Source of the DNA: Gammaproteobacteria bacterium
GTDB lineage: Bacteria; Pseudomonadota; Gammaproteobacteria; SZUA-229
Assembly: GCA_016744065.1 (NCBI GenBank)
Contig: JADGFA010000001.1
Location: 62,001 to 126,000 of the forward strand
DNA length: 64,000 nt
Direction of reading: 5' to 3'
Within the stretch, counting starts at the first letter, position 1. Each line of letters opens with the position of its first letter. Below the pieces are notes generated by a model. The model was not told the origin of the DNA, ran no database searches, and was given only the letters and a program-made list of their open reading frames with translations. The position numbers and the translations under genes are program-made. Below, piece by piece: positions 1 through 64,000 of this stretch.

Positions 1-1160
1 GGATGAGTCATGGTGACCATGTGGTTAAAATGCCTGATGGTTTTAAATTAATGGCGTCAACTGATTCTGCACCAGTTGCGGGAATCGCTAATGAAGAAAA
101 ACATTTTTATGGTGTGCAGTTTCATCCAGAAGTGACTCATACTAATCAGGGGCAAAGAATCATAGAGCGGTTTGCTCATGAAATTTGTGGCTGTGGCAGT
201 TTGTGGACAGCGGATAATATCGTTGAAGATTCCATAAAAAATATCCATGAATTAGTAGGTAAGGATGAAGTTTTACTGGGTTTATCTGGTGGGGTGGATT
301 CTTCTGTTGTTGCCGCGTTATTACACCGTGCAATTGGTGAACGTTTAACCTGTGTATTTGTTGATAACGGTTTATTGCGTCATCAGGAAGGCGACCAGGT
401 AATGAAAATGTTCGCCGAACATATGGGTGTAAAAGTCATACGTGTAAATGCGGAAAATAGATTCCTGACTGCATTAAAAGGCAAAACAGACCCTGAAGAT
501 AAACGTAAAATTATCGGTAACTTATTTGTTGATATTTTTGAAGAAGAATCTGCAAAATTAAAAAATGCTAAATGGCTGGCTCAGGGTACGATTTATCCTG
601 ATGTGATTGAGTCTGCAGGATCAAAAACAGGCAAGGCGCATTTAATTAAATCACATCATAATGTAGGTGGTTTGCCGGATTACATGAAGTTAAAACTGTG
701 CGAGCCGTTGCGCGAGTTATTTAAAGATGAAGTGCGTGAGCTGGGTGTTGAATTAGGTTTGCCATATGATATGGTTTATCGGCATCCGTTTCCTGGGCCG
801 GGTTTAGGTGTACGCATTCTAGGCGAAGTTAAAAAAGAGTATGCAGATACGTTGCGTTTAGCGGACTATATTTTTATAGAAGAGCTTTATAAACACGATT
901 TGTATCATGGTGTCTCTCAGGCGTTCAGTGTTTTCTTGCCAGTTAAGTCTGTGGGTGTAACGGGTGATGGGCGTCGTTATCAATGGGTCGTTGCATTGCG
1001 AGCCGTTGAAACTATTGATTTTATGACAGCACGCTGGGCGCATTTACCCTATGATTTTCTTGATCTTGTATGTCGTAGAATTGTAAATGAGGTGGATGGA
1101 ATCTCACGTGTGGTTTATGACATAACGGGTAAGCCGCCAGGCACTATCGAGTGGGAATAA
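1..1160 (+). CDS. guaA: GMP synthase (glutamine-hydrolysing), 5'-truncated
   Basis: Makes GMP from XMP, ATP and glutamine in the cytoplasm, the last step of guanine nucleotide synthesis. The window cuts off the start: the first complete codon is the ATG at 3, inside the family's conserved WMSHGD segment, so about 385 of roughly 525 residues are present. Visible parts are the end of the glutamine amidotransferase domain with FHPEVTH near residue 40 (His and Glu of the catalytic triad; the Cys lies upstream), the ATP pyrophosphatase P-loop GLSGGVDSS near 93-101, and the C-terminal dimerisation domain with FPGPGLGVR and the terminal GTIEWE. The match to E. coli GuaA as I remember it runs to the last residue. 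Downstream is tadA on the same strand after 93 bases; guaB would be expected upstream but is outside the window. Confidence 0.98.
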
Positions 1161-1253
1161 AATTGCTTGTGTTGTTTTGAGTGCAATAGACGCGCTTGCT
1201 GCCATATTTTATATTGATTTCTGGCTGCACTGGAGAGGCCCTTAAGGTTCAGA

Positions 1254-1739
1254 ATGACAGATAAAAAGATGTATGACGATCATGATCACTGGATGCAACA
1301 TGCCATCCAGCTAGCCCAAAAAGCAGCCGATGAAGACGAAGTACCTGTCGGCGCAATCATTGTTAAAGGTAATCAGCTTATTGCTGAGGGTTGGAATCGC
1401 CCCATACAATCACATGATCCATCGGCTCATGCTGAGTTGATTGCTATTCGAAGTGCAGGCCAGGTTTTAAGTAATTACCGTTTAATTGATACAACGATGT
1501 ATGTCACATTAGAACCCTGTTCCATGTGTGTGGGGGCAATGATTCATGCTCGGGTAAAGCGCCTGGTGTTTGGTGCGAGTGACTTGAAAACCGGTGCTAC
1601 AGGCAGTGCAATTAATTTGATTCATGATTCTGCACATAACCATAAAATTGATGTGTTAGGTGGTGTTATGGCTGTTGAGTGCAGAGAAATCTTACAGGCA
1701 TTTTTTAAGTTAAAACGAGAATCAAATAAAAATAAATAA
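1254..1739 (+). CDS. tadA: tRNA-specific adenosine deaminase (A34 to inosine)
   Basis: Deaminates the wobble adenosine of tRNA-Arg(ACG) to inosine. At 161 residues it has the normal length for TadA. The zinc-dependent deaminase signature is complete: H59-A-E61 (zinc ligand and proton-shuttling Glu) and PCSMC at 88-92, whose two Cys bind zinc. PVGA near 31-34 and the C-terminal helix ending in Lys/Asn-rich residues are also typical. The ATG at 1254 has only a weak purine-rich sequence upstream; a second Met at residue 6 is possible. The bases around the start (TTCAGAATGACAG) resemble one arm of an interspersed repeat seen elsewhere in the window. It follows guaA on the same strand and is the last gene before a long gap. 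Confidence 0.96.
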   Translation: MTDKKMYDDHDHWMQHAIQLAQKAADEDEVPVGAIIVKGNQLIAEGWNRPIQSHDPSAHAELIAIRSAGQVLSNYRLIDTTMYVTLEPCSMCVGAMIHARVKRLVFGASDLKTGATGSAINLIHDSAHNHKIDVLGGVMAVECREILQAFFKLKRESNKNK

Positions 1740-2091
1740 TTGCTGGAGTGGCTAATTGTTGTAATTGATTGTCATGGTTGTCATCTATGGCTTTAGTGAA
1801 ATGTCTTAACAGTTTGCCATAAAAATATCAGTCTCGTTGATTAGATGATTTTAGAGCGTTCCTGAATCTAAAGATATGTTCAATATTAAGTGGTGACATC
1901 ATAAGCCTTGTTTTTGAAGATAGGCGCTTTTGGATTGTAATGGGATATTCATATTATAGTATGTTCAGAATGAATGAGTCAGATTAAGCTCAGTATTTCA
2001 GTGTATTGATTTATATCAGAAGATATCATAATGGGGAAAATGGAATATGAGTCAGGCTCAGTTATCGGTATTTTTATTACAGGGTTTTTTC

Positions 2092-2097
2092 TATAGT
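2092..2097 (+). promoter_or_regulatory. Candidate -10 box (TATAGT) for the structured RNA
   Basis: TATAGT differs from the sigma-70 -10 consensus at one base. No good -35 lies 16-18 bases upstream (the best is AT-rich). A start about 7-8 bases downstream would fall at 2103-2106, just before the 5' arm of the 12-bp inverted repeat at 2110. That placement is the main reason to take it seriously. Confidence 0.4.
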
Positions 2098-2103
2098 ACC
2101 TAA

Positions 2104-2340
2104 ATAAAGAAAGCCAATATATTGATCGCTGTATTGTTCATGCGCAGAAAAGTAAACAGGGATAAATATTTAAATATAAAAATAGGGATATTTTCCCTCT
2201 TCTATATTGGCTTTAACTTGATTACACTATCCTCAAGTTGGAAATGCCGCCAACTTAAATCAATGCTAGATGCCCTTATCTGCATTGTTATTTAACCCGC
2301 CTCCTGTCCCGTAATCCTAAACAAGGCGGGTTTTTTTTGC
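2104..2340 (+). ncRNA. Candidate structured small RNA, about 235 nt
   Basis: No family is recognised. The gap between tadA and rsgA holds no convincing coding frame but a run of stacked structure. A perfect 12-bp inverted repeat pairs 2110-2121 (AAAGCCAATATA) with 2203-2214. Inside it AGGGA (2184-2188) pairs with TCCCT (2194-2198). After it AAGTTGG (2235-2241) pairs with CCAACTT (2250-2256). Then a 10-bp hairpin with one bulged T pairs CAATGC+AGAT (2261-2271) with ATCT+GCATTG (2278-2287). It ends in an intrinsic terminator at 2294-2338. A -10-like TATAGT sits just upstream. All hairpins are read on the plus strand, and the terminator is about 550 bases beyond the tadA stop, too far to be simply tadA's own. 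The boundaries are inferred. Confidence 0.6.
2294..2338 (+). terminator. Intrinsic terminator ending the candidate RNA
   Basis: AACCCGCC (2294-2301) pairs with GGCGGGTT (2325-2332), and the T-tract runs 2331-2338. The 23-base loop is long and C-rich. There is no matching T-tract on the minus strand, so it is oriented for plus-strand transcription. It also lies between convergent tadA and rsgA. Confidence 0.8.
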
Positions 2341-2461
2341 CTGAAAAAAATGTTAAATGATCAATCTTTAAAAAATGCAATTGAAATGTTTTAATTATGT
2401 AGCAGATTTAAGCTTATATTTATTTATAGTTAAGGTTATGGGGGAGATTATATAAATAAAT

Positions 2462-3478
2462 TTATTTAGTATATTCATTGATTGTTTTTAAATAACTATT
2501 AAATCGGAGTTGTGATATTTCACCATTTTTAAGTGCTTGTTGTATGGCGCATCCTGGTTCATGCTGATGATTGCAATTTGAAAATTTACAGTGGCCTGTA
2601 TATTTTCGTAATTCAATGAAACCGTGAAGTATTTCTTCGGCTGTTGAATTCCACAATCCAAAATCACGCACACCCGGAGAGTCGATTATAATTCCGTTGC
2701 TGGGTAATGAATAGAGTGTTGAGCTGGTGGTAGTGTGCGTGCCCTCACCACTGGCTGCTGAAAGTTCGCCTACACGGATATTTAATTCGGGCATCAGGTG
2801 ATTAATTAAAGATGACTTACCTACGCCTGATAAGCCTACAAATATACTGGTGTGTGATTGCAGTGTTTTTAATAAATCATCAAAACCACTGTTTGTTACT
2901 TTGCTGGAGGTGATGACTTTGTAACCTATGTTTTCATAGTCGCTTACCAGTTGTGTAATACGTTCGTTATTTTTACCTGCTAACAGGTCAATTTTATTGA
3001 TAAGAATGACAGGCGTTGCAGGCAGGTTTTCTGCGGCGATTAAGTAACGATCAATAAGGTATGGTTTAGGTTCTGGTTGTACTGCGGAGACAATTATAAT
3101 CTGGTCAATATTCGCTGCCATGGGTTTTAGTTTGCCGCCAAATCCTGGTTTTTGTAAAAGAGATTGACGTTCTTCTACTGCAATAATTACACCTTCATTA
3201 TTATCTGCAAGTGCGGCCTGCCAGATAACCTGATCACCACATACCAGTGCCCCCAGATTTTGTCTTGCTACACAACGGTGTAGCTTTTTGTCTTTATCTT
3301 CAACCAGCAGAGTGCGTCCATAGTTGGTGATAACCAGACCTGATTGTTCCGGCCCAAGCCCTTGCTGGGAAAGTGTCTCACTTTTTTTCTGTTGGTTTTC
3401 TAAAGCTTTTTCGCGACGTTTTTGTTGTATATGTTTAATACGTCGTTGTTGCTGATCGTTAATGCGTCTTTTTGCCAT
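2462..3478 (-). CDS. rsgA: Small ribosomal subunit biogenesis GTPase RsgA
   Basis: A circularly permuted GTPase that assists late 30S subunit maturation. Of 338 residues (E. coli about 350), the N-terminus is basic and Gln-rich, followed by an OB-fold. The GTPase motifs come in the permuted order expected: G4 NKID at 161-164, P-loop GLSGVGKSS at 215-223, and G3 DSPG at 266-269. The C-terminal zinc finger has C297, C302, H304 and C310. The start at MAKRRIND is the only sensible one, although no clear Shine-Dalgarno lies before it. It is the last gene of a minus-strand group with the cytochrome and M48 peptidase genes, though 166 bases separate it from the cytochrome gene. In many gammaproteobacteria rsgA neighbours orn, as it nearly does here. 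Confidence 0.97.
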   Translation of the reverse strand: MAKRRINDQQQRRIKHIQQKRREKALENQQKKSETLSQQGLGPEQSGLVITNYGRTLLVEDKDKKLHRCVARQNLGALVCGDQVIWQAALADNNEGVIIAVEERQSLLQKPGFGGKLKPMAANIDQIIIVSAVQPEPKPYLIDRYLIAAENLPATPVILINKIDLLAGKNNERITQLVSDYENIGYKVITSSKVTNSGFDDLLKTLQSHTSIFVGLSGVGKSSLINHLMPELNIRVGELSAASGEGTHTTTSSTLYSLPSNGIIIDSPGVRDFGLWNSTAEEILHGFIELRKYTGHCKFSNCNHQHEPGCAIQQALKNGEISQLRFNSYLKTINEYTK

Positions 3479-3644
3479 TGAATAATTTATTTATGATGCA
3501 AAATAACGCAATAATTGCCGATATTTTTAGTGAAGTGACTGTTCTGGATGAATAAGCACACGGGATAAAGTATTGCATTAAATTCTTTAGCTATATTTTG
3601 AAAGGTATTTAATGCGAATACTTTATTCATTTGCTTATGCAGAT

Positions 3645-3932
3645 TCAGAACTTGTAATAACGATCATTTAAAAAATCAACAACTGAGGTGGTTTCGGGTT
3701 GTGTCCATTCTGCTTTAGCTGCACCTTTCATGCAATTGTTTACCTGGCTTTTTAGTGCAGACATGGTTTTTACCATGCGATCATCGCGAGAGTAAACACT
3801 GCTGTTGTGGCAACTGATACATTTTTTATCATGTAGGCCTTCACCCAGGTGATGTTTGTTATCAGTAGCATAAAGGCTTGTGCTTATACCTGTGGTTAGT
3901 GTTAGTAAAAGAAAATGGATAATATTTTTCAT
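3645..3932 (-). CDS. Small periplasmic c-type cytochrome (single haem)
   Basis: The chosen start gives 95 residues beginning MKNIIHFLLL, with a clear signal peptide ending near TSLYA. It is preceded by AGGAA at a good distance, so the longer upstream reading, which would overlap the M48 gene, is rejected. The mature part has one CISCH haem-attachment motif and a Met-containing segment further on (KSQVNNCMKGA) that could supply the distal ligand. It should be exported and haem-loaded in the periplasm as a small electron carrier, but no partner enzyme is encoded nearby. Its place just downstream of a zinc peptidase on the same strand suggests co-transcription (40 bases apart), not a shared function. 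Family assignment beyond class I-like cytochrome c is uncertain. Confidence 0.85.
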   Translation of the reverse strand: MKNIIHFLLLTLTTGISTSLYATDNKHHLGEGLHDKKCISCHNSSVYSRDDRMVKTMSALKSQVNNCMKGAAKAEWTQPETTSVVDFLNDRYYKF

Positions 3933-3972
3933 CTTTAAATTCCTGTTTTTGTTATTAGGTATTTTGAATACA

Positions 3973-5220
3973 TTATGAGTGGTTAGCCAGATGCGCAATA
4001 CGTACCGGTGCGGGGGGGTGGCTATCATAAAATGCTGAATATAGTGGGTCAGGTGTTAGTGTATTGGCGTTTTCTTTATAAAGATTGACCAATGCATGTA
4101 TTAAATATTTTGCTTCAGATTGTTCTGCTGCATAATCATCGGCTTCAAATTCATTTTTGCGTGAAAACATACTCATAATCGGGCTGAGTAAGAAGGTAAA
4201 TATGGGGGTTACTATGGTAAAGAGTAATAACGCCATATAGGTAGAAGATGTACTAACACCTAATGCCGTATAAAACCATTCCGCTTTCATTAACCAGGCG
4301 AGTATTGCCAGGCCGATTAAAGTGGTAGTGAATGAAATAGCCATGCCTTTTACGATATGTTTGCGTTTGAAGTGGCCCAGTTCATGGGCTAGCACTGCTT
4401 CAAGCTCATCGTCACTTAATGATTCAAGTAAGGTATCGTAAAAAACGATACGCTTATTTTTACCAAAACCAGAGAAATAGGCGTTGCCATGACTTGAACG
4501 TTTTGAGCCGTCGATGACAAAAATGCCATCACTGTTAAAGCCACAGCGGTTTAACAGGCTGGTAATACGGTTAAGTGTTTCACCTTCTTCCAGTGGTGAA
4601 AATTTATTAAATATTGGGGCTATCCATGTGGGGTAGGCCCAGGCAATGAACAGGCTAAAGCTGGTTAAGATAAGCCAGGCGTAAACCCACCAGTATTGAA
4701 GTTCAAGTGCCTGTTCCATTAACCACAGTATTACCCAAATTAGGGGTACACCTAAAATAAGGCCCAGTAAGCCGCCTTTGAACATGTCGATAATAAATGT
4801 TTTTATGGTGGTGCGGTTAAAACCGAACTTCTCTTCAATAACAAAAGTGCTGTAAAGAGAGAAAGGCAGATCCAGTATGGATGAAATAACCATCATGCTA
4901 AGGATAACCAGGATGCCTGTATAAATCGGACCAAGCTCATAACCACGAGCGAACTGATCGAGTAGTTCAAGGCCGCCACCAAATGTCCAGGTTAATAATA
5001 TCGCTGCATCATATATCAGGGGCAGGCGACCAAACCTGACTTTTGTTGAGGTATAGTCTGCGGCCTTCTGGTGCTCTTCCAGAGTTATCTTTTCGCTAAA
5101 GGCATTGGGTACCTGAGCCCTGTTTTTCTGGATATGTGTAAGGTGGCGTTGGGAAAGCCAGAACTTAACAATAATAGAGAGAGCAAAAAAAGCTAAAAAT
5201 AAAACTGCAAAATTGTGCAT
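3973..5220 (-). CDS. M48 family membrane zinc metallopeptidase (Ste24-like)
   Basis: An integral membrane protease of the Ste24/CAAX protease 1 family, 415 residues. It has several hydrophobic segments (about 3-20, 100-118, 145-170, 180-200, 295-312 and 328-348) surrounding a cytoplasm-facing catalytic region. The zinc site is HELGH at 279-283, with the third ligand Glu in EFEAD (357-361), and the catalytic Glu is E280. The N-terminal domain with YxxxKxRF-type residues is also typical of Ste24 proteins. In bacteria without prenylated CAAX proteins this family is thought to act in membrane-protein quality control; the substrate is unknown here. AGG lies at good spacing before the ATG. It is divergent from orn. 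Confidence 0.93.
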   Translation of the reverse strand: MHNFAVLFLAFFALSIIVKFWLSQRHLTHIQKNRAQVPNAFSEKITLEEHQKAADYTSTKVRFGRLPLIYDAAILLTWTFGGGLELLDQFARGYELGPIYTGILVILSMMVISSILDLPFSLYSTFVIEEKFGFNRTTIKTFIIDMFKGGLLGLILGVPLIWVILWLMEQALELQYWWVYAWLILTSFSLFIAWAYPTWIAPIFNKFSPLEEGETLNRITSLLNRCGFNSDGIFVIDGSKRSSHGNAYFSGFGKNKRIVFYDTLLESLSDDELEAVLAHELGHFKRKHIVKGMAISFTTTLIGLAILAWLMKAEWFYTALGVSTSSTYMALLLFTIVTPIFTFLLSPIMSMFSRKNEFEADDYAAEQSEAKYLIHALVNLYKENANTLTPDPLYSAFYDSHPPAPVRIAHLANHS

Positions 5221-5358
5221 GTATACCTGCTATTAATTCAATTATGCCCGAGGGGCGAGTAATAAGTTATCTATCTTAAATATGGATTATCGCTTTTCTG
5301 GAGAAAATGTTCTACTGTGTATTTATTTTTTAACTTAAAGAATATCTGTGTTTTGCCT

Positions 5359-5446
5359 GTCATCACTGAACGCAGTGAAGGGTCTAGTTTAGTTAATTTT
5401 CAGCTAGATTATGACAGCAGATACCTTCTACTTCGCTCAGGATGAC
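5359..5446. repeat. Imperfect inverted repeat, family A copy 1
   Basis: Arm 5359-5385 (GTCATCACTGAACGCAGTGA, then AGGGTCT) and arm 5419-5446 are imperfect reverse complements over about 27 bases, with a 33-base centre. The arm core GTCATCCTGAGCGAAG recurs at 7044-7132 and in part near 48080. This resembles REP/BIME-type intergenic elements: non-coding and able to form a long hairpin. It sits between the divergent M48 peptidase and orn genes, immediately upstream of orn. Confidence 0.75.
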
Positions 5447-5486
5447 ATAAAACAAGCTGTTCTTTGTAATAATATTGGAGAAAACC

Positions 5487-6047
5487 ATGCCCCAGAAGGC
5501 CGCTAGTGTAGACCCGGGTAACTTAATCTGGATTGATCTTGAAATGACCGGTCTTGAGCCATCAAGTGATGTCATTATTGAAATTGCCACTATCATCACC
5601 GATAAAGAACTTAATATTCTGGCTGAAGGCCCAATGATAGCGATACATCAGAGTAATGAGCTACTTGAAGGTATGGATGAGTGGTGTACAAATCAACACG
5701 GAAAATCAGGTTTAACCCAGCGTGTTAAAGACAGCTCTTTCAGTGATGCCAATGCGGAAAAAGAGACAATAGAATTTTTAAAGCAATATGTACCGGCGGG
5801 CAAGTCACCCATGTGTGGAAACAGCATTTGTCAGGATCGTCGATTTTTAGCGAATTATATGCCTGATCTAGAAGCATTTTTTCATTACCGCAACCTGGAT
5901 GTAAGTACCCTGAAAGAGCTGGCTGCTCGTTGGGCACCGGATGTGGCTAAAGGTTTTAAGAAAGATTCATCTCATCTGGCGATGGATGATATTAAAGACT
6001 CGATTAATGAGCTGGTTTATTACCGTGAGCATGTTTTGAAAATTTAA
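5487..6047 (+). CDS. orn: Oligoribonuclease (DEDDh 3'-5' exonuclease)
   Basis: Degrades 2-5 nt RNA to mononucleotides and clears the pGpG left from c-di-GMP breakdown, so it bears on motility signalling as well as RNA turnover. The 186-residue product matches E. coli Orn throughout. Catalytic residues are visible as WIDLEMTG (Asp, Glu), [11 protein letters not shown] (Asp) and HLAMDD (His, Asp). The start is the ATG at 5487, because GGAG lies at 5477-5480 with a 6-base spacer; the in-frame TTG at 5475 overlaps that ribosome-binding site and is unlikely. Position 4 of the conserved GNSIxQD loop is Cys where many homologues have Gly, which should be tolerated. Confidence 0.97.
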
Positions 6048-6136
6048 TGTTATCAGGCTTTTTTGCTACAGAGGCACGCAGGGCGTAGAGTATTTTAATA
6101 ATGTTTTTCTCTGTGTGCTCTGGAGCAAAGAGATTG

Positions 6137-7006
6137 TTAAGTCTCAACTGGCGTATCTGTTCGATTTCCCCATTCACTCCACGAACCTGGGTAGCCTCGG
6201 ACTTTTTCATAACCCAGATATTTCAGCATTAAATAAGACAATGCGGAGCGATGGTGGCTCTGGCAATAAACAATAATTTCTTTATCTTTTGTCAGGCCTA
6301 GCTCATCTAACATGGGCTGTAATTTCTCTTTGGATAACAAGCGGTAGTTGGCTTCGGTATCCATAGCGCGGCTCCATTCAAAATGTTTTGCTCCGGGTAT
6401 GTGGCCGGTTTTTTGTGCGTATTTAGCCTGCCCCATGTATTCATCAATATTGCGTGCATCAAGTAAAGCAACCGCGTTATTTTCGAGATTCTCTATTATG
6501 TATTCGGTGTTGGCTACAACGGGCTGTAAATTGAAATCAACTTTATAATGTTGATCGTTCGGGTTGGCCTGGCTGATTACTCTGTTGCTATTGAGTGGGA
6601 ATTTTTCTCGATACCAGGCTATCAGGCCGCCATTTAACATGCTGGCTTTAGTGTGGTTCATGGCATGTAATGTCCAGATAAGGCGTGCAGCTTTGCCCCC
6701 ACCTTCCTCATCATAAGCGATGATCTGTGTGTTTTTTGTGATACCTAAAGAATTAATAATGTGTTCGAACTGATCGGTTTCGGGAAGCAGACCGGTGTAA
6801 GGCTGGTTCATGCCAACAATGTGTGCGTAATCTAAAAAGACGGCTTCTGGTATGTGTGCCTGCTGGTATTGTTTAGGGCTGGATAAGTCTACAATGAGAA
6901 TGTCTTCATTGTTTTGTATCGTCTGAAGTTCTTTGGGTTCAATTACTAAAGATAGTGAGGGGGTGTTTGTCATGTTAAGTTTACTGTTACCTGGGTAATT
7001 CGCCAT
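6137..7006 (-). CDS. Two-domain rhodanese (sulfurtransferase)
   Basis: A tandem rhodanese of 289 residues, likely cytoplasmic because no signal peptide is seen. The N-terminal domain (about 20-140) has AYDEEGG where a catalytic Cys loop would be, so it is the usual inactive domain. The C-terminal domain (about 165-285) has the active loop CQSHHR with C248. The loop is neither the CRKGVT of thiosulfate sulfurtransferase nor the CGSGVT of 3-mercaptopyruvate sulfurtransferase, so the sulfur donor should not be assumed. Two starts are possible: Met1 at 7006 (weak GAAAG upstream) or Met12 at 6973, which lies closer to where homologues begin (just before LVIEP). It is convergent with orn. Confidence 0.9.
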   Translation of the reverse strand: MANYPGNSKLNMTNTPSLSLVIEPKELQTIQNNEDILIVDLSSPKQYQQAHIPEAVFLDYAHIVGMNQPYTGLLPETDQFEHIINSLGITKNTQIIAYDEEGGGKAARLIWTLHAMNHTKASMLNGGLIAWYREKFPLNSNRVISQANPNDQHYKVDFNLQPVVANTEYIIENLENNAVALLDARNIDEYMGQAKYAQKTGHIPGAKHFEWSRAMDTEANYRLLSKEKLQPMLDELGLTKDKEIIVYCQSHHRSALSYLMLKYLGYEKVRGYPGSWSEWGNRTDTPVET

Positions 7007-7043
7007 TTGAGCTTTCGTATACTATTGTCTGAAATAAAACAAT

Positions 7044-7132
7044 TGTCATTTTGGGCACAGCGAAGAAGCTGCTACCCGGCTCTGTGTCGTTTATTTATGG
7101 TAGCTGATCCTTCATTAACGTTCAGGATGACA
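7044..7132. repeat. Imperfect inverted repeat, family A copy 2
   Basis: Arm 7044-7076 (TGTCATTTTGGGCACAGCGA, then AGAAGCTGCTACC) is an imperfect reverse complement of arm 7099-7132 (GGTAGCTGATCC to GGATGACA). The outer core is the same TGTCATyCTGA type as copy 1 at 5359-5446. It lies in the 287-base gap between the rhodanese and nadB, both on the minus strand; the rest of that gap shows no gene. Confidence 0.75.
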
Positions 7133-7293
7133 GTGTATCGTGTTTTAAGGCTACAGCCATATAACTGTTTATTTAAATCTATTTATAAAATGTGAATTCA
7201 TATAATAATAAGACGAAATTTATTTCAGGCGCGGGTGTGCCTTTGCAGGTATGACAGGGTAGTATTCTTTATTTTGTAAAAAATTTAAATTGA

Positions 7294-8904
7294 TTAAGGT
7301 ATCAGTATGGTATTTTCAGGATTATCATTCACCTGTAGATAATCCAGGGTGTAATGCAGGCCGCGGCTTTCTTTACGTTGCATAGCGCTGCGAATGATTA
7401 AGTCGGCTACAACGGCCAGATTACGCAGTTCCAGTAAATCCGCGGTTACGCGGAAGTTGCCATAGTACTCTTCTATTTCCAGTAGCAGTAGATCAACCCG
7501 GCGTTTGGCGCGTTGCAGGCGCTTATCGGTGCGTACAATACCAACGTAGTCCCACATGAAGCGTCTGAGTTCATCCCAGTTGTGTGAGACTACGACTTCT
7601 TCATCAGAGTTGGTGACCCTGCTTTCATCCCAGGCTTTTATTTTGTCCCATTTATGTTCGGTACTTTTATTATCGGCAATATGCTGTGCTGCTGCCCTGG
7701 CAAACACCAGGCATTCCAGTAATGAGTTACTGGCCATGCGGTTTGCTCCGTGCAAGCCAGTGAAAGCAGTTTCACCAATGGCATACAGGTTTTCAATATC
7801 AGTTTGGCCGCATAAATCAGTCATTACGCCACCACAGGTGTAATGGGCTGCGGGTACAACAGGAGCAGGTTCTCTGGTCAGGTCGATACCAAATTCTTTG
7901 CACTTCGCATAAATAGTCGGAAAGTGAGAGCGAATAAATGCAGAGGGTTTATGGCTGATATCCAGGTACAGGCAATCCACGCCAAGGCGTTTCATTTCAT
8001 GGTCAATAGCGCGGGCGACAATATCACGAGGGGCTAGCTCAGCTCGTTTATCAAATTTGTGCATAAAGCGGGAACCATCCGGCAGAAGCAAATGGCCACC
8101 TTCTCCGCGAAGTGCTTCGGTCAATAAGAATGATTTTGCTTTTGGATGATATAAGCAGGTTGGATGGAATTGCATGAATTCCATATTGGCTACCCGGCAA
8201 CCTGCTCGAGCAGCCATCGCAATGCCGTCACCGGTTGAACCGTCGGGGTTGGATGTATATAAATAAACCTTACTGGCCCCCCCTGATGCTAATACCACAT
8301 GTTTTGCCTGGAAGGTTTCTACATGCATATTCTCTTTATCGAGCACATAGGCTCCGATGCAGCGTTTATGATTCAGGCCCAGTTTTTTACCAGTAATTAA
8401 GTCTATTGCTATATGGTGATCTAATAAGCTGATATTGCTACTGTGCTTAACATGATTAATGAGGGTAGTTTCCAGTGCCTGACCTGTGGCGTCAGCGGCA
8501 TGAATTACTCTGCGATGGCTGTGACCACCCTCTCGAGTTAGATGCCAGCTCTTTTTACCATTTTTGTGTTTGTCGGTGGTAAAGGGGACGCCCAGATCTG
8601 ATAACCAGTTGATTGCCTCTGGGCCATTTTCTACGGTGAATGTTGCGGCCTGTAAGTCACACAGGCCACCCCCTGCATTCATAGTGTCTTTTATATGCGC
8701 GTCAAAAGAGTCACCACTGCGCAATACTGCTGATATTCCGCCCTGAGCATAATATGTGCTGCCCTCGGTTTCATGGTCTTTGGTAATAACCGCAACCTTC
8801 ATTTGAGAAGGTAAATTCAGTGCCAGCGTTAAACCTGCTGCTCCACCACCAATAATTAGAACTTCGTAGTGATTGGTTTGTCTATTATTTAGTTTGTTGG
8901 ACAT
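7294..8904 (-). CDS. nadB: L-aspartate oxidase
   Basis: An FAD flavoenzyme that oxidises L-aspartate to iminoaspartate, the first step of de novo NAD synthesis (NadA would use the product). At 536 residues it has the usual length. The FAD dinucleotide fold is at the N-terminus (IIGGGAAGL, about 17-25). Substrate-site motifs are present: [24 protein letters not shown] and [10 protein letters not shown], where E. coli has Met for the Cys. The C-terminal helical domain follows. The tail ends about 10 residues after the last helix. It is divergent from rpoE, as in Pseudomonas-type genomes, where nadB and algU/rpoE are also adjacent. Confidence 0.97.
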
Positions 8905-9042
8905 TGTAAGTACATTTATACAAATTCTTAGGGTAAGTCTTTATGTCAGTATGTGAATCAGGTATTGTCCCGGGTATGGTTCCAAACAGGGTTCCGGGTT
9001 TTAATGGTGATATTACACCAAATAAGGTGGTTTCGCCTAAAC

Positions 9043-9069
9043 GAACGTTACAGGTTGGAGATGACCTGA
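9043..9069 (+). promoter_or_regulatory. Possible sigma-E-type autoregulatory promoter
   Basis: GAACGTT at 9043-9049, 15 bases, then CCTGA at 9065-9069. This resembles the sigma-E consensus (GAACTT, 15-16 bases, TCTGA) with one change in each element. rpoE operons usually carry such a site upstream. The match is only moderate. Confidence 0.3.
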
Positions 9070-9119
9070 ATAAATCGACACAAAATAAACAAAAGATGTT
9101 GAGTGGAGGACAGGCCCGT

Positions 9120-9704
9120 ATGGGCGAGCGCGAAATTGACCAGGCTCTGGTAGAGCGGGTACAGCAGGGTGATAAAAAAGCATTTGATATACTGGTGTTG
9201 AAGTATCAGCACCGTATTATCAAGCTGGTCGCACGTTTTGTGAGAAATGGCGATGAAGTTCAGGATGTGACACAGGAGGCCTTTATTAAGGCTTATCGTG
9301 CATTGAAAAACTTCCGAGGGGATAGTGCTTTTTATACCTGGATGTATCGCATTGCAATTAATACGGCAAAAAATTATCTGGTGTCTGCAAGTCGCAGAGC
9401 AACAACTTCTGCTGTGGATGCACAGGATGCGGAGCAATATGACGGGGCCGACTGGCTACGTGAATATGCGACGCCGGAAAAAGAGTTACTGGCACAGGAA
9501 ATAAAACAGGTTATTCATAAATCGATTAGTGAATTACCTTCCGATTTAAAAGAAGCGGTTACATTGCGCGAAATGGAAGGCCTGAGTTATGAAGAAATTG
9601 CCGACGTTATGGATTGTCCAATAGGAACAGTGCGTTCACGTATATTTCGTGCGCGTGAAGCAATAGATAAGCAGCTTAAGCCACTGCTAGATAGTAACTA
9701 TTAG
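9120..9704 (+). CDS. rpoE: RNA polymerase sigma factor RpoE/AlgU (ECF, envelope stress)
   Basis: An extracytoplasmic-function sigma factor directing the envelope-stress regulon. The start is the ATG at 9120 (MGEREID), with GGAGGA at 9105-9110; this gives 194 residues, close to E. coli RpoE (191). An in-frame open stretch reaches back to 8943 but has no family similarity. Region 2 is recognisable from YQHRI through DVTQEAFIKAYRAL to FRGDSAFYTWMYRIAINTAKNYL-like sequence, and region 4 as GLSYEEIADVMDCP followed by GTVRSRIFRAREAI. The next gene, rseA, begins 9 bases after the stop, so translational coupling of sigma and anti-sigma is likely. Regulation is expected through RseA sequestration and proteolytic release. 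Confidence 0.96.
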   Translation: MGEREIDQALVERVQQGDKKAFDILVLKYQHRIIKLVARFVRNGDEVQDVTQEAFIKAYRALKNFRGDSAFYTWMYRIAINTAKNYLVSASRRATTSAVDAQDAEQYDGADWLREYATPEKELLAQEIKQVIHKSISELPSDLKEAVTLREMEGLSYEEIADVMDCPIGTVRSRIFRAREAIDKQLKPLLDSNY

Positions 9705-9713
9705 GTGAGAGTG

Positions 9714-10346
9714 ATGAATAAAGAACAACATCATGATGAAAGGTTGTCTGCATTAATGGACGGTGCTTTAGATGAGCAACAATTGCAGTCTTTTATGCAA
9801 AGTTTAAAGCGCGATCCAGTTGAAGATGCGGAAGTAGCACAACGTTACCGGTTAATGGGTGATGTTATGCGTGATGAATTAGACCAGTCTTCATTTATGG
9901 ATATGAGTGCAGCAGTGCACCGAGCGATTGAGCAAGAGCCCTCGCATAATGAAGTTGTCAGACCTGTAAAAAAGAAAATGCATTTAAATCTGTTGGTACT
10001 TCTTTCAAGCTGGATAAAACCTTTAACAGGTATGGCAGTTGCTGCGTCAGTTGCTATGGTGACACTGGTTACTTTTAATACTCTGCAAAGTACTAATAAT
10101 GTGGAGCAGCCTGCACAGCTTGTCAGGTCGTTGCCAGCTGAACGGATTCGTTCTGATGTTTCGCGTAATGTTCAGATTGCTTCAACGTTGAATATTAGTA
10201 ATCAATCAGCAGAACAACAGAAGTTGTTGAATAATTATATGTTGCAGCATTCGGGTTATGCTAGTCAGTTTACAATGCAGGGTATGATGCCTTATGTACG
10301 AGCAGCTGATGTTAAAAAACAGGAAATTATGAGAGAAAAGAATTAA
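9714..10346 (+). CDS. rseA: Anti-sigma-E factor RseA/MucA
   Basis: An inner-membrane protein that holds RpoE inactive. The start is the ATG at 9714, with AGGTGAGAG immediately upstream; a GTG three codons earlier is less well placed. Of 210 residues, the cytoplasmic N-terminal domain begins with the family signature LSALMDGALDE (about 11-21), which binds sigma. One transmembrane helix lies at about 104-122. The periplasmic tail, Gln/Ser/Asn-rich, would bind RseB and be cut by the site-1 protease. It lies between rpoE and rseB in the expected order. Confidence 0.94.
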   Translation: MNKEQHHDERLSALMDGALDEQQLQSFMQSLKRDPVEDAEVAQRYRLMGDVMRDELDQSSFMDMSAAVHRAIEQEPSHNEVVRPVKKKMHLNLLVLLSSWIKPLTGMAVAASVAMVTLVTFNTLQSTNNVEQPAQLVRSLPAERIRSDVSRNVQIASTLNISNQSAEQQKLLNNYMLQHSGYASQFTMQGMMPYVRAADVKKQEIMREKN

Positions 10347-10373
10347 ATCCAGGTCCGATCTTGAGGAAAGCGT

Positions 10374-11318
10374 TTGTTTAAATATATTTTTTTATGTGTC
10401 TTTTTTTCTGTTTCACTGATCGTTAATGCAGCCTCAGTCGATGACTGGCTGGATAAGATGGATCATGCGATGAAACGTCAGAATTATCAGGGTACATTGA
10501 TCGTTCGTCAGGGTGATAAATTACAGGCGATAAAAATAAAGCAAGGTGTAATAGAAGGTAAAAGCTGGCAGACTCTGGAGTCTCAGACAGGCGAAGATCA
10601 AATTATTTTCCGTAAAAACGGTCATGTCACCACTATTTTTCCAGGTAAAAAACTGATCACAGTTTCGGCCGCTAAAGTTGGTATTAGTGACAGGGGGCCG
10701 TTACATCCTGCGCTGCCTGAAAACAGAAATAAACTGAAGCAACTCTATCTTTTAGAGTTGGGTTCAGAAGATCGAGTGGCTAATAAGTTTACTCAAATAT
10801 TGCATATGACTCCCCGTGATAAGCATCGTTATGGTTATACTTTCTGGTTAGATAAACAAAGTGGCTTATTATTGAAGTGTGATTTAATGAATAATAAAGG
10901 GCGTGTTCTTGAGCAGTTGATGTATAGTAATATTGAATTTTTATCGGTGGCCCCAGTGAGCCAGATTGATGAATCTAAATTGATAGCATTTAAAAAAGTG
11001 CTGTTACCCGGTGAAGGTGAGGTGAATTCGAAAAACTGGCGTGCAGAAAAGATACCAGCAGGCTTTGTTTTAATACGCTCAATAAAAACAGGCCAACAGC
11101 AACCAGCATATCATATGGTGTTTAGTGACGGTATGGCTTCTGTTTCCGTATTTATTGAGTCAGCTAAAGAAAAGCAAACATTGCCTGTTGGTCGTTCCAG
11201 AATGGGGCCAGTAAATGTTTATAGTTCATTTGTTAATGATACATATATCACTGCAATTGGTGAAGTACCGGCTTCCACTGTTCGAATGATTGCCCAGTCA
11301 ATGCAACCGGTTCAATAA
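10374..11318 (+). CDS. rseB: Sigma-E regulatory protein RseB/MucB
   Basis: A periplasmic protein that shields RseA from proteolysis and senses mislocalised lipids or lipopolysaccharide. There are 314 residues with a signal peptide (FKYIFLCVFFSVSLIVNA) and cleavage before ASVDDW. The N-terminal lipoprotein-carrier-like domain (NYQGTLIVRQ onward) and the smaller C-terminal domain (about 215-310) are in family order. The start codon appears to be TTG at 10374, because GAGGA at 10363-10367 is spaced 6 bases from it and no ATG or GTG near it would keep the signal peptide whole. A TTG start would keep translation low relative to rpoE and rseA. Confidence 0.93.
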   Translation: MFKYIFLCVFFSVSLIVNAASVDDWLDKMDHAMKRQNYQGTLIVRQGDKLQAIKIKQGVIEGKSWQTLESQTGEDQIIFRKNGHVTTIFPGKKLITVSAAKVGISDRGPLHPALPENRNKLKQLYLLELGSEDRVANKFTQILHMTPRDKHRYGYTFWLDKQSGLLLKCDLMNNKGRVLEQLMYSNIEFLSVAPVSQIDESKLIAFKKVLLPGEGEVNSKNWRAEKIPAGFVLIRSIKTGQQQPAYHMVFSDGMASVSVFIESAKEKQTLPVGRSRMGPVNVYSSFVNDTYITAIGEVPASTVRMIAQSMQPVQ

Positions 11319-11335
11319 GGAGCACATCTGAGTCT

Positions 11336-11764
11336 ATGATTGAAGAAAGCGCCGTTGTTATTGAAGTGAGAGAGCATCAGGTTTTATTGGAGACCCAGCG
11401 GCGTTCTGCCTGTCAAAGTTGTTCTGTTAAGTCTGGATGCGGTACGTCTACCCTGGCAAAAGTAGTGGGTAAACGTAGCTCACAGTTTGTAGTTGATAAA
11501 ATACTGGATGTGAAAATGGGTGATACGGTGATTGTTGCCATTGATGAAAATGCTCTGGTACAGGGTTCCTTGTTAATCTATTTATTCCCCCTGATTTTAA
11601 TGATGATATTTGGTATATTTACTGAAGCTTTATTTTCTGATGAATTGATGACTATTTTATCGGTTGTAATGAGTTTTGTTTTTGCGATGTTCGTGGTGCG
11701 TGTTGTACTGTCAGGGCATGGTTTTAAAAAATCAGTTCAGCCCCATCTGGTTCGTCGAGTCTAG
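11336..11764 (+). CDS. rseC: SoxR-reducing / sigma-E positive regulator RseC/MucC
   Basis: An inner-membrane protein of 142 residues. The N-terminal cytoplasmic part carries three Cys (C26, C29, C35; CQSCSVKSGCG), the family's likely iron-sulfur or redox motif. Two transmembrane helices follow at about 76-96 and 102-121. RseC family members sit in rpoE operons and in rnf/rsx clusters; the mechanism is poorly defined. It begins 18 bases after rseB with AAGGAG about 10 bases before the ATG. Confidence 0.9.
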   Translation: MIEESAVVIEVREHQVLLETQRRSACQSCSVKSGCGTSTLAKVVGKRSSQFVVDKILDVKMGDTVIVAIDENALVQGSLLIYLFPLILMMIFGIFTEALFSDELMTILSVVMSFVFAMFVVRVVLSGHGFKKSVQPHLVRRV

Positions 11765-11809
11765 TAAAAAATTTGATATTAAGCACTCTGCAAGTTATAG
11801 AGAACAATT

Positions 11810-13231
11810 ATGTTAGTTAAAAAAACGTTATTTTTTCTGTTTTTACTCTTTAGTGGTATGCAGCTACAGGCACGATCACTTCCTGAATTTGCGGATCTGG
11901 TTGAAGAAAACGGAAAGGCTGTAGTGAATATTAGTACACGGCAAAAAGTAGCTTCTGCACACTCCTGGAATAAGTTAAGAGAGGAGTTGGGGGATGGTCT
12001 GCAAATTCCAGAAGGCTCTCCCTTTAGTGAATTATTTAAGCATTTTTTAGGCGAGGGTGGAGGTATACCACGTCAGCAGCAGGAAGCAGCCTCACTTGGT
12101 TCCGGTTTTATTATTTCTGAAAATGGTTTCATTATTACTAATCATCATGTTGTTGAAGGTGCGGATGAAATATTGGTGCGCTTGAGTGATAAACGGGAGT
12201 TATCAGCAAAAATAATTGGCAGTGATAAATTTAGTGATATTGCTCTGCTTAAAGTTGAAGCAAGCGAGTTGCCTGTAGTAACGATTGGTGATTCAGATAA
12301 GCTGAGAGTGGGGGACTGGGTTTTGGCTATAGGCTCGCCTTTTGGTTTTGATCATTCTGCTACAGCAGGTATTGTGAGTGCTAAAGGTCGTAGTTTACCC
12401 AGGGCAAACTATGTATCTTTTATTCAAACTGATGTGGCTATTAATCCGGGAAATTCGGGTGGGCCTTTATTTAACCTCGATGGTGAAGTTATTGGCATAA
12501 ACTCGCAGATATATAGCCGAACAGGTGGCTTTATGGGCTTATCATTTTCAATACCGGTTGAAGTTGCCATGGATGTGGTGAAACAACTTAAGCGTACGGG
12601 TACTGTGAGCCGTGGTTGGCTGGGTGTCTATATTCAGGAAATTACCCATGAAATAGCCCAGAGTTTTAATCTGGATAAACCTGTTGGAGCATTAGTATCA
12701 CAGGTCATAGAATATAGTCCGGCAGAAAAAGCCGGATTTAGAGCCGGTGATGTCATTTTATCGTTTAATCAAAAGCCCATTTTTGATTCATCTGATTTAC
12801 CGCCATTAGTCGGGCGTGTGCCGGTTGGCTCCAGGACGAAAGTTGATATATTGCGAAATGGCCATAAAAAAACGCTGGTTGTTGTGATTGAAGAGCTGCC
12901 TTCAGAAAATCAGCCTATTGCTGCGGCTAAAACAAAGCCGTCTTCTTCTAACCGAATAGGGGTTGAGGTAATTGATCTGGATGCTGACTCATTGAAAACA
13001 TTGGGCCGTCGAGGTGTGCTGGTGAGAAAAGTGGTCGCTGGAAGTGCTGCAGATCAATCCGGCCTGATGGCAGGAGATGTTTTATTGCAACTTGACCGCA
13101 AAAATGTAAAAAATGTAGTTGATTTTCGTAAAAAAGTTGCCAATTTGCCCATAGGCCGTATGATTCCTGTTCTGGTTCATCGTCAGGGTGCTGATCAGTT
13201 CATAGTGATGAAAATTTCTGATAACGAGTGA
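11810..13231 (+). CDS. mucD: Periplasmic serine protease MucD (DegP/DegQ family)
   Basis: An HtrA-family protease and chaperone, 473 residues. A signal peptide (MLVKKTLFFLFLLFSGMQ onward) ends near LQA before RSLPEF. The trypsin-like domain carries the triad His113 (TNHHVV), Asp143 (FSDIALL) and Ser216 (GNSGGPL). Two PDZ domains follow: about 255-345 (starting GWLGVYIQ) and about 375-465 (GVEVIDL onward). The place after rseC matches the mucABCD arrangement. It would degrade or refold damaged envelope proteins and damp RpoE signalling. The stop overlaps the next gene's start by 4 bases. Confidence 0.96.
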   Translation: MLVKKTLFFLFLLFSGMQLQARSLPEFADLVEENGKAVVNISTRQKVASAHSWNKLREELGDGLQIPEGSPFSELFKHFLGEGGGIPRQQQEAASLGSGFIISENGFIITNHHVVEGADEILVRLSDKRELSAKIIGSDKFSDIALLKVEASELPVVTIGDSDKLRVGDWVLAIGSPFGFDHSATAGIVSAKGRSLPRANYVSFIQTDVAINPGNSGGPLFNLDGEVIGINSQIYSRTGGFMGLSFSIPVEVAMDVVKQLKRTGTVSRGWLGVYIQEITHEIAQSFNLDKPVGALVSQVIEYSPAEKAGFRAGDVILSFNQKPIFDSSDLPPLVGRVPVGSRTKVDILRNGHKKTLVVVIEELPSENQPIAAAKTKPSSSNRIGVEVIDLDADSLKTLGRRGVLVRKVVAGSAADQSGLMAGDVLLQLDRKNVKNVVDFRKKVANLPIGRMIPVLVHRQGADQFIVMKISDNE

Positions 13232-13488
13232 TTACATTCACCGTTTATTCACGTTTTGGGTGCCATCTATGTGAAGACCTGTTAATGCATTTAACGCTGC
13301 TGCAACAGGATCACGACTTCAGAGTTATTGAAGTTGATGTTGACTCCAGTCCTCAGTTAATTGAACAGTATGGCTTGAAGGTGCCGATGGTTATCTATGG
13401 TGATGAGCAGGTTTGCCATTATTTTTTAGATCAGGCTGCAATATTGCAGATTTTAAAAAATAACAACCAGAGAGCTGGCAAAGCATAA
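13228..13488 (+). CDS. Glutaredoxin-like small thiol protein
   Basis: An 86-residue thioredoxin-fold protein of the glutaredoxin-like (DUF836) group. It starts at a GTG overlapping the mucD stop (GTGA), so translation is coupled. The redox motif is C12-H-L-C15 at the first helix, and the cis-Pro is in KVPMVIYGD near 52-54. The C-terminal helix ends in Lys/Gly-rich residues. No signal peptide is seen, so it is cytoplasmic. Such genes are often found in this operon position before lepA; its partner is not known. Confidence 0.85.
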   Translation: MITFTVYSRFGCHLCEDLLMHLTLLQQDHDFRVIEVDVDSSPQLIEQYGLKVPMVIYGDEQVCHYFLDQAAILQILKNNNQRAGKA

Positions 13489-13524
13489 TTTGACATGAAG
13501 TCAGGACATCATTGATTAATATTA

Positions 13525-13530
13525 TATAAT
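13525..13530 (+). promoter_or_regulatory. Possible -10 (TATAAT) before lepA
   Basis: An exact TATAAT stands 95 bases before the lepA start in the only sizeable gap (136 bases) between mucD-grx and lepA. A TTGACA occurs near 13491 but at the wrong distance, so the -35 is unclear. Confidence 0.35.
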
Positions 13531-13624
13531 GCGTGCTTTGTAAATGACCTTTTCAGGGTTAACCGTTACAATCTGTCGGTTTATAGTAAGTCCGCTTCAT
13601 TATTAAGAGTTTTAAGATTTAAAT

Positions 13625-15415
13625 ATGCAAAATATTCGTAATTTTTCCATAATCGCACACATAGATCACGGCAAATCGACTTTAGCAGATCGTTTTATTC
13701 AAACTTGTGGTGGTTTGTCAGAGCGTGAAATGGAAGCACAGGTACTCGACTCAATGGATCTTGAGCGCGAACGAGGGATCACGATTAAAGCGCAATGTGT
13801 CTCACTGGATTACAAAGCTAATAATGGCGAGATTTATCAGCTTAATTTTATTGATACACCAGGACATGTCGATTTTTCATATGAGGTATCACGTTCATTA
13901 CAGGCCTGTGAGGGCGCTTTACTCGTTGTCGATGCATCTCAGGGTGTTGAGGCGCAAAGTGTTGCAAACTGTTATACAGCGATAGAGTTAGGGCTGGAAG
14001 TAATGCCCATACTCAATAAAATTGATTTACCTGCTGCTGAGCCCGAACGTGTTGCTCAGGAAATAGAAGAAATTATTGGTATTGAAGCAACAGATGCATG
14101 TCAGGTGAGCGCTAAATCGGGTATTGGTATAGATGAGTTGCTGGAAAGGCTGGTTGAAGAAATACCTGCCCCGGAAGGTGATCCGGATGCACCCTTAAAA
14201 GCGTTAATTGTCGATTCCTGGTTTGACTCATATGTTGGTGTGGTTACTCTGGTGCGTATTATTGATGGATCGATTCGCAAGGGTGATAAAATGCAGATTA
14301 TGTCAACAGGCAGGAGTTTCGGGGTTGATTTTGTCGGTATATTTACACCTAAGCGTGAGGATATGCCGGTGCTGGAATGCGGTCAGGTCGGTTTTATTAT
14401 TGCCGGTATAAAAGAAATAGATTCGGTAAAGGTGGGGGATACCATAACCTTGCAGGATAATCCGGCAGATGAGGTTTTAGAGGGATTCAAAGAGGTTCAG
14501 CCACGGGTATTTGCAGGCATGTTTCCGGTAGAAGCAGATGATTTTGAGAACTTTCGCGAAGCACTGGACAAACTGACATTAAATGATTCGGCATTGCAAT
14601 TTGAACCTGAGTCATCAACGGCTTTAGGTTTTGGGTTTCGTATCGGTTTTCTGGGTATGTTACATATGGAAATTGTACAGGAACGTCTGGAACGGGAATA
14701 TGATTTAAACCTGATTACCACAGCGCCGACTGTCGTTTATGAAGTATTGAAAACCGATGGCAACATTATTCAAATACATAACCCGTCAGATTTGCCTGAG
14801 GTGAATTATATAGAAGAAATTCGCGAGCCGATTATTCAGGCAAATATACTGGTACCACAGGAATACGTAGGTAATGTTATTAGCCTGTGTATAGAAAAGC
14901 GGGGTGTACAGACAAATATGCAATATATGGGGGCGCAGGTTGCTCTAACCTATGATATGCCCATGTCGGAAGTGGTTCTGGATTTTTTTGATAGATTGAA
15001 ATCGGTGAGTCGTGGTTATGCATCATTTGATTATGAGTTTAAGTATTTCCAGGAATCTAAACTGACAAAAGTAGATATATTGATTAACTCAGAAAGAGTG
15101 GATGCACTGGCTGTGATCGTTCATGCAGATGCCTCGCAGAGAAGAGGCAGAGAAGTTGCGGATAAAATGCGTGAGCTTATACCAAGGCAAATGTTTGATA
15201 TTGCAATACAGGCTGCAATCGGTAGACAAATTATTGCACGTAGTACGGTAAAAGCTTTACGCAAAAATGTAACTGCGAAATGTTATGGTGGTGATGTGAG
15301 TCGTAAGAAAAAACTGTTAGAAAAACAGAAAAAGGGTAAAAAGCGTATGAAGCAATTTGGTAGAGTGGAAATCCCTCAGGAAGCATTTCTGGCAGTATTA
15401 AAAGTAGATAGTTAG
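13625..15415 (+). CDS. lepA: Elongation factor 4 (LepA), translational GTPase
   Basis: A ribosome-associated GTPase linked to back-translocation and initiation or biogenesis quality control. The 596 residues match the family length. G motifs are present: AHIDHGKST (G1), RERGITI (G2), DTPGH (G3) and NKIDLP (G4). EF-G-like domains II, III and V follow, and the LepA-specific C-terminal domain is recognisable by [18 protein letters not shown] and a basic Lys-rich stretch near 560-580. The ATG at 13625 gives [16 protein letters not shown], the family start. It is upstream of lepB, the classical lepA-lepB pairing. Confidence 0.98.
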
Positions 15416-15521
15416 TAGGTACTAATCAGACTGTATAAATTTCAATAGTCAGATAAAAAATAAATTTAATTATTATGCCCTGTGTTTTTTGGGATGATAA
15501 AAATAGAGAATTGAGTTAACT

Positions 15522-16334
15522 ATGAATATTAATTATGATTTTGCATTTTTTCTGTTTTCAGGAACAATCCTTACTGGCATGATCTGGTTGTTTGATATGC
15601 TGGCTCTGGCACCACGCAGAAAAATTAACAATCCACATGAATACAGTGGTGAGAGCAGTGTTCATGGTAGTCGAACAGGCAGTACAGAAGAGCCGATGGT
15701 TGTTGAGTATGCCAAATCTTTTTTCCCTGTTTTGTTGGCCGTGTTTTTATTAAGAGGTTTTCTGGTTGAGCCTTTTCGTATACCGTCAGGTTCAATGATA
15801 CCAAGCTTATATATAGGTGATTTTATTCTGGTTAATAAGTTTGCATACGGTATAAAAATGCCCGTATTTAATAAAGTGCTTTTGCAAATGGATAAACCAG
15901 AACGAGGCGATGTTGCTGTATTTAAGTATCCACGTGATCCGTCTATAGATTATATTAAGCGGGTAGTTGGTGTTCCTGGTGATCATATTGCATATTACAA
16001 TAAAGTACTCTACGTAAATGGTAAGCAGGTGGAGCGTAAACGAATTGGTGAATATAGTGGTCCTGGTGAATTTAATCCAGCTCAGGAGTATGTTGAAAAC
16101 CTTTTGGGTGTGGAGCATAACATATTAGTTATACCAGGGCGGCCAGGCCTTGATGCTGAGTATATAGTGCCACCGGGGCATTATTTTATGATGGGCGATA
16201 ACCGGGATAATAGTAATGATAGTCGTTACTGGGGTGTTGTTGATGAAAAATATCTGGTCGGTAAGGCATTTATGATATGGATGCACTGGGATAGTGGTAT
16301 CGGTTTTGAGCGTATTGGGCAATCAATTAAATAA
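15522..16334 (+). CDS. lepB: Signal peptidase I
   Basis: The inner-membrane protease that removes signal peptides from secreted proteins. It has 270 residues, with N-terminal transmembrane helices at about 8-28 and 66-82. The catalytic Ser is S91 in the IPSGSM motif, and the general-base Lys is K146 in YIKRVVG. The conserved GDNRDNSNDSRYWG box lies near 225-238. It belongs to the lepA-lepB-DUF4845-rnc-era-recO run; DUF4845 begins 12 bases later. Confidence 0.97.
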   Translation: MNINYDFAFFLFSGTILTGMIWLFDMLALAPRRKINNPHEYSGESSVHGSRTGSTEEPMVVEYAKSFFPVLLAVFLLRGFLVEPFRIPSGSMIPSLYIGDFILVNKFAYGIKMPVFNKVLLQMDKPERGDVAVFKYPRDPSIDYIKRVVGVPGDHIAYYNKVLYVNGKQVERKRIGEYSGPGEFNPAQEYVENLLGVEHNILVIPGRPGLDAEYIVPPGHYFMMGDNRDNSNDSRYWGVVDEKYLVGKAFMIWMHWDSGIGFERIGQSIK

Positions 16335-16345
16335 GGTGTGATGGG

Positions 16346-16723
16346 ATGATAAACAGAAAACAATCAGGTTTAACCATGATTTCATGGGTGGTGGTGCTGG
16401 CTTATTTAGCAGTTCAAGGGGTTTTGGCACTGCGGATTATACCGATATATTTAAATTACAATACTGTTAAAACAGTGATGAATAAGCTGGCAACTGACCC
16501 TGATGTTAAAGGTCTGGGTGCTAAAGCATTGAGCAAATTGTTTCGCAAACGATTAAAAATAAATAACCTTTTTGAACTGGAAAAAGATAAAAATGCTATG
16601 AAATTTAAAAAAATTAAAAATGGCTATCATCTTGCAGTTAAATATGAAGAGAGAGGGCCTATCTGGGGTAACCTTAAATTTGTAGCCGATTTTGAGTATG
16701 AGGTAGATATATCTACTAAATAA
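16346..16723 (+). CDS. DUF4845 membrane protein
   Basis: A 125-residue protein with one N-terminal transmembrane helix (about 10-28, resembling a type IV pilin start) and a small soluble domain. Its fixed position between lepB and rnc is characteristic of the DUF4845 family in gamma- and betaproteobacteria. Function is unknown. GATGGGATG-type sequence precedes the ATG. The next gene starts 5 bases after its stop. Confidence 0.85.
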   Translation: MINRKQSGLTMISWVVVLAYLAVQGVLALRIIPIYLNYNTVKTVMNKLATDPDVKGLGAKALSKLFRKRLKINNLFELEKDKNAMKFKKIKNGYHLAVKYEERGPIWGNLKFVADFEYEVDISTK

Positions 16724-16727
16724 AGTT

Positions 16728-17438
16728 ATGTCTAAAAAATTTAAATCAACCCAACCTGATTTACCCCGGCTGGAGAAAGCACTAAATTATCAATTTCAGA
16801 AAATTGAATTATTAAATGAGGCTGTTACCCATAGAAGTGCGGGAGCTAAAAATAATGAGCGTCTGGAGTTTTTGGGCGATAGTATTTTAAATTTTGTTAT
16901 TGCTGCTGATTTATTTAATCGCTATCCTGAGTCACCAGAAGGCGATTTAAGTCGGCTGCGAGCTAGCCTGGTAAATAAAGAAGGTTTGTTTCTGGTTTCA
17001 CAGGATCTGCATTTAGGTAATTATCTTATTTTAGGAAGTGGTGAATTAAAAAGTGGTGGTTATAGGCGTAATTCTATACTGGCAGATACGGTAGAAGCTA
17101 TTTTTGGTGCTGTTTATATGGATAGTGACCTGGAGCGCTGTCGACTTTTAATACTTCAGCTCTATAAAAAACAGCTAGAAAATATACCGGATGCTGACTC
17201 ACTTAAAGATCCAAAAACACGTTTGCAGGAACTGTTACAGTCAAGAAAGTTGAGTTTGCCAGAATATGATGTAATTGAAATTGTTGGTAAAGCACATAAT
17301 CAAAAATTTACGGTAAATTGTAAAATTAATAAGCTTGAATTAGAAACAGAAGGTAAGGCTAGCAATCGCAGGAAAGCAGAACAACAGGCTGCGGATAAAA
17401 TAATTCCTCTAGTGCAGGCAATATTCAACAATAAATAA
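16728..17438 (+). CDS. rnc: Ribonuclease III
   Basis: A double-strand-specific endoribonuclease for rRNA, mRNA and small-RNA processing. There are 236 residues: a catalytic domain with the signature ERLEFLGDS (about 44-52) and the second acidic cluster DTVEAIFGAVY, then a dsRNA-binding domain from about 160 (DPKTRLQELLQ) to the end. It is the upstream partner of era and recO in the canonical rnc-era-recO order, but here 146 bases separate rnc from era. Confidence 0.97.
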   Translation: MSKKFKSTQPDLPRLEKALNYQFQKIELLNEAVTHRSAGAKNNERLEFLGDSILNFVIAADLFNRYPESPEGDLSRLRASLVNKEGLFLVSQDLHLGNYLILGSGELKSGGYRRNSILADTVEAIFGAVYMDSDLERCRLLILQLYKKQLENIPDADSLKDPKTRLQELLQSRKLSLPEYDVIEIVGKAHNQKFTVNCKINKLELETEGKASNRRKAEQQAADKIIPLVQAIFNNK

Positions 17439-17460
17439 TAAAACTACTCAGTTTGCTCCC

Positions 17461-17520
17461 GTAAGATTTGATATCGAAGTTAGAAATGTTTATTTATGTT
17501 TATAATCTTACATTTTCTAA
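17461..17520 (+). other. Interleaved inverted repeats before era
   Basis: GTAAGATT (17461-17468) is complementary to AATCTTAC (17504-17511), and TTAGAAATG (17480-17488) is nearly complementary to CATTTTCTAA (17511-17520). The two pairings are interleaved (a-b-a'-b'), so as RNA they could be alternative stems or a pseudoknot. They lie in the rnc-era gap, 65 bases before the era start. RNase III control of this region is known in other bacteria; here it is only a possibility. Confidence 0.4.
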
Positions 17521-17584
17521 TTTGGTCTGAGATCATTCAAGAGAGAACAGGGTAACTAAACCACGAAGTAATGAAAAAATAATC

Positions 17585-18484
17585 ATGACAGATCAAAATT
17601 TCAGATGCGGTTATATCGCAATTATAGGCCGGCCTAATATGGGTAAGTCTACCTTGTTAAATCATATGCTAGGTTTAAAGCTTAGTATTACATCTCGTAA
17701 ACCACAAACAACCCGACATCAAATTTTAGGTGTAAAAACGCTTGAAAAAGCGCAGTATATTTTTGTAGATACACCGGGTATTCATAGTGGTGGCAATCTG
17801 GCGATTAATCGATATATGAATCGTGCTGCAAGTTCAGTTATTCATGATGTGGATGTAGTGTTATTTCTTGTGCAGGCTTTAAAGTGGACAGAAGAAGATC
17901 AATTGGTATTAAAAAAACTAGAGCAGGTAGATGTACCGGTTGTGTTGTTGGTAAATAAAGTTGATAAAATTAATAATAAAGACCAGTTGTTACCTTTTAT
18001 TAGTGAAATTTCTGAGAAATATGATTTTGCAAATGTTATCCCTATATCTGCAACTCAGGGAGATAATGTTCAGCAGTTAGAGGATTATCTATTAACACAA
18101 TTGCCCGAAGCACCTGCATTTTTTAAAAATGATGAGTTTACTGATAGAAGTGCGCGTTTTCTTGTAGCTGAAATTATTCGTGAAAAATTAGTTAGAGAGT
18201 TGGGTAATGAATTGCCTTATCAGACAACCGTACAAATTGAACAGTACAAAGATGAAGAAAAAATCACTCGTATACATGCATTAATTCTGGTTGAAACAAA
18301 AGGTCAAAAAATTATTGTTATTGGTGATAAAGGCGCACGATTAAAAAGTATTGGCACTAAGGCACGTAAAGATATTGAAACCTTAATTGATCGAAAAGTT
18401 TTTTTACAATTATGGGTGAAAGTGAAATCAGGCTGGTCTGATAGTGAGGTTTCATTGCGTAGTCTTGGTTATGATGCGGATTAG
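17585..18484 (+). CDS. era: GTPase Era
   Basis: An essential GTPase that binds the 3' end of 16S rRNA during 30S assembly. It has 299 residues with the P-loop GRPNMGKST (15-23), DTPGIH (G3) and NKVDK (G4). The C-terminal KH domain follows (about 200-290; VIGDKGARLKSIGTKARKDIE-type helix). The ATG at 17585 gives MTDQNFRCGYIAIIGRPN, the expected start. The recO gene begins 41 bases downstream. Confidence 0.98.
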   Translation: MTDQNFRCGYIAIIGRPNMGKSTLLNHMLGLKLSITSRKPQTTRHQILGVKTLEKAQYIFVDTPGIHSGGNLAINRYMNRAASSVIHDVDVVLFLVQALKWTEEDQLVLKKLEQVDVPVVLLVNKVDKINNKDQLLPFISEISEKYDFANVIPISATQGDNVQQLEDYLLTQLPEAPAFFKNDEFTDRSARFLVAEIIREKLVRELGNELPYQTTVQIEQYKDEEKITRIHALILVETKGQKIIVIGDKGARLKSIGTKARKDIETLIDRKVFLQLWVKVKSGWSDSEVSLRSLGYDAD

Positions 18485-18525
18485 AAGTGTAATCCCTGAT
18501 GTTTTCTTTTTAGCTTTTTGATCAC

Positions 18526-19230
18526 ATGCGTGTTCAGGATCAGCCCGCTTACATTCTCCATCATCGACCCTTTCGTGATAGCAGCCAGATTTTAGAGGTT
18601 ATTACACCCGATTATGGGCGTTTGTCTCTAATGAGCCGTGGTAGCAGGGGGGCTAAATCCCGTTTAAAAAGTATACTTCAATCATTTAGGCCTCTCGTTG
18701 TTAGCTGGTCAGGTAAGGGAGAAATGCCGACATTAACGGGTGCGGAGGCCCAGTCAGTTAAAATGTTAACATTAACTGGCAAAGCACTACCCAGTGCTTT
18801 TTATATTAATGAATTAGTTATCCGATTACTGCATAAGCATGATGTGTATGAACGTGTATATTATCTTTATGAATCGGTGATTCGCCTGCTATCAGATAAG
18901 CATGAGATTGAACCTGTACTTCGCTTATTTGAAAAACAGTTGCTTGAAGAACTAGGGTTTGGTTTAAACCTGTCTTTTAATGCAGAAACAGGTGAAGCTG
19001 TTTTGCCTGATAATGAATATGCTTATTATCTGGAGCATGGTCCGGTAGCGTTATCATCGGTGTTTGATGATTCATATATATTGAAATTATCAGGAAAAAG
19101 CTTACTTGATCTGGATGCAAATACACTTGATTCCGAGCAGTCGCTTAAAGATGCAAAACGTTTGATGCGAGTGATATTGAATTATTACCTTGAGGGTAAA
19201 CCAATAAAAAGTCGGGAGCTTTTTCGATGA
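18526..19230 (+). CDS. recO: DNA repair protein RecO
   Basis: A RecF-pathway mediator that anneals single strands and helps load RecA. There are 234 residues, beginning with the OB-fold (YILHHRPFRDSSQILEVIT) and then an all-helical domain with FEKQLLEELGFG. The zinc-binding Cys of some RecO proteins are absent, as in E. coli. It ends the plus-strand run; flgN converges from the other side. Confidence 0.93.
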   Translation: MRVQDQPAYILHHRPFRDSSQILEVITPDYGRLSLMSRGSRGAKSRLKSILQSFRPLVVSWSGKGEMPTLTGAEAQSVKMLTLTGKALPSAFYINELVIRLLHKHDVYERVYYLYESVIRLLSDKHEIEPVLRLFEKQLLEELGFGLNLSFNAETGEAVLPDNEYAYYLEHGPVALSSVFDDSYILKLSGKSLLDLDANTLDSEQSLKDAKRLMRVILNYYLEGKPIKSRELFR

Positions 19231-19255
19231 TTAGGAGGGTGTAGTAATTCTGTGT

Positions 19256-19269
19256 AACTGGGCCCAGTT
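19256..19269. repeat. 14-bp perfect palindrome after recO
   Basis: AACTGGGCCCAGTT reads identically on both strands, 26 bases beyond the recO stop in the recO/flgN convergent gap. There is no clear T-tract on either side, so it is a weak terminator candidate, or a protein-binding site. Confidence 0.45.
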
Positions 19270-19367
19270 TAAACTACAATTTATTGTTCTAGTTTTTAAT
19301 GTTATATACTCTGTTTGGCATAGTATCATCAGAAGCGGTCTTTTGTGTTTTTAAATTAATTGTACCA

Positions 19368-19432
19368 GGTAATTGTTCTGGGTAATTGCACCAGGTAATT
19401 GCTTTAGGTAATTGCTTTAGGTAATTGCTCTA
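19368..19432. repeat. Five tandem 13-bp repeats at the 3' end of flgN
   Basis: Five head-to-tail copies of GGTAATTGnnnnn (starting at 19368, 19381, 19394, 19407 and 19420). The 8-base core is identical in all five; two copies are fully identical (GGTAATTGCTTTA). The last copy includes the flgN stop codon (TAG, complement of 19430-19432). Such a short array is prone to slipped-strand changes in copy number. Confidence 0.9.
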
Positions 19433-19873
19433 GGCTTTAATTCCGCTTAATAATGAGGCGCTCTTGGCCTGGTTGCCCTGTTCATTATACGTTTCATTAT
19501 CCTGTTCTTTACGGCCACTTAGAATACTGAGAATATCCTGGTTAATTTGACTGCGCTTTACTATCAGGCGGCCATTGATTTCATTCAGTTGCTGACATTC
19601 AGTAATGTATTTGCGTGTTATTTCCCATTGATTAATTAATGCCTGATTATTGCTGCTGTTTATAAATTCATTAAAGTTTTTTCCTGATGAGCTGGCAGTC
19701 CGCTGTTGATCTAGCTGGCTTAGCTGTTCAAGCAGTTCTTGTTTTTGGCAGGATATTTCATTGAGTTTATCCAGTTGACTGTTATTCAGTGCCTGCTTTT
19801 CCTGTTGCAGGCAATTAAGTAACTGTTGGCTGGTTTTCTGAATGTTCTGTAAGAGAGAGAGTAGAGCAGTCAT
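19430..19873 (-). CDS. flgN: Flagellar export chaperone FlgN
   Basis: A cytoplasmic chaperone for the hook-filament junction proteins FlgK and FlgL. The 147-residue, nearly all-helical, Gln/Leu-rich sequence has heptad-like spacing in residues 1-115 and a disordered tail. Recognition rests on size, composition and place directly after flgM (24 bases), the usual flgM-flgN pair. Its clients are encoded in this window at 32898-36904. Confidence 0.88.
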   Translation of the reverse strand: MTALLSLLQNIQKTSQQLLNCLQQEKQALNNSQLDKLNEISCQKQELLEQLSQLDQQRTASSSGKNFNEFINSSNNQALINQWEITRKYITECQQLNEINGRLIVKRSQINQDILSILSGRKEQDNETYNEQGNQAKSASLLSGIKA

Positions 19874-19897
19874 ATATGTTCCGTTTTATCGTGTGTA

Positions 19898-20197
19898 TTA
19901 TTCGAGTAGTGATTGTTCCAGACTAATCAGGTTTGCCGCTATTTTTTCTGCATCTAATGGGTAGTTGCCATTACTAATTTCTTGTTTAATCGCATCCACT
20001 TTAGCCTGATCAATTGCAGGGCTGTCTTTTAACTGTTGTTGTAAGCCAGTAACCTGTTGTGATTCCTGGGACAGGCTAACCGTATCTTCTGTACTGGCAC
20101 GGGTAGATGTGCTGTTTTCTGGCTTGTTTCCAGCATGGGCTTTTTCAGTATGACTGTTAATTATGCCTGCTGTTGATCTGCCAATTGGGTTTGTCAT
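19898..20197 (-). CDS. flgM: Anti-sigma-28 factor FlgM
   Basis: Binds and inhibits the flagellar sigma factor FliA until the hook is finished and FlgM is exported. It is 99 residues. The N-terminus is polar and disordered. The C-terminal helices (VDAIKQEISNGNYPLDAEKIA, about 67-87) carry the typical FlgM motif xIKxxIxxGxYxxDxxxIA. GGAGAG precedes the ATG. A near-perfect sigma-28 promoter lies 46-73 bases upstream, so FlgM is itself made from a late promoter, as well as by read-through from flgA. Confidence 0.95.
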   Translation of the reverse strand: MTNPIGRSTAGIINSHTEKAHAGNKPENSTSTRASTEDTVSLSQESQQVTGLQQQLKDSPAIDQAKVDAIKQEISNGNYPLDAEKIAANLISLEQSLLE

Positions 20198-20243
20198 AAC
20201 ACTCTCCGGGTATAAATACCTGATTTTTACTCTCTCATCGTCT

Positions 20244-20270
20244 TTATCGGCTGACTATAAAATAACTTTA
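20244..20270 (-). promoter_or_regulatory. Sigma-28 (FliA) promoter of flgM
   Basis: Read on the minus strand: TAAA (20270-20267), 15 bases, GCCGATAA (20251-20244). The -10 element matches the FliA consensus at all eight bases and the spacing is exact. It drives flgM and flgN. Confidence 0.9.
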
Positions 20271-20284
20271 GGATTATTTTTATA

Positions 20285-21034
20285 TTAATTGATGCTAACA
20301 ATACCTGCCGATTTGATAGTGCCTTCTATTATACGTTTAGAAGAGATGTTTTTAACTCTTATTCGGTCTCCACGGGCACCATTATTTAGTGCCGTACCAG
20401 TCATTTTTACCGAATATCCTGTGTTTTCTGCAATAATAGTTACTAGTTCGCCTCTTTTAACTAAAGTAGGGGCTTTTGTGTAACTGGCTTTAATTATCTT
20501 GTTCTGGGGTAAGCGACGTTTGAGTTGCTTGCCAATTAAGTGCTCCATTTTGGTGAAATAGCCAAACTTAATCAGGCTTAGGTCTTCTTCAGTTGAGATC
20601 AGGTCGCTTTTTCTTAAAATATGTCCTTTTGTCAGGGGGGCGCCTGTTTGAATTACTTTACCATATAGTTTTATCTGAGCACTCATATAAACTGTCCAGG
20701 GGCGTGTGCTGTTACAACGTAGATGTACAGTTGTTTTACCTGCAAATCGGCTACCTGGTGCGAGAGTTGTGGTAAGGGGAAGAGGGCAGTTTGTCAGTTT
20801 GAGCCTTGGGTCTAGTTGCCCCATTTTTATGTGAATACGGGAGAATTGTGACTTTTCTATATTTGCGTCAAGAAACTGTCTGGCAGTATCGGCAATTTTT
20901 TGATGGCTATGTAAAGACTGTGTGCTTTGTGGAGAGAGGGGTTCTGCATGTAATGAGTGGCTTGTCAGCGTTAAATTAATAAGAAATAAACTGTAGACAG
21001 CGTATGCTCTTAGTTTTGCAGAACCGGTGTTCAT
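20285..21034 (-). CDS. flgA: Flagellar basal body P-ring formation protein FlgA
   Basis: A periplasmic chaperone for assembly of the FlgI P-ring. It has 249 residues with a signal peptide (cleavage near SLHA before EPLSP). An N-terminal domain and a C-terminal SAF-type domain (about 130-245; from GHILRKSDL) follow; the [11 protein letters not shown] segment near the end is the family hallmark. Its ATG overlaps the stop of the upstream chemoreceptor gene (ATGA), so the two are co-translated. The client flgI is encoded at 30701. Confidence 0.95.
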
Positions 21035-22380
21035 GGCGAATTAACCTCTTTTAATAGTTCGTCTATATTTTCAAAAAGTTGCTTGCTATGGTTTTCCATT
21101 TCAACAATTTTTTGACAGGCAGCTTCTGTTTGGCCTTTTAATGTTAACGCTGCAATTTCTTTGCCAGTTTCGTGTATTTGAGCATGTGGAGTATTCATTT
21201 GTTGGAAAGCATTATTATTTTTCAAGTGTTGGCCTTCTTTACCGTAGTACCATTGTCCCAGGCGGCATTGCGTATGGTCTATCAGTTCCTTTTCTGGAAT
21301 GATTTCTCCGCCCATAGCCATCACCATTATATTAATTTTCCAGGTAATATGATCCGCCTTAACGGATTGTAACAAAATTTGATTCTGGTCTAGACCTGCC
21401 AGATGATTAAACTGGCTGGTAATCTCATTATTTAGTTGCCTGGAATGGTGCAAAATATCATTTATCTGCTGGTTTTCGTGTTGTACAGATAGTGTGATTT
21501 CATTTAGCTTAGCTGCCATTTCAGCAGAAACAGCCTGTTGTTCATTTGCAGATGTAGAAATAGTCTGTACCTGTTCTGTTACATCGTTGACGACGGCCGT
21601 CACATCACCTAATGCAATAGCGACAGTTTCCAGGCTATCCAGGCTTTTATTGAGGCGATCCTGACTGGATGTCATTGAAACACTCACCTCACTCATTAAT
21701 GAATTCATCGTATTGGTGACAGACTCTATTTCGACAGTGGCATTTTCTGTTTTAGAGGCGAGCTGCTTTACTTCATCGGCAACCACTGCAAAGCCTCGCC
21801 CTGCCTCACCTGCGCGAGCTGCCTCTATTGCTGCATTTAGAGCGAGTAAATTAGTCTGATTAGCAATGTCGCGTACGGTTGCTGTGAGGTTATTGATCTC
21901 CTCTGTAAAACCAGCAAATTTCTGTACTTCGCCAAACATAGAAGACATGGCGCCTTCCAGTAAATCCATATCACCCATCATAGAAGAGATCGCCAGATTG
22001 CCTGATTCTGTTTTACTATAGCTTTCAATTGCTCTTTGAGCGGTGGATGTGGATGATTGAGATATTTCTGCTGCGGTGGCAGCCATTTCTTCAGTGGCTG
22101 CTGCAACACTGGCGACAGCATCATTAACATTGGTTGCTTTTTTTTGTAACTGCAGGTTTCTGGTTAAAATTTCATAGGTTTCAGAAAGAGAGTTTACACC
22201 CGCCTCTGCGGTACTGGCGATCTGTTGATTATGCTCTTCAATGGTTGAAATAATACTGGCAATAGATGATGCAGAATTAGGGTTGTTTTTCTTTAGTTTA
22301 TTAAGCTGTTTAACATCTGCTTTTAATGCGGCCTGAAGAATAGGCAATACAAGTTTGGTCAGAATAAATGGACTTGGCAT
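21031..22380 (-). CDS. Soluble chemoreceptor with C-terminal CZB zinc-binding domain
   Basis: A methyl-accepting-type signalling protein of 449 residues with no convincing transmembrane helix, so probably cytoplasmic. The signalling hairpin tip is visible at about 160-215 ([22 protein letters not shown] and following residues), the CheA/CheW contact. The last ~125 residues match the CZB domain: His in [19 protein letters not shown] (His, Cys), PHAQIHE and ENH supply the zinc-binding His/Cys set. CZB domains in other bacteria sense zinc or hypochlorous acid. The N-terminal 60 residues are helical and not a known sensor. It shares an ATGA overlap with flgA, so it is the first gene of the flgA-flgM-flgN operon. 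Confidence 0.92.
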
Positions 22381-22622
22381 ACATCTCTCATTATCTATTT
22401 ACAATAATTATGCTGGTTTGAGGTTATTTACTAGCACTTCACTCTATATAGACTAATATCATAATTGAACCTGATGGTAATTTAGTGAAATAGTACATTG
22501 GATATTTTGAGTATAGTTTAGTTATTTTCAACTATGTGCTTAATTCTTATGAATAATTAATTTTCAGTATGCCAGAGTTTGTAGAAATGAATAATATAAA
22601 GAGTCACTATTGGGAGTTATAA

Positions 22623-23585
22623 ATGGCGGGTGTATTAGATAGTGTTGATAGTCGTACCCAGCTGGCTGGAACTAATCGACTGGAGTTGCTGTTATTCAGA
22701 TTACAGGGTAGGCAGCGTTACGGTATTAATGTATTTAAGGTGCAGGAGGTGATTCGTTGCCCTAAACTTTCTCGTATGCCAAGAGCAAATCATAGAATTG
22801 TGGGTGTTGCACATTTAAGAAAGCGTACCATACCAATAATTGATTTAGGTTTAGCTATTAGTAATGAGCCTATTCAAGATCAGAAGAATAGCTTTGTTAT
22901 TGTAACGGAATATAATCGTTATATTCAGGGTTTCATGGTGGCAGGTGTTGACCGAATTACTAATATGGGCTGGAAAGAAATATTACCACCGCCTAAAGGA
23001 AGCGGGGCAAGTAGTTATCTTACAGCCGTTACCCATGTTGATGATGAAATGATAGAAATCATTGATGTAGAACGTGTGTTTGCCGATATTATGGGCGTTA
23101 ATGAAGAAATTACTCCAGATGTATTAGAGGGTGCTGTTGAATTTACCGATGAAAAACCTAAACATATTCTGGTAGTAGATGACTCATCGGTCGCGCGGAA
23201 TCAGATTAAACGTGTATTAGAAAAAGTGGGTATAGAAGTTACCATGGCAAATGATGGCCAGGAAGGCTATGAAGCACTGGAAAAAATGCTTGAGGATGGG
23301 GTTCCCTTAAGTGAAAAAATTGCCCTGGTTATTTCGGATATAGAAATGCCGAGGATGGATGGTTATACATTAACAACAAAAATACGCAAAGATCCTCGAA
23401 TGGCAGGGCTTTATGTTATGTTGCATACATCGTTGAGTGGTGTATTTAATAATAGTATGGTTGAAAAGGTAGGGGCTAATCATTTTGTACCCAAGTTTAA
23501 ACCTAATGAGCTTGCTCATTCAGTAATTAATGTTGTGAATAATAAAGATCCATCTGAAGGTATGGAAAATATTTCAGATGCCTGA
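22623..23585 (+). CDS. cheV: Chemotaxis coupling protein CheV (CheW + receiver)
   Basis: A hybrid scaffold that couples receptors to CheA and can be phosphorylated. There are 320 residues. The CheW-like domain is at about 20-160 (from LELLLFRLQG, with YGINVFKVQEVI). The receiver is at about 180-305 with VVDDSSVARN (acidic pair), phosphoacceptor Asp in ISDIEMPRMDGY, and the Lys in FVPKFKP. GGGAG lies just before the ATG. The neighbour is cheR, and both precede flgB as in Pseudomonas and Vibrio. Confidence 0.95.
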   Translation: MAGVLDSVDSRTQLAGTNRLELLLFRLQGRQRYGINVFKVQEVIRCPKLSRMPRANHRIVGVAHLRKRTIPIIDLGLAISNEPIQDQKNSFVIVTEYNRYIQGFMVAGVDRITNMGWKEILPPPKGSGASSYLTAVTHVDDEMIEIIDVERVFADIMGVNEEITPDVLEGAVEFTDEKPKHILVVDDSSVARNQIKRVLEKVGIEVTMANDGQEGYEALEKMLEDGVPLSEKIALVISDIEMPRMDGYTLTTKIRKDPRMAGLYVMLHTSLSGVFNNSMVEKVGANHFVPKFKPNELAHSVINVVNNKDPSEGMENISDA

Positions 23586-23660
23586 TCATATTAATGTAGA
23601 CTTTATAAAAATATAACAAATAATCATTAGACCTCAGGAATGAGGTGGGCTTAATTTTAT

Positions 23661-24485
23661 ATGACTGTAAGTTTTTCCCCTGACGAATATAAAAATTTTC
23701 AGATTTTTCTGGAAAAAGCCTGTGGTATTGTATTAGGCGAGAATAAGCATTATCTGGTGTCTAGTCGGCTTAACCGGTTAATGGGAGATAATAATATTTC
23801 AACACTTCAGGAGTTGGTTAATATACTTAATCAATCACTAAGTTCTATTTTACGTACCAAAGTTATTGAAGCTATGACAACAAATGAAACCCTGTGGTTT
23901 CGTGATACCTACCCCTTTCAGGTATTAAGTCAGACGATTTTTGAAGATTATAAGCAACAGAAAAAAAACGCATTACGTATCTGGTCAGCAGCCTGTTCCA
24001 GTGGGCAGGAACCCTACTCAATTAGTATGGTGACAGATGAATATATGAAGAAAAATCCAGGTTTTAAAGTTGATGTAATTGCAACTGATATATCCCAGGA
24101 AATCCTGAATATGGCCAAACAGGCTAAATATGATGCGCTGGCATTAGCCAGGGGCTTATCAGAAGAGCGTAAGCGACAGTATTTCTCACCTGTAGGTGAT
24201 CAATGGCAGGTTAATGCCAATATTCGTAGTCGAATTAATTTTCGTGAAATAAACTTATTACAAAGTTATGTATCATTAGGTAAGTTTGATGCTATATTTT
24301 GTCGTAATGTGCTTATTTATTTCTCGACAGAATCTAAAAAAGATATTTTAAACCGTATGGCCGACGCATTAAACCCAAGAGGTTTTTTAATGCTGGGAGC
24401 ATCTGAATCTATTACTCAGTATTGTGATCGGTTTGAAATGGTGAGGGCGAGTACCGGGGTTGTTTATCGTCTCAAAAATCATTAG
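23661..24485 (+). CDS. cheR: Chemoreceptor methyltransferase CheR
   Basis: Methylates glutamates in chemoreceptors using S-adenosylmethionine, for adaptation. There are 274 residues: an N-terminal helical domain (FSPDEYKNFQIFLEKACGI), then the SAM-binding domain with RIWSAACSSGQEPYSI (about 107-122), VIATDIS and FCRNVLIYF (about 213-221). No cheB is present in this window. It ends about 190 bases before the sigma-54 promoter of flgB. Confidence 0.96.
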   Translation: MTVSFSPDEYKNFQIFLEKACGIVLGENKHYLVSSRLNRLMGDNNISTLQELVNILNQSLSSILRTKVIEAMTTNETLWFRDTYPFQVLSQTIFEDYKQQKKNALRIWSAACSSGQEPYSISMVTDEYMKKNPGFKVDVIATDISQEILNMAKQAKYDALALARGLSEERKRQYFSPVGDQWQVNANIRSRINFREINLLQSYVSLGKFDAIFCRNVLIYFSTESKKDILNRMADALNPRGFLMLGASESITQYCDRFEMVRASTGVVYRLKNH

Positions 24486-24592
24486 TTTTTCATTGTTCAT
24501 TCTTCGTTAAAATAAAAAAATATAAATAGAACTTTGTCTCGTGTAGTAGGTATTATTACTAACTAAAGAATGATGACAATTTTTTTCCTCCT

Positions 24593-24611
24593 GGCGGCAA
24601 GCCTTGCCGCC
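24593..24611 (+). terminator. Strong hairpin after cheR, possible terminator
   Basis: GGCGGCA and TGCCGCC form a 7-bp GC-rich stem around AGCCT. A T-tract (seven Ts) precedes it on the plus strand and only short T runs follow, so it is not a textbook intrinsic terminator in that direction. It separates cheV-cheR from the flgB promoter. Confidence 0.45.
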
Positions 24612-24672
24612 TTCCTGTAAAACAGACTAATAATAATATCCTAACTACCTGATAAACTTGATAAAGATAAAC

Positions 24673-24688
24673 TGGCATTATGCTTGCA
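24673..24688 (+). promoter_or_regulatory. Sigma-54 promoter of the flgBCDEFGH operon
   Basis: TGGCATTATGCTTGCA, with the invariant GG at 24674-24675 and GC at 24686-24687 exactly 12 bases apart. It starts transcription about 15 bases before the flgB ATG. FleQ (43684) is the likely activator. Confidence 0.9.
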
Positions 24689-24713
24689 ATATCATTTGCA
24701 AGAGGAAATTTTA

Positions 24714-25109
24714 ATGCCAGTCAGTTTTGATAAAGTTTTTGGGATACATGATGATGCGCTTTTATTATTTGAGCGTCGTACCCAGTTATTAGCTGAAAAT
24801 ATAGCTAATGCGGATACACCAGGGTATAAAGCGCGTGATATCAATTTTGATCAGATGTTGCAAAATGCACAAAGTAATACTGAAGCTAAGTTAAAAACAA
24901 CTCATCAGGGACATATTGGTTTACAGCAATCGTCATTTTCAGGTGATGCTCAGTTTCGTCAGGTAGAGCAGAGCTCAGCCGATGGAAATACAGTTGATAC
25001 ACAAAAAGAAAAAGCAGCATTTGCTGAAAATTCAATTCGCTATCAAACCACGTTAAGTTTTCTGACACGTAAAATTTCAGGCTTGAAAACAGCCTTTAGA
25101 GGAGAGTAG
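24714..25109 (+). CDS. flgB: Flagellar proximal rod protein FlgB
   Basis: Part of the proximal rod of the basal body, exported by the flagellar type III system. The ATG at 24714 (MPVSFDKVFG) is chosen because AGAGGA lies just upstream and the sigma-54 promoter ends at 24688; an in-frame start at 24684 would sit inside the promoter. There are 131 residues. The N-terminal rod motif is ENIANADTPGYKARDINF (about 31-48), with the helical C-terminus ending TRKISGLKTAF. It is the first gene of the rod-hook operon. Confidence 0.96.
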   Translation: MPVSFDKVFGIHDDALLLFERRTQLLAENIANADTPGYKARDINFDQMLQNAQSNTEAKLKTTHQGHIGLQQSSFSGDAQFRQVEQSSADGNTVDTQKEKAAFAENSIRYQTTLSFLTRKISGLKTAFRGE

Positions 25110-25195
25110 ATATTGTGTTTACTTCCAGGGCTGAAAATGGTTTTTAGAGTAGGTAGATACAGTGCTTAATTTAGATTTATTTGTAGGAGTAGGTA

Positions 25196-25624
25196 ATGTC
25201 AGTATTTAGTGTTTTTGATGTGGCGGGTTCTGGTATGAGTGCGCAGATGTTGCGTTTGAATACCGTAGCATCGAATCTGGCTAATGCGGAAACCGTGTCG
25301 GGTAGTGAAGGTGATGTTTATCAGGCGCGTCATCCGGTTTTTGAATCGGTATTGCAGGAAGCTGAAAATATGGATGGTGGAAATAATGATGTGGCTGTTG
25401 TAAAAGTGCGTGAAATTATGCAGGAGGAAACTGTCGCTATTCCTCATTTTCGTCCTAATCATCCATTGGCAAATGACGAAGGTTTTGTTTACAGCCCAAA
25501 TATAGACGCGGTAGCGGAAATGGCCGATATGATCTCTGCTTCACGTAGTTATCAGAATAATGTTGAAGTATTAAGTACCACAAAAGAATTGTTATTAAGA
25601 ACCCTGCAGTTAGGCCAGGGTTAA
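25196..25624 (+). CDS. flgC: Flagellar proximal rod protein FlgC
   Basis: A proximal rod component of 142 residues. The N-terminal motif is LNTVASNLANAETV, and the C-terminal helix SASRSYQNNVEVLSTTKELLLRTLQ is typical of rod proteins. GGAG lies 6 bases before the ATG. It lies 86 bases after flgB and 12 before flgD. Confidence 0.96.
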   Translation: MSVFSVFDVAGSGMSAQMLRLNTVASNLANAETVSGSEGDVYQARHPVFESVLQEAENMDGGNNDVAVVKVREIMQEETVAIPHFRPNHPLANDEGFVYSPNIDAVAEMADMISASRSYQNNVEVLSTTKELLLRTLQLGQG

Positions 25625-25636
25625 GAGGATTAGACA

Positions 25637-26308
25637 ATGGAAATTAATACATATGAAAATATCTCTGGTTTGCGAACGACTACTGATCCGAGTGAAGAGG
25701 ACAGTCGTACCGAATTAGGTCAGGATGATTTTTTAAAACTAATGACTGAGCAGCTTGCAAATCAGGACCCATTTGAACCAATGGAAAATGGTGAATTTAT
25801 GGGACAGATTGCACAGTTTGGTGCGGTTGATGGCATAAATAATTTATTAACTTCATTTAATGACCTTGCTGTTAATCTTCAGTCATCTCAGGCGCTACAG
25901 GCATCGAATATTATAGGGCGTCAGGTACTGGTTAATCATGATCAGGGATACTTACCTGAAACAGGAACATTAGATGGGGCTGTTGAGTTAGATTCAAGCG
26001 CATCAAATGTTGCCGTTAATATTTATGATGCAAGCGGTGAGGTTATGGGCCGAGTTGAGCTAGGGCCACAACCTGAAGGGTTGGTGCCGTTTAACTGGGA
26101 TGGCGTCACATTAGGTGGTCAGCGTGCATCATCGGGGCGCTATAGAATTGAAGTGGAAGCAACATTTGGAAGTACGACAGAAGCGTTAACGCCGCAGGTT
26201 GTTGATCAGGTACATAGTCTCGTATTAGGTGGCGTGGGTCAGGAAATGTTAGTTGAATTAGAAAATCTTGGAACAGTTGGTTTCAATCAGGTAAATCAGA
26301 TTCAGTAA
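25637..26308 (+). CDS. flgD: Flagellar hook capping protein FlgD
   Basis: The scaffold that caps the growing hook and is then discarded. There are 223 residues. The N-terminal signature is LGQDDFLKLMTEQLANQDP (about 28-46), with MENGEFMGQIAQF. The C-terminal part (about 95-215) is the FlgD Ig-like and tudor-like region, with AQGQ/NWDG-type loops (FNWDGVTLGG). It is in the order flgC-flgD-flgE. Confidence 0.96.
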   Translation: MEINTYENISGLRTTTDPSEEDSRTELGQDDFLKLMTEQLANQDPFEPMENGEFMGQIAQFGAVDGINNLLTSFNDLAVNLQSSQALQASNIIGRQVLVNHDQGYLPETGTLDGAVELDSSASNVAVNIYDASGEVMGRVELGPQPEGLVPFNWDGVTLGGQRASSGRYRIEVEATFGSTTEALTPQVVDQVHSLVLGGVGQEMLVELENLGTVGFNQVNQIQ

Positions 26309-26357
26309 ATTGAAAAGTATTAATGTTTTTACAGACAGTTAAGGCGAGGAATAAAGT

Positions 26358-27689
26358 ATGTCATTTAATATTTCACTTAGTGGTTTAAACGCTGCATCAT
26401 CAGATCTGGATGTAACCAGTAATAATATAGCTAATGTTTCAACAACCGGTTTTAAAGGTTCGCGTGCAGAGTTTGCAGATATTTTTGCATCCTCTCCTTT
26501 AGGTACAACATCAAATTCAGTGGGTGCGGGTGTTCAGTTGGCATCAGTATCGCAGCAGTTTGGGCAGGGTAACCTTGATTTTACAGAAAACACACTGGAT
26601 TTAGCGGTAAGTGGTGAAGGTTTTTTTGTTATGCGTTCAAACCAGACCAGCAGTGATTTATCTTATACCCGTGCAGGTGCATTTCAGGTTGATCAAAATG
26701 GTTTGGTAGCAAATAGTGCAGGGCAAATATTACAGGTTTTTCCCGTTGATCCCATTACCGGTATAGTGGGTACAACTAGCTTAACAGGCACGGTTCCATT
26801 GCAGGTGCCGAATACGGTGGGCAGCCCTCAGGCAACAACTGACGTTGATATTAATATAAATTTACCCGCTGCAGTCAGTCCGGCAATTAATCCCGCGGCT
26901 GCAGGTGGAATTGATGCAGAATTTAATGCAGCAATTCTTGCAGGTACAACAGTTTCACCGGATACCGCTAATTACCATAATTCGACTTCAGCAACTGTTT
27001 TTGACTCACAGGGTAATTCTCATATATTGAGTATGTACTTTGTGATGACAAATGATCTTAATAATTCATGGGAAGTGCGTTCAACAATGGATGGTTTTCC
27101 AATGCAGACGGGTGCAGCGCTCTTTCCTGCAACATTAGATTTTGATGCCGCGGGTGCTCTGGATGTGACCAACTCAACAACAGGCGGTGCGCTTACTTTT
27201 GATGCATTTACCTTAACCAACGGTGCTAATCCTATGAATATAACCGTTGATTTTAATAACCAGGGAAATACCATCACTCAGGAAGCGCAGGGTGGTTTTT
27301 CAGTACAGTCGTTAAGTCAGAATGGTTTTTCAACCGGCCGGTTAGATGGTATTGAAATAGATGATAGTGGCCTGGTGCGAGCGAGTTTTACAAATGGCCA
27401 GACAACGTCATTAGGCAAGGTTGCATTAGCTCGATTTGATAATCCACAGGGCTTACGTCAGACAGGTAATACATCCTGGGTGGAGACAGTTGATTCAGGC
27501 CCGGTAATTGGTGGTGAAGCAGGTACAGGTAACCTGGGGCTTATTCAGTCTGGTGCACTGGAATCCTCTAATATAGATTTGACTGCTGAGCTGGTAAATT
27601 TAATTACAGCACAACGTAATTTCCAGGCAAATTCAAAAGCAATTGAAACGGCAAATACCATAACCCAGACAATTATTAATATTACATAG
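26358..27689 (+). CDS. flgE: Flagellar hook protein FlgE
   Basis: The subunit of the hook, a universal joint between rod and filament. There are 443 residues with the N-terminal SGLNAASSDLDVTSNNIANVSTTGFKGSR-type motif, the FlgE/F/G central region (LDLAVSGEGFFVM and YTRAGAFQVD), a large Thr/Ala/Asn-rich variable part (about 150-320) and the C-terminal coiled segment ESSNIDLTAELVNLITAQR. GCGAGGA precedes the ATG. Confidence 0.96.
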   Translation: MSFNISLSGLNAASSDLDVTSNNIANVSTTGFKGSRAEFADIFASSPLGTTSNSVGAGVQLASVSQQFGQGNLDFTENTLDLAVSGEGFFVMRSNQTSSDLSYTRAGAFQVDQNGLVANSAGQILQVFPVDPITGIVGTTSLTGTVPLQVPNTVGSPQATTDVDININLPAAVSPAINPAAAGGIDAEFNAAILAGTTVSPDTANYHNSTSATVFDSQGNSHILSMYFVMTNDLNNSWEVRSTMDGFPMQTGAALFPATLDFDAAGALDVTNSTTGGALTFDAFTLTNGANPMNITVDFNNQGNTITQEAQGGFSVQSLSQNGFSTGRLDGIEIDDSGLVRASFTNGQTTSLGKVALARFDNPQGLRQTGNTSWVETVDSGPVIGGEAGTGNLGLIQSGALESSNIDLTAELVNLITAQRNFQANSKAIETANTITQTIINIT

Positions 27690-27791
27690 AGCATTATGTA
27701 GCGAATTGTGAGCTAAAGTTAATGCCTGTATTTTTCGTTCTCGCAGAAGTTGCTTTAGGTCACAGTGTTATAGAGGAAACCGAGGTTTACA

Positions 27792-28532
27792 ATGGATAAA
27801 ATGTTATACACCGCGATGAATAGCGCAAGACAGGCGATGCAGGCACAAACGGCAATTTCGCATAATTTGTCTAATGCGAATACAACGGGTTTTAAATCAC
27901 ATTTTAATACTTTTACCAGTTGGCATGTTAGTGGCCCAGGTTACAACACTCGGATAATGGGGCAGCAGGATGCGGATGAAATAGATATAAATTCAGGTTC
28001 TTTAGCGACCACTGATCGTGAACTGGATGTGGCCATTAATGGTGATGGATTTATAGCGGTACAAACACCGAGTGGTGGTGAAGCTTATACTCGTGCGGGT
28101 GACTTACGAATTGATAGTAATGGGCTGTTAACAACCGGTGCTGGTTTTTCCGTGTTAGGCAATGGCGGACCAATTGCACTTCCACCGGCAGAAAAAATTG
28201 AAATTGGTATGGATGGTTCAATCAGTATTTTACCTGTAGGGCAGTCAGCGGAATCATTAGTTATTGCCGATAGAATTAAACTGGTTAATCCTGATGTGCA
28301 AAATTTATATAAAGATGCAGATGGTTTGTTTCAGACAACAGGTGGAGATGTTGAGCCTGCAGCGGCGGAAGTAAAACTTGAAAAAGGTGTGTTGGAACTG
28401 AGTAATGTAAATGCAGTGGGGCAGATGATTCAGTTAATTTCTAATGCACGTCAGTTTGAAACCAGTGTTAAGTTAATGCAGGAAGCAAAGACAGTGGATG
28501 AAGCATCGGCAAGGTTATTACGTAATAGTTAA
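27792..28532 (+). CDS. flgF: Flagellar distal rod protein FlgF
   Basis: A distal rod component of 246 residues. The start MDKMLYTAMNSARQAMQAQ is typical of FlgF (which lacks the double-Ser start of FlgE). Present are NLSNANTTGFK, the central LDVAINGDGFIAV, and the C-terminal LSNVNAVGQMIQLISNARQFE. AGAGGAAA and CGAGG lie before the ATG. The 102-base gap upstream has no recognised promoter. Confidence 0.95.
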   Translation: MDKMLYTAMNSARQAMQAQTAISHNLSNANTTGFKSHFNTFTSWHVSGPGYNTRIMGQQDADEIDINSGSLATTDRELDVAINGDGFIAVQTPSGGEAYTRAGDLRIDSNGLLTTGAGFSVLGNGGPIALPPAEKIEIGMDGSISILPVGQSAESLVIADRIKLVNPDVQNLYKDADGLFQTTGGDVEPAAAEVKLEKGVLELSNVNAVGQMIQLISNARQFETSVKLMQEAKTVDEASARLLRNS

Positions 28533-28574
28533 AGTGTAAATATTGAAAATGAATAGTCGTTTGGAGATAAGAGT

Positions 28575-29360
28575 ATGAATCCTGCATTATGGATTTCAAA
28601 AACAGGTTTAGATGCACAGCAAACTCGTTTATCGGTGATTGCAAATAATCTGGCAAATGTAAATACAACTGGTTTTAAGCGTGACCAGGCTATATTTCAG
28701 GATTTAATTTATCAGAATAAACGTCAGGCAGGTGGCAATACGACGGAAGATACCCGAGCGCCTTCCGGTTTATCTATTGGTACAGGTGTGCGTGTTGTTG
28801 GTACTGAAAAATTACATACACAGGGTAATATTACACAAACAGGTAAGCCTTTAGATATGGCTGTTTTAGGTCGGGGTTTTTTTCAGATACAACAACCTGA
28901 TGGTTCATTATCTTATACCCGTGACGGTACATTTCAGATAGATGCAGATGGGCAGGTTGTAACATCTCAGGGTTTATTACTACAGCCAGCGCTTACTATT
29001 CCAGCCGATACGCAAAGTATTACCATAGGCTCAGATGGAACAGTTAGCGTATTAACTGGGAATAATACGGCACCTTCTCAGATCGGTAATATTCAGCTTG
29101 CAGACTTTGTTAATGCAGCGGGTTTGCAGCCTGAAGGTGATAATCTTTTTTCTGAAACAGCGGCCAGTGGCTCGCCTATTAATGGTACACCAGGTTTAAC
29201 CGGTTTGGGTACTCTGTTAAGTGGTTCAGTTGAAACATCCAATGTGAATGTTGTGGAAGAACTGGTAAATATGATTGAAACACAGCGTGCTTATGAAATG
29301 AATTCGAAGGTTATTTCTACGACAGATCAGATGTTGCAATATGTGAATAATAATCTGTAA
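28575..29360 (+). CDS. flgG: Flagellar distal rod protein FlgG
   Basis: The main distal rod subunit, 261 residues (E. coli 260). It starts [22 protein letters not shown], with [27 protein letters not shown], and the C-terminal [22 protein letters not shown], all classic FlgG. GGAG lies in the 42-base gap after flgF. Confidence 0.97.
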
Positions 29361-29400
29361 AAAGCAGCCTTAAGTTATAAAGTGTAAAACGGTGAACAGA

Positions 29401-30084
29401 ATGAAAAATGTACAATTACTAAAATACTCATTACTGGCTATAGCGGTTCAGTCTGTTTCTGGCTGCAATGTAAAAACACAGGAATTAGCAGATTTTGAAC
29501 CTATTGTAAGGCCTGTTGCTCCCAAACCGATGGTTTATAAAAGTGGCTCTTTATTTCAGGAGCGCAGTATTTCACTGTATGAAGATCCCAAGCCTTATCG
29601 TATTGGTGACATACTGACTATCATACTTAATGAGAAAACCAGTGCCAGTAAAAAGGCAGGTACGAGTACTAAAAAAGAAGATGAAATTGTTACGGCTAAT
29701 CCAACATTGTTTGGTGTACAACCAACATTTAAAGGTAATAATATTCTGGAATTTAGTGTTGCGCCAGAGCGTGAATTTGCTGGTGAAGCAGATAGTTCTC
29801 AGAGTAATAGCTTAACGGGTGAAATTACGGTAACCGTTGTGGATATTTTACCTAATGGTAATCTGGTTGTTCAGGGTGAAAAATGGTTTACCTTAAATCA
29901 GGGTAAAGAGTATATTCGCATTGCAGGTGTCGTAAGGCCTCAGGATGTATTTGCAGATAATACCCTGCCATCTTCTAAACTGGCAGATGCACAAATTGCG
30001 TATAGTGGTGAAGGTTTTCTGGCAGATGCCAATACTCAGGGCTGGTTTGGTCAGTTTATGAATGGTAAATGGTGGCCCTTCTAA
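29401..30084 (+). CDS. flgH: Flagellar L-ring lipoprotein FlgH
   Basis: An outer-membrane lipoprotein forming the L-ring. The ATG at 29401 is chosen (GGTGA upstream); a GTG nine bases earlier is the alternative. It has 227 residues with a lipoprotein signal peptide ending at VSGC (Cys21 lipidated). Family motifs follow: SLFQERSISLYEDPKPYRIGD, GDILTIILNE and the C-terminal SGEGFLADANTQGWFGQFMN. It is the last gene driven by the flgB promoter before an inverted dsrE-like gene. Confidence 0.96.
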   Translation: MKNVQLLKYSLLAIAVQSVSGCNVKTQELADFEPIVRPVAPKPMVYKSGSLFQERSISLYEDPKPYRIGDILTIILNEKTSASKKAGTSTKKEDEIVTANPTLFGVQPTFKGNNILEFSVAPEREFAGEADSSQSNSLTGEITVTVVDILPNGNLVVQGEKWFTLNQGKEYIRIAGVVRPQDVFADNTLPSSKLADAQIAYSGEGFLADANTQGWFGQFMNGKWWPF

Positions 30085-30126
30085 AATAGTTATATTTTAA
30101 AGCGCATAAAAAACTATTGGATATTG

Positions 30127-30549
30127 TTAAGGTTTAATATAGACATAACCATTTTGTTGTAACTCTACCAGTTTGGCCACACCGCCATCTTCAAGATAGT
30201 TTACGCCATCAAATAACTGTTTTTTCTTAATGCGTTTATTTTTTAAAGCAAAGGAGCAGATATTGACGGTTACATTCTGTTTAAGGATTTCATCTAACTG
30301 AGAGCGAGATGAAAATACAGTAGAAAATCGTGCAACGGCAGGCCCGTTAACCACTATGGTTATGATTGCATCCTTATCTAGCATTTTTCTCAAATTCTTT
30401 ACGTTGTTTACCAGCATTGTCATTTTTAATGGATTATTGATATGCAGGACAACTTTATCTGTTTGTTGTGCATAAGCCAGATGATGAGTAAACAAAGACA
30501 TTACAAGAAATAAGATTATGCTCTTAGTCTCAGGTATAAAATCTCGCAT
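30127..30549 (-). CDS. Periplasmic DsrE-like protein, inverted inside the flagellar cluster
   Basis: A 140-residue protein with a signal peptide (core IILFLVMSLFTHH, cleavage after LAYA), then a DsrE/DsrF-type fold. Evidence for the family is the pattern VVNGPAVARFS, then VTVNICSFALKN with its conserved Cys, and the C-terminal VAKLVELQQNGYVYIKP, which is the usual end of exported DsrE-family proteins. Cytoplasmic DsrE moves sulfur in sulfur oxidation; exported relatives have no settled role. Here one Cys is present at the expected place. It lies on the opposite strand between flgH and flgI, which are contiguous in most relatives, so it looks inserted or relocated. No flagellar role is known. 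Confidence 0.85.
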   Translation of the reverse strand: MRDFIPETKSIILFLVMSLFTHHLAYAQQTDKVVLHINNPLKMTMLVNNVKNLRKMLDKDAIITIVVNGPAVARFSTVFSSRSQLDEILKQNVTVNICSFALKNKRIKKKQLFDGVNYLEDGGVAKLVELQQNGYVYIKP

Positions 30550-30644
30550 ATTTATCCAGCCTATTGAAAGAGGAGATTTAAATAATAGTCTTATTTGGTT
30601 TAATATGCATTAAGTGTACTTCGTATTACTGAAAAACACGATAT

Positions 30645-30660
30645 TGGCCTTACTTTTGCA
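30645..30660 (+). promoter_or_regulatory. Sigma-54 promoter of flgI
   Basis: TGGCCTTACTTTTGCA, GG at 30646-30647 and GC at 30658-30659, 12 apart. The predicted start is near 30671, 30 bases before the flgI ATG. It restores expression downstream of the inverted dsrE-like gene. Confidence 0.85.
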
Positions 30661-30700
30661 GTGATACAGATAGAGAGTTTATTTATCTGGAGAAAAGTCA

Positions 30701-31810
30701 ATGCTCTGGCGCTGTGTTGTATTATTAACTACATTATCATTTTTTATATTTACTCCTGTTCGGGCCGAGCGTATTAAAGATATCGCTTCAATAGCAGGGG
30801 TTCGAGATAACCATCTGGTGGGATACGGGCTGGTTGTTGGCCTGGATGGCACGGGCGATCAGACATCACAAACCCCGTTTACCACGCAAAGTTTTAAAAG
30901 CATGTTAATGCAATACGGCATTGTTTTGCCGCAAGGGGTGACTCCGCAACTGAAAAATGTTGCCGCTGTGGCATTACATGCTAATTTACCGCCATTTAGT
31001 AAACCGGGTCAGAAAATTGATATTACGGTTTCATCTTTAGGTAATTCTAAAAGTTTACGTGGTGGCAGTTTATTAATGTCGCCGATGAAAGGTGCTGATG
31101 GAAAGATATATGCAGTTGCCCAGGGAAACTTAATTGTGGGTGGTTTTGGTATTGCCGGAAGTGATGGTTCTAAAGTAACAGTGAATATTCCCAGTGTTGG
31201 GCGCATTCCATCCGGTGCGACTATTGAACGTGAAGTGCCTAATCCTTTTTCTAATATGGATAAAATTGTACTTAATTTAAATCAGGGTGATTTTACGACT
31301 GCAAATCGTGTTGTTACTGCGATTAATAATGTATTGGGTCCAGATAGCGCTCAGGCATTAGATGCGGTTTCCATTCAAATTTTAACGCCACCTACAACAA
31401 CGCAAAAAGTTGAGTTTGTTTCATTTTTAGAAAACTTAAAAGTGAACCCTGATAGCGCCCCCGCTCGTATAATTATTAATGCACGTACCGGTACCATTGT
31501 TATTACCGATGATGTGCGGGTAAAACTTGCGGCTGTTGCACATGGTAATTTAATTGTTAGCGTAACAGCAGACCCAATTGTCAGCCAGCCGGGTGGTGCC
31601 TTTAATGGAGGTACAACTGCGGTTGTTGGGCGTGATCGAATTGATGTGGAACAGCAGGATTCACGTATGTTTTTATTTAGCCCAGGTGTTAGTTTAAGAG
31701 AGCTGGTGGATGCAGTAAATCGAGTGGGCGCTGCGCCGGGTGATCTGGTCGCTATGCTTGAAGCGTTAAAACAGTCTGGTTCATTAACAGCAGAATTAAT
31801 AGTGATATAA
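30701..31810 (+). CDS. flgI: Flagellar P-ring protein FlgI
   Basis: The periplasmic P-ring subunit around the rod. It is 369 residues with a signal peptide (cleavage near PVRA before ERIKDIA). The very conserved start of the mature protein, [20 protein letters not shown] followed by [11 protein letters not shown], and [10 protein letters not shown] and [12 protein letters not shown] further on, leave no doubt. TCTGGAG precedes the ATG. Its assembly depends on FlgA (20285). Confidence 0.98.
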
Positions 31811-31824
31811 CACGGGCTATCTGA

Positions 31825-32793
31825 ATGATATCTAACGCCCCCATGTATACGGATTTTGCTGAATTAACACAGCTTAAAAAAGGTGCGCGAGAGAAAAGTC
31901 CAGAAGCAATTAAACAGGTTGCCAAACAGTTTGAATCCCTGTTTGTACAGATGATGCTTAAAAGTATGCGTGATACGTTACCTGAAAATGAATTGTTTGG
32001 TAGTAAAAATGAAAAAGTGTATCAGGATATGTATGACAAACAACTGAGTATGCAAATTTCAGATGGTAAGGGTATTGGTTTAGCGGATGTAATAGAAAGG
32101 CAGTTGGGCGGAACACCGGAAAGTGAATTAAATAATAAACAAATTAAGGATTATTTATCTAATCCGGTATTAATGAATCCAGAAATAGCGGCCACGCCTG
32201 AAGGTAATGCCGTGCTATCAAAATTACGTAAAGACTTTGTCGCGATTTCATCAGAAGTACAGTCTGTAGAATCGAAAAATAATTTAGCCGACAGATGGCA
32301 ATCAACAAAAGAATTTATAAATGATATCTGGCCTTATGCTCAACGTGCTGCAAATACGCTAGGTGTAGATGCCGATGTGTTAGTTGCGCAATCGGCCCTG
32401 GAAACAGGCTGGGGAAAGCATACGCCCAAACATGCGGATGGGTCTAATAGTTTTAATCTGTTTGGTATTAAAGCCGATCATCGCTGGCAGGGAGATAAGG
32501 TAGAAATAACCACCCGTGAAGTTCGTCATGGTGTGATGCAACAGGAGCAGGCTGAATTTCGTTCCTATGAATCCGTTTCACAGGCATTTGAGGATTATAC
32601 GGCTTTCATTCTTGAAAATCCGAGATATCAGAAGGCATTAGAGCATGGTTATGACGCCTCAGCTTATGCCCATGAATTACAAAAAGCAGGCTATGCCACT
32701 GATCCGCAATATGCCGATAAGATAAATCGGGTACGTGGCAATAAGATACTACAAAGTGAATTAAAGAAATTAAATGACGTGCCGCTAACCTGA
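31825..32793 (+). CDS. flgJ: Flagellar rod assembly protein / muramidase FlgJ
   Basis: A rod cap and peptidoglycan hydrolase that opens the cell wall for the rod. There are 322 residues. The N-terminal rod-binding domain has FESLFVQMMLKSMRDTLPE (about 36-54). The C-terminal glucosaminidase domain (about 160-315) has VAQSALETGWGKH with the catalytic Glu, and NLFGIKA. It begins 14 bases after flgI. Confidence 0.96.
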   Translation: MISNAPMYTDFAELTQLKKGAREKSPEAIKQVAKQFESLFVQMMLKSMRDTLPENELFGSKNEKVYQDMYDKQLSMQISDGKGIGLADVIERQLGGTPESELNNKQIKDYLSNPVLMNPEIAATPEGNAVLSKLRKDFVAISSEVQSVESKNNLADRWQSTKEFINDIWPYAQRAANTLGVDADVLVAQSALETGWGKHTPKHADGSNSFNLFGIKADHRWQGDKVEITTREVRHGVMQQEQAEFRSYESVSQAFEDYTAFILENPRYQKALEHGYDASAYAHELQKAGYATDPQYADKINRVRGNKILQSELKKLNDVPLT

Positions 32794-32897
32794 GAATATC
32801 TCAACTTACAGGCTATCCAGGATGGAGCTTGAATTTGAGGTATGACTCAGGAAGACGGTTGTTTGATACTAACACCGTAAATAGGAAGTGAGGCACT

Positions 32898-35252
32898 ATG
32901 CCTGATTTACTTAATATATCAGTAAGTGGTTTAAGAGCCTATCAAGGGGCACTGTCCACGACATCTCAAAATATTGCCAATGTTGGTAATGACAGTTATA
33001 CACGTCAGCGAGCAGAACTTAATGCACGCACACCATTACGTGAAGGGCCTGCTTTTTTTGGTCAGGGTGTCGATCTAACGGCTGTTAATCGAATTATCGA
33101 TCAGTTCAATACGATCGGTTTACGAGATGCTGCATCTAATGTTGCACGTTTAGAGACCTTTGAGTCTCATGCGGTACGTGTAGAAACAATTGTTGCAGAT
33201 CAGCAATCCAGTTTGATGCCTGCATTAGATACTTTTTTTGATGCGTTAAATGATGTCGCTAACGACCCTTCAGCAAATGCACCAAGAATTGCTTTACTGG
33301 GTTCGATGGAAATTTTGCAGCAGAGCTTTAATTCAATTGGAAATGAATTACAGGCGCTAGAGTCTGAAATTAATCTCACAATACGTTCAGAAGTGAGTGA
33401 AATTAATTCTATTGCAACCGAACTGGCAAGTCTTAATGAGAGGCTTAGTAGTATTAGTACGGTTAGTGATCGACCTAGTGATTTGCTTGATCAACGTGAT
33501 GCATTATTAAAAAAACTATCTGAAAAAATATCCGTTACCGTTGTAGAGCAGGCCGATGGTAATTTAAATGTACTTGTTGGTACTGGGCAGTTACTGGTTT
33601 CTGGTTCAATAACATCAACACTGGTCGCGCAACAGGATGCAGCACAGCCCGACAGAGTTTCTGTTGCCATGCAAAGTAGTGGTGGCACAGTTAATGTAAC
33701 TGATTCACTGGTTGGTGGTTCTCTGGGCGGTTTGCTGGATGTAAGGGATAACTTTTTAAATGATACGCAAAACCGAATGGGACGTTTAGCGATTGGTTTA
33801 TCAGAGGCAATAAATGCTCAGCATATTCAGGGCTATGATCTAAATGGTAACCAGGGTACTAATCAGTTTAGTACGGTAAGTACCGGTCATCTACAGGCGC
33901 AGTTTGGTGGTGATTATCTTAATAATGGCTTTGCTGTAGGCGAAACAGTGAGTTTTGATTTGCAGTTTGATGGTCGTACGGTAGCCACATCTTATACAGT
34001 GCAGGCAGGGGATACTAATCAGGATATAGCCAATGGATTATTGTTTGGTGCAACGGGTATTAATAATGATGCCAATGTAACAGATAATGGGGATGGTACT
34101 TATACTTTAGCGGGAACTACTGCCGGAGTGAGTATGACGTTTGAACTTTATGGTACTAATATAAAGTTTGAAACGGCTGGCGGACCTAGTCCATTAGGTA
34201 ATAATTTAGTGATTACAAATTTAACTGATGGTGTAACTGATAATGCAACACTGGCTTTAGCGTCATTAGGTTCAAGCAGTACAGAAATATCAGCAGGTGT
34301 CGTATCAACGGGTAACCCTGCAACTTTTGTAGGGCCAGGTACCGTTGCCTTACCTAACCAGAATAACACAGGAACCGGTGTTGTAAATTTTTCAATTACT
34401 GATGTGTCAGCTCTGACCGTTTCAGATTATGAAGTGGGTTTTGATGGTGTAAATTATAATGTTGTCAGACTGACTGATAATGTAACAGTGGCATCAGGAG
34501 CAGGACCATTTTCGGTGGATGGTCTTGAAATTACACCAGGGGGCACACCCGTAGCAGGAGATTCATTTTTTGTGCGCCCAACAGATTCAGGTGCCGTGAG
34601 TTTTAAGACGCTATTGACTGATCCGGCACAGATAGCAGTAGCTTCGCCTGTTCGCGCAACGACGAATACCAATAATATTGGTTCAGTTGAAATATCTTCA
34701 CCAACAGTTACAGATATTTTAGATGGTGATTTAACCCGAACAGTTGATGTTTTTTTTGATCCAACTAATCCATCTGGTACGTTTGATGTTGTTGATCGAG
34801 CAACCGGAACCGTATTACAGAATGATGTGGTTTATTTTACCGGCATAAATGTAAGTCAGAATGGATGGCAGGTGCAGTTAACAGGTAACCCCCAGTCGGG
34901 AGACACTGTTACTATACAGAATAATGCAGGAGCGGTATCAGATAACCGAAATGGTTTATCGCTGGCGGCACTACAGTCCACAGGTATACTGGATGGAGGA
35001 AATACCACCTTCGAACAATCGTATACTGTACTTACTTCTAATGTGGGCGTGGTGACACAGCAGGTTAAAATAAGCCTGGAAGTTGAAGAGAGTCTGCTAG
35101 ATAGTGCAATTGAAAGGCGAGAAAGTGTTTCCGGTGTTAATTTAGATGAAGAAGCAGCGAATCTAGTTCGTTATCAACAGGCATATCAAGCTCTATCCCG
35201 TGTGATTCAGGTATCACAGGAATTGTTTGATTCTATATTGAGTGCGGTGTAA
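32898..35252 (+). CDS. flgK: Flagellar hook-filament junction protein FlgK (extended)
   Basis: HAP1, the first of two junction proteins between hook and filament. It has 784 residues, against about 550 in E. coli. The N-terminus (LLNISVSGLRAYQGALSTTSQNIAN) and C-terminus (VNLDEEAANLVRYQQAYQALSRVIQV) are fully conserved. The extra length is in the middle: a module at about 334-457 (FGGDYLNNGFAVGETVSFDL) and another at about 489-564 (SDYEVGFDGVNYNVV, then PVAGDSFFVRP). Both resemble segments of the neighbouring FlgL. These modules should lie on the outer surface of the junction. FlgN is the expected chaperone. Confidence 0.96.
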   Translation: MPDLLNISVSGLRAYQGALSTTSQNIANVGNDSYTRQRAELNARTPLREGPAFFGQGVDLTAVNRIIDQFNTIGLRDAASNVARLETFESHAVRVETIVADQQSSLMPALDTFFDALNDVANDPSANAPRIALLGSMEILQQSFNSIGNELQALESEINLTIRSEVSEINSIATELASLNERLSSISTVSDRPSDLLDQRDALLKKLSEKISVTVVEQADGNLNVLVGTGQLLVSGSITSTLVAQQDAAQPDRVSVAMQSSGGTVNVTDSLVGGSLGGLLDVRDNFLNDTQNRMGRLAIGLSEAINAQHIQGYDLNGNQGTNQFSTVSTGHLQAQFGGDYLNNGFAVGETVSFDLQFDGRTVATSYTVQAGDTNQDIANGLLFGATGINNDANVTDNGDGTYTLAGTTAGVSMTFELYGTNIKFETAGGPSPLGNNLVITNLTDGVTDNATLALASLGSSSTEISAGVVSTGNPATFVGPGTVALPNQNNTGTGVVNFSITDVSALTVSDYEVGFDGVNYNVVRLTDNVTVASGAGPFSVDGLEITPGGTPVAGDSFFVRPTDSGAVSFKTLLTDPAQIAVASPVRATTNTNNIGSVEISSPTVTDILDGDLTRTVDVFFDPTNPSGTFDVVDRATGTVLQNDVVYFTGINVSQNGWQVQLTGNPQSGDTVTIQNNAGAVSDNRNGLSLAALQSTGILDGGNTTFEQSYTVLTSNVGVVTQQVKISLEVEESLLDSAIERRESVSGVNLDEEAANLVRYQQAYQALSRVIQVSQELFDSILSAV

Positions 35253-35254
35253 TT

Positions 35255-36904
35255 ATGCGAGTCTCTACAGCTCTTATTCATAATCAGGGTCTGCAAAATA
35301 TTCTTAGACAGCAGGAAGATTTAGTAAGGCTGCAAAATGAGTTGTCAGCAGAGAAAAAAATATTATCACCCTCAGATGATCCCAATGGTGCTGCTCGGGT
35401 TATTGATATAAATGAAGCACTGAGTCAGATTAAACAGTTTGGTGAAAATGCCAGTTACGCAACACAGCAATTAAATTTAGAAGAGACTACGCTTACCAGT
35501 GCAAATCTTGTTTTGCAGCGGGTACGTGAATTAGCGATACAGGCAGCGAATACAGGTGTAAATGATTTACAAAGTAACAAGGCAACTGCCAGTGAAATAA
35601 AAGAAAAATTGCAGGAGCTGTTTGATTATTCAAATGCAAAAGATGAAAATGGCGATTATATTTTTTCCGGTTTTCAGTCTAAAACACAGACCTTTACTAC
35701 TGATGGTGCAGGAAACTATACCTATAATGGTGATGAGGGTCAGACAGCTATTCAAATTGGTTCCAGCCGCCAGGTAACATCAAATAATTCAGGTGCAGAA
35801 ATTTTTCAGATGATTCGTGCAGGTAATGGTGATTTTTCTGTGGATGCTACTCGAACAAATGCGGGGACAGGAAAAATCTCCACGGGTTCAGTTGTTGATA
35901 GAACCGCTTTTCAAAATCATGATTATACTGTGCGCTTTATTGATGCAAGTAGTTATGAAGTATTTGATAACACCGCGGGCGCTGTCGTAGGCGTAACACC
36001 CAGGCCTTATAATGACGGTAGCTCAATTACATTTGATGGTATTGAAGTGAAGGTTTCAGGTGATCCAGTAGCAGGTGATGAGTTTACCGTTGAAGCCAGT
36101 CGCTTTCAGGATATATTTACTACATTAAATAACCTGGTGAGAGAGCTTGAAACACCGGGAACCGGTGACATAACCGGTAGTTTTGGAGGCGCTTATCTGG
36201 CTAATGGTTTTGCCAGTGCAGATGCGATTAGTTTTGATCTGGATTTTGATGGCGTCACACTTAATGTTGCTGCGGTAGCTGGAGCAACGGATGCACTGAC
36301 AGCAGGTAATTTGACAGGCGCTCTGGTTGCAGCAGGTGTTAATGATAACCTTGATGGTACTTTTACATTAAATGGAACAACACCTGGCCTGAGTGTTACT
36401 TTTTCAGTTAACCCGACTACCAGTGCAATAGAATTCAGAACAGATGGCGGTAATGGTGAAGTTTTTAGTAATCTTAATTTAAGTAATCTGGCGGATACGG
36501 GTAATGACGGTATTATGTTATTAAATAATAATGGCAGTAACACCGTAGCATCTGTTGCTTCCATAACATCCGCTATAGTGGGAGACACAGGTTTTTTTGC
36601 CGCAGGTGCACCCTCGAATTCTTTTTTATCTCAACAAATTGATAATGCGCTGAATAATATTGATCAGTCGATGGAGAATATTATTAATGTGCAAACCAGT
36701 ATTGGTGGGCGATTAAATTCTATTGATAGTCAGCTTGATGATAACGAAGTTAAATCTGTTCATTTGCAGGGAGTGAGGTCAGATATTCAGGACCTGGATT
36801 TTGCCGAAGCGATTAGTAATTTAACATTTCAAACAACAGCGCTACAAATAGCGCAGCAAACGTTTGTACGTGTTCAGGCATTGAGTTTATTTGAATTTAT
36901 TTAA
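35255..36904 (+). CDS. flgL: Flagellar hook-filament junction protein FlgL (extended)
   Basis: HAP3, the second junction protein, 549 residues, against about 317 in E. coli. The ends are conserved: MRVSTALIHNQGLQNILRQQEDL and ISNLTFQTTALQIAQQTFVRVQAL. Inserted in the middle are a module at about 202-283 (HDYTVRFIDASSYEVF to DPVAGDEFTVEAS) and one at about 305-415 (FGGAYLANGFASADAISFDL). These are the same two modules as in FlgK but in reversed order. It begins 2 bases after the flgK stop, so is probably translationally coupled. Confidence 0.95.
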   Translation: MRVSTALIHNQGLQNILRQQEDLVRLQNELSAEKKILSPSDDPNGAARVIDINEALSQIKQFGENASYATQQLNLEETTLTSANLVLQRVRELAIQAANTGVNDLQSNKATASEIKEKLQELFDYSNAKDENGDYIFSGFQSKTQTFTTDGAGNYTYNGDEGQTAIQIGSSRQVTSNNSGAEIFQMIRAGNGDFSVDATRTNAGTGKISTGSVVDRTAFQNHDYTVRFIDASSYEVFDNTAGAVVGVTPRPYNDGSSITFDGIEVKVSGDPVAGDEFTVEASRFQDIFTTLNNLVRELETPGTGDITGSFGGAYLANGFASADAISFDLDFDGVTLNVAAVAGATDALTAGNLTGALVAAGVNDNLDGTFTLNGTTPGLSVTFSVNPTTSAIEFRTDGGNGEVFSNLNLSNLADTGNDGIMLLNNNGSNTVASVASITSAIVGDTGFFAAGAPSNSFLSQQIDNALNNIDQSMENIINVQTSIGGRLNSIDSQLDDNEVKSVHLQGVRSDIQDLDFAEAISNLTFQTTALQIAQQTFVRVQALSLFEFI

Positions 36905-37276
36905 ACTTGTCATTTATTCAGTCTTCATAGGGGAAAAGTCCTGTTTTTTAAGTTCTGTTCTTTTAATCTATACCACCAAGAATTAACAAGTGATACCGTT
37001 TCGTAAGTCTCCTGATAGCATCATAGCAGGGGACGGTGCTTAAAAAGCGAAGTCCCTCCTCAGGTTTCATATTCATACGCGTTATCTTCCAGCCATTCTC
37101 CAGGTTCCAGCTCATCCGAACCTCCATTTTTCTTTAATATTTCTAACTAAACTCCTTGATGTGAATGAAAATAAATCTTTTTTTGTTTATTAGTGGTTAA
37201 TTATATTTCGTAAATATTTATACATAACAACAACTTAAGGTTTTTTTAGTGTATATAAATAAAAGTAAATAAAACC
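36905..37276. other. Non-coding gap between flgL and the flagellin promoter
   Basis: No gene is seen. It holds a complex hairpin at 37011-37064: CCTGA pairs with TCAGG outside, GGGAC (37030-37034) with GTCCC (37052-37056) inside, and GCTT with AAGC at the tip. It also holds a weak GGTTC/GAACC stem (37103-37107/37118-37122) followed by a T-rich run that could terminate flgL transcription. The GGGGACGGTGCTTAAAA part looks like fragments left by IS200/RAYT-type elements in other genomes; that comparison is from memory. Confidence 0.5.
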
Positions 37277-37303
37277 TAAAGGTATCTGCAAAGTGGACGA
37301 TAC
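37277..37303 (+). promoter_or_regulatory. Sigma-28 (FliA) promoter of the flagellin gene
   Basis: TAAA (37277-37280), 15 bases, GACGATAC (37296-37303): six of eight bases of the GCCGATAA -10 consensus at exact spacing. Transcription would begin near 37310, giving an 84-base leader. Confidence 0.8.
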
Positions 37304-37351
37304 ATTCATTGAGAACGAATTAAACATAATTCGCTGCAACCAGTTTTAGAC

Positions 37352-37379
37352 CTTTAGTCGCCTGGTAAGGCGACTGAAG
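37352..37379 (+). promoter_or_regulatory. Leader hairpin directly before the flagellin ribosome-binding site
   Basis: CTTTAGTCGCCT (37352-37363) pairs with AGGCGACTGAAG (37368-37379) around a GGTA loop, 12 bp with one G-U pair. It ends two bases before TTAGGAGA, the ribosome-binding site. It may stabilise the mRNA or control translation. Confidence 0.7.
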
Positions 37380-37393
37380 CTTAGGAGATAACC

Positions 37394-40006
37394 ATGCCTC
37401 AAGTCATTAATACCAACTTTTCATCATTGAATGCTCAGCGTAATCTGAATACGTCGCAGGGCAGTCTGCAAACATCATTACAACGTCTTTCATCTGGTTT
37501 ACGTATTAACAGTGCAAAAGACGATGCTGCGGGTCTTGCGATTTCAAATCGTTTTACTTCACAGATTAGAGGTCTGACTCAGGCATCACGTAATGCAAAT
37601 GATGGTATTTCCTTAGCGCAAACGGCTGAAGGTGCATTAGCTGAATCTACAAATATTTTACAACGTGTTCGTGAGCTGGCGATTCAGTCTGCTAACTCAA
37701 CTAACTCATCACAGGATAGATTAAGCTTACAGTCTGAAGTAAATCAGTTAGTTTCAGAGCTTGATCGTATTGCAAACACAACCACATTTAATGGCCTGAA
37801 ATTACTCGATGGCTCATTTACTGCACAGAGCTTCCAGATTGGTGCTGAAGCAAACCAGACCATTAATGTGAATGTATCAGGTGCAACCGCAGATACTATC
37901 GGTATTAACAAGGTAAGTAGTGATAATGCACAGGTTGGTCTTGAAGTGGCTACATCTGGTTTCTCGGTAGCAACTTCCGGTACAGCATTTAATGCATCAT
38001 CAACAGGTGCGACGCTAACCGCCTCAACGGGTACTCTGATTGCTGATCAGACTATTGCAGTAACAGGTCCAGCCGGTACTACAAATGTCACTATCTCGGC
38101 AGCTAATAATAACCGCGATGCTTCTGATATCGCGTCAGCGTTAAATAATATTGCAGGTGTACGAGCTACGGCTGATGCAAATAGTGCTTCATTTGCACTG
38201 ACTGCTGCACCTACTAATGCACAGGATAATGATGTTGTTTCATTTAGCTTGATTACGGGTGATGGTGCACAGACTCAGGCTATCAGTCTGACTGTTGATA
38301 CCGCAACTTATGAAACTGATTTTAATAATGCTATTCAAACAGCAGTGGGTAATATCAACACAGCAAATAGTGATAATGATCTTAGCTACAACACAACAAC
38401 AAAAACAATTACCAGTGCAAAAGGTGCCAATATTGGTATTGAAGCATTTGATGTGGCAGACAATGCAACCACAACGCTGGATAATTTCGTTGATGATACA
38501 ACAGGTGATGGTACCGGTTTCAACTTCACATTAGCGGGTACAGCATTAACAGTTGATCTGTCTGGCTCAGGCAATATTGCCGGTAACAGCCAGGCACAGA
38601 TTGCAACTGCAATTGCTGGGGTGATAAATGGTAATGGTGCTTTAACCACAGCAGGCGTTTCAGCTACCGTTGTTGGTGGTGGTGTAGAAATTACGCGAAC
38701 AGGTGAAGCGAATGTAGATATTACCGTAATGTCAGTTGCTGGTGGTACCACAGGTGATGGTGGTTTCAGTGTTAATCGTAATGATGCAGGAACATTAATA
38801 GCAGGTGGTGCAGGTCCCGTTGTATTAACTGAAGGTGGTACAGTTGCTGCTACAGTTGCATCGGTTGTTGTTGAAACAGATACCATTAACTTTGCAGGTA
38901 ACACGGTTACAGAAACAGGTGGTGCGGGTGATGAAGCTGCTGTGCAGGTTGGTACACTGACATTACTAATGGAAGATGCAGGTGTTAATGCTCAGTCCAG
39001 TGTTGCGGTAGGTGCAGCAAGTATTTTAAATGCAGCGGCAAATACAAATGCGACCCTGACAGCAGGTTCAGCCTTAAGTGATGTGGGCAGTGGTAACTTT
39101 ACTTCTTCGCAAACATTGACCGTTACAGGTGATGGTGTAGCAACAGTCGATGTTGCCGCAGATAGTACAGCAGCCCAGATCGTTTCTTCTATTAATAAGG
39201 TGGCTGATACTACGGGTGTAACTGCCTCTGCAACAACAACAGCGACTATTAGTAACCTGGATACAGATGGTATTGTTACTTTAACTCTGAATGGTTCAAC
39301 TGTTTCCGCTAATGTAACAACAACGGACTTAAGTGAACTATCAACGGCTATTAATGATAAATCAGGTGCTACGGGTATCAGTGCAGCAATAAGCGTAGAT
39401 GGTTCATCTATCGAACTGACTCACTCAACTGGTGATGACATTGATTTCCTTAACTTCTCACACTCTGCGGCAAATGTAGCAACAAGTACAGTTACTAATT
39501 TACGCATAACAGGTAGCGAAGGGGGCTCAGTTAATCTACAGGATGGTACTGCGATAGACTTAGACTCTACAGTAGTTGGTGGTAATGTTGAAATTCAGTC
39601 GAATGGTTCATTTACTGTTTCATCTAATGTGGATGAGTCAAGTGGTGGTTTATTTGCCGGTAATGCCAATGATACTAAAGCGAGTGCGCTACAAACTGTA
39701 AATAACATTGATATCAGTACTAAATCAGGTGCTAACCTGGCTATTGATATCGCTGATGGAGCACTGGCTAAAGTGGATAGTATTCGGGCAGACCTGGGTG
39801 CGATTCAAAACAGATTTAGTTCAACTATTTCTAATCTTAATACAGCCGTTGAAAACTTCAGTGCAGCGCGTAGTCGAATTCAGGATACAGACTTTGCTTC
39901 TGAAACAGCTAACCTGACACGATCTCAGGTACTGCAACAGGCAGGTGTAGCGATGTTAGCTCAGGCAAACTCACTACCACAGTTAGTATTAAGTCTACTT
40001 CAGTAA
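37394..40006 (+). CDS. fliC: Flagellin, very large
   Basis: The filament subunit, 870 residues, against about 500 in E. coli and 280-400 in many polar flagellins. The N-terminal D0/D1 region (about 1-175; [41 protein letters not shown]) and the C-terminal D1/D0 (about 778-870; [20 protein letters not shown], ending in LLQ) are conserved. The 600-residue centre is Ala/Thr/Asn/Asp-rich, with three Flagellin_IN-like segments (near 237-260, 589-612 and 643-668). I saw no Cys or Trp. It is the only flagellin gene in the window. It has a sigma-28 promoter and a leader hairpin, and FliS (42774) is the chaperone. Confidence 0.97.
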
Positions 40007-40051
40007 TAAGAGTAGTCAGGTGACAATCGTCAGAACAACTTTTGGTAAAGC

Positions 40052-40073
40052 GGTCGGTGAGTTTCTCGCCGCC
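40052..40073 (+). terminator. Hairpin after the flagellin gene
   Basis: GG(T)CGGTGAG and CTCGCCGCC form a stem of about 9 bp with one bulged T and a TTT loop, 45 bases after the flagellin stop. No T-tract follows, so it may be a terminator or a 3' stabiliser of the abundant flagellin mRNA. Confidence 0.5.
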
Positions 40074-40125
40074 GTGTTCTGGCGTTTGTTTAATAATACA
40101 TTTAATACTGTGAATAGGTGTGAAC

Positions 40126-40536
40126 ATGTCTAGTGATATCATGACCAGTCAGATTTCAAAAGATGTTCTGAGTTCATCATCTGTAGTTAAATCCAATTCT
40201 GCAAATGCTAATCAGATTGAAAATAGGCAGAAAATGGCTACTCAAGATGCCACCCTGGAAGGCAAGTCTTTACCGCCTGAAGCAAGAGAAGCGGAAATAA
40301 GTAGTGATGATTTAAAGCAGGCAGTGACTGAACTGAATCAACATATTCAAAATATAGAACGTGATTTATTTTTTAGTGTTGATGATAGTAGCGGTCGTAC
40401 CGTCGTTAAAGTGGTGAATTCAGAGACGGAAGAAGTTATTCGACAGATACCCTCGGAAGAAGTATTGCGTATTTCGCGTAGTATTCATGAGCAGATGGGT
40501 GATATCTCCGGTTTAATTTTTGAAACATCGGCATAA
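40126..40536 (+). CDS. flaG: FlaG family flagellar protein
   Basis: A small protein linked to filament length in polar flagella. It has 136 residues from the ATG at 40126 (AGG upstream; a GTG two codons earlier is less likely). The N-terminal half is polar and disordered. The C-terminal domain is typical: LNQHIQNIERDLFFSVDDSSGRTVVKVV-type sequence followed by EEVIRQIPSEEVLRI. It lies between flagellin and fliD, the standard place. Confidence 0.93.
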   Translation: MSSDIMTSQISKDVLSSSSVVKSNSANANQIENRQKMATQDATLEGKSLPPEAREAEISSDDLKQAVTELNQHIQNIERDLFFSVDDSSGRTVVKVVNSETEEVIRQIPSEEVLRISRSIHEQMGDISGLIFETSA

Positions 40537-40537
40537 T

Positions 40538-40553
40538 TGGCCTTTTAATTGCA
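40538..40553 (+). promoter_or_regulatory. Sigma-54 promoter of fliD
   Basis: TGGCCTTTTAATTGCA, GG at 40539-40540 and GC at 40551-40552, 12 apart. It begins two bases after the flaG stop codon and would start transcription near 40564, giving a 79-base leader for fliD-fliS-fliT. Confidence 0.85.
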
Positions 40554-40642
40554 GTTAGTTCTTCTGGCAGATTTGTAATTAATCATAAATAATGGTGGTT
40601 ATTTAGCAACAGGTTAAGTAGCCACATATTATCGAGGTTTTC

Positions 40643-42676
40643 ATGGCAACAATTTCGGCAGCAGGTATTGGTTCTGGACTCGATGTCAGTAGCATTCTGG
40701 AGCAGATTGTAGAAGCTGAGAGTGCGCCCACTGAAAATCGTCTCAATTTAAAAGAAGCAACCCTTCAGGCAGAACTCAGTGCCTTTGGCACATTGAAAGG
40801 TGCAGTTAGTTCTTTTCAGTCTTCTTTTGGAAAACTCACTTCGGCGTCATTATTTAATAGTAATAGTGTATCAGTGAGTGACTCCGATGTACTAAGTGCA
40901 TCATCATCCTCTATTGCTAAACCAGGTAGTTATTCTGTTGAGGTTAAAAGTCTGGCGCAATCTCATACATTGGCATCAATTGCCTTTGACAGTGTAGAGG
41001 ATGTTATAGGTAGTGGTACATTAACATTTAATTTTGGTACAACGGTTTATGATCCCGGAACTGATTATGCAACCGCTGATGATACGTATACCAGCTTTAC
41101 TAATAACACAGAACGCTCCAGTGAATCTGTGGTAATTGATAGTACGAATAATACGATTAGCGGTGTTCGTGATGCGATTAATAATGCAGATGTCGGTGTA
41201 ACGGCTTCGATTGTTGATGATGGTAATGGGTTTCGTTTATTAATCACTTCAGATGAACAGGGGCTGGATAATAGTCTGGGTATTACAGTTGATGAAGGCG
41301 GGGGTGTTGCCGATACGGATATGAGTGGATTATCTGTGTTAGCTTTTAACGGTGTTGCTACCAATGCAGAGCAAACACAGGCGGCATCTGATGCACTGTT
41401 AACAATAAATGGTTTAACGGTAGTACGTGAAAGCAATACGGTAACTGGAGCCATCTCAGGCGTCACCTTTAATTTAAAAACGGCTGATCCAGGTAATCCG
41501 GTACAGGTCAATATTACCAGTAGTAATGCCAGTGAAGCAGAAAAAAATATTGGCGCCTTCGTTACTTCATTTAATGAAATGGCCGCTGTTTTTAATGGCC
41601 TTACCGCTTATGGTGGTGCAGATGGGCAAAATGGCGTTTTGCTGGGTGATACAACCACAAGAAATATAATGCAGCAGATACGTCGTGAGCTGGGTGGTTT
41701 TGTTGATAATGCAGGTAGCTTTAGTAGCCTTAGCTCTATCGGCATAACAACGAACAGAGATGGTACGCTAGCACTTGATAGTGATGCACTTAAAACCGCA
41801 TTAAGTGATGATTTTGATTCAGTTGCACAATTATTTTATGCCAATGGCAATTCTTCAGATAGTGAGGTTATTGTTACCGGTAATAGTGTTGCAACACAGG
41901 AAGGGCGTTATAGTGTTTCAATTGCTGATCTTGCAACTAAGGGAGCATTTAGCGCAACAACAGTAGCCGGGCCGATTACTATTGATTCAAATAACAATAA
42001 ATTTTCATTTATTGTTGATGGAAAATCAACAAGTACAGTGGCTATTAGTCAGGCAACGTATACGGATATGGATGTTCTGGCTCAGGAAATAGAAAATCGT
42101 ATTAACAATACCAATTCTTTGCAGAGTAACAGTTTGGGTGTTTCTGTTTCTTATGAATCGGGTGCTTTTCAGATTACTTCAAATTCATATGGTTCTGACT
42201 CCAGTATTTCAGTTTCTTCACAAAACAGCAGCCTGGGTTTTGTTAGCGCAGGTGTTTCCACTGAGGGTACCGATGTAACGGGTTCTATTGGAGGGTTGCC
42301 GACAACGGGGTCAGGGCGTTTTTTAACAGGGACAGGCGCAGCATCGGGTCTGGTATTAGAAATCACCGGTAGTGGCACAGGAAGCCGTGGGAGCATTACT
42401 TTTTCACGGGGGCTGGCATCTAAATTAAATTCATTATTGTCTGAATTTCAAACAGAAAATGGTCAACTAACAGCAAAAACAGATAGCATTAATGACCAGA
42501 TAGAAAGTATTTCGCAGGAGCGTATTGATTTAATAGAACGCGTAACGGTAATAGAAGAGCGCTATAGAAAACAGTTTTCCGCTCTGGATGTATTAATTAG
42601 TCAGTTAAATACAACAAGTGATTTTTTACAGCAACAACTCGACTCTTTACCAGGTGTTACTTCTAATAACAGTTAG
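40643..42676 (+). CDS. fliD: Flagellar filament cap protein FliD
   Basis: HAP2, the pentameric cap that inserts flagellin at the filament tip. It is 677 residues, longer than E. coli FliD (468) but normal for polar flagella with extra head domains. The N-terminus is GIGSGLDVSSILEQIVEAE. The middle has the Flagellin_IN-type repeat (DAINNADVGVTASIVDDG) and the C-terminus the coiled region (LIERVTVIEERYRKQFSALD, then TTSDFLQQQL). It has its own sigma-54 promoter. Confidence 0.96.
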   Translation: MATISAAGIGSGLDVSSILEQIVEAESAPTENRLNLKEATLQAELSAFGTLKGAVSSFQSSFGKLTSASLFNSNSVSVSDSDVLSASSSSIAKPGSYSVEVKSLAQSHTLASIAFDSVEDVIGSGTLTFNFGTTVYDPGTDYATADDTYTSFTNNTERSSESVVIDSTNNTISGVRDAINNADVGVTASIVDDGNGFRLLITSDEQGLDNSLGITVDEGGGVADTDMSGLSVLAFNGVATNAEQTQAASDALLTINGLTVVRESNTVTGAISGVTFNLKTADPGNPVQVNITSSNASEAEKNIGAFVTSFNEMAAVFNGLTAYGGADGQNGVLLGDTTTRNIMQQIRRELGGFVDNAGSFSSLSSIGITTNRDGTLALDSDALKTALSDDFDSVAQLFYANGNSSDSEVIVTGNSVATQEGRYSVSIADLATKGAFSATTVAGPITIDSNNNKFSFIVDGKSTSTVAISQATYTDMDVLAQEIENRINNTNSLQSNSLGVSVSYESGAFQITSNSYGSDSSISVSSQNSSLGFVSAGVSTEGTDVTGSIGGLPTTGSGRFLTGTGAASGLVLEITGSGTGSRGSITFSRGLASKLNSLLSEFQTENGQLTAKTDSINDQIESISQERIDLIERVTVIEERYRKQFSALDVLISQLNTTSDFLQQQLDSLPGVTSNNS

Positions 42677-42773
42677 TCTTCATTTATTGTAAGCAGCTCA
42701 CTATTTAGTCAGCTATAACCAGTAGATGGATAAAGATAAGCCTGAAAAAAGGCCCCAAAATAGGAAAGTGCGA

Positions 42774-43184
42774 ATGCAAAACTCAGCAGCTATGAATCAA
42801 TATAAGCAGGTAGGTGTACAGGCAGCAGTCGGTAATGCTGATCCGCATACCTTAATCCAGATGCTTATTGATGGTGCGATACAGCGCTTAAATACAGCTA
42901 AAATGCATATGAAGCAAAATAATATAGCACTTAAAGGTGAGAGCATTAGTAAGGCTATTTCTATTCTTGATGGTTTACGAACATCACTGGATATGGAAAA
43001 AGGAGGTGAAATAGCTAAAAACCTTGAGTCCCTATATGATTATATGCAGCGTCAGTTACTGGCGTCTAATCTTGAAAATAAAATTGAAAATATTGATGAA
43101 GTACTTTCATTAATGAATGAAATTCGTGCAGGTTGGGTGAGTATTCCTCAGGATGTCAGGAACAGTAAGGCTCAGGAAAGCTAA
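42774..43184 (+). CDS. fliS: Flagellin export chaperone FliS
   Basis: A cytoplasmic four-helix chaperone for flagellin, 136 residues. The ATG at 42774 is preferred because TAGGAAAG lies 5 bases before it and the product starts like other FliS proteins (MNQYKQVGVQAAV). An in-frame ATG at 42726 would add 16 basic residues but has no ribosome-binding site. Family features include DPHTLIQMLIDGAIQRL and ISILDGLRTSLDMEKGGEIA, and the C-terminal SIPQDVR. Confidence 0.94.
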   Translation: MQNSAAMNQYKQVGVQAAVGNADPHTLIQMLIDGAIQRLNTAKMHMKQNNIALKGESISKAISILDGLRTSLDMEKGGEIAKNLESLYDYMQRQLLASNLENKIENIDEVLSLMNEIRAGWVSIPQDVRNSKAQES

Positions 43185-43190
43185 GCTGAC

Positions 43191-43502
43191 ATGCTACAGC
43201 ACAGACAACAGCAATGGGATAATATTTTACAGATGACGCAAATGCTACATCAGTTATCAGCCGATGAAAACTGGCAGGCAATGACTGAGCTTGAATCAGA
43301 GCGTTTTGGAATGCTGAAAGATTTTTTTTCAGAGCCTGTTGCGAAAATTGAAATCAATGTCGTTGAAGAGGGAATTCGTCAGATGATGAAAAGTGATGAC
43401 ATATTACTTCAACATAGTACACATCATCAGCAAAATATGTCTGAGGGCGTGAAAAAAATGTCCACCGGGCGTCAGGCTATTAAAGCGTATGGTCAGTTTT
43501 AA
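43191..43502 (+). CDS. fliT: FliT-like flagellar chaperone
   Basis: A 103-residue all-helical protein immediately downstream of fliS (6 bases), where FliT is expected. FliT binds FliD and in enteric bacteria restrains the master regulator. Sequence conservation in this family is low; the call rests on place, size and helix pattern. GGAAAG lies about 10 bases before the ATG. Confidence 0.75.
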   Translation: MLQHRQQQWDNILQMTQMLHQLSADENWQAMTELESERFGMLKDFFSEPVAKIEINVVEEGIRQMMKSDDILLQHSTHHQQNMSEGVKKMSTGRQAIKAYGQF

Positions 43503-43683
43503 AAACAGATTATCCTTATTTACTTAAATAGCCTGTAGCTTATCAGGCAATATCGCTTTATATCAGTTATCGTATATATAACCCGGATAAATTATAAGCA
43601 TTTTTAAATGACAATTTTTTGACATTCAGAAAATTCCTGCTTTACTTCGTTTATAGAAGTATTATTTGTAAAACAGGATTAAT

Positions 43684-45192
43684 ATGTCAGATACCTCGCT
43701 ACAACCAGCCATTCTTCTGGTTGAAGACGATTCACAGTTATTTAATGAAATAAAGTCACTCATGGGCTTTATGGGTTTTGATACTTTTTACGTAAATGAT
43801 CTTGATGCTTTAGCGGGTGCTTTAAATAATGGCGAGTTTATCTGCGTATTACTGGGGGCATTTAAGGGTGAGCGCTCCAGAGTCGAGGCGCTACAGAAAA
43901 TACAGTTATCAAATTTATCTGTTTTACTGTTTAATCAGGATAAAAGTAATTTAGATAAATATCAGTCTCAGTTCAAACATGTTTTATCCCACCTGGAAAT
44001 GCCCCTGAAATATGAGCCAGTGTCAGAAGCACTGAAAAAAGCCCGTGCTCCTGCTGCGGCTGTGGGCAAGCTAGTTAGTCGTATACCCAAACTGGGTGGT
44101 AATAGCGCCGCTATTCAATATGTACGAACCATGATTGAGCAGGTAGCAAAAACCAGCGCCAGTGTTTTAATTTTGGGTGAGTCTGGCACAGGAAAAGAAG
44201 TTGTCGCTCGAAATATTCATGCTTTATCTAATCGCTGTAAGGCGGGCTTTGTACCGGTAAACTGTGGTGCAATTCCAGCGGATCTTCTTGAAAGCGAATT
44301 GTTTGGTCATGAAAAAGGTGCTTTTACCGGGGCAATTAATTCACGTCAGGGGCGGTTTGAGTTAGCCGAAAAAGGTACCCTGTTTCTTGATGAAATAGGT
44401 GATATGAGTTTGCCGATGCAGGTGAAGTTATTGCGGGTTTTACAGGAGCGCACGTTTGAAAGAGTGGGTAGTAATAAAAGCATACAGTCTGATGTGCGTA
44501 TTTTAGCGGCAACTCACCGTAATCTTGAATTTAATATTAAAGATGGAAAATTTCGTGAAGATCTATTCTATCGTTTAAATGTATTTCCCATAGAACTGCC
44601 TTCATTACGCGAACGTCTTGAAGATGTTCCCTTCTTATTGCAGGATCAGGTCGATAAATTAGAGGCAGATAACAGAGGAAGTGTTCGTTTAACTGCTGAG
44701 GCTACTGAAATGTTAAGTCAGTATTCATGGCCTGGAAATGTGCGTGAGTTATCGAATCTGGTTGAGCGTTTATCTATTTTATATCCCGATAGCATTGTTG
44801 ATGCACAGCATTTACCACCTAAATATCAGCCAGTTTCAACATTTCAGCCAGTAGAAAAAACCTTTAAATCTGACCCGCCTTTTAATCCTGCGTTAATGTT
44901 TGCTGATCTGGATGAAAATGATGAAATAGAGAAAGGCTTACTTAGAAAGCTCCCAGATGACTTGCCTAAAAAAATATCTGATGGTTTTTCTGAAATGGCC
45001 ATAACAGAGAATGGGTCAACAATAGATGATGACGGTCTGGATTTAAAAGAACACCTGGCCGGGCTGGAAGTGCTTTTGATTAGGCAGGCTTTAGGTAAAA
45101 CAAAGGGCGTTGTTGCCCATGCAGCCAAACTACTTAAAATGCGTCGTACTACGCTGGTTGAGAAACTAAAAAAGTATGATATAAAAGCATAA
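43684..45192 (+). CDS. fleQ: Sigma-54-dependent flagellar master regulator FleQ
   Basis: An AAA+ enhancer-binding protein that activates class II flagellar promoters; in Pseudomonas it also binds c-di-GMP. There are 502 residues. The N-terminal FleQ/receiver-like domain (about 8-118) has an acidic pair (VEDDSQ) but no Asp at the phosphorylation site (VLLGAFKG), as in FleQ. The AAA+ core (about 140-375) has GESGTGKE (165-172) and the sigma-54 contact loop GAFTGA (212-217). A Fis-type helix-turn-helix is at the C-terminus ([22 protein letters not shown]). No sigma-54 site was found upstream; a TTGACA at 43619-43624 suggests a sigma-70 promoter. Confidence 0.96.
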
Positions 45193-45333
45193 AAAATAAG
45201 CATGAATAAAAAACAAACTAGATTCCTTATTTAAGACTGTTTTCCACGGCAAACCCCCTCCTCACTAGCCGAATAATTGACTTTTATTTGCCATCATATC
45301 TATAACTCTATGAAAAAAAAGGAAAAAATATTT

Positions 45334-45349
45334 TGGCATATTAAATGCA
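45334..45349 (+). promoter_or_regulatory. Sigma-54 promoter of fleS-fleR
   Basis: TGGCATATTAAATGCA, GG at 45335-45336 and GC at 45347-45348, 12 apart. The predicted start is near 45360, 30 bases before fleS. It fits FleQ activation of the next regulatory tier. Confidence 0.88.
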
Positions 45350-45389
45350 AGATTACTGCTAAGTCGAATAAGAGTGACATAAACACGAC

Positions 45390-46724
45390 ATGCAGCAGAC
45401 AGCAAACATACCAACAGCCCCACAGGCGTTAAGTCTGGATTCCAGTTCCGCTTTGCAGGACCCTGTACAGTTAGTGGCTGCATTCGAGCAATTTGGTCGC
45501 TTATCCGATCAATTGCAACAATCATATCAGGAGCTTGATAATCGAGCGGCTGAATTAACTGAACAACTTGCATCTGCACAGGATGAACGATTAAAACAAC
45601 TGGCTGAAAAAGAGCAGTTAGCGCATCGTTTACAGGCGCTTTTAAATGCATTGCCGGCAGGTGTTTTGTTGATTGATGATAAAGGCGTGATTACGACAGC
45701 CAATCCGGCAGCAGAATTATTTCTTGAACAAAGCCTTACAGGCAAGCAGTGGCGTAGAGTTTATGCGCACAGTGTTGCTCGACATACAGAACAGGATTTA
45801 TATTTAAACTCGGGGCGTATTTTGAGTTTGAAAAAACAGTCTCTTGATGCACTAGCAGATGAAAATAATCAGGAAGAGATTATTTTATTAGACGATATTT
45901 CCGAACAACGAATGTTAGAAGGTTTAGCCGACAGGAAAAATCGTTTAGCTGCTATGGGACAAATGGCGGCGGGATTAGCCCATCAGTTACGTACACCCTT
46001 AGCATCAGCGGTATTATATGCATCTCAGTTAAATCAGTTTACTTCTGATAATCCACAACAGAATAAAGCAGTCGAAAAAGTGCGTACCTGTATGCGTTAT
46101 CTGGAAAAATTAATTAATGATATGTTGATGTATGCAAAGGGTGGTGAATTTGCAGAACAAAAATTTCAGTTAAATGATTTACTGGTAACATTTAATACAA
46201 GAATTGAAACACGCCTTAAAGAAAGTAATACACAGTTAACTATTATTAGTCAGCTTAATGATATTCAATTAACGGGCAGTTTAGATGCGCTGGTTAGTGT
46301 GCTAATTAATCTGGTTGAAAATGCGATACAGGTTAATGAAGATAATGAAGACAGTAAGGTGGAACTAGAAGTTTATCAACAGGCAAATTATTTTATTTTA
46401 GCCGTGCGTGATAATGGTCCCGGTTTAAGTATGCTGCAACAAACAAAAATATTTGAACCATTTTTTACTCAACGTGAAGGTGGAACGGGACTTGGCCTGG
46501 CTGTTGCGCAATCTATAGTGCAGGCACATCATGGTGATTTACTGGTTCGATCACAACCCGCTAGTGGCGCAACTTTTTATATATGCCTGCCGCTAAACAG
46601 GGGTGAGCAATTTATGGCCAGCGGCCATAAAGTTAATATTGATCCTGAAAAAACAAAAAAAGACAGATCGGTTAGCAGTCAGAATATAAGCAATGAAAAT
46701 GGAGAAAAGCATGAGTCAAACTAA
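45390..46724 (+). CDS. fleS: Flagellar sensor histidine kinase FleS (FlrB-like)
   Basis: A cytoplasmic kinase that phosphorylates FleR to activate hook, rod and late basal-body genes. There are 444 residues without transmembrane helices. A coiled coil lies at about 30-85, a PAS domain at about 85-175 (ALLNALPAGVLLIDDKGVITTANPAAE), and HisKA with the His in AAGLAHQLRTPLAS near 198. The ATPase has N box NLVENAI, DNGPG and GTGLGLAV. A 35-residue charged tail follows. Its end overlaps the fleR start by 14 bases. Confidence 0.94.
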   Translation: MQQTANIPTAPQALSLDSSSALQDPVQLVAAFEQFGRLSDQLQQSYQELDNRAAELTEQLASAQDERLKQLAEKEQLAHRLQALLNALPAGVLLIDDKGVITTANPAAELFLEQSLTGKQWRRVYAHSVARHTEQDLYLNSGRILSLKKQSLDALADENNQEEIILLDDISEQRMLEGLADRKNRLAAMGQMAAGLAHQLRTPLASAVLYASQLNQFTSDNPQQNKAVEKVRTCMRYLEKLINDMLMYAKGGEFAEQKFQLNDLLVTFNTRIETRLKESNTQLTIISQLNDIQLTGSLDALVSVLINLVENAIQVNEDNEDSKVELEVYQQANYFILAVRDNGPGLSMLQQTKIFEPFFTQREGGTGLGLAVAQSIVQAHHGDLLVRSQPASGATFYICLPLNRGEQFMASGHKVNIDPEKTKKDRSVSSQNISNENGEKHESN

Positions 46725-48066
46725 GCAGCAATTTATTGATATATTAATTGTTGAAGATGATGAACAACTTCGTGAAGCTATTTGTGATACCTGTGAAATG
46801 TCAGGTTACTCTGTGGCATGTGCAGGGCATGGTCAGGCCGCTCTGGTTAAATTGAATGATTACCAGTTTAAACTGGTCATTAGTGATGTTCAGATGCAGC
46901 CAATGGATGGTACTGAACTATTACAACAGATTAAGAAAAAACACCCTGATTTACCCGTAGTGGTAATGACAGCTTATGCGAGCATAGAAAAAGCCGTCGA
47001 TTTTATGCGTTTGGGCGCAGCCGATTACCTGGTAAAGCCGTTTGAAGTAGAGGCATTGCAACAGGTTATCAAAAAAATAATTAATAAGGAAGTTGTCGTA
47101 AAGCATGAAACTGAATTATTAGCAGAAGATGAAAAAATGCAGTCTTTGAAATTGCTTGCCAGTAAAGTAGCGCAAAGTGATGCAACTGTTTTATTGTATG
47201 GTGAAAGTGGCGTAGGTAAAGAAGTTTTTGCTCAATTTATACATAATCAATCAAAACGGGTAGATGAAGATTTTGTGGCGATAAATTGTGCTGCAATTCC
47301 TGAAAATATGCTTGAAGCTGTTTTATTTGGCTATGAAAAAGGTGCATTTACTGGTGCGGTTCAGGCAACGCCCGGTAAATTTGAGCAGGCACAGAATGGA
47401 ACTTTGTTATTAGATGAAATATCTGAAATGGATGCCGCTTTACAGGCTAAATTATTACGTGTGCTACAGGAAAAAGAAGTAGAACGACTGGGTGGGCGTA
47501 AAATAATTAAATTAAATGTAAGAGTGCTGGCAACGACCAATCGAAACTTAAAAGAAGAAGTAAATAATGGTCGTTTTAGAGAAGATTTATTTTATCGTTT
47601 AAGTGTGTTTCCTATTCATATACCGCCTTTACGTGAACGTGTTGCAGACATAATTCCATTAGCAAAAAAATTGTTGAATAAACAAACAGGGAAGCAATCT
47701 GATGTTTCAACTTTAACTGCAGGTGCACAGCAAAAACTACTTAATTATTCATGGCATGGAAATGTACGAGAACTGGATAATGTAATGCAACGTGCCCTTA
47801 TATTTAAAGAAGGCAATGAGGTTAGTGCATCTGATATACATCTTGGAACAGATGATTATGAATTAATGGGCATGCAACAAAAAACAGAGTTAGTACAGGA
47901 TTCAGAATTAGTGAATGGTCTTAAAGATCGTGAGCAACAACTGATTCTTGAAGCTTTAAAAGCCGGTAATGGCAGTCGTAAATATGCAGCCGAAAGGTTA
48001 GGTATTAGCCCGAGAACATTAAGGTATAAATTAGCCAGAATGCGAGACTCTGGGATAACAATTTAA
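46711..48066 (+). CDS. fleR: Flagellar response regulator FleR (FlrC-like)
   Basis: A phosphorylation-dependent sigma-54 activator of 451 residues. The start ATG at 46711 is chosen because GGAG lies 6 bases before it; two upstream in-frame ATGs are worse placed. The receiver (about 10-122) has VEDDEQ, phosphoacceptor Asp in VISDVQMQPMDG, and KPF. The AAA+ core (about 130-365) has GESGVGKE and GAFTGAV. The C-terminal Fis-type helix-turn-helix is RKYAAERLGISPRTLRYKL. The fliE-J genes follow. Confidence 0.95.
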   Translation: MSQTKQQFIDILIVEDDEQLREAICDTCEMSGYSVACAGHGQAALVKLNDYQFKLVISDVQMQPMDGTELLQQIKKKHPDLPVVVMTAYASIEKAVDFMRLGAADYLVKPFEVEALQQVIKKIINKEVVVKHETELLAEDEKMQSLKLLASKVAQSDATVLLYGESGVGKEVFAQFIHNQSKRVDEDFVAINCAAIPENMLEAVLFGYEKGAFTGAVQATPGKFEQAQNGTLLLDEISEMDAALQAKLLRVLQEKEVERLGGRKIIKLNVRVLATTNRNLKEEVNNGRFREDLFYRLSVFPIHIPPLRERVADIIPLAKKLLNKQTGKQSDVSTLTAGAQQKLLNYSWHGNVRELDNVMQRALIFKEGNEVSASDIHLGTDDYELMGMQQKTELVQDSELVNGLKDREQQLILEALKAGNGSRKYAAERLGISPRTLRYKLARMRDSGITI

Positions 48067-48079
48067 AGTTAAACAAATT

Positions 48080-48150
48080 TGTCATCCTGAGCATGAGTGA
48101 ATGACTGGCGAGAGTGAGACACCAGGCGTGTCGGTTTTGTTCAGGATAAA
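48080..48150. repeat. Partial family A repeat between fleR and fliE
   Basis: TGTCATCCTGAGC (48080-48092) and the distal GTTCAGGATAAA (48139-48150) share the arm core of the inverted repeats at 5359-5446 and 7044-7132. The centre has a small GACAC/GTGTC stem. It lies 14 bases past the fleR stop and may cap the fleS-fleR message or simply be an interspersed repeat. Confidence 0.5.
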
Positions 48151-48169
48151 AGATTAGAACTGGAGAAAT

Positions 48170-48511
48170 ATGATGAGTGATATGAATATACAACAGGTTC
48201 TGGCACAAATGCGAGTAATGGAAGCTCAGGCACAGTCTAAAGTTTCTGCGGATTCGCTTTCTGTTAATGAGCTGAAGGGAGATCAGAAAACAGAATTTTC
48301 TGAAGTCTTAAACAACTCGCTTAATTCAGTTAATGAAACATTAATGGCTTCTGGTGAAATGGCAAAAGCATTTGAAAAAGGTGATTCTGGTATTTCAATG
48401 GCTGAACTGATGATTAATATGGAAAAAGCCAGTGTCTCATTTCAGGCGATGACCAGTGTACGAAATAAATTATTAACGGCATATCAGGAAATTATGAATA
48501 TGCCAGTTTAA
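48170..48511 (+). CDS. fliE: Flagellar hook-basal body protein FliE
   Basis: Links the MS-ring to the proximal rod, and is the first rod-type protein exported. There are 113 residues (112 if the second of two adjacent ATGs is used, which has better spacing from GGAG at 48162-48165). Conserved features are the disordered N-terminus and the C-terminal segment [38 protein letters not shown]-like pattern (about 76-113). Confidence 0.95.
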
Positions 48512-48587
48512 ATAATGAGTTTAACAATTACAGCTTATGGCTTTTTAAGGCATAAGAAAAATTTAATACGTTATAAAGGTTAAGGAC

Positions 48588-50222
48588 ATGGCAGAACAGC
48601 TTGCTCAGGCCCCAACAACAATGATGATTCCCGTACCTCGTTTTATAGGTGCAATTCTCGGTGTTGTCGTTACTGTATTAGTGAGTATTGGTATTTATAC
48701 CTGGGGTACAGCGCCGAGTTTTTCTTCTTTATATACCGGGCTCGAGCCAGGTGATGCGGCTGAAGTTGTGGCGGCGTTACAGTCGGCTGCAATACCCTAT
48801 GAATTAAATGCAGCATCTGGTTCAGTTATGGTTGAGTCGGGAAGGGTGCATGAGGCACGTTTAAATCTGGCTGCACAGGGGTTGCCTAAAGGTACAGCAA
48901 TTGGTGTTGAGATGTTGCAGCAGGAGCAAAGTTTTGGAACCTCACAGTTTGTTGAAAGTGCGCGTTATCATCATGCTATGGAAACAGAGCTGGCGCGCAC
49001 AATTAGTACGATGAGAAACGTAAAGTCAGCCAGGGTGCATCTGGCTATTCCAAAACATTCTGTATTTGTTCGTAAACGACAGAAACCGACAGCATCTGTT
49101 GCGCTCAATCTTTATGGCGGACGTGTAATAGAGCAGGGGCAGGTTAATGCGATTATTCATATGGTTGCTTCAGGCATTGCCAATTTAACAGCAGAAAATA
49201 TTACCGTGGTTGACCAGAATGGGCATTTATTATCATCGGGTGATCTGGCAAACAATGTCGCGATGACAGCACGTGAATATGATTATTCACGCCAGGTTGA
49301 ACGTGATTTTGAACAACGTATTGAACATTTGCTGGAACCCATTATGGGGCTGGGTAAAGTCCGTGCCACGGTTAATGCTAAAATTGATTTTAGCGAGCAG
49401 GAAAGTACGGAAGAATTATACAATAATGCTAATCAGACATTACGTAGTGAACAGTCATCACAGTCACAACGCTTTAGTAATAGAGAGGGTGGAGGCGTTC
49501 CAGGGGCGCTTTCTAATCAGCCACCAGAGGGTGGCCAGCTAGTAGAGGGTACGGGCGGTGTGGGTGAAGGAGTGGGTGCTAATCGGGTACCGTCTAACTC
49601 CAATCGTAATAGTGTTAAAAATTATGAGGTCGATCGTACTATTCGTCATTCGCGTAAGAATAGCGGTGATATTCAACGACTTACTGTTGCTGTTCTGGTA
49701 GATGATCGAATGGTGGTAGAAGATGGTGAAACAACTCGAACGCCATTAACAGAAGATGAATTAAAACGTATTACCACTCTGGTACAGCAAACTATTGGTT
49801 TTGATCAGCAAAGGGGTGATCTGGTCAATGTGATTAACGCTTCATTTACACCATTAGAGTCTATAGAGAACTTACCTGAGCCTTCAATTATGGATAATAA
49901 ATGGATTCAGTTTGCACTAAAATGGATATGGCCGTTTATACTTATATTGATTGTTATATTTACGATATTAAAACCTTCTATTAAAGGCCTTACCTCTTAT
50001 GTACCACCGACGCCTGTATTAGCATCATCAGAAGGCGGTGATGCTGCGACGGGAGGTGGTGCGGGAGGAGAAGGTGGCGTTGCACAACTTGAGCATCAGG
50101 ACGAAGCGATACCATTGCCTACCGATTCAGATGAAAAAGTAGAATTTGCAAAATCAATGGTGCAACAGGATCCGAAAAAAGTGGCTAATGTAGTGAAAGA
50201 CTGGGTCGGCGTGGAATCATAA
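48588..50222 (+). CDS. fliF: Flagellar MS-ring protein FliF
   Basis: Forms the inner-membrane MS-ring on which the motor assembles. There are 544 residues, with a transmembrane helix at about 22-44. Ring-building motif domains follow (SLYTGLEPGDAAEVVAAL; LGKVRATVNAKIDF). A flexible Gly/Asn-rich stretch lies at about 290-340 (the beta-collar loop). A second transmembrane helix is at about 445-465, and the FliG-binding tail ends in KKVANVVKDWVGVE. GTTAAGG precedes the ATG, in a 76-base gap after fliE. Confidence 0.97.
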   Translation: MAEQLAQAPTTMMIPVPRFIGAILGVVVTVLVSIGIYTWGTAPSFSSLYTGLEPGDAAEVVAALQSAAIPYELNAASGSVMVESGRVHEARLNLAAQGLPKGTAIGVEMLQQEQSFGTSQFVESARYHHAMETELARTISTMRNVKSARVHLAIPKHSVFVRKRQKPTASVALNLYGGRVIEQGQVNAIIHMVASGIANLTAENITVVDQNGHLLSSGDLANNVAMTAREYDYSRQVERDFEQRIEHLLEPIMGLGKVRATVNAKIDFSEQESTEELYNNANQTLRSEQSSQSQRFSNREGGGVPGALSNQPPEGGQLVEGTGGVGEGVGANRVPSNSNRNSVKNYEVDRTIRHSRKNSGDIQRLTVAVLVDDRMVVEDGETTRTPLTEDELKRITTLVQQTIGFDQQRGDLVNVINASFTPLESIENLPEPSIMDNKWIQFALKWIWPFILILIVIFTILKPSIKGLTSYVPPTPVLASSEGGDAATGGGAGGEGGVAQLEHQDEAIPLPTDSDEKVEFAKSMVQQDPKKVANVVKDWVGVES

Positions 50223-50234
50223 AGATACGAAAAT

Positions 50235-51248
50235 ATGGCAGACGATACTAACTTATCATTAACTGGTGTACAACGAGCAGCTGTTCTATTAATGGCTATG
50301 GGCTCTGAAAATGCAGCAGAAGTCTTAAAGCACCTGAACCCTAAAGAAGTGCAGAGTCTGGGTGCGGCAATGGCTACCCTGGAAAATGTAAACAAGGTAA
50401 CCATGTCTGGTGTTATGGATGATTTTATTGCTGAGGTCAGTAATCAGACGTCAGTTGGTATAGGTCAGGAAGATTATATTCGCGATATGATGGTAAATGC
50501 TTTAGGTCAGGATAAAGCGAATAATATGATTGACCGTATTTTATTAGGCAGTGGTAATAAAGGGCTGGAGTCATTAAAGTGGATGGATGCAAGATCTGTT
50601 GCCGAAGTCGTTCGTTTAGAGCATCCGCAAATTATTTCAATTGTTCTATCTTACCTTGAACCAGATCAGTCAGCAGAAGTATTAAAAATGCTGCCGGAGC
50701 GTGCACGCCCTGACATATTAATGCGCGTGGCAGCATTAGAAGGTATTCCTCCAGCGGCATTACAGGAGCTGGACAAAATTATGGAAAAACAGTTTTCTGG
50801 CAGTCAGAATGTGAGTCAGAACAGTATGGGTGGTTTTAAAACAGCAGCTAATATTCTTAACTTTATGGAATCTTCTATTGAAGGCGCCATAATGGAATCA
50901 ATAGCTGAACATGATCAGGAAATGCAGGAAGGTATTTCAGAATTAATGTTTGTCTTTGATAACCTGAACGATGTTGATGATCGTGGTATTCAGGCACTGC
51001 TTAGAGAAGTGTCTACAGATAGTTTAACCCTTGCGCTTAAGGGTGCAGAAGAGGGGCTTAAAGAAAAAATACTTAAGAATATGTCTAAACGTGCGGCTGA
51101 AATGTTACGTGAAGATATGGAAGCCCGTGGTCCTGTTCGTTTAAGCGAAGTGGAAACAGCGCAAAAAGATATTATCAGTACGGCACGCCGGTTAGCAGAT
51201 GAAGGCGATATTGTTCTGGGTGGTAGTGGTGCAGAGGAAATGGTTTAA
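50235..51248 (+). CDS. fliG: Flagellar motor switch protein FliG
   Basis: A C-ring protein that converts stator movement to torque. There are 337 residues: N-terminal domain binding FliF (LTGVQRAAVLLMAMGSENAAEVLKHL), middle ARM domain with the EHPQ motif (LEHPQIISIVLSYL), and the C-terminal torque helix with charged residues (MSKRAAEMLREDMEARGPVRLSEVE pattern). It begins 12 bases after fliF. Confidence 0.97.
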   Translation: MADDTNLSLTGVQRAAVLLMAMGSENAAEVLKHLNPKEVQSLGAAMATLENVNKVTMSGVMDDFIAEVSNQTSVGIGQEDYIRDMMVNALGQDKANNMIDRILLGSGNKGLESLKWMDARSVAEVVRLEHPQIISIVLSYLEPDQSAEVLKMLPERARPDILMRVAALEGIPPAALQELDKIMEKQFSGSQNVSQNSMGGFKTAANILNFMESSIEGAIMESIAEHDQEMQEGISELMFVFDNLNDVDDRGIQALLREVSTDSLTLALKGAEEGLKEKILKNMSKRAAEMLREDMEARGPVRLSEVETAQKDIISTARRLADEGDIVLGGSGAEEMV

Positions 51249-51279
51249 CAAAACCGGTATGGCTAAAGATAATTAAATT

Positions 51280-51903
51280 ATGTCAAAACTATTTAATGTT
51301 TCTGAAAATGATGTCCAGCATTATGTATTGCCTGAATTAAAGGGCCATATTGTGGGAATGCAGGATGCAGCCATTCGCCCTCAAACGGTAGAAGAAATAG
51401 AAGCCCTGCAAAAGCAGGCATATGATGAAGCGGTTGTAGCGGGTCATGCTGAGGGCTTAAAGCAGGGTCTTCAACAGGCGAATAAATTACAGAATGTTTT
51501 TAACTTTTTGCAACAACCGTTACAGGAACTGGATAAACAGGTTGAGCATCAGTTAGCCGATCTGGCTATTTTGCTGGCAAAATTATTATTACAAAAAGAA
51601 AGCAGAGTAGACGAACAGCATATACAAAAATTGGTGCATGATTCACTGGAATATTTACCAATTAAATCACGTGATATACAGGTGCGCTTAAATGCAGCAG
51701 ATATTGCATTACTAAATCAGGCAGAAATTAATACAGATGAGCAAAGTTGGGGTTGTATAACCGATAACACTATTACACCGGGTGGTTGTATTATTGAGTC
51801 CAGTACTTCACATATAGATGCAACGGTTGAAGCCAGGGTGCAGCAATTGGTTGATCAGCTTAATTTACATCAGGAAAGCGAAAGTAATGATCAAACAGAG
51901 TGA
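51280..51903 (+). CDS. fliH: Flagellar assembly protein FliH
   Basis: A stator-like regulator of the FliI export ATPase. There are 207 residues, with a helical GxxxG-like stretch (YDEAVVAGHAEGLKQGLQQA, about 48-67) and the C-terminal FliH domain containing DNTITPGGCIIES. Its 3' end overlaps the fliI start by 17 bases. Confidence 0.93.
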   Translation: MSKLFNVSENDVQHYVLPELKGHIVGMQDAAIRPQTVEEIEALQKQAYDEAVVAGHAEGLKQGLQQANKLQNVFNFLQQPLQELDKQVEHQLADLAILLAKLLLQKESRVDEQHIQKLVHDSLEYLPIKSRDIQVRLNAADIALLNQAEINTDEQSWGCITDNTITPGGCIIESSTSHIDATVEARVQQLVDQLNLHQESESNDQTE

Positions 51904-53260
51904 TTACTTTCAGCGCTGGATAGATGATCTGGCAAAAAAACAGACACAGGTAAATGCACCGGAACCCGTTGTTGAAGGGCGCTTGACTCGTATGGTTGGT
52001 TTGACACTCGAAGCTATTGGTTGTGAAGCGGCAGTGGGCACCAGTTGTAAAATAATTGCGCCAGGTAACCACTGTATAGAGGCTGAAGTTGTCGGTTTTT
52101 CTGGAGATAAAACTTATTTAATGGCGATGGGCGAAAGTCGCGGATTGATTCCAAATGCCAAAGTTATACCGGTTGGACATTCAAGTTCCATTGAAATATC
52201 AGATGGTTTTCTGGGGCGAGTTATAGATGGCCGGGGCCGCCCATTAGATGGTAAGGGGGCAATTAAAATGAATCATGATTTATCTGCTCATATGCCATTA
52301 GCAGGTAAACCGATTAACCCATTAATGCGAGATCCTATCAAACAGCCTTTAGATGTAGGTGTACGCGCAATTAACTCTTTGCTTACTGTGGGGCGTGGTC
52401 AGCGAATGGGTCTGTTTGCAGGTACCGGAGTAGGTAAAAGTATTTTACTTGGCATGATGACAAAATACACGGAAGCAGATGTGATAGTGGTAGGGCTCAT
52501 TGGTGAGCGGGGACGTGAAGTAAAAGAATTTGTGCAGGATATTTTAGGTAAAGATGGAATTAAACGAGCCTGTGTTGTTGCTGCTCCCGCGGATTCATCC
52601 CCACTTGTTAGAATTCATGGTGCCATGCTGGCAACCAGTGTTGCAGAATATTTTCGAGATCAGGGTAAAAAAGTTTTATTACTAATGGATTCATTATCAC
52701 GTTTTGCTCAGGCACAACGTGAAATTGGCTTATCTATTTCTGAGCCCCCGGCAACAAAAGGTTATCCACCTTCCGTATTTGCGCGTATTCCCCAGTTAGT
52801 TGAGAGAGCCGGTAACGGTCAGGCAGGGCAGGGTTCTATTACGGCATTTTATACCGTGCTAACGGAAGGCGATGACAATAATGATCCGATTGCAGATGCG
52901 GCAAGGGGTATTCTGGACGGGCATATCGTACTGTCACGGCAACTGGCTGATATGGGTCAGTATCCAGCTATTGACCTTGAAGCTTCAGTCAGTCGTGTAA
53001 TGCCGATGGTAACAACTGAAAATCAAATGGTGCAAAGTCAGCAAATAAAGCAACTATACTCAATATATGAACAAAATAGAGACCTGATTAATGTGGGTGC
53101 TTATCAACAGGGCACTAATTCAGTAATTGATCAGGCCATGACGATGCAGCCTCATATTCAGGCGTTTATGCGTCAGGGTATGAACGAAGCAGTTTCTTTT
53201 AGCCGGAGTCAGCAGATGCTCAATGAATTGCTCGCTCAGGTTGAAATTAAAGAAGCCTGA
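51887..53260 (+). CDS. fliI: Flagellum-specific export ATPase FliI
   Basis: The hexameric ATPase of flagellar type III export. The ATG at 51887 (MIKQSDYFQRW) is taken, with AGGAAAG upstream; the longer reading from 51818 would overlap fliH by 86 bases and adds unrelated residues. There are 457 residues. The Walker A is FAGTGVGKSI, with GERGREVKEF, the Walker B region LLLMDSLSRFAQAQREI, and GYPPSVFARIPQLVERAG. It matches F1-beta-like family architecture throughout. Confidence 0.97.
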   Translation: MIKQSDYFQRWIDDLAKKQTQVNAPEPVVEGRLTRMVGLTLEAIGCEAAVGTSCKIIAPGNHCIEAEVVGFSGDKTYLMAMGESRGLIPNAKVIPVGHSSSIEISDGFLGRVIDGRGRPLDGKGAIKMNHDLSAHMPLAGKPINPLMRDPIKQPLDVGVRAINSLLTVGRGQRMGLFAGTGVGKSILLGMMTKYTEADVIVVGLIGERGREVKEFVQDILGKDGIKRACVVAAPADSSPLVRIHGAMLATSVAEYFRDQGKKVLLLMDSLSRFAQAQREIGLSISEPPATKGYPPSVFARIPQLVERAGNGQAGQGSITAFYTVLTEGDDNNDPIADAARGILDGHIVLSRQLADMGQYPAIDLEASVSRVMPMVTTENQMVQSQQIKQLYSIYEQNRDLINVGAYQQGTNSVIDQAMTMQPHIQAFMRQGMNEAVSFSRSQQMLNELLAQVEIKEA

Positions 53261-53268
53261 ATAAGAAA

Positions 53269-53352
53269 TTGTAAGTCCTAAATGTAATTAAAATTTGCAG
53301 GTTGTGTCCTTTGTTTTGATTTTTTATGTAACTTAAAACATAGGGCTTACAA
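53269..53352 (+). other. Inverted repeat between fliI and fliJ
   Basis: TTGTAAGTCCTAAATGT (53269-53285) is imperfectly complementary to ACATAGGGCTTACAA (53338-53352), with a 52-base T-rich centre. It fills the 109-base gap in an otherwise tight fliE-J run and could set the level of fliJ relative to fliI, or mark a small excised or inserted element. Confidence 0.5.
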
Positions 53353-53369
53353 CTTATGATGGTATTTTA

Positions 53370-53792
53370 ATGCGCTCAAAACGAATGCAACCCATAGCAA
53401 AGCATGCAGATCAGTTGCAGCAGCAAGCTGTGCAAATTTTTGTGGCCGCACAACAGGCAGTGGTTGACGCGCAATTGCAGTTAGAGCAATTGATTGGTTA
53501 TCGTAGCGAATATAGTAATGGGCGTGTTAGTGATGGCTTAAGGGCCGCACAGTTAAAAGATTATCAGCTATTTTTAAATAAACTGAATAAAAGCATTGAT
53601 CAGGCTCGTATTAATATTCTAAATAAAAAACAGGCTTGTGAACAGCAGAAGCTTAACTGGCTCAAAACACGTTCCCGTAGCAAAGCACTTGATGCCGTCA
53701 TTATAAAATATCAAATACAGGAGGCGCAGATAGAAGCGAGGATTGAGCAGAAAGAGCAAGATGAATTTTCCAGTAGATTAAAGCGATTGTGA
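53370..53792 (+). CDS. fliJ: Flagellar export protein FliJ
   Basis: A coiled-coil stalk of the export ATPase and escort of chaperones. There are 140 residues, nearly all helical with heptad repeats, Gln/Lys-rich, in family size. Sequence is weakly conserved in FliJ, so the call also depends on its place between fliI and fliK. The ribosome-binding site is weak; the ATG at 53370 is the first in frame. Confidence 0.88.
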   Translation: MRSKRMQPIAKHADQLQQQAVQIFVAAQQAVVDAQLQLEQLIGYRSEYSNGRVSDGLRAAQLKDYQLFLNKLNKSIDQARINILNKKQACEQQKLNWLKTRSRSKALDAVIIKYQIQEAQIEARIEQKEQDEFSSRLKRL

Positions 53793-53845
53793 TAAGTTGT
53801 GATGCAAAGGTAAACGAATAAAAATAGTCTTTTTCTATTGTGATC

Positions 53846-53861
53846 TGGGCCCCATCATTGC
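53846..53861 (+). promoter_or_regulatory. Upstream sigma-54-like site before fliK
   Basis: GG at 53848-53849 and GC at 53860-53861, 12 apart, within TGGGCCCCATCATTGC. It is an imperfect 25-base duplicate of the site at 53872-53887. Its surrounding bases fit the consensus less well than the downstream copy. Confidence 0.55.
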
Positions 53862-53871
53862 TATTAAATAT

Positions 53872-53887
53872 TGGCCCATCAATTGCA
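53872..53887 (+). promoter_or_regulatory. Sigma-54 promoter of fliK
   Basis: TGGCCCATCAATTGCA, GG at 53873-53874 and GC at 53885-53886, 12 apart. The predicted start is near 53898, 30 bases before fliK, the same distance as for flgI and fleS. Confidence 0.85.
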
Positions 53888-53927
53888 CCTGTATAGATAA
53901 TATAATTAATCCTGATACAGGTGGTTT

Positions 53928-55178
53928 ATGGAATTATTGCAGCAAACTGATATAAAAGCGCCTGTTAGCGCACAGAAAACACCTGATAATCAAGTGAAAT
54001 CAAGGGATGCTGATGGGGTGGAATCAGGGGGGGATAACGCGTTTAAAGATCAGTTAAATGAGCAAATTGACCAGGTTAAAGCTCAGGCTGAGAATCATAA
54101 TTCTGAGAATAATCAAGAAGATAACCTGGTAACTACTGAGTCTACCCAGGGGGAGGTTGAAGCTGCTGAAGCCACACCTGATGAACATGTGAGCGCGCTT
54201 GAAAATGAATCGACAAGTGCAAATTCGTTAAATGTTTTAAACGGGCAATATGGTGAAATTACCAATCCGTTAATTGCCTCTTTATTGCCGGAAACGGGCA
54301 GTACTTTGCCGCCTTCAAAAGTTTCCTCACAGGGGTATAGTCCAGCTCAGGCAGTCGTTACAGCGGGGCAATCTACAGTAGATGTAGAAATGGCTCAAAA
54401 ATATATAAATGACCGTCTCAATGAAACATCGCTTACATCTGCTAATCAAAAAATGCCAACGGTAAGTTCAGAAGTGGCACTATCTAAAACACCTGATATT
54501 CCTTCTAATTTAACGGCCATTTTATCTGAAAAAGCAAACATACAGGATGCTCGTTATACAAAAGTTGTAAGTGAAATGCCGACAACAGATGTCATAACGC
54601 AAACAACCCGAATGCAGCAGGTACCGCTAACAACAGCATTATCAAGTAGTTTAATTTCTGCGCAAAATATTTCAACAGGCCCTGTTATAGAATCCAGCAA
54701 TGCATTAAATCATGTAACACCGCTAAATAATTCATTAACATTGTCTATAACATCTAATATACAAAATGCAGACTGGTCACAACAAATGACACAACAGGTT
54801 GCGTACATGGTTAAAGGTGGTTTTCAGCAGGCTGAAATAAAATTGAATCCAGCTAATCTGGGGCCTATGGAAATTAAGTTATCCATGAGTGATGATAATG
54901 CGAATATTAATTTTGTGACGCAACATGTGCAGGTACGTGATGCTCTGGATGCGGCTTTACCAAGATTAAAAGAAATGCTTGAACAACAGGGTCTGAACTT
55001 ATCTGATGTGAATGTATCCACCCAGTCAGAGCAACAACAGGCCAATGCAGAATCGCAGCAGGATGATCATGCTGATGGCTCTTTGGCTTCAAAAAGTAAC
55101 CAGTCAGATCTGGATTCTCAAGGTGAGGTGCTAACGACTAATATGGATGTTAGTTCAGGTGTGAGTATATTTGCATAA
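53928..55178 (+). CDS. fliK: Flagellar hook-length control protein FliK
   Basis: A molecular ruler and export-specificity switch. There are 416 residues. The N-terminal ~270 are polar, Ser/Thr/Gln/Asn-rich and disordered. The conserved C-terminal domain (about 282-364) contains QQAEIKLNPANLGPMEIKLS and VRDALDAALPRLKEMLEQQGL. A Gln/Asp/Ser tail follows. In most relatives fliL-fliM would come next; here the flagellar run stops at this gene. Confidence 0.95.
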   Translation: MELLQQTDIKAPVSAQKTPDNQVKSRDADGVESGGDNAFKDQLNEQIDQVKAQAENHNSENNQEDNLVTTESTQGEVEAAEATPDEHVSALENESTSANSLNVLNGQYGEITNPLIASLLPETGSTLPPSKVSSQGYSPAQAVVTAGQSTVDVEMAQKYINDRLNETSLTSANQKMPTVSSEVALSKTPDIPSNLTAILSEKANIQDARYTKVVSEMPTTDVITQTTRMQQVPLTTALSSSLISAQNISTGPVIESSNALNHVTPLNNSLTLSITSNIQNADWSQQMTQQVAYMVKGGFQQAEIKLNPANLGPMEIKLSMSDDNANINFVTQHVQVRDALDAALPRLKEMLEQQGLNLSDVNVSTQSEQQQANAESQQDDHADGSLASKSNQSDLDSQGEVLTTNMDVSSGVSIFA

Positions 55179-55261
55179 TATTCCAGCTGGCGGGTAGAAC
55201 TGTAAGCAGGGGTATAAACTATTGAAAAAATGTATTGGTTTTTAATAAGGTTTAATGCCTG

Positions 55262-57715
55262 TTAAACGTCTGTAAGTAAATTAACAACAGTGTGAAGTAA
55301 TTTAGCAGAATCAACTGGTTTTTGTAATAAAGCTTTTATATTTAAATCTTCAGCTTTTTCATTGTCTAATAAGCTGCTATGTCCAGTACAGATTATAATA
55401 GGCAGCTGGGGATTTATTTCAAGCATCTGGCTGGCTAAAATATCACCTGTAATAACAGGCATAGTCTGATCGCTGACAATTAAGTCATAATTGTCAGGGG
55501 TGTTTTTAAATGATTCCAGTGCCTCAACAGAATCACAAAAAACAGTGGTTTTAAAGCCCGCACCTTTAAATAGTTCTCCCATATAAGATGCAACACTGTT
55601 TTCATCATCAACAATCATTATATGCTTTTTTTGAATTTTTGAAAAATCAATATCATCTTTTTTCTGTTGTTTATCGGTAGAAGATTCTTTGGCTATTTCA
55701 AAAAGTAGCTTTATACAGGTTCCAGGTGTTTTCGTGTCGTTACCTAAGTGACTATCTGAAATGATGATGTGTCCCTGTGCTTTATGGGTAATCATATTTA
55801 TAAATGGCAAGCCTGTATTTGTACTCCCTCTATTATCAGAAAAAATTTTATGAATTTTTTCTTCATTAATGCCCGGGCCATTATCATGAATAGAAAGAGC
55901 TACATATGATCCATTAATGTTAGTGTTACAGGCGCTGCAAGATGTGTTATGTATATCTTCTATTGAGAGGTTTATTTCAATTTTTCCTTTTCCATTTAGA
56001 GCATTGCGTGAGTTAGTTAGTATGTGCATAATCATTTGATTAAACTTTGGTGCATTAATTTTAACAGCAGGCAGGTTGTCGTTAATATTTAGTTGCATAT
56101 CCATTGATGAGGGCAGTGCTGTGCGTAACATTTGCAGTGTGCCCTTTAATAAAGAAGGTAATAAAATTGCCTGATTAGGTGTGTCGTCCTGTAAGTTAAT
56201 ACTTTGTAACTGGGCGATAATGTTTTTTGCTTTAATTCCGGAATTTTGTATTTGCGTTAAATAATTATGCAATTTTGTGTCACTACTATCGAGTATTTCA
56301 AAGGCTAACTCAGAAAATCCTAAAATACTAGCGAGTATATTGTTGAAGTCATGTGCAATGCCACCAGCTAGCATACCAATAGCTTCAACTTTTTGTGCCT
56401 GATGTAATTGTTTTTCAAGATGTTTTTGTTCTTTTTCATGCTTTAATAACTCAGTAATATCTTCGCCTGCTGATAGAACAGCATCTATACCGCCCTGTTT
56501 GTTTAATAGTAATGAGTTTTTCCATCTGATGTATCGAGTTTTATTATGTTTGTTAATAATGGGCGTTACATTCCCATGTGCCCCCATGTCACTGTCAGGT
56601 ACTTTTTCTTTATTAATTATTTTTTTAAAAGTTTTACTTGCTTTATCTTTAAGTATTTCTGGTATGAATGTGTTAATGAAGTTCATACCAGCAAGATCTT
56701 CCTGTGAAAACCCAAGAATTGAGGCGGCGTACCGATTAGCAAGTAAAATTTTTCCTTCTATGTTCAGTACAATAAATACAACTTTTGCAACATCCAGGTA
56801 GTTTCTGGATAGTTCCTGTTCATGCCTGAGCGCCTGTTCCATGTTTTGCCGATTAATTGCTTCAGCGAGTATATTACAGACTGATTGCAAGAAATGAACT
56901 TCATCAATGTTAAAATTTTTTGGAGTGTTTGAAAGTAGAGTGAAAATACCAAATGGGTGTTTTTTATCACCAATTAAGATACAGGTAGCCGAACAGGCTT
57001 TTTCCTGTAAATATTCGTCAGGTATAATAAAGCGAGTTTCATTTTTTAGAGATTCGCAAATAACAGGTCGCTCACTATTCAGTGTGTACTCTAAAAAATT
57101 ATTTTCTATGATATCTATTATGGTTTTTTCAGGCTCTAAATGAGTAGTGTTGTAGCATGTGCGTACAAGTGCCTGTTTTCCATTTTCTGATATTTCCTGA
57201 ATGAAACCAATGTTTATATTTAAAGATCCGCAAACAACCGATAAAGTCTGTTCAAGTAAGTCATGTATAGGGATATTGTTGAGTGATATCTGGCCAAGAA
57301 TGGCAATGAGCCCTTGCCGGTGTGCTCTTTGTTTTAAGTTGTCGATAAGCTTTTTTCGAGGGCTTATATCTATGAAACTGCCAATGTAACGATTTTTATG
57401 TACACTGGAAATAACGGGTTTTATAGTTGTGTCTAACCAGATCAGATTTTTAGTTTTGTGATTAAGTTGTAGTTCTCCTTTCCATGTTTCATTTTTTTCC
57501 AGAGTTCTGATAAGAAAATCATATATGTTGTTTGATTGTTCCTGATGTTTTATCTGTAAAAGGCCTGTTCCATTAAGCTCGTTTTCAGTATAACCAGTTA
57601 AAGTATTAAAATTATTGTTTGAATAAATGACTTTAAAGTTTTCATCAAGTATACAAATAGTTGAGCAGTTGTATATCTGCTCTAAAAGATCTATGTCAAG
57701 CTTGTTTTCTTGCAT
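55262..57715 (-). CDS. Hybrid sensor histidine kinase (PAS-GAF-PAS-HK-receiver), degenerate ATP lid
   Basis: A cytoplasmic kinase of 817 residues. Domains in order: PAS (about 12-120), GAF (about 145-290), PAS (about 300-425), HisKA with His455 (GGIAHDFNN), HATPase (about 530-675) and receiver (about 698-815; phosphoacceptor D749 in VSDQTM, Lys in LLQKPV). The HATPase has the N-box-like HILTNSRNAL and DNGPG (611-615), but the F box and G2 box are altered: GSTNTGLP (630-637) replaces the usual GTGLGL, and SCSAC (592-596) sits in an insertion before DNGPG. ATP binding may be changed. The lone receiver (57725) is 9 bases upstream, so they form an operon and probably a phosphorelay. Input and output are unknown. 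Confidence 0.88.
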   Translation of the reverse strand: MQENKLDIDLLEQIYNCSTICILDENFKVIYSNNNFNTLTGYTENELNGTGLLQIKHQEQSNNIYDFLIRTLEKNETWKGELQLNHKTKNLIWLDTTIKPVISSVHKNRYIGSFIDISPRKKLIDNLKQRAHRQGLIAILGQISLNNIPIHDLLEQTLSVVCGSLNINIGFIQEISENGKQALVRTCYNTTHLEPEKTIIDIIENNFLEYTLNSERPVICESLKNETRFIIPDEYLQEKACSATCILIGDKKHPFGIFTLLSNTPKNFNIDEVHFLQSVCNILAEAINRQNMEQALRHEQELSRNYLDVAKVVFIVLNIEGKILLANRYAASILGFSQEDLAGMNFINTFIPEILKDKASKTFKKIINKEKVPDSDMGAHGNVTPIINKHNKTRYIRWKNSLLLNKQGGIDAVLSAGEDITELLKHEKEQKHLEKQLHQAQKVEAIGMLAGGIAHDFNNILASILGFSELAFEILDSSDTKLHNYLTQIQNSGIKAKNIIAQLQSINLQDDTPNQAILLPSLLKGTLQMLRTALPSSMDMQLNINDNLPAVKINAPKFNQMIMHILTNSRNALNGKGKIEINLSIEDIHNTSCSACNTNINGSYVALSIHDNGPGINEEKIHKIFSDNRGSTNTGLPFINMITHKAQGHIIISDSHLGNDTKTPGTCIKLLFEIAKESSTDKQQKKDDIDFSKIQKKHIMIVDDENSVASYMGELFKGAGFKTTVFCDSVEALESFKNTPDNYDLIVSDQTMPVITGDILASQMLEINPQLPIIICTGHSSLLDNEKAEDLNIKALLQKPVDSAKLLHTVVNLLTDV

Positions 57716-57724
57716 TATGTGAAA

Positions 57725-58099
57725 TTAATGTTTGGTTTCAAGTATTGTATTAATGCTTGATCTAAGTTCAGTTACTGTGAATGGTTTTTTGAGTGTGTCC
57801 TCTGCACCAACTAATTTTGCAATGGGCAGGTAATCAAAACGACCTGTAATACCACCGCCTCCTGATATAGCAAGTATTTTTATGTCTGGATGTATTTTTT
57901 TGAATTCCATAATCATATCAATTCCATTTTTTTTAGGCATAACAAGGTCTGCTATTAGTAGGTCAATAGTGTTGTTGTTTGATATTTCTTCAGCACAGGC
58001 GACAGTTTCAGAGGTAAAGATCTGGTGTGAATCTGTCAAGGCCTGTTCGATAAAAATCAAAATTGATTTGTCATCATCTACCACTAAAATATTGCTCAT
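57725..58099 (-). CDS. Stand-alone response-regulator receiver
   Basis: A 124-residue CheY-like receiver without an output domain. The acidic pocket (VVDDDKS), phosphoacceptor D51 (IADLVMPKKNG) and Lys (LKKPF) are all present. An unusual Gly-run (AISGGGGITGRFDYLPIAK) occupies the position of the conserved Ser/Thr loop. It is the first gene of the pair with the hybrid kinase; it may pass phosphate or act on the motor or another partner. It lies between the kinase gene and a chemoreceptor gene. Confidence 0.92.
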   Translation of the reverse strand: MSNILVVDDDKSILIFIEQALTDSHQIFTSETVACAEEISNNNTIDLLIADLVMPKKNGIDMIMEFKKIHPDIKILAISGGGGITGRFDYLPIAKLVGAEDTLKKPFTVTELRSSINTILETKH

Positions 58100-58210
58100 G
58101 TATAGTTCCAGATTAAGCGGCTATAAAAAATATTTATGGGCCTAATTTTTGAATAAGTAGGCGAGTAGGTTAAACTGATTTAGATTATTTGTCTGAATCG
58201 ACATACAAAT

Positions 58211-59404
58211 CTAGAATAATTCGACCTCGCCACCATCATTCATTGATTGCTGCTGTATAGGGCTATTGTTTGTTTCTTCTAACTCTGCCTTCGATAAAAT
58301 ATCCTGTATAGCCGGAATAAGTTTCAGGTTGTTGGGTGTGATTTCAGAGAGATTATTAAGTGATTCTGAAATAACCTCATTTGCATTACATAAAGTGCTA
58401 AGGCGATTTAGTCGTTTATTTATATGATCGGTTAGTTGTGTAATCATATCTTCAAACTGCAAAGACTGGATGGCATTACCGACATGTTTGTTCAATAATT
58501 CAGATACATCAGAAATAGCTGAGAGCTGACGGGCGGTATCTTCATTTCTGGATTCTATTTCACCCATTAGTTCATTGAAATGGTCTTTATTGTTCATGGT
58601 CATATTCATATCAGAGGAAGCCATTTTTCCCACCTGATTATTTGCTATTTCAATCGTGGTTACGGTGCTACCAAACTGAGTTCGTATTTGATCACTGAAA
58701 CTTTGGCTGCGTTGTGATAGTGATCGCACTTCATCGGCGACTACAGCAAAACCACGCCCCTGCTCACCAGCACGGGCGGCTTCAATAGCTGCATTGAGTG
58801 CTAATAAATTAGTTTGTGAACTAATTGAATCCATTTCATCTAGTAATTTAAGCACCTGATTATAGTCGTCTTTAATCAGGTTTAATGATTTAACCAGCTC
58901 CATGCTTTGAGCACTCATCTGAGTAATATTATCCATCATTTGCTTTAAAGAATCAGCGGCTTCTACGGCTATACTTTTTATAGAGTGGTGCTCATCAGAA
59001 TTATTTGATGTTTCTTCTACCAGAGCATAAACCATATTTTTCTGTTGTGATGACTCATTTTCAAGGCCGTGAAAACTGGCCACCAGTCCACATATGGCTC
59101 CGTGTAAGAGGCTTTGAATCTGTGTGTTTTCATCCTGTAATGTGGTGATTTCTTCACGTGTTGCCTGATGAAGTTTATTGAAAAGAGAATTAAGTTGTTG
59201 TATTTGAGAGCTATTCTGGTTATCGGCTTCTGCTGTCTGTTTAGTTAAAGTGCCTCCCGTAGTTTGTTTAATAGCAATGGCACTGGTTATTATCAAACTG
59301 ATAAATAAGATATAAATTAGCCATTTTTCTGGGTAAACACTAAAAATAGTAATGCAAAATAAAGAAATTATTATATTAATAAAGTGGTATTTGGTGTTAC
59401 TCAT
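58211..59404 (-). CDS. Chemoreceptor with short N-terminal membrane hairpin
   Basis: A methyl-accepting-type protein of 397 residues. Two adjacent transmembrane helices (about 7-23 and 28-46) leave no real periplasmic domain, and a cytoplasmic coiled coil follows. The signalling tip is at about 192-235 ([20 protein letters not shown] followed by [19 protein letters not shown]). The C-terminal [20 protein letters not shown] segment is shared with a subset of such receptors. It has no recognised sensor domain, so it may detect internal cues or membrane state. A weak sigma-28-like element is possible upstream. Confidence 0.9.
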
Positions 59405-59924
59405 AGTTAATTTTCAGTTCCATCAAGCCTAAATTTAATCATTATATTTACATTAGACAACAGTAACGTTATCAGGTGTTTTATGTTGAAGTTTAATACC
59501 ATGGCGAAATCCTGTGGCCACTATTGATTCCATTCAATGATTTTTAGCTTATATCTAAATACCGGAAACCCAATAAGAGTAATTTGTTTTTGCTTAAGCC
59601 TGAACAGAGTCTAGTCATAAGTTGTGAATTTGCAAGTTTATATAATAGGTAGTTAATTAAGGCATGCCAGGAATGATCTTATAGTTAATTCAGCCAGATA
59701 ATGGAAAAAACCTGTACCTGCCTGTATCTATAAAAACATAAATTCAAGATGTGATCTGGTTTCCCCTGATGTACCTGAAATCATTTTTATTTTAATTAAT
59801 TGGTAGAAGTCTGGAACATAGTCTATACATATATCATTGGTAAAATTTACAAGATTTAATGATGAAAATATAGCTACCTGATATCGTATATTTATTAAGC
59901 GGGTAACTGGGGGAATATAACAAA
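59405..59924. other. 520-base gap between chemoreceptor and cheY
   Basis: No gene, tRNA or strong promoter was recognised. It contains short palindromes (TTAATTAA, GGCATGCC), two direct copies of TAGTTAATT near 59650 and 59682, and no T-tailed hairpin. The divergent genes on its flanks mean it must carry promoters for both; neither a sigma-54 site nor a good sigma-28 site was found. Confidence 0.6.
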
Positions 59925-60287
59925 ATGGCAACAATTTTAGCGGTTGATGATTCGGCGTCGATGAGACAGATGGTGACATTTACACTTAAAGGTGCAGGTT
60001 ATCAGGTTACTGAAGCAGCAGATGGCCAGGAAGCACTGACTAAAGCAAAATCACAGCAGTTCGATTTAATTATTACTGATGTAAATATGCCGGTGATGGA
60101 TGGTATTACCTTTATCAGAAATTTGCGTGGTGAAGCTAATTATAAGTTTATTCCCATGTTGATGCTGACAACTGAGTCAGGTATGGATAAAAAACAGGAG
60201 GGTAAGGCGGCTGGTGCTACGGGCTGGATCGTTAAGCCATTTAATCCAGATCAATTATTAAATACAGTTAAAAAAGTACTGGGTTAA
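59925..60287 (+). CDS. cheY: Chemotaxis response regulator CheY
   Basis: A single-domain receiver that carries the signal from CheA to the flagellar switch. There are 120 residues: VDDSASMRQ, phosphoacceptor D52 (ITDVNMPVMDG), Thr in MLTTESG, and Lys in IVKPFNP. GGGGGAA precedes the ATG. It is the first gene of cheY-cheA-cheW-parA. Confidence 0.95.
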   Translation: MATILAVDDSASMRQMVTFTLKGAGYQVTEAADGQEALTKAKSQQFDLIITDVNMPVMDGITFIRNLRGEANYKFIPMLMLTTESGMDKKQEGKAAGATGWIVKPFNPDQLLNTVKKVLG

Positions 60288-60307
60288 AACACAGGCAGGA
60301 GCACAAA

Positions 60308-62341
60308 ATGTCAATTGATCTAGAACAGTTTCACGAAACCTTTTATGAAGAAAGCTTTGAAGGCCTGGATATTATGGAGTCGGGTTTATTAGAGCTGGAG
60401 CAGGGTGAAGTTGATCTGGAAAATATAAATACTATCTTTCGCTCGGCTCACTCTATAAAAGGTGGCAGTGGTACTTTCGGTTTTACTGCGGTTGCTGAAT
60501 TTACCCATGATATGGAAACGCTGCTTGATCAGATGCGCAATGGAGAGCGTAGTGTTTCAGTGCCTGTGGTAAATACCCTGTTATCCAGTGTTGATGTTTT
60601 ACGAAATATGCTTAATGCCATCAGAGATGGTTCTGAAATTGATGCCGATAATGTAGCAGAAATGACATCTGCAATTAAAAGTATCCTGGGTGAAGAGGAT
60701 AATGCTCCTGTGTCATCTGAGGTAGAAAAATCAGAGCTTGTAGCAAAAGGCTGGATTGTTCATTTTACACCTCATTTAGATATTATGAAAACAGGCAATG
60801 ATACGGTACGTCTGTTACGAGAATTGAATTCCCTGGCTGAATCAGCTGAGGTGGTCGTAGATAATAGTTCGCTTCCCCCTTTAAGTGAGCTTGATCCTGA
60901 AGATTGCCATCAATCATGGTGTATCAACTTAACAGGTAACGATGTTAATGAGGAGAGTATTCGTGAGGTTTTTGCCTGGGTTGATGATGAATGTGACTTA
61001 AAAATTGAGCCTCTTGTAGATGAAAATAGTTATGCCGGCCCCGAGCGTCGTGATGTTGAAGATACTGATCGTCGTACAAAAGTTCCGGAAAGGCGTGCAA
61101 CCGAAAGAAGGACAGGTAAAACAACAGAGTCGTCCTCTATTCGGGTTAATATCAGTAAGGTTGATGAACTGATTAATATGGTAGGTGAGCTGGTAATAAC
61201 TCAGTCTATGTTAAGTCGTTTTGGTGAGCTTGATGAGTTTAATGATAATACCTTAGATCGTTTGAAAGACGGGCTGGCACAACTGGAAGGTCACACCCGT
61301 GAATTGCAGGAAAGTGTTATGCGTATTCGTATGATGCCCATCAGTTTTGCATTTCAGCGTTTTCCACGTCTGGTACATGACCTTAGTGCAACTTTTGATA
61401 AAAAAATAGAATTAATAGTAACCGGTGAAACAACTGAGTTAGATAAAACAGTGCTTGAAAAAATTGGTGACCCCTTGGTTCACCTGGTGCGAAACTCTCT
61501 TGATCATGGTATTGAATCGCCTGCGGATAGAGTGAAGGCCGGTAAATCTGAAACTGGGGTGATTGAACTCAGTGCGTTCCATCAGGGTGGCAATATTATT
61601 ATTCAGATTAAAGATGATGGTGCTGGATTAAATACACAGAAAATTCTTTCAAAAGCTAAAGAAAAAGGTCTGGTTGCCAGTGATGAGCGTCTTATGGATG
61701 AAAGTATTCATGATTTAATTTTTCGTCCCGGATTTTCCACTGCTGATGTTGTAAGTGATGTTTCTGGGCGTGGTGTAGGCATGGATGTCGTACGACGAAA
61801 TATTCGTGAGCTAGGTGGTGCAGTTGAGGTTAAATCGACACCGGGCAAAGGCTCTGTCTTTACTATTCGTTTACCACTTACGCTGGCAATACTTGATGGT
61901 CAGTTAGTGGGTATAGGGGAGGAAACCTATATCTTACCTGTTATCTCTATTATTGAATCATTGCAGGTGAAAACAGAAAATATTAATGCTGTAGCAGGAA
62001 ATGCTGAAGTTTATCGCTTACGTGACGAATACATACCTATAGTGCGTTTATATCAGGTATTTGGAATTAAGCCAATTTCAACTGATCTGGAAAGCGGGTT
62101 ACTGGTGGTCGTGGAGGCCGAAGGCAAAAAAATTGCCATATATGTTGATGATTTGCTTGGTCAGCAACAGGTAGTAATAAAAAGCCTGGAAACTAATTTT
62201 AGAAAAATAGAAGGTTTATCTGGAGCCACAATACTGGGTGATGGCACTGTCGCACTTATTATTGATATTGCTGGTTTGATAGATTTATACCAGAAAGATA
62301 TGGCAAGTATTGTCGTTCCAATAAAAGGTGCAGCGGCATAG
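60308..62341 (+). CDS. cheA: Chemotaxis histidine kinase CheA
   Basis: The central kinase of the chemosensory array. There are 677 residues. The P1 domain has the phosphorylated His48 (FRSAHSIKGGSGTFG). A P2-like region is at about 140-245 (KGWIVHFTPH onward). Next is a charged linker rich in Arg/Asp/Thr (about 250-280), the P3 dimerisation domain, the P4 ATPase with HLVRNSLDHGIE, DDGAGL and GRGVGMDVV, and the P5 CheW-like domain (about 535-665). It has no fused receiver. Confidence 0.97.
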   Translation: MSIDLEQFHETFYEESFEGLDIMESGLLELEQGEVDLENINTIFRSAHSIKGGSGTFGFTAVAEFTHDMETLLDQMRNGERSVSVPVVNTLLSSVDVLRNMLNAIRDGSEIDADNVAEMTSAIKSILGEEDNAPVSSEVEKSELVAKGWIVHFTPHLDIMKTGNDTVRLLRELNSLAESAEVVVDNSSLPPLSELDPEDCHQSWCINLTGNDVNEESIREVFAWVDDECDLKIEPLVDENSYAGPERRDVEDTDRRTKVPERRATERRTGKTTESSSIRVNISKVDELINMVGELVITQSMLSRFGELDEFNDNTLDRLKDGLAQLEGHTRELQESVMRIRMMPISFAFQRFPRLVHDLSATFDKKIELIVTGETTELDKTVLEKIGDPLVHLVRNSLDHGIESPADRVKAGKSETGVIELSAFHQGGNIIIQIKDDGAGLNTQKILSKAKEKGLVASDERLMDESIHDLIFRPGFSTADVVSDVSGRGVGMDVVRRNIRELGGAVEVKSTPGKGSVFTIRLPLTLAILDGQLVGIGEETYILPVISIIESLQVKTENINAVAGNAEVYRLRDEYIPIVRLYQVFGIKPISTDLESGLLVVVEAEGKKIAIYVDDLLGQQQVVIKSLETNFRKIEGLSGATILGDGTVALIIDIAGLIDLYQKDMASIVVPIKGAAA

Positions 62342-62359
62342 CTGCGTTAGGAGAAAAGT

Positions 62360-62872
62360 ATGTCGGAAACAGCAGATGATCTAAATAGTGATGCACCAGT
62401 AAAAGAATTTAAAGAGCTGTTAACTTTTTTTCTGGCAGGAGAAGAATATGGTGTTGATATTCTCCGTGTACAGGAAATAAAAGGCTGGGATTCCGTTACC
62501 AACATCCCAAATACACCTGAATATATTCGTGGTGTAATCAATATACGTGGTGCCATTGTACCTATTATTGATATGCGATTACGTTTTATGCTGGAAAAGA
62601 AAGAATATGATGCAACAACCGTAGTAATTATATTGAATGTGGTTAATAAAGGAAGTACCGATAGAGTAATGGGTGTTGTGGTAGATGCTGTATCAGATGT
62701 ATATAACGTGCCAGTTAATGATGTTAAAGCATCACCTGATTTTGGCACAGCGGTAGATACTGAATTTGTTACTGGGCTTGCGACCATTGATGAAAAAATG
62801 ATTATTGTACTGGATATAGATCATATGTTGAATGCGGCTGAACTCGCTGTTGTAGATCAGATGTCGGAATAA
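62360..62872 (+). CDS. cheW: Chemotaxis coupling protein CheW
   Basis: The scaffold between receptors and CheA, 170 residues. Typical motifs are FFLAGEEYGVDILRVQEIKGWDSVTNIPN-like order, IRGVINIRGAIVPIIDMR, and DIDHMLNAAEL at the end. AGGAGAA lies before the ATG. It is 18 bases after cheA. Confidence 0.97.
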   Translation: MSETADDLNSDAPVKEFKELLTFFLAGEEYGVDILRVQEIKGWDSVTNIPNTPEYIRGVINIRGAIVPIIDMRLRFMLEKKEYDATTVVIILNVVNKGSTDRVMGVVVDAVSDVYNVPVNDVKASPDFGTAVDTEFVTGLATIDEKMIIVLDIDHMLNAAELAVVDQMSE

Positions 62873-62888
62873 AAGGAAATATTTCAGG

Positions 62889-63644
62889 ATGACCAGAAAG
62901 GTTGCTGTTATTAATCAGAAAGGAGGTGTGGGTAAAACAACCACAACAGCGAATCTGGGCTATATGCTTGCACAACAGGGTTATAAAGTAACATTAATAG
63001 ATCTGGATCCCCAGGGTAGTTTAACGATTAGTCTGGGTGTTAACTGGCAGGAAAAACGGGGTATAGAAGACTTATTATTGCATGATGATATTTTAGAAAA
63101 TGTAATTATTGAAAGTAGGAAAAATTTACGTCTAATTCCCTGCGGTAATAACCTGGGACAGGCGGAGCACATTGATAAAAAATCTTCATCAGTGATTGCG
63201 AAAAAGTTAAAAGATGTAATGGGTCAGTTGGATGATGATTACGTATTAATTGATTGCCCACCTTCATCAGGGCTTTTAATTATATGTGCGCTTTATGCCA
63301 TAGATGAGGTGTTAATACCCATATCAAGTGACTATTTAACCTTGCATGGTTTGTCGCATTTATTGGGTACATTAAAAGGCTTTGAAGAGCGCCTCAAACA
63401 TGAAATTAAAAAATGGTTTGTGGTCACGAGATTTCATCCGAGGAGGCGATTGTCTCAGGATGTAAAAGAAAAATTGATTTCTTATTTTCCGGACAGAGTT
63501 TTAAAAACATCTATTCGTGAAAGTACGGCACTGGCGGAAAGCCCAAGTTTTGGTTTAACCGTTGAAGAGCACCAGAAAGGGGGTAATGGTTCAACTGATT
63601 ACCGTGATCTGGCTGAAGATTTTTGTATAGGAAGGACTTGTTAA
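62889..63644 (+). CDS. ParA/MinD-family ATPase of the chemotaxis operon
   Basis: A deviant Walker A ATPase of 251 residues (KGGVGKTT at 11-18), with DLDPQGS and DCPPSSG for nucleotide and Mg binding. ParA homologues in chemotaxis operons (the ParC type) place chemosensory arrays at the cell pole or partition them. This is the likeliest role, given the position 16 bases after cheW and the polar-type flagellar regulators in the window. No parB-like gene is present, which argues against plasmid or chromosome partition. Its stop overlaps the next start (TAATG). Confidence 0.9.
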   Translation: MTRKVAVINQKGGVGKTTTTANLGYMLAQQGYKVTLIDLDPQGSLTISLGVNWQEKRGIEDLLLHDDILENVIIESRKNLRLIPCGNNLGQAEHIDKKSSSVIAKKLKDVMGQLDDDYVLIDCPPSSGLLIICALYAIDEVLIPISSDYLTLHGLSHLLGTLKGFEERLKHEIKKWFVVTRFHPRRRLSQDVKEKLISYFPDRVLKTSIRESTALAESPSFGLTVEEHQKGGNGSTDYRDLAEDFCIGRTC

Positions 63645-64000
63645 TGGCACGTGAAAAAAAATCAATGATTGGCTTTGATCCTCTGGCCTGGCTTGATGAC
63701 GGTGCAGATACAAATGAAAAAGAGACATCTCAGGAAGATAAAAAAGCAGTTGTAAAAACTAAAAAAAAGCCGACTGAAAAGAAGAAAAAAGATAGTGCAA
63801 AAATGCTCAAGGTGCTGGGGCATTCAATAGATGAAACAGCATTGTTAAAAGGATATGAGTTAGCAGAAAGCGTTTTAGATGAGGTAACTGTTCATTTTTA
63901 TAATGAATTGTTTACCCAGCATTCAGAGCTGACGTCTTTATTTGAAAATACCAGTGAAACAGCGCAGGCAGGAAAATTTTCAGCAGCGCTCAAATTATTG
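63644..64000 (+). CDS. Globin-domain protein, 3'-truncated by the window
   Basis: The ATG at 63644 overlaps the ParA stop, with AGGAAGGA upstream; 119 residues are visible. Residues 1-20 are a short conserved-looking stretch (SMIGFDPLAWLDD) and 25-52 a Lys-rich, disordered linker. From about 54 the sequence follows the bacterial haemoglobin fold: VHFYNELFTQHSELTSLF (about 83-100), with Tyr86 at the B10 position and Phe100 at CD1, the ligand-side and haem-packing residues of globins. The proximal His lies beyond the window. A haem globin at the end of a cheY-cheA-cheW-parA operon suggests oxygen or nitric-oxide input to chemotaxis; that is inference. The C-terminal domain is unknown. Confidence 0.8.
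   Translation, partial: MAREKKSMIGFDPLAWLDDGADTNEKETSQEDKKAVVKTKKKPTEKKKKDSAKMLKVLGHSIDETALLKGYELAESVLDEVTVHFYNELFTQHSELTSLFENTSETAQAGKFSAALKLL

Follow-up and report, generated by a model that had tools for sequence, protein, structure and literature searches.

We found that the gap between the convergent genes tadA and rsgA in a 64-kb window (the whole stretch of DNA analysed, 64,000 nucleotides) holds a strongly folding plus-strand element that ends in an intrinsic terminator. The reading that we tentatively prefer, with a probability of roughly 0.4, is that this element would specify a species-restricted small regulatory RNA of about 230 nt that ends at the terminator at 2294-2338. A plain 3' untranslated region of tadA with the same terminator is nearly as likely. 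An independent RNA gene at 2102-2340 is possible, and the searched genomes revealed no conserved family for it. The gap measures 722 bp from the tadA stop (1739) to rsgA. Orthologues of the two neighbours were found in 40 (tadA) and 44 (rsgA) other genomes of the family, and the closest named relatives, judged by RsgA (82-89% identity), are unclassified gammaproteobacterial metagenome assemblies. The features of the locus are collected in Table 1.

Table 1. Features in and around the tadA-rsgA gap, in window coordinates.
Feature	Position	Strand	Basis and remarks
tadA, tRNA adenosine deaminase	1254-1739	+	ORF; upstream neighbour, reads towards the candidate element
TATAGT, weak -10-like hexamer without -35 box	2092-2097	+	motif scan
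Closing 12-bp stem, 5' arm	2110-2121	+	repeat search and fold
Weak inner stem-loop, within closing stem	2125-2163	+	fold
51-aa ORF across hairpins, judged not coding	2140-2295	+	ORF list, coding score
Small 5-bp hairpin AGGGA/TCCCT, within closing stem	2184-2198	+	fold
Closing 12-bp stem, 3' arm	2203-2214	+	repeat search and fold
7-bp hairpin, loop AAAUGCCG	2235-2256	+	fold
11-bp hairpin with one bulge, loop GCCC	2261-2287	+	fold
Intrinsic terminator: 9-bp stem AACCCGCCT/AGGCGGGTT, 3-bp inner stem, C-rich loop, T tract	2294-2338	+	fold, terminator scan
rsgA	2462-3478	-	ORF; downstream neighbour, convergent

The initial annotation had described a perfect 12-bp inverted repeat together with three further local hairpins, and our repeat search and folding located all of them, the hairpins being those at 2184-2198, 2235-2256 and 2261-2287. 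The first of these three can be read on the minus strand as well, where it is followed by ATTTTTAT. With the loop limited to 150 nt, the repeat is the only perfect 12-bp one in the 64-kb window. Such a repeat arose at a mean of 0.03 per shuffle of the 722-bp gap and at 0.8 per shuffle of the whole window, compared with the one observed. Since the initial annotation had surveyed the whole window, where 0.8 are expected, the repeat is weak evidence on its own. Stronger evidence comes from the overall fold. The plus strand of 2102-2340 reached -59.9 kcal/mol, while shuffled sequences reached -43.6 +/- 3.9 kcal/mol and none of 200 shuffles folded as well (z about -3.7 to -4.2). Its parts also fell below their own shuffles, with z-scores of -3.8 for the closing stem, -3.3 for two hairpins and -4.3 for the hairpins plus terminator. 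Among 62 intergenic stretch-and-strand scores of the window the element ranked first, with a rough z of -5.35 (20 shuffles), where the intergenic stretches as a group had a mean z of -1.2 and a standard deviation of 1.5. The fold of the preceding 350 nt (1740-2090) was ordinary relative to shuffles, which limits the structure to the proposed RNA unit. The minus strand of 2102-2340 folded nearly as well as the plus strand because inverted repeats fold on both strands; it is the T tract on the plus strand that gives the element its direction.

The terminator, which had been placed about 550 bases past the tadA stop, was recovered about 555 nt beyond it, as a hairpin at 2294-2332 with a T tract that runs to 2338. 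In a simple hairpin-plus-T scan outside genes over the 64 kb, it was clearly the strongest of three candidates (-14.3 kcal/mol); the other two were weaker, and neither lay close behind a gene on the same strand. As a separate observation, strong intrinsic terminators appear to be scarce across the window (1-64000), with three outside genes by this simple scan. No strong plus-strand terminator was found between the tadA stop and 2294, where the consensus scan returned only the small hairpin at 2184-2198. This absence favours the possible alternative that a guaA-tadA transcript carries a long 3' untranslated region for which 2294-2338 is the operon terminator, the other hairpins being stabilising or incidental and no separate RNA gene being present. 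Convergent gene pairs also need a terminator. However, 555 nt would be long for such a region, the remainder of the 3' end lacks structure in contrast to the strong fold of 2102-2340, and relatives do not keep this tadA 3' end. An RNA processed from the tadA 3' end is intermediate between this alternative and a small RNA.

No plus-strand promoter was found in the tadA-rsgA gap by consensus scan, and no sigma-70 promoter is recognisable there, a result that a 3' untranslated region explains while requiring nothing new. The initial annotation had taken TATAGT as a promoter that sets the transcript start just before the first stem. The hexamer is present, but it has at best one of six -35 matches at spacings of 16-18, and hexamers as good as this one are common, with a window average of about 5 per 722 nt and 7 in 1740-2345. 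The proposed start site is therefore a guess. For the broader claim of a 230-nt non-coding RNA, the structured plus-strand RNA, the terminator and the lack of fit to any Rfam family held up, while an independent gene with a promoter at 2092 is putative. The 5' end of the proposed small RNA is putative as well; transcription would begin within the gap at a promoter that escaped the scan, or the RNA would be released by cleavage from a long 3' end of tadA.

As had also been claimed, the element contains no good coding frame. The longest frame starts at TTG 2122 or ATG 2140 and ends at 2295. The 51-aa ORF has a coding score of -0.22, which falls between genes and off-frame sequence; real genes average 0.42, and the score is under the 5th percentile of their chunks. 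No Shine-Dalgarno sequence was seen for it, and it has no relative. We consider it very improbable that the element is the mRNA for a 51-aa hydrophobic peptide of the type I toxin kind, with long-range pairing around the start. The frame does stop just short of the terminator, and its product would have a basic start and a hydrophobic stretch, but AT-rich DNA yields such peptides by chance, and the low coding score, the missing Shine-Dalgarno sequence and the lack of a relative all speak against a gene. A decayed coding sequence in the gap was likewise rejected: the gap gave no coding score, and peptide comparison with the loci of relatives brought no convincing match.

BLAST of the element against its own genome and 95 relatives, including four of the same genus, returned, besides the element itself, only matches 20 to 36 bases long, and a search of 368 genomes of the class returned matches of up to 39 bases only. 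These matches were short and AT-rich, and we dismissed them as chance. In its own genome the element is single copy at E <= 0.01. The whole gap gave no plasmid match and one short, weak phage match by BLAST, and the exact hairpin pattern did not occur in viral contigs. Covariance models were built from the one sequence, with R1 representing the closing stem/5' part plus hairpins and R2 the 3' half plus terminator, and were run over up to 53 family genomes. Self-scores were 238 bits (R1) and 151 bits (R2), and the best non-self scores in the family were 27.2 and 22.0 bits, with no credible relative. The R1 non-self matches that were inspected aligned over the A/T-rich closing stem and lacked the 3' hairpins, and were rejected. 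As a positive control for BLAST, the same search with the 6S RNA of the same genome as query found it in 45 of 53 other family genomes, and within the genus in three of four genomes at 92-97% identity. If the element was an RNA conserved like 6S, then it would have been seen. A fast-evolving RNA could escape these searches. The initial annotation had proposed conservation of the stem in close relatives as a check, and its outcome is negative in the sense that no relative searched carries the element, whereas 6S was found by the same BLAST. Because the other genomes searched contain no homologue and the gap is not conserved, the data allow no demonstration of a conserved stem or of compensatory changes, nor of selection on the structure.

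The tadA and rsgA genes adjoin in many genomes of the family, and the gap between them has been rebuilt repeatedly. It measures about 36 bp in G048 and 88 bp in G015. In G002 it spans about 500 bp and includes CGCAGAG repeats and a diverged second copy of the tadA 3' end. Genes for a sensor kinase and selD-like and DsrE-like products occupy about 5 kb in G001; the same genes recur in G003, where a CzcCBA-like efflux operon joins them and the gap reaches 17 kb. In G004 it extends to 27 kb. Names of these junction genes were assigned by eye from translations, while positions and ORFs were computed. The junction is different in every genome of the genus, and overall (window 1740-2461 and relatives) it looks like an insertion hotspot. 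Besides the duplicated tadA end and the CGCAGAG-type repeats, the G002 gap (L068:1500-2200) contains a TCAAGGGGTCAGACTCGTTG inverted repeat, and the G009 junction carries speD/speE-like and decarboxylase-like genes. In the window, 14 bases of the tadA 3' end (1692-1705, TTACAGGCATTTTT) recur as a near-repeat at 2077-2090 (TTACAGGGTTTTTT), directly 5' of the candidate RNA; the copy at 2077-2090 is possibly a trace of a duplication like that in G002, or chance.

Since the junction has been rebuilt so often, gain or loss of a whole RNA gene would be unsurprising, and on this ground a relic is likewise plausible. The element could be what insertion and deletion left behind, either as a decayed mobile or repeat element or as the end of a vanished gene of which the terminator survived. 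The differences across the genus from G001 to G004 argue for such an origin, which we nevertheless regard as unlikely, given that the element is single copy in its own genome, that relatives' loci gave no convincing peptide match, that plasmid and phage matches amounted to one short, weak phage hit, and that the fold is intact. It is also unlikely that the small RNA is a functional, recent de novo gene confined to a single species of this uncultured gammaproteobacterial genus, which would have originated at a junction remade in one genome after another. RNA-seq reveals many lineage-specific small RNAs in most bacteria, and the element, if transcribed, would be one more of these without bringing a new principle. 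What is useful here is the negative result and its positive control: a striking fold in a single genome with no conservation.

A search of Rfam 15 over the element, carried to E <= 10, gave nothing at the gathering cut-off, and the best sub-threshold matches had E > 1, in line with the earlier statement that no RNA family was recognised. A literature search for a small RNA between tadA and rsgA returned no paper title on such an RNA. Like 6S RNA (RF00013), the element is a structured RNA of similar size, but it has a different architecture and no RF00013 match, and the genome's own 6S RNA lies elsewhere (G000:C78:91539-91726, 72 bits). Like the protein-titrating RNAs of the RsmZ/CsrB type (RF00166), it has GGA in a few places (AGGGAU twice, UUGGAAA), but these motifs number only about three by eye, the element has no RF00166 match, and the genome's best RsmZ-like match lies elsewhere and below the cut-off. 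We rejected both identities. Hfq-dependent trans-acting RNAs have a U-rich stretch before the terminator hairpin, a U tract and C-rich loops that suit pairing with ribosome-binding sites, and their conservation in relatives is usual, not required. Unlike the gammaproteobacterial members of this class, the element has no recognisable promoter and no homologue in the genomes searched by BLAST and covariance models. Like them, it is intergenic, with a few hairpins, C-rich loops and a strong Rho-independent terminator whose U tract would form the 3' end, and hfq is present in the same genome (G000:C54:16445-16630, 100.6 bits). Hfq would bind through the U-rich stretch at about 2286-2292, ahead of the terminator, together with the U tract, and the C-rich loops (AAAUGCCG, GCCC and CCUGUCCCG) may pair with the ribosome-binding sites of target mRNAs. 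This anatomy suits a trans-acting role of that kind, and on the reading that we tentatively prefer the element is a young, species-restricted small RNA that would probably act with Hfq.

Follow-up and report, generated by a model that had tools for sequence, protein, structure and literature searches.

The closest described relatives of the protein discussed here are MTH1491 (PDB 1l1s) and ST0148 (PDB 2pd2), solved members of a DsrE-like type for which we take COG1416 to be the name. The protein is the 140-aa product of an ORF in a 64,000-nucleotide stretch of DNA (G000:C39:62001-126000, hereafter the window). The window belongs to a large flagellar/chemotaxis cluster, and the gammaproteobacterial genome around it is 99% complete. 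The match to the solved proteins covers the full domain, both in phmmer searches with the window protein (2pd2 at 2.8e-7 and 1l1s at 1.6e-5, residues 32-138 of 140) and with a 9-sequence profile (1l1s at 9.5e-23), i.e., there is full-domain sequence homology to the MTH1491/ST0148-type DsrE-like fold. The single cysteine of the window protein, C98, is invariant in all nine aligned homologues and shares its profile column with the cysteines of 1l1s and 2pd2, which puts it at the position of the conserved cysteine of DsrE-like sulfurtransferases. The C-terminal ends are also alike: that of the window protein is of the LQQxGYxYIKP type, with GYVYIKP where 1l1s has GWAYIRP. Two features set the window protein apart, namely a signal-like N-terminal extension of its own and a cysteine motif that reads CSFALKNK, whereas the others have C-x-N-[T/S].

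Divergence is also visible with general family models. The Pfam DsrE model (PF02635) has a curated cut-off of 22.7 bits, and the window protein scores 18.2 bits and its three orthologues 13.7, 26.6 (G001), and 21.8, so one of the four passes. No NCBIfam model matches the window protein, the DsrE/F/H equivalogs included. Judged on its sequence, the ORF product belongs to the DsrE/COG1416-like family as a divergent member. An AlphaFold2 model, made from two sequences only, had a mean pLDDT of 37.0, too low for a fold comparison.

Two other kinds of DsrE-like protein bear comparison. Solo gammaproteobacterial proteins with a signal-like start (e.g., L089, L091, and L009) resemble the window protein in length (approximately 140-156 aa), in having the same cysteine, and in usually being encoded by a lone gene (by eye), but they share at most 36% identity with it, form a separate clade, and are encoded away from flagellar genes in the stretches read. 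The cytoplasmic DsrEFH/TusBCD proteins of the rDsr pathway share a Pfam superfamily with the window protein. They differ from it in that the host's copies lie in a dsr cluster, whereas the window protein is solo, has a signal-like N-terminus, and has no DsrEFH partners in the flagellar region. With no equivalog match and no partner-subunit gene adjoining, it does not qualify as a DsrEFH/TusBCD subunit.

All four orthologues begin with a hydrophobic stretch that ends in a small-residue/A-Q type site, and in the window protein the apparent signal peptide covers approximately residues 1-27 (both by eye). This start suggests that the protein is exported to the periplasm.

The flgH-flgI spacer and its sigma-54 box

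The original prediction placed a DsrE-family gene on the opposite strand between flgH and flgI, and the features of the region, with both neighbours identified by Pfam, bear this out:

29392-30084, + strand: flgH, L-ring lipoprotein, which closes the upstream flagellar unit (Pfam FlgH, 6.3e-58)
30085-30126: 42-nt gap separating the 3' ends of flgH and the DsrE-like ORF
30127-30549, - strand: DsrE/COG1416-like ORF, 140 aa, ATG start, between flgH and flgI
30550-30700: upstream region of 151 nt common to the DsrE-like ORF and flgI, compared with gene-less G002
30645-30659, + strand: sigma-54 type -24/-12 box, TGGC-N7-TTGC, 42-56 nt 5' of the flgI start codon
30701-31810, + strand: flgI, P-ring protein, which opens the downstream unit (Pfam FlgI, 5.7e-136)

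After flgI come flgJ, flgK, and a flagellin-domain gene in the same unit. Since flgH and the DsrE-like ORF are convergent, their 3' ends face each other across the 42-nt gap, where a scan found no G+C-rich terminator. Rfam had no match within the window. Compared with G002, the one genome of the genus that lacks the gene, the 151-nt upstream region is poorly conserved except for the sigma-54 core and the flgI leader.

It had also been proposed that the downstream operon has its own sigma-54 promoter, either recruited when the gene was inserted or ancestral and tolerant of the gene. The box is present, reads TGGCCTTACTTTTGC, and is conserved in relatives. We found flgI in 25 of 54 family genomes (one locus each), and at 14 of these loci TGGC-N7-TTGC starts 39-57 nt 5' of flgI; the other 11 are boxless, with flgH and flgI -7 to 62 nt apart. 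The box-bearing loci span six genera (g1, g3, g4, g6, g10, and g12) and are all 14 of the flgI loci in this six-genus subclade. Four of them contain the DsrE-like gene and ten do not show it. The whole gene-less flgH-flgI gap lies on one contig at six loci (G002, G009, G006, G018, G025, and G015; 198-377 nt), and the contig stops before reaching flgH at three box-bearing loci (G013, G028, and G023). A few further flgI genes in the class sample have such a box (L126, L127, L131, and L143); the majority have no box and a short gap.

These loci speak for the ancestral promoter. We reject recruitment by the insertion because the box stands before flgI in gene-less relatives, and because it is common to the subclade, G002 included, the flgI promoter is the older element and the gene the later arrival. 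The box is presumably an active promoter. Given that flgI has a promoter of its own, the flgH-flgI spacer was already a boundary between transcription units before the insertion. At this boundary, a hairpin and T-run follow flgH in the six loci with a complete gene-less gap (by eye). In a genome of a further relative (G007), napF, napD, and napA occupy the same boundary and read away from flgI (L169 1-2209, G007:C494); this nap locus corresponds to a single 8.6-kb contig in a fragmented assembly that yielded no flgH, the nap genes sitting where it would be expected.

Two side observations concern the boxes themselves. The window contains nine TGGC-N7-TTGC boxes, compared with a mean of 3.17 in shuffled sequence, and several lie 5' of flagellar genes. 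Short tandem repeats with units of approximately 7 bases stand just upstream of the flgI box at two contig ends (L171 and L172, from G028 and G023).

Distribution, probable gain, and retention of the gene

Orthologues are present in four of the five genomes of the genus (G000, G001, G003, and G004), each inverted between flgH and flgI, with identities of 71-78% in the search results. In the fifth, G002, flgH is followed by a 312-nt gap and flgI is preceded by the sigma-54 box, with no such gene present. The synteny comparison suggested with the original prediction thus placed orthologues only at flgH-flgI and always inverted, and searches of genomes from the family (54), the class (369), and the phylum (398), the last two being samples of larger groups, turned up no orthologue elsewhere and no copy at an unrelated locus. 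The best matches outside the genus were 31% identical (51 bits) in the family, 36% (54 bits) in the class, and 34% (54 bits) in the phylum, and the top identity of any match outside the genus was 39%, over 59 residues. Searching a second genome collection with the window protein, and a plasmid collection with tblastn, revealed no relative of the gene.

Outside the genus, no listed DsrE-like match lies near a listed flgI when the two tables are compared by eye, a comparison that leaves aside the weakest flgI places of the class (e.g., G037, G206, G160, G348, G320, and G413). Among the matches listed, the two occur on the same contig in G386, at a distance of 99 kb, and in G133, at distances of 0.5 and 2.0 Mb, and none are adjacent.

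A tree of flgH and flgI from 10 genomes groups the carriers as ((G000,G004),(G001,G003)), with G002 as their sister (support 99.8/100), G009 next, and other genera outside. Because the gene-less G002 is sister to the four carriers, one gain on the carrier branch explains the distribution and no loss is needed. A gain before the G002 split followed by loss in G002 is possible and would require one extra step. In a tree of 69 homologues (one short match was left out, and proteins of more than 300 aa were skipped during collection), the four orthologues group as a single clade (100/100) with a long stem branch (2.69), separate from the genus's other DsrE-like lineages, and the neighbours of this clade are long, weakly supported branches. 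The four copies, judged by these trees, have one origin. The 69-homologue tree also leads us to reject a recent duplication of one of the genus's other DsrE-like genes. Neither a donor nor a mobile-element scar was found at the insertion, where the flanking repeats are short and chance-like.

The gene is open in all four carrier species. Its dN/dS is 0.144, 0.105, and 0.164 in three of six species pairs, the other three giving no value because dS is saturated. A chance ORF is ruled out by these two results. For comparison, dN/dS is 0.043-0.088 for flgI and 0.037-0.067 for flgH (six pairs each), and protein identity among the four carriers is 68-89% for the DsrE-like protein and 85-98% for FlgH/FlgI. 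The substitution ratios show purifying selection on the DsrE-like gene, at a lower level of constraint than on flgH and flgI. At 33-37%, its G+C content lies below that of flgI in these genomes (43-46%), which fits either a foreign origin or weaker constraint. The faster evolution and low G+C are also what one would cite for a decaying or neutral passenger ORF on its way to loss. We consider this extremely unlikely, as the reading frame is intact in every carrier, the computable dN/dS values are only 0.11-0.16, and the cysteine and C-terminal motif have been retained.

We think it probable that the gene was gained once after the G002 split at an existing unit boundary, that its product has a periplasmic sulfur-binding role through Cys98, and that its location is incidental. 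The ancestor of the four carriers would have acquired a gene encoding a small, exported protein of the DsrE/COG1416-like kind, in reverse orientation and at a spacer that already separated two transcription units. Because flgI had a sigma-54 promoter of its own by then, both flagellar units would have stayed in working order. On this account, the DsrE-like gene is an ordinary lineage-specific insertion, i.e., a known kind of protein in an unusual but explicable place. It offers a clear, datable case of a foreign or divergent gene entering a conserved flagellar cluster and leaving it intact, and the entry point is where an internal sigma-54 promoter had already split the cluster.

Sulfur, signalling, and the flagellum

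A link between sulfur or redox state and P-ring assembly had been suggested for the gene. As an explanation, this would make it a flagellar accessory factor, with a periplasmic product that responds to sulfur or redox conditions by tuning motility or the assembly of the L and P rings, which would be why the gene is kept beside flgI. The protein would share a compartment with FlgH and FlgI, its gene is under purifying selection, and its position is the same in all four carriers; that the position itself matters could explain the last point. However, the four carriers represent one inherited insertion, so the fixed position does not by itself demonstrate a functional link and supplies no independent evidence of linkage. 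This is a caution against reading function from gene position alone.

Cysteines that could serve as thiol targets are scarce in the ring proteins. FlgI has none or has them in the signal region. Within the genus, FlgH has only that of its lipobox (two other genera have one more near the start), and neither FlgG nor FlgJ has any. The P-ring chaperone FlgA does have two (Cys 83 and 107) and is a possible target, but the pair is also present in gene-less G002. Among the 25 family flgI loci the DsrE-like gene is found in the four carriers only, and other flagellated genera lack it.

Promoters likewise do not tie the gene to the flagellar regulon. The window contains one exact sigma-28 consensus (20244-20270, - strand), just upstream of flgM, and neither a sigma-28 nor a sigma-54 site in the window is directed at the DsrE-like gene. 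In all four genomes, the best promoter-consensus matches upstream of the gene do not stand out from those in shuffled sequences. The one that comes closest, a partial sigma-54 site in G001 and G003, overlaps the coding start of flgI, and its score was attained in 22 and 28 of 200 shuffled sequences. The gene thus has no recognisable promoter, which is no proof of absence; it presumably has one of its own, and since no convincing candidate was found, independent expression is an assumption.

Absent from other flagellated genera and with no flagellar promoter facing it, the gene does not behave as one for flagellar structure or assembly. The suggested sulfur/redox link to P-ring assembly finds no support in the FlgI/FlgH cysteines, the promoters, or the flagellated genera without the gene, and little points to it beyond gene position. 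Among the papers that literature searches listed, no title or abstract start connects the P-ring or FlgI with a protein of the DsrE family (in passages of PMC11247099, the word 'dsre' stood for DsRed). We consider a flagellar accessory factor quite unlikely. Very unlikely is its more specific form, a lineage-specific accessory that would respond to the periplasmic level of sulfur or persulfide by adjusting motility or L/P-ring assembly (e.g., via the FlgA cysteine pair), thereby linking swimming to sulfur supply in a sulfur-oxidising bacterium. Should the gene prove to act on the flagellum after all, it would connect sulfur directly to motility.

Another locus of the host genome has a DsrE-like domain in a different setting: L157 3595-6918 (G000:C86) contains genes for an ECF sigma factor, an anti-sigma factor with a DsrE-like C-terminal half, a solo DsrE-like protein, and a Porin_O_P protein.

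By analogy with such an anti-sigma factor, the flgH-flgI protein might be a periplasmic ligand-binding or envelope-signalling partner instead of a sulfur carrier. The C-terminal half of the anti-sigma factor resembles the adjoining solo DsrE-like protein (BLASTP 1e-7), and the arrangement, with its ECF sigma and Porin_O_P neighbours, occurs in all five genomes of the genus. We nevertheless regard a signalling role as unlikely for the flgH-flgI protein, which is not close to the anti-sigma-locus clade in the 69-homologue tree and whose gene has no sigma or anti-sigma gene adjoining it.

Under the preferred explanation, a single gain with an incidental place among the flagellar genes, the protein would act in the periplasm and use Cys98 to carry sulfane sulfur or some comparable small sulfur species. 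Its kinship and conserved cysteine suggest that it binds sulfur there and acts in sulfur metabolism, perhaps in sulfur oxidation or detoxification in an rDsr-carrying bacterium. A sulfur-related periplasmic role is plausible for this host, in which dsrB adjoins three genes matching dsrE-, dsrF-, and dsrH-type equivalog models (contig C48). In the family, dsrB is present in 36 of 54 genomes, 32 of which are without the DsrE-like gene. Within the genus, the two coincide: four of the five genomes have both, and G002 (assembly 90% complete, 6% contamination) has neither, a coincidence that may be one event.
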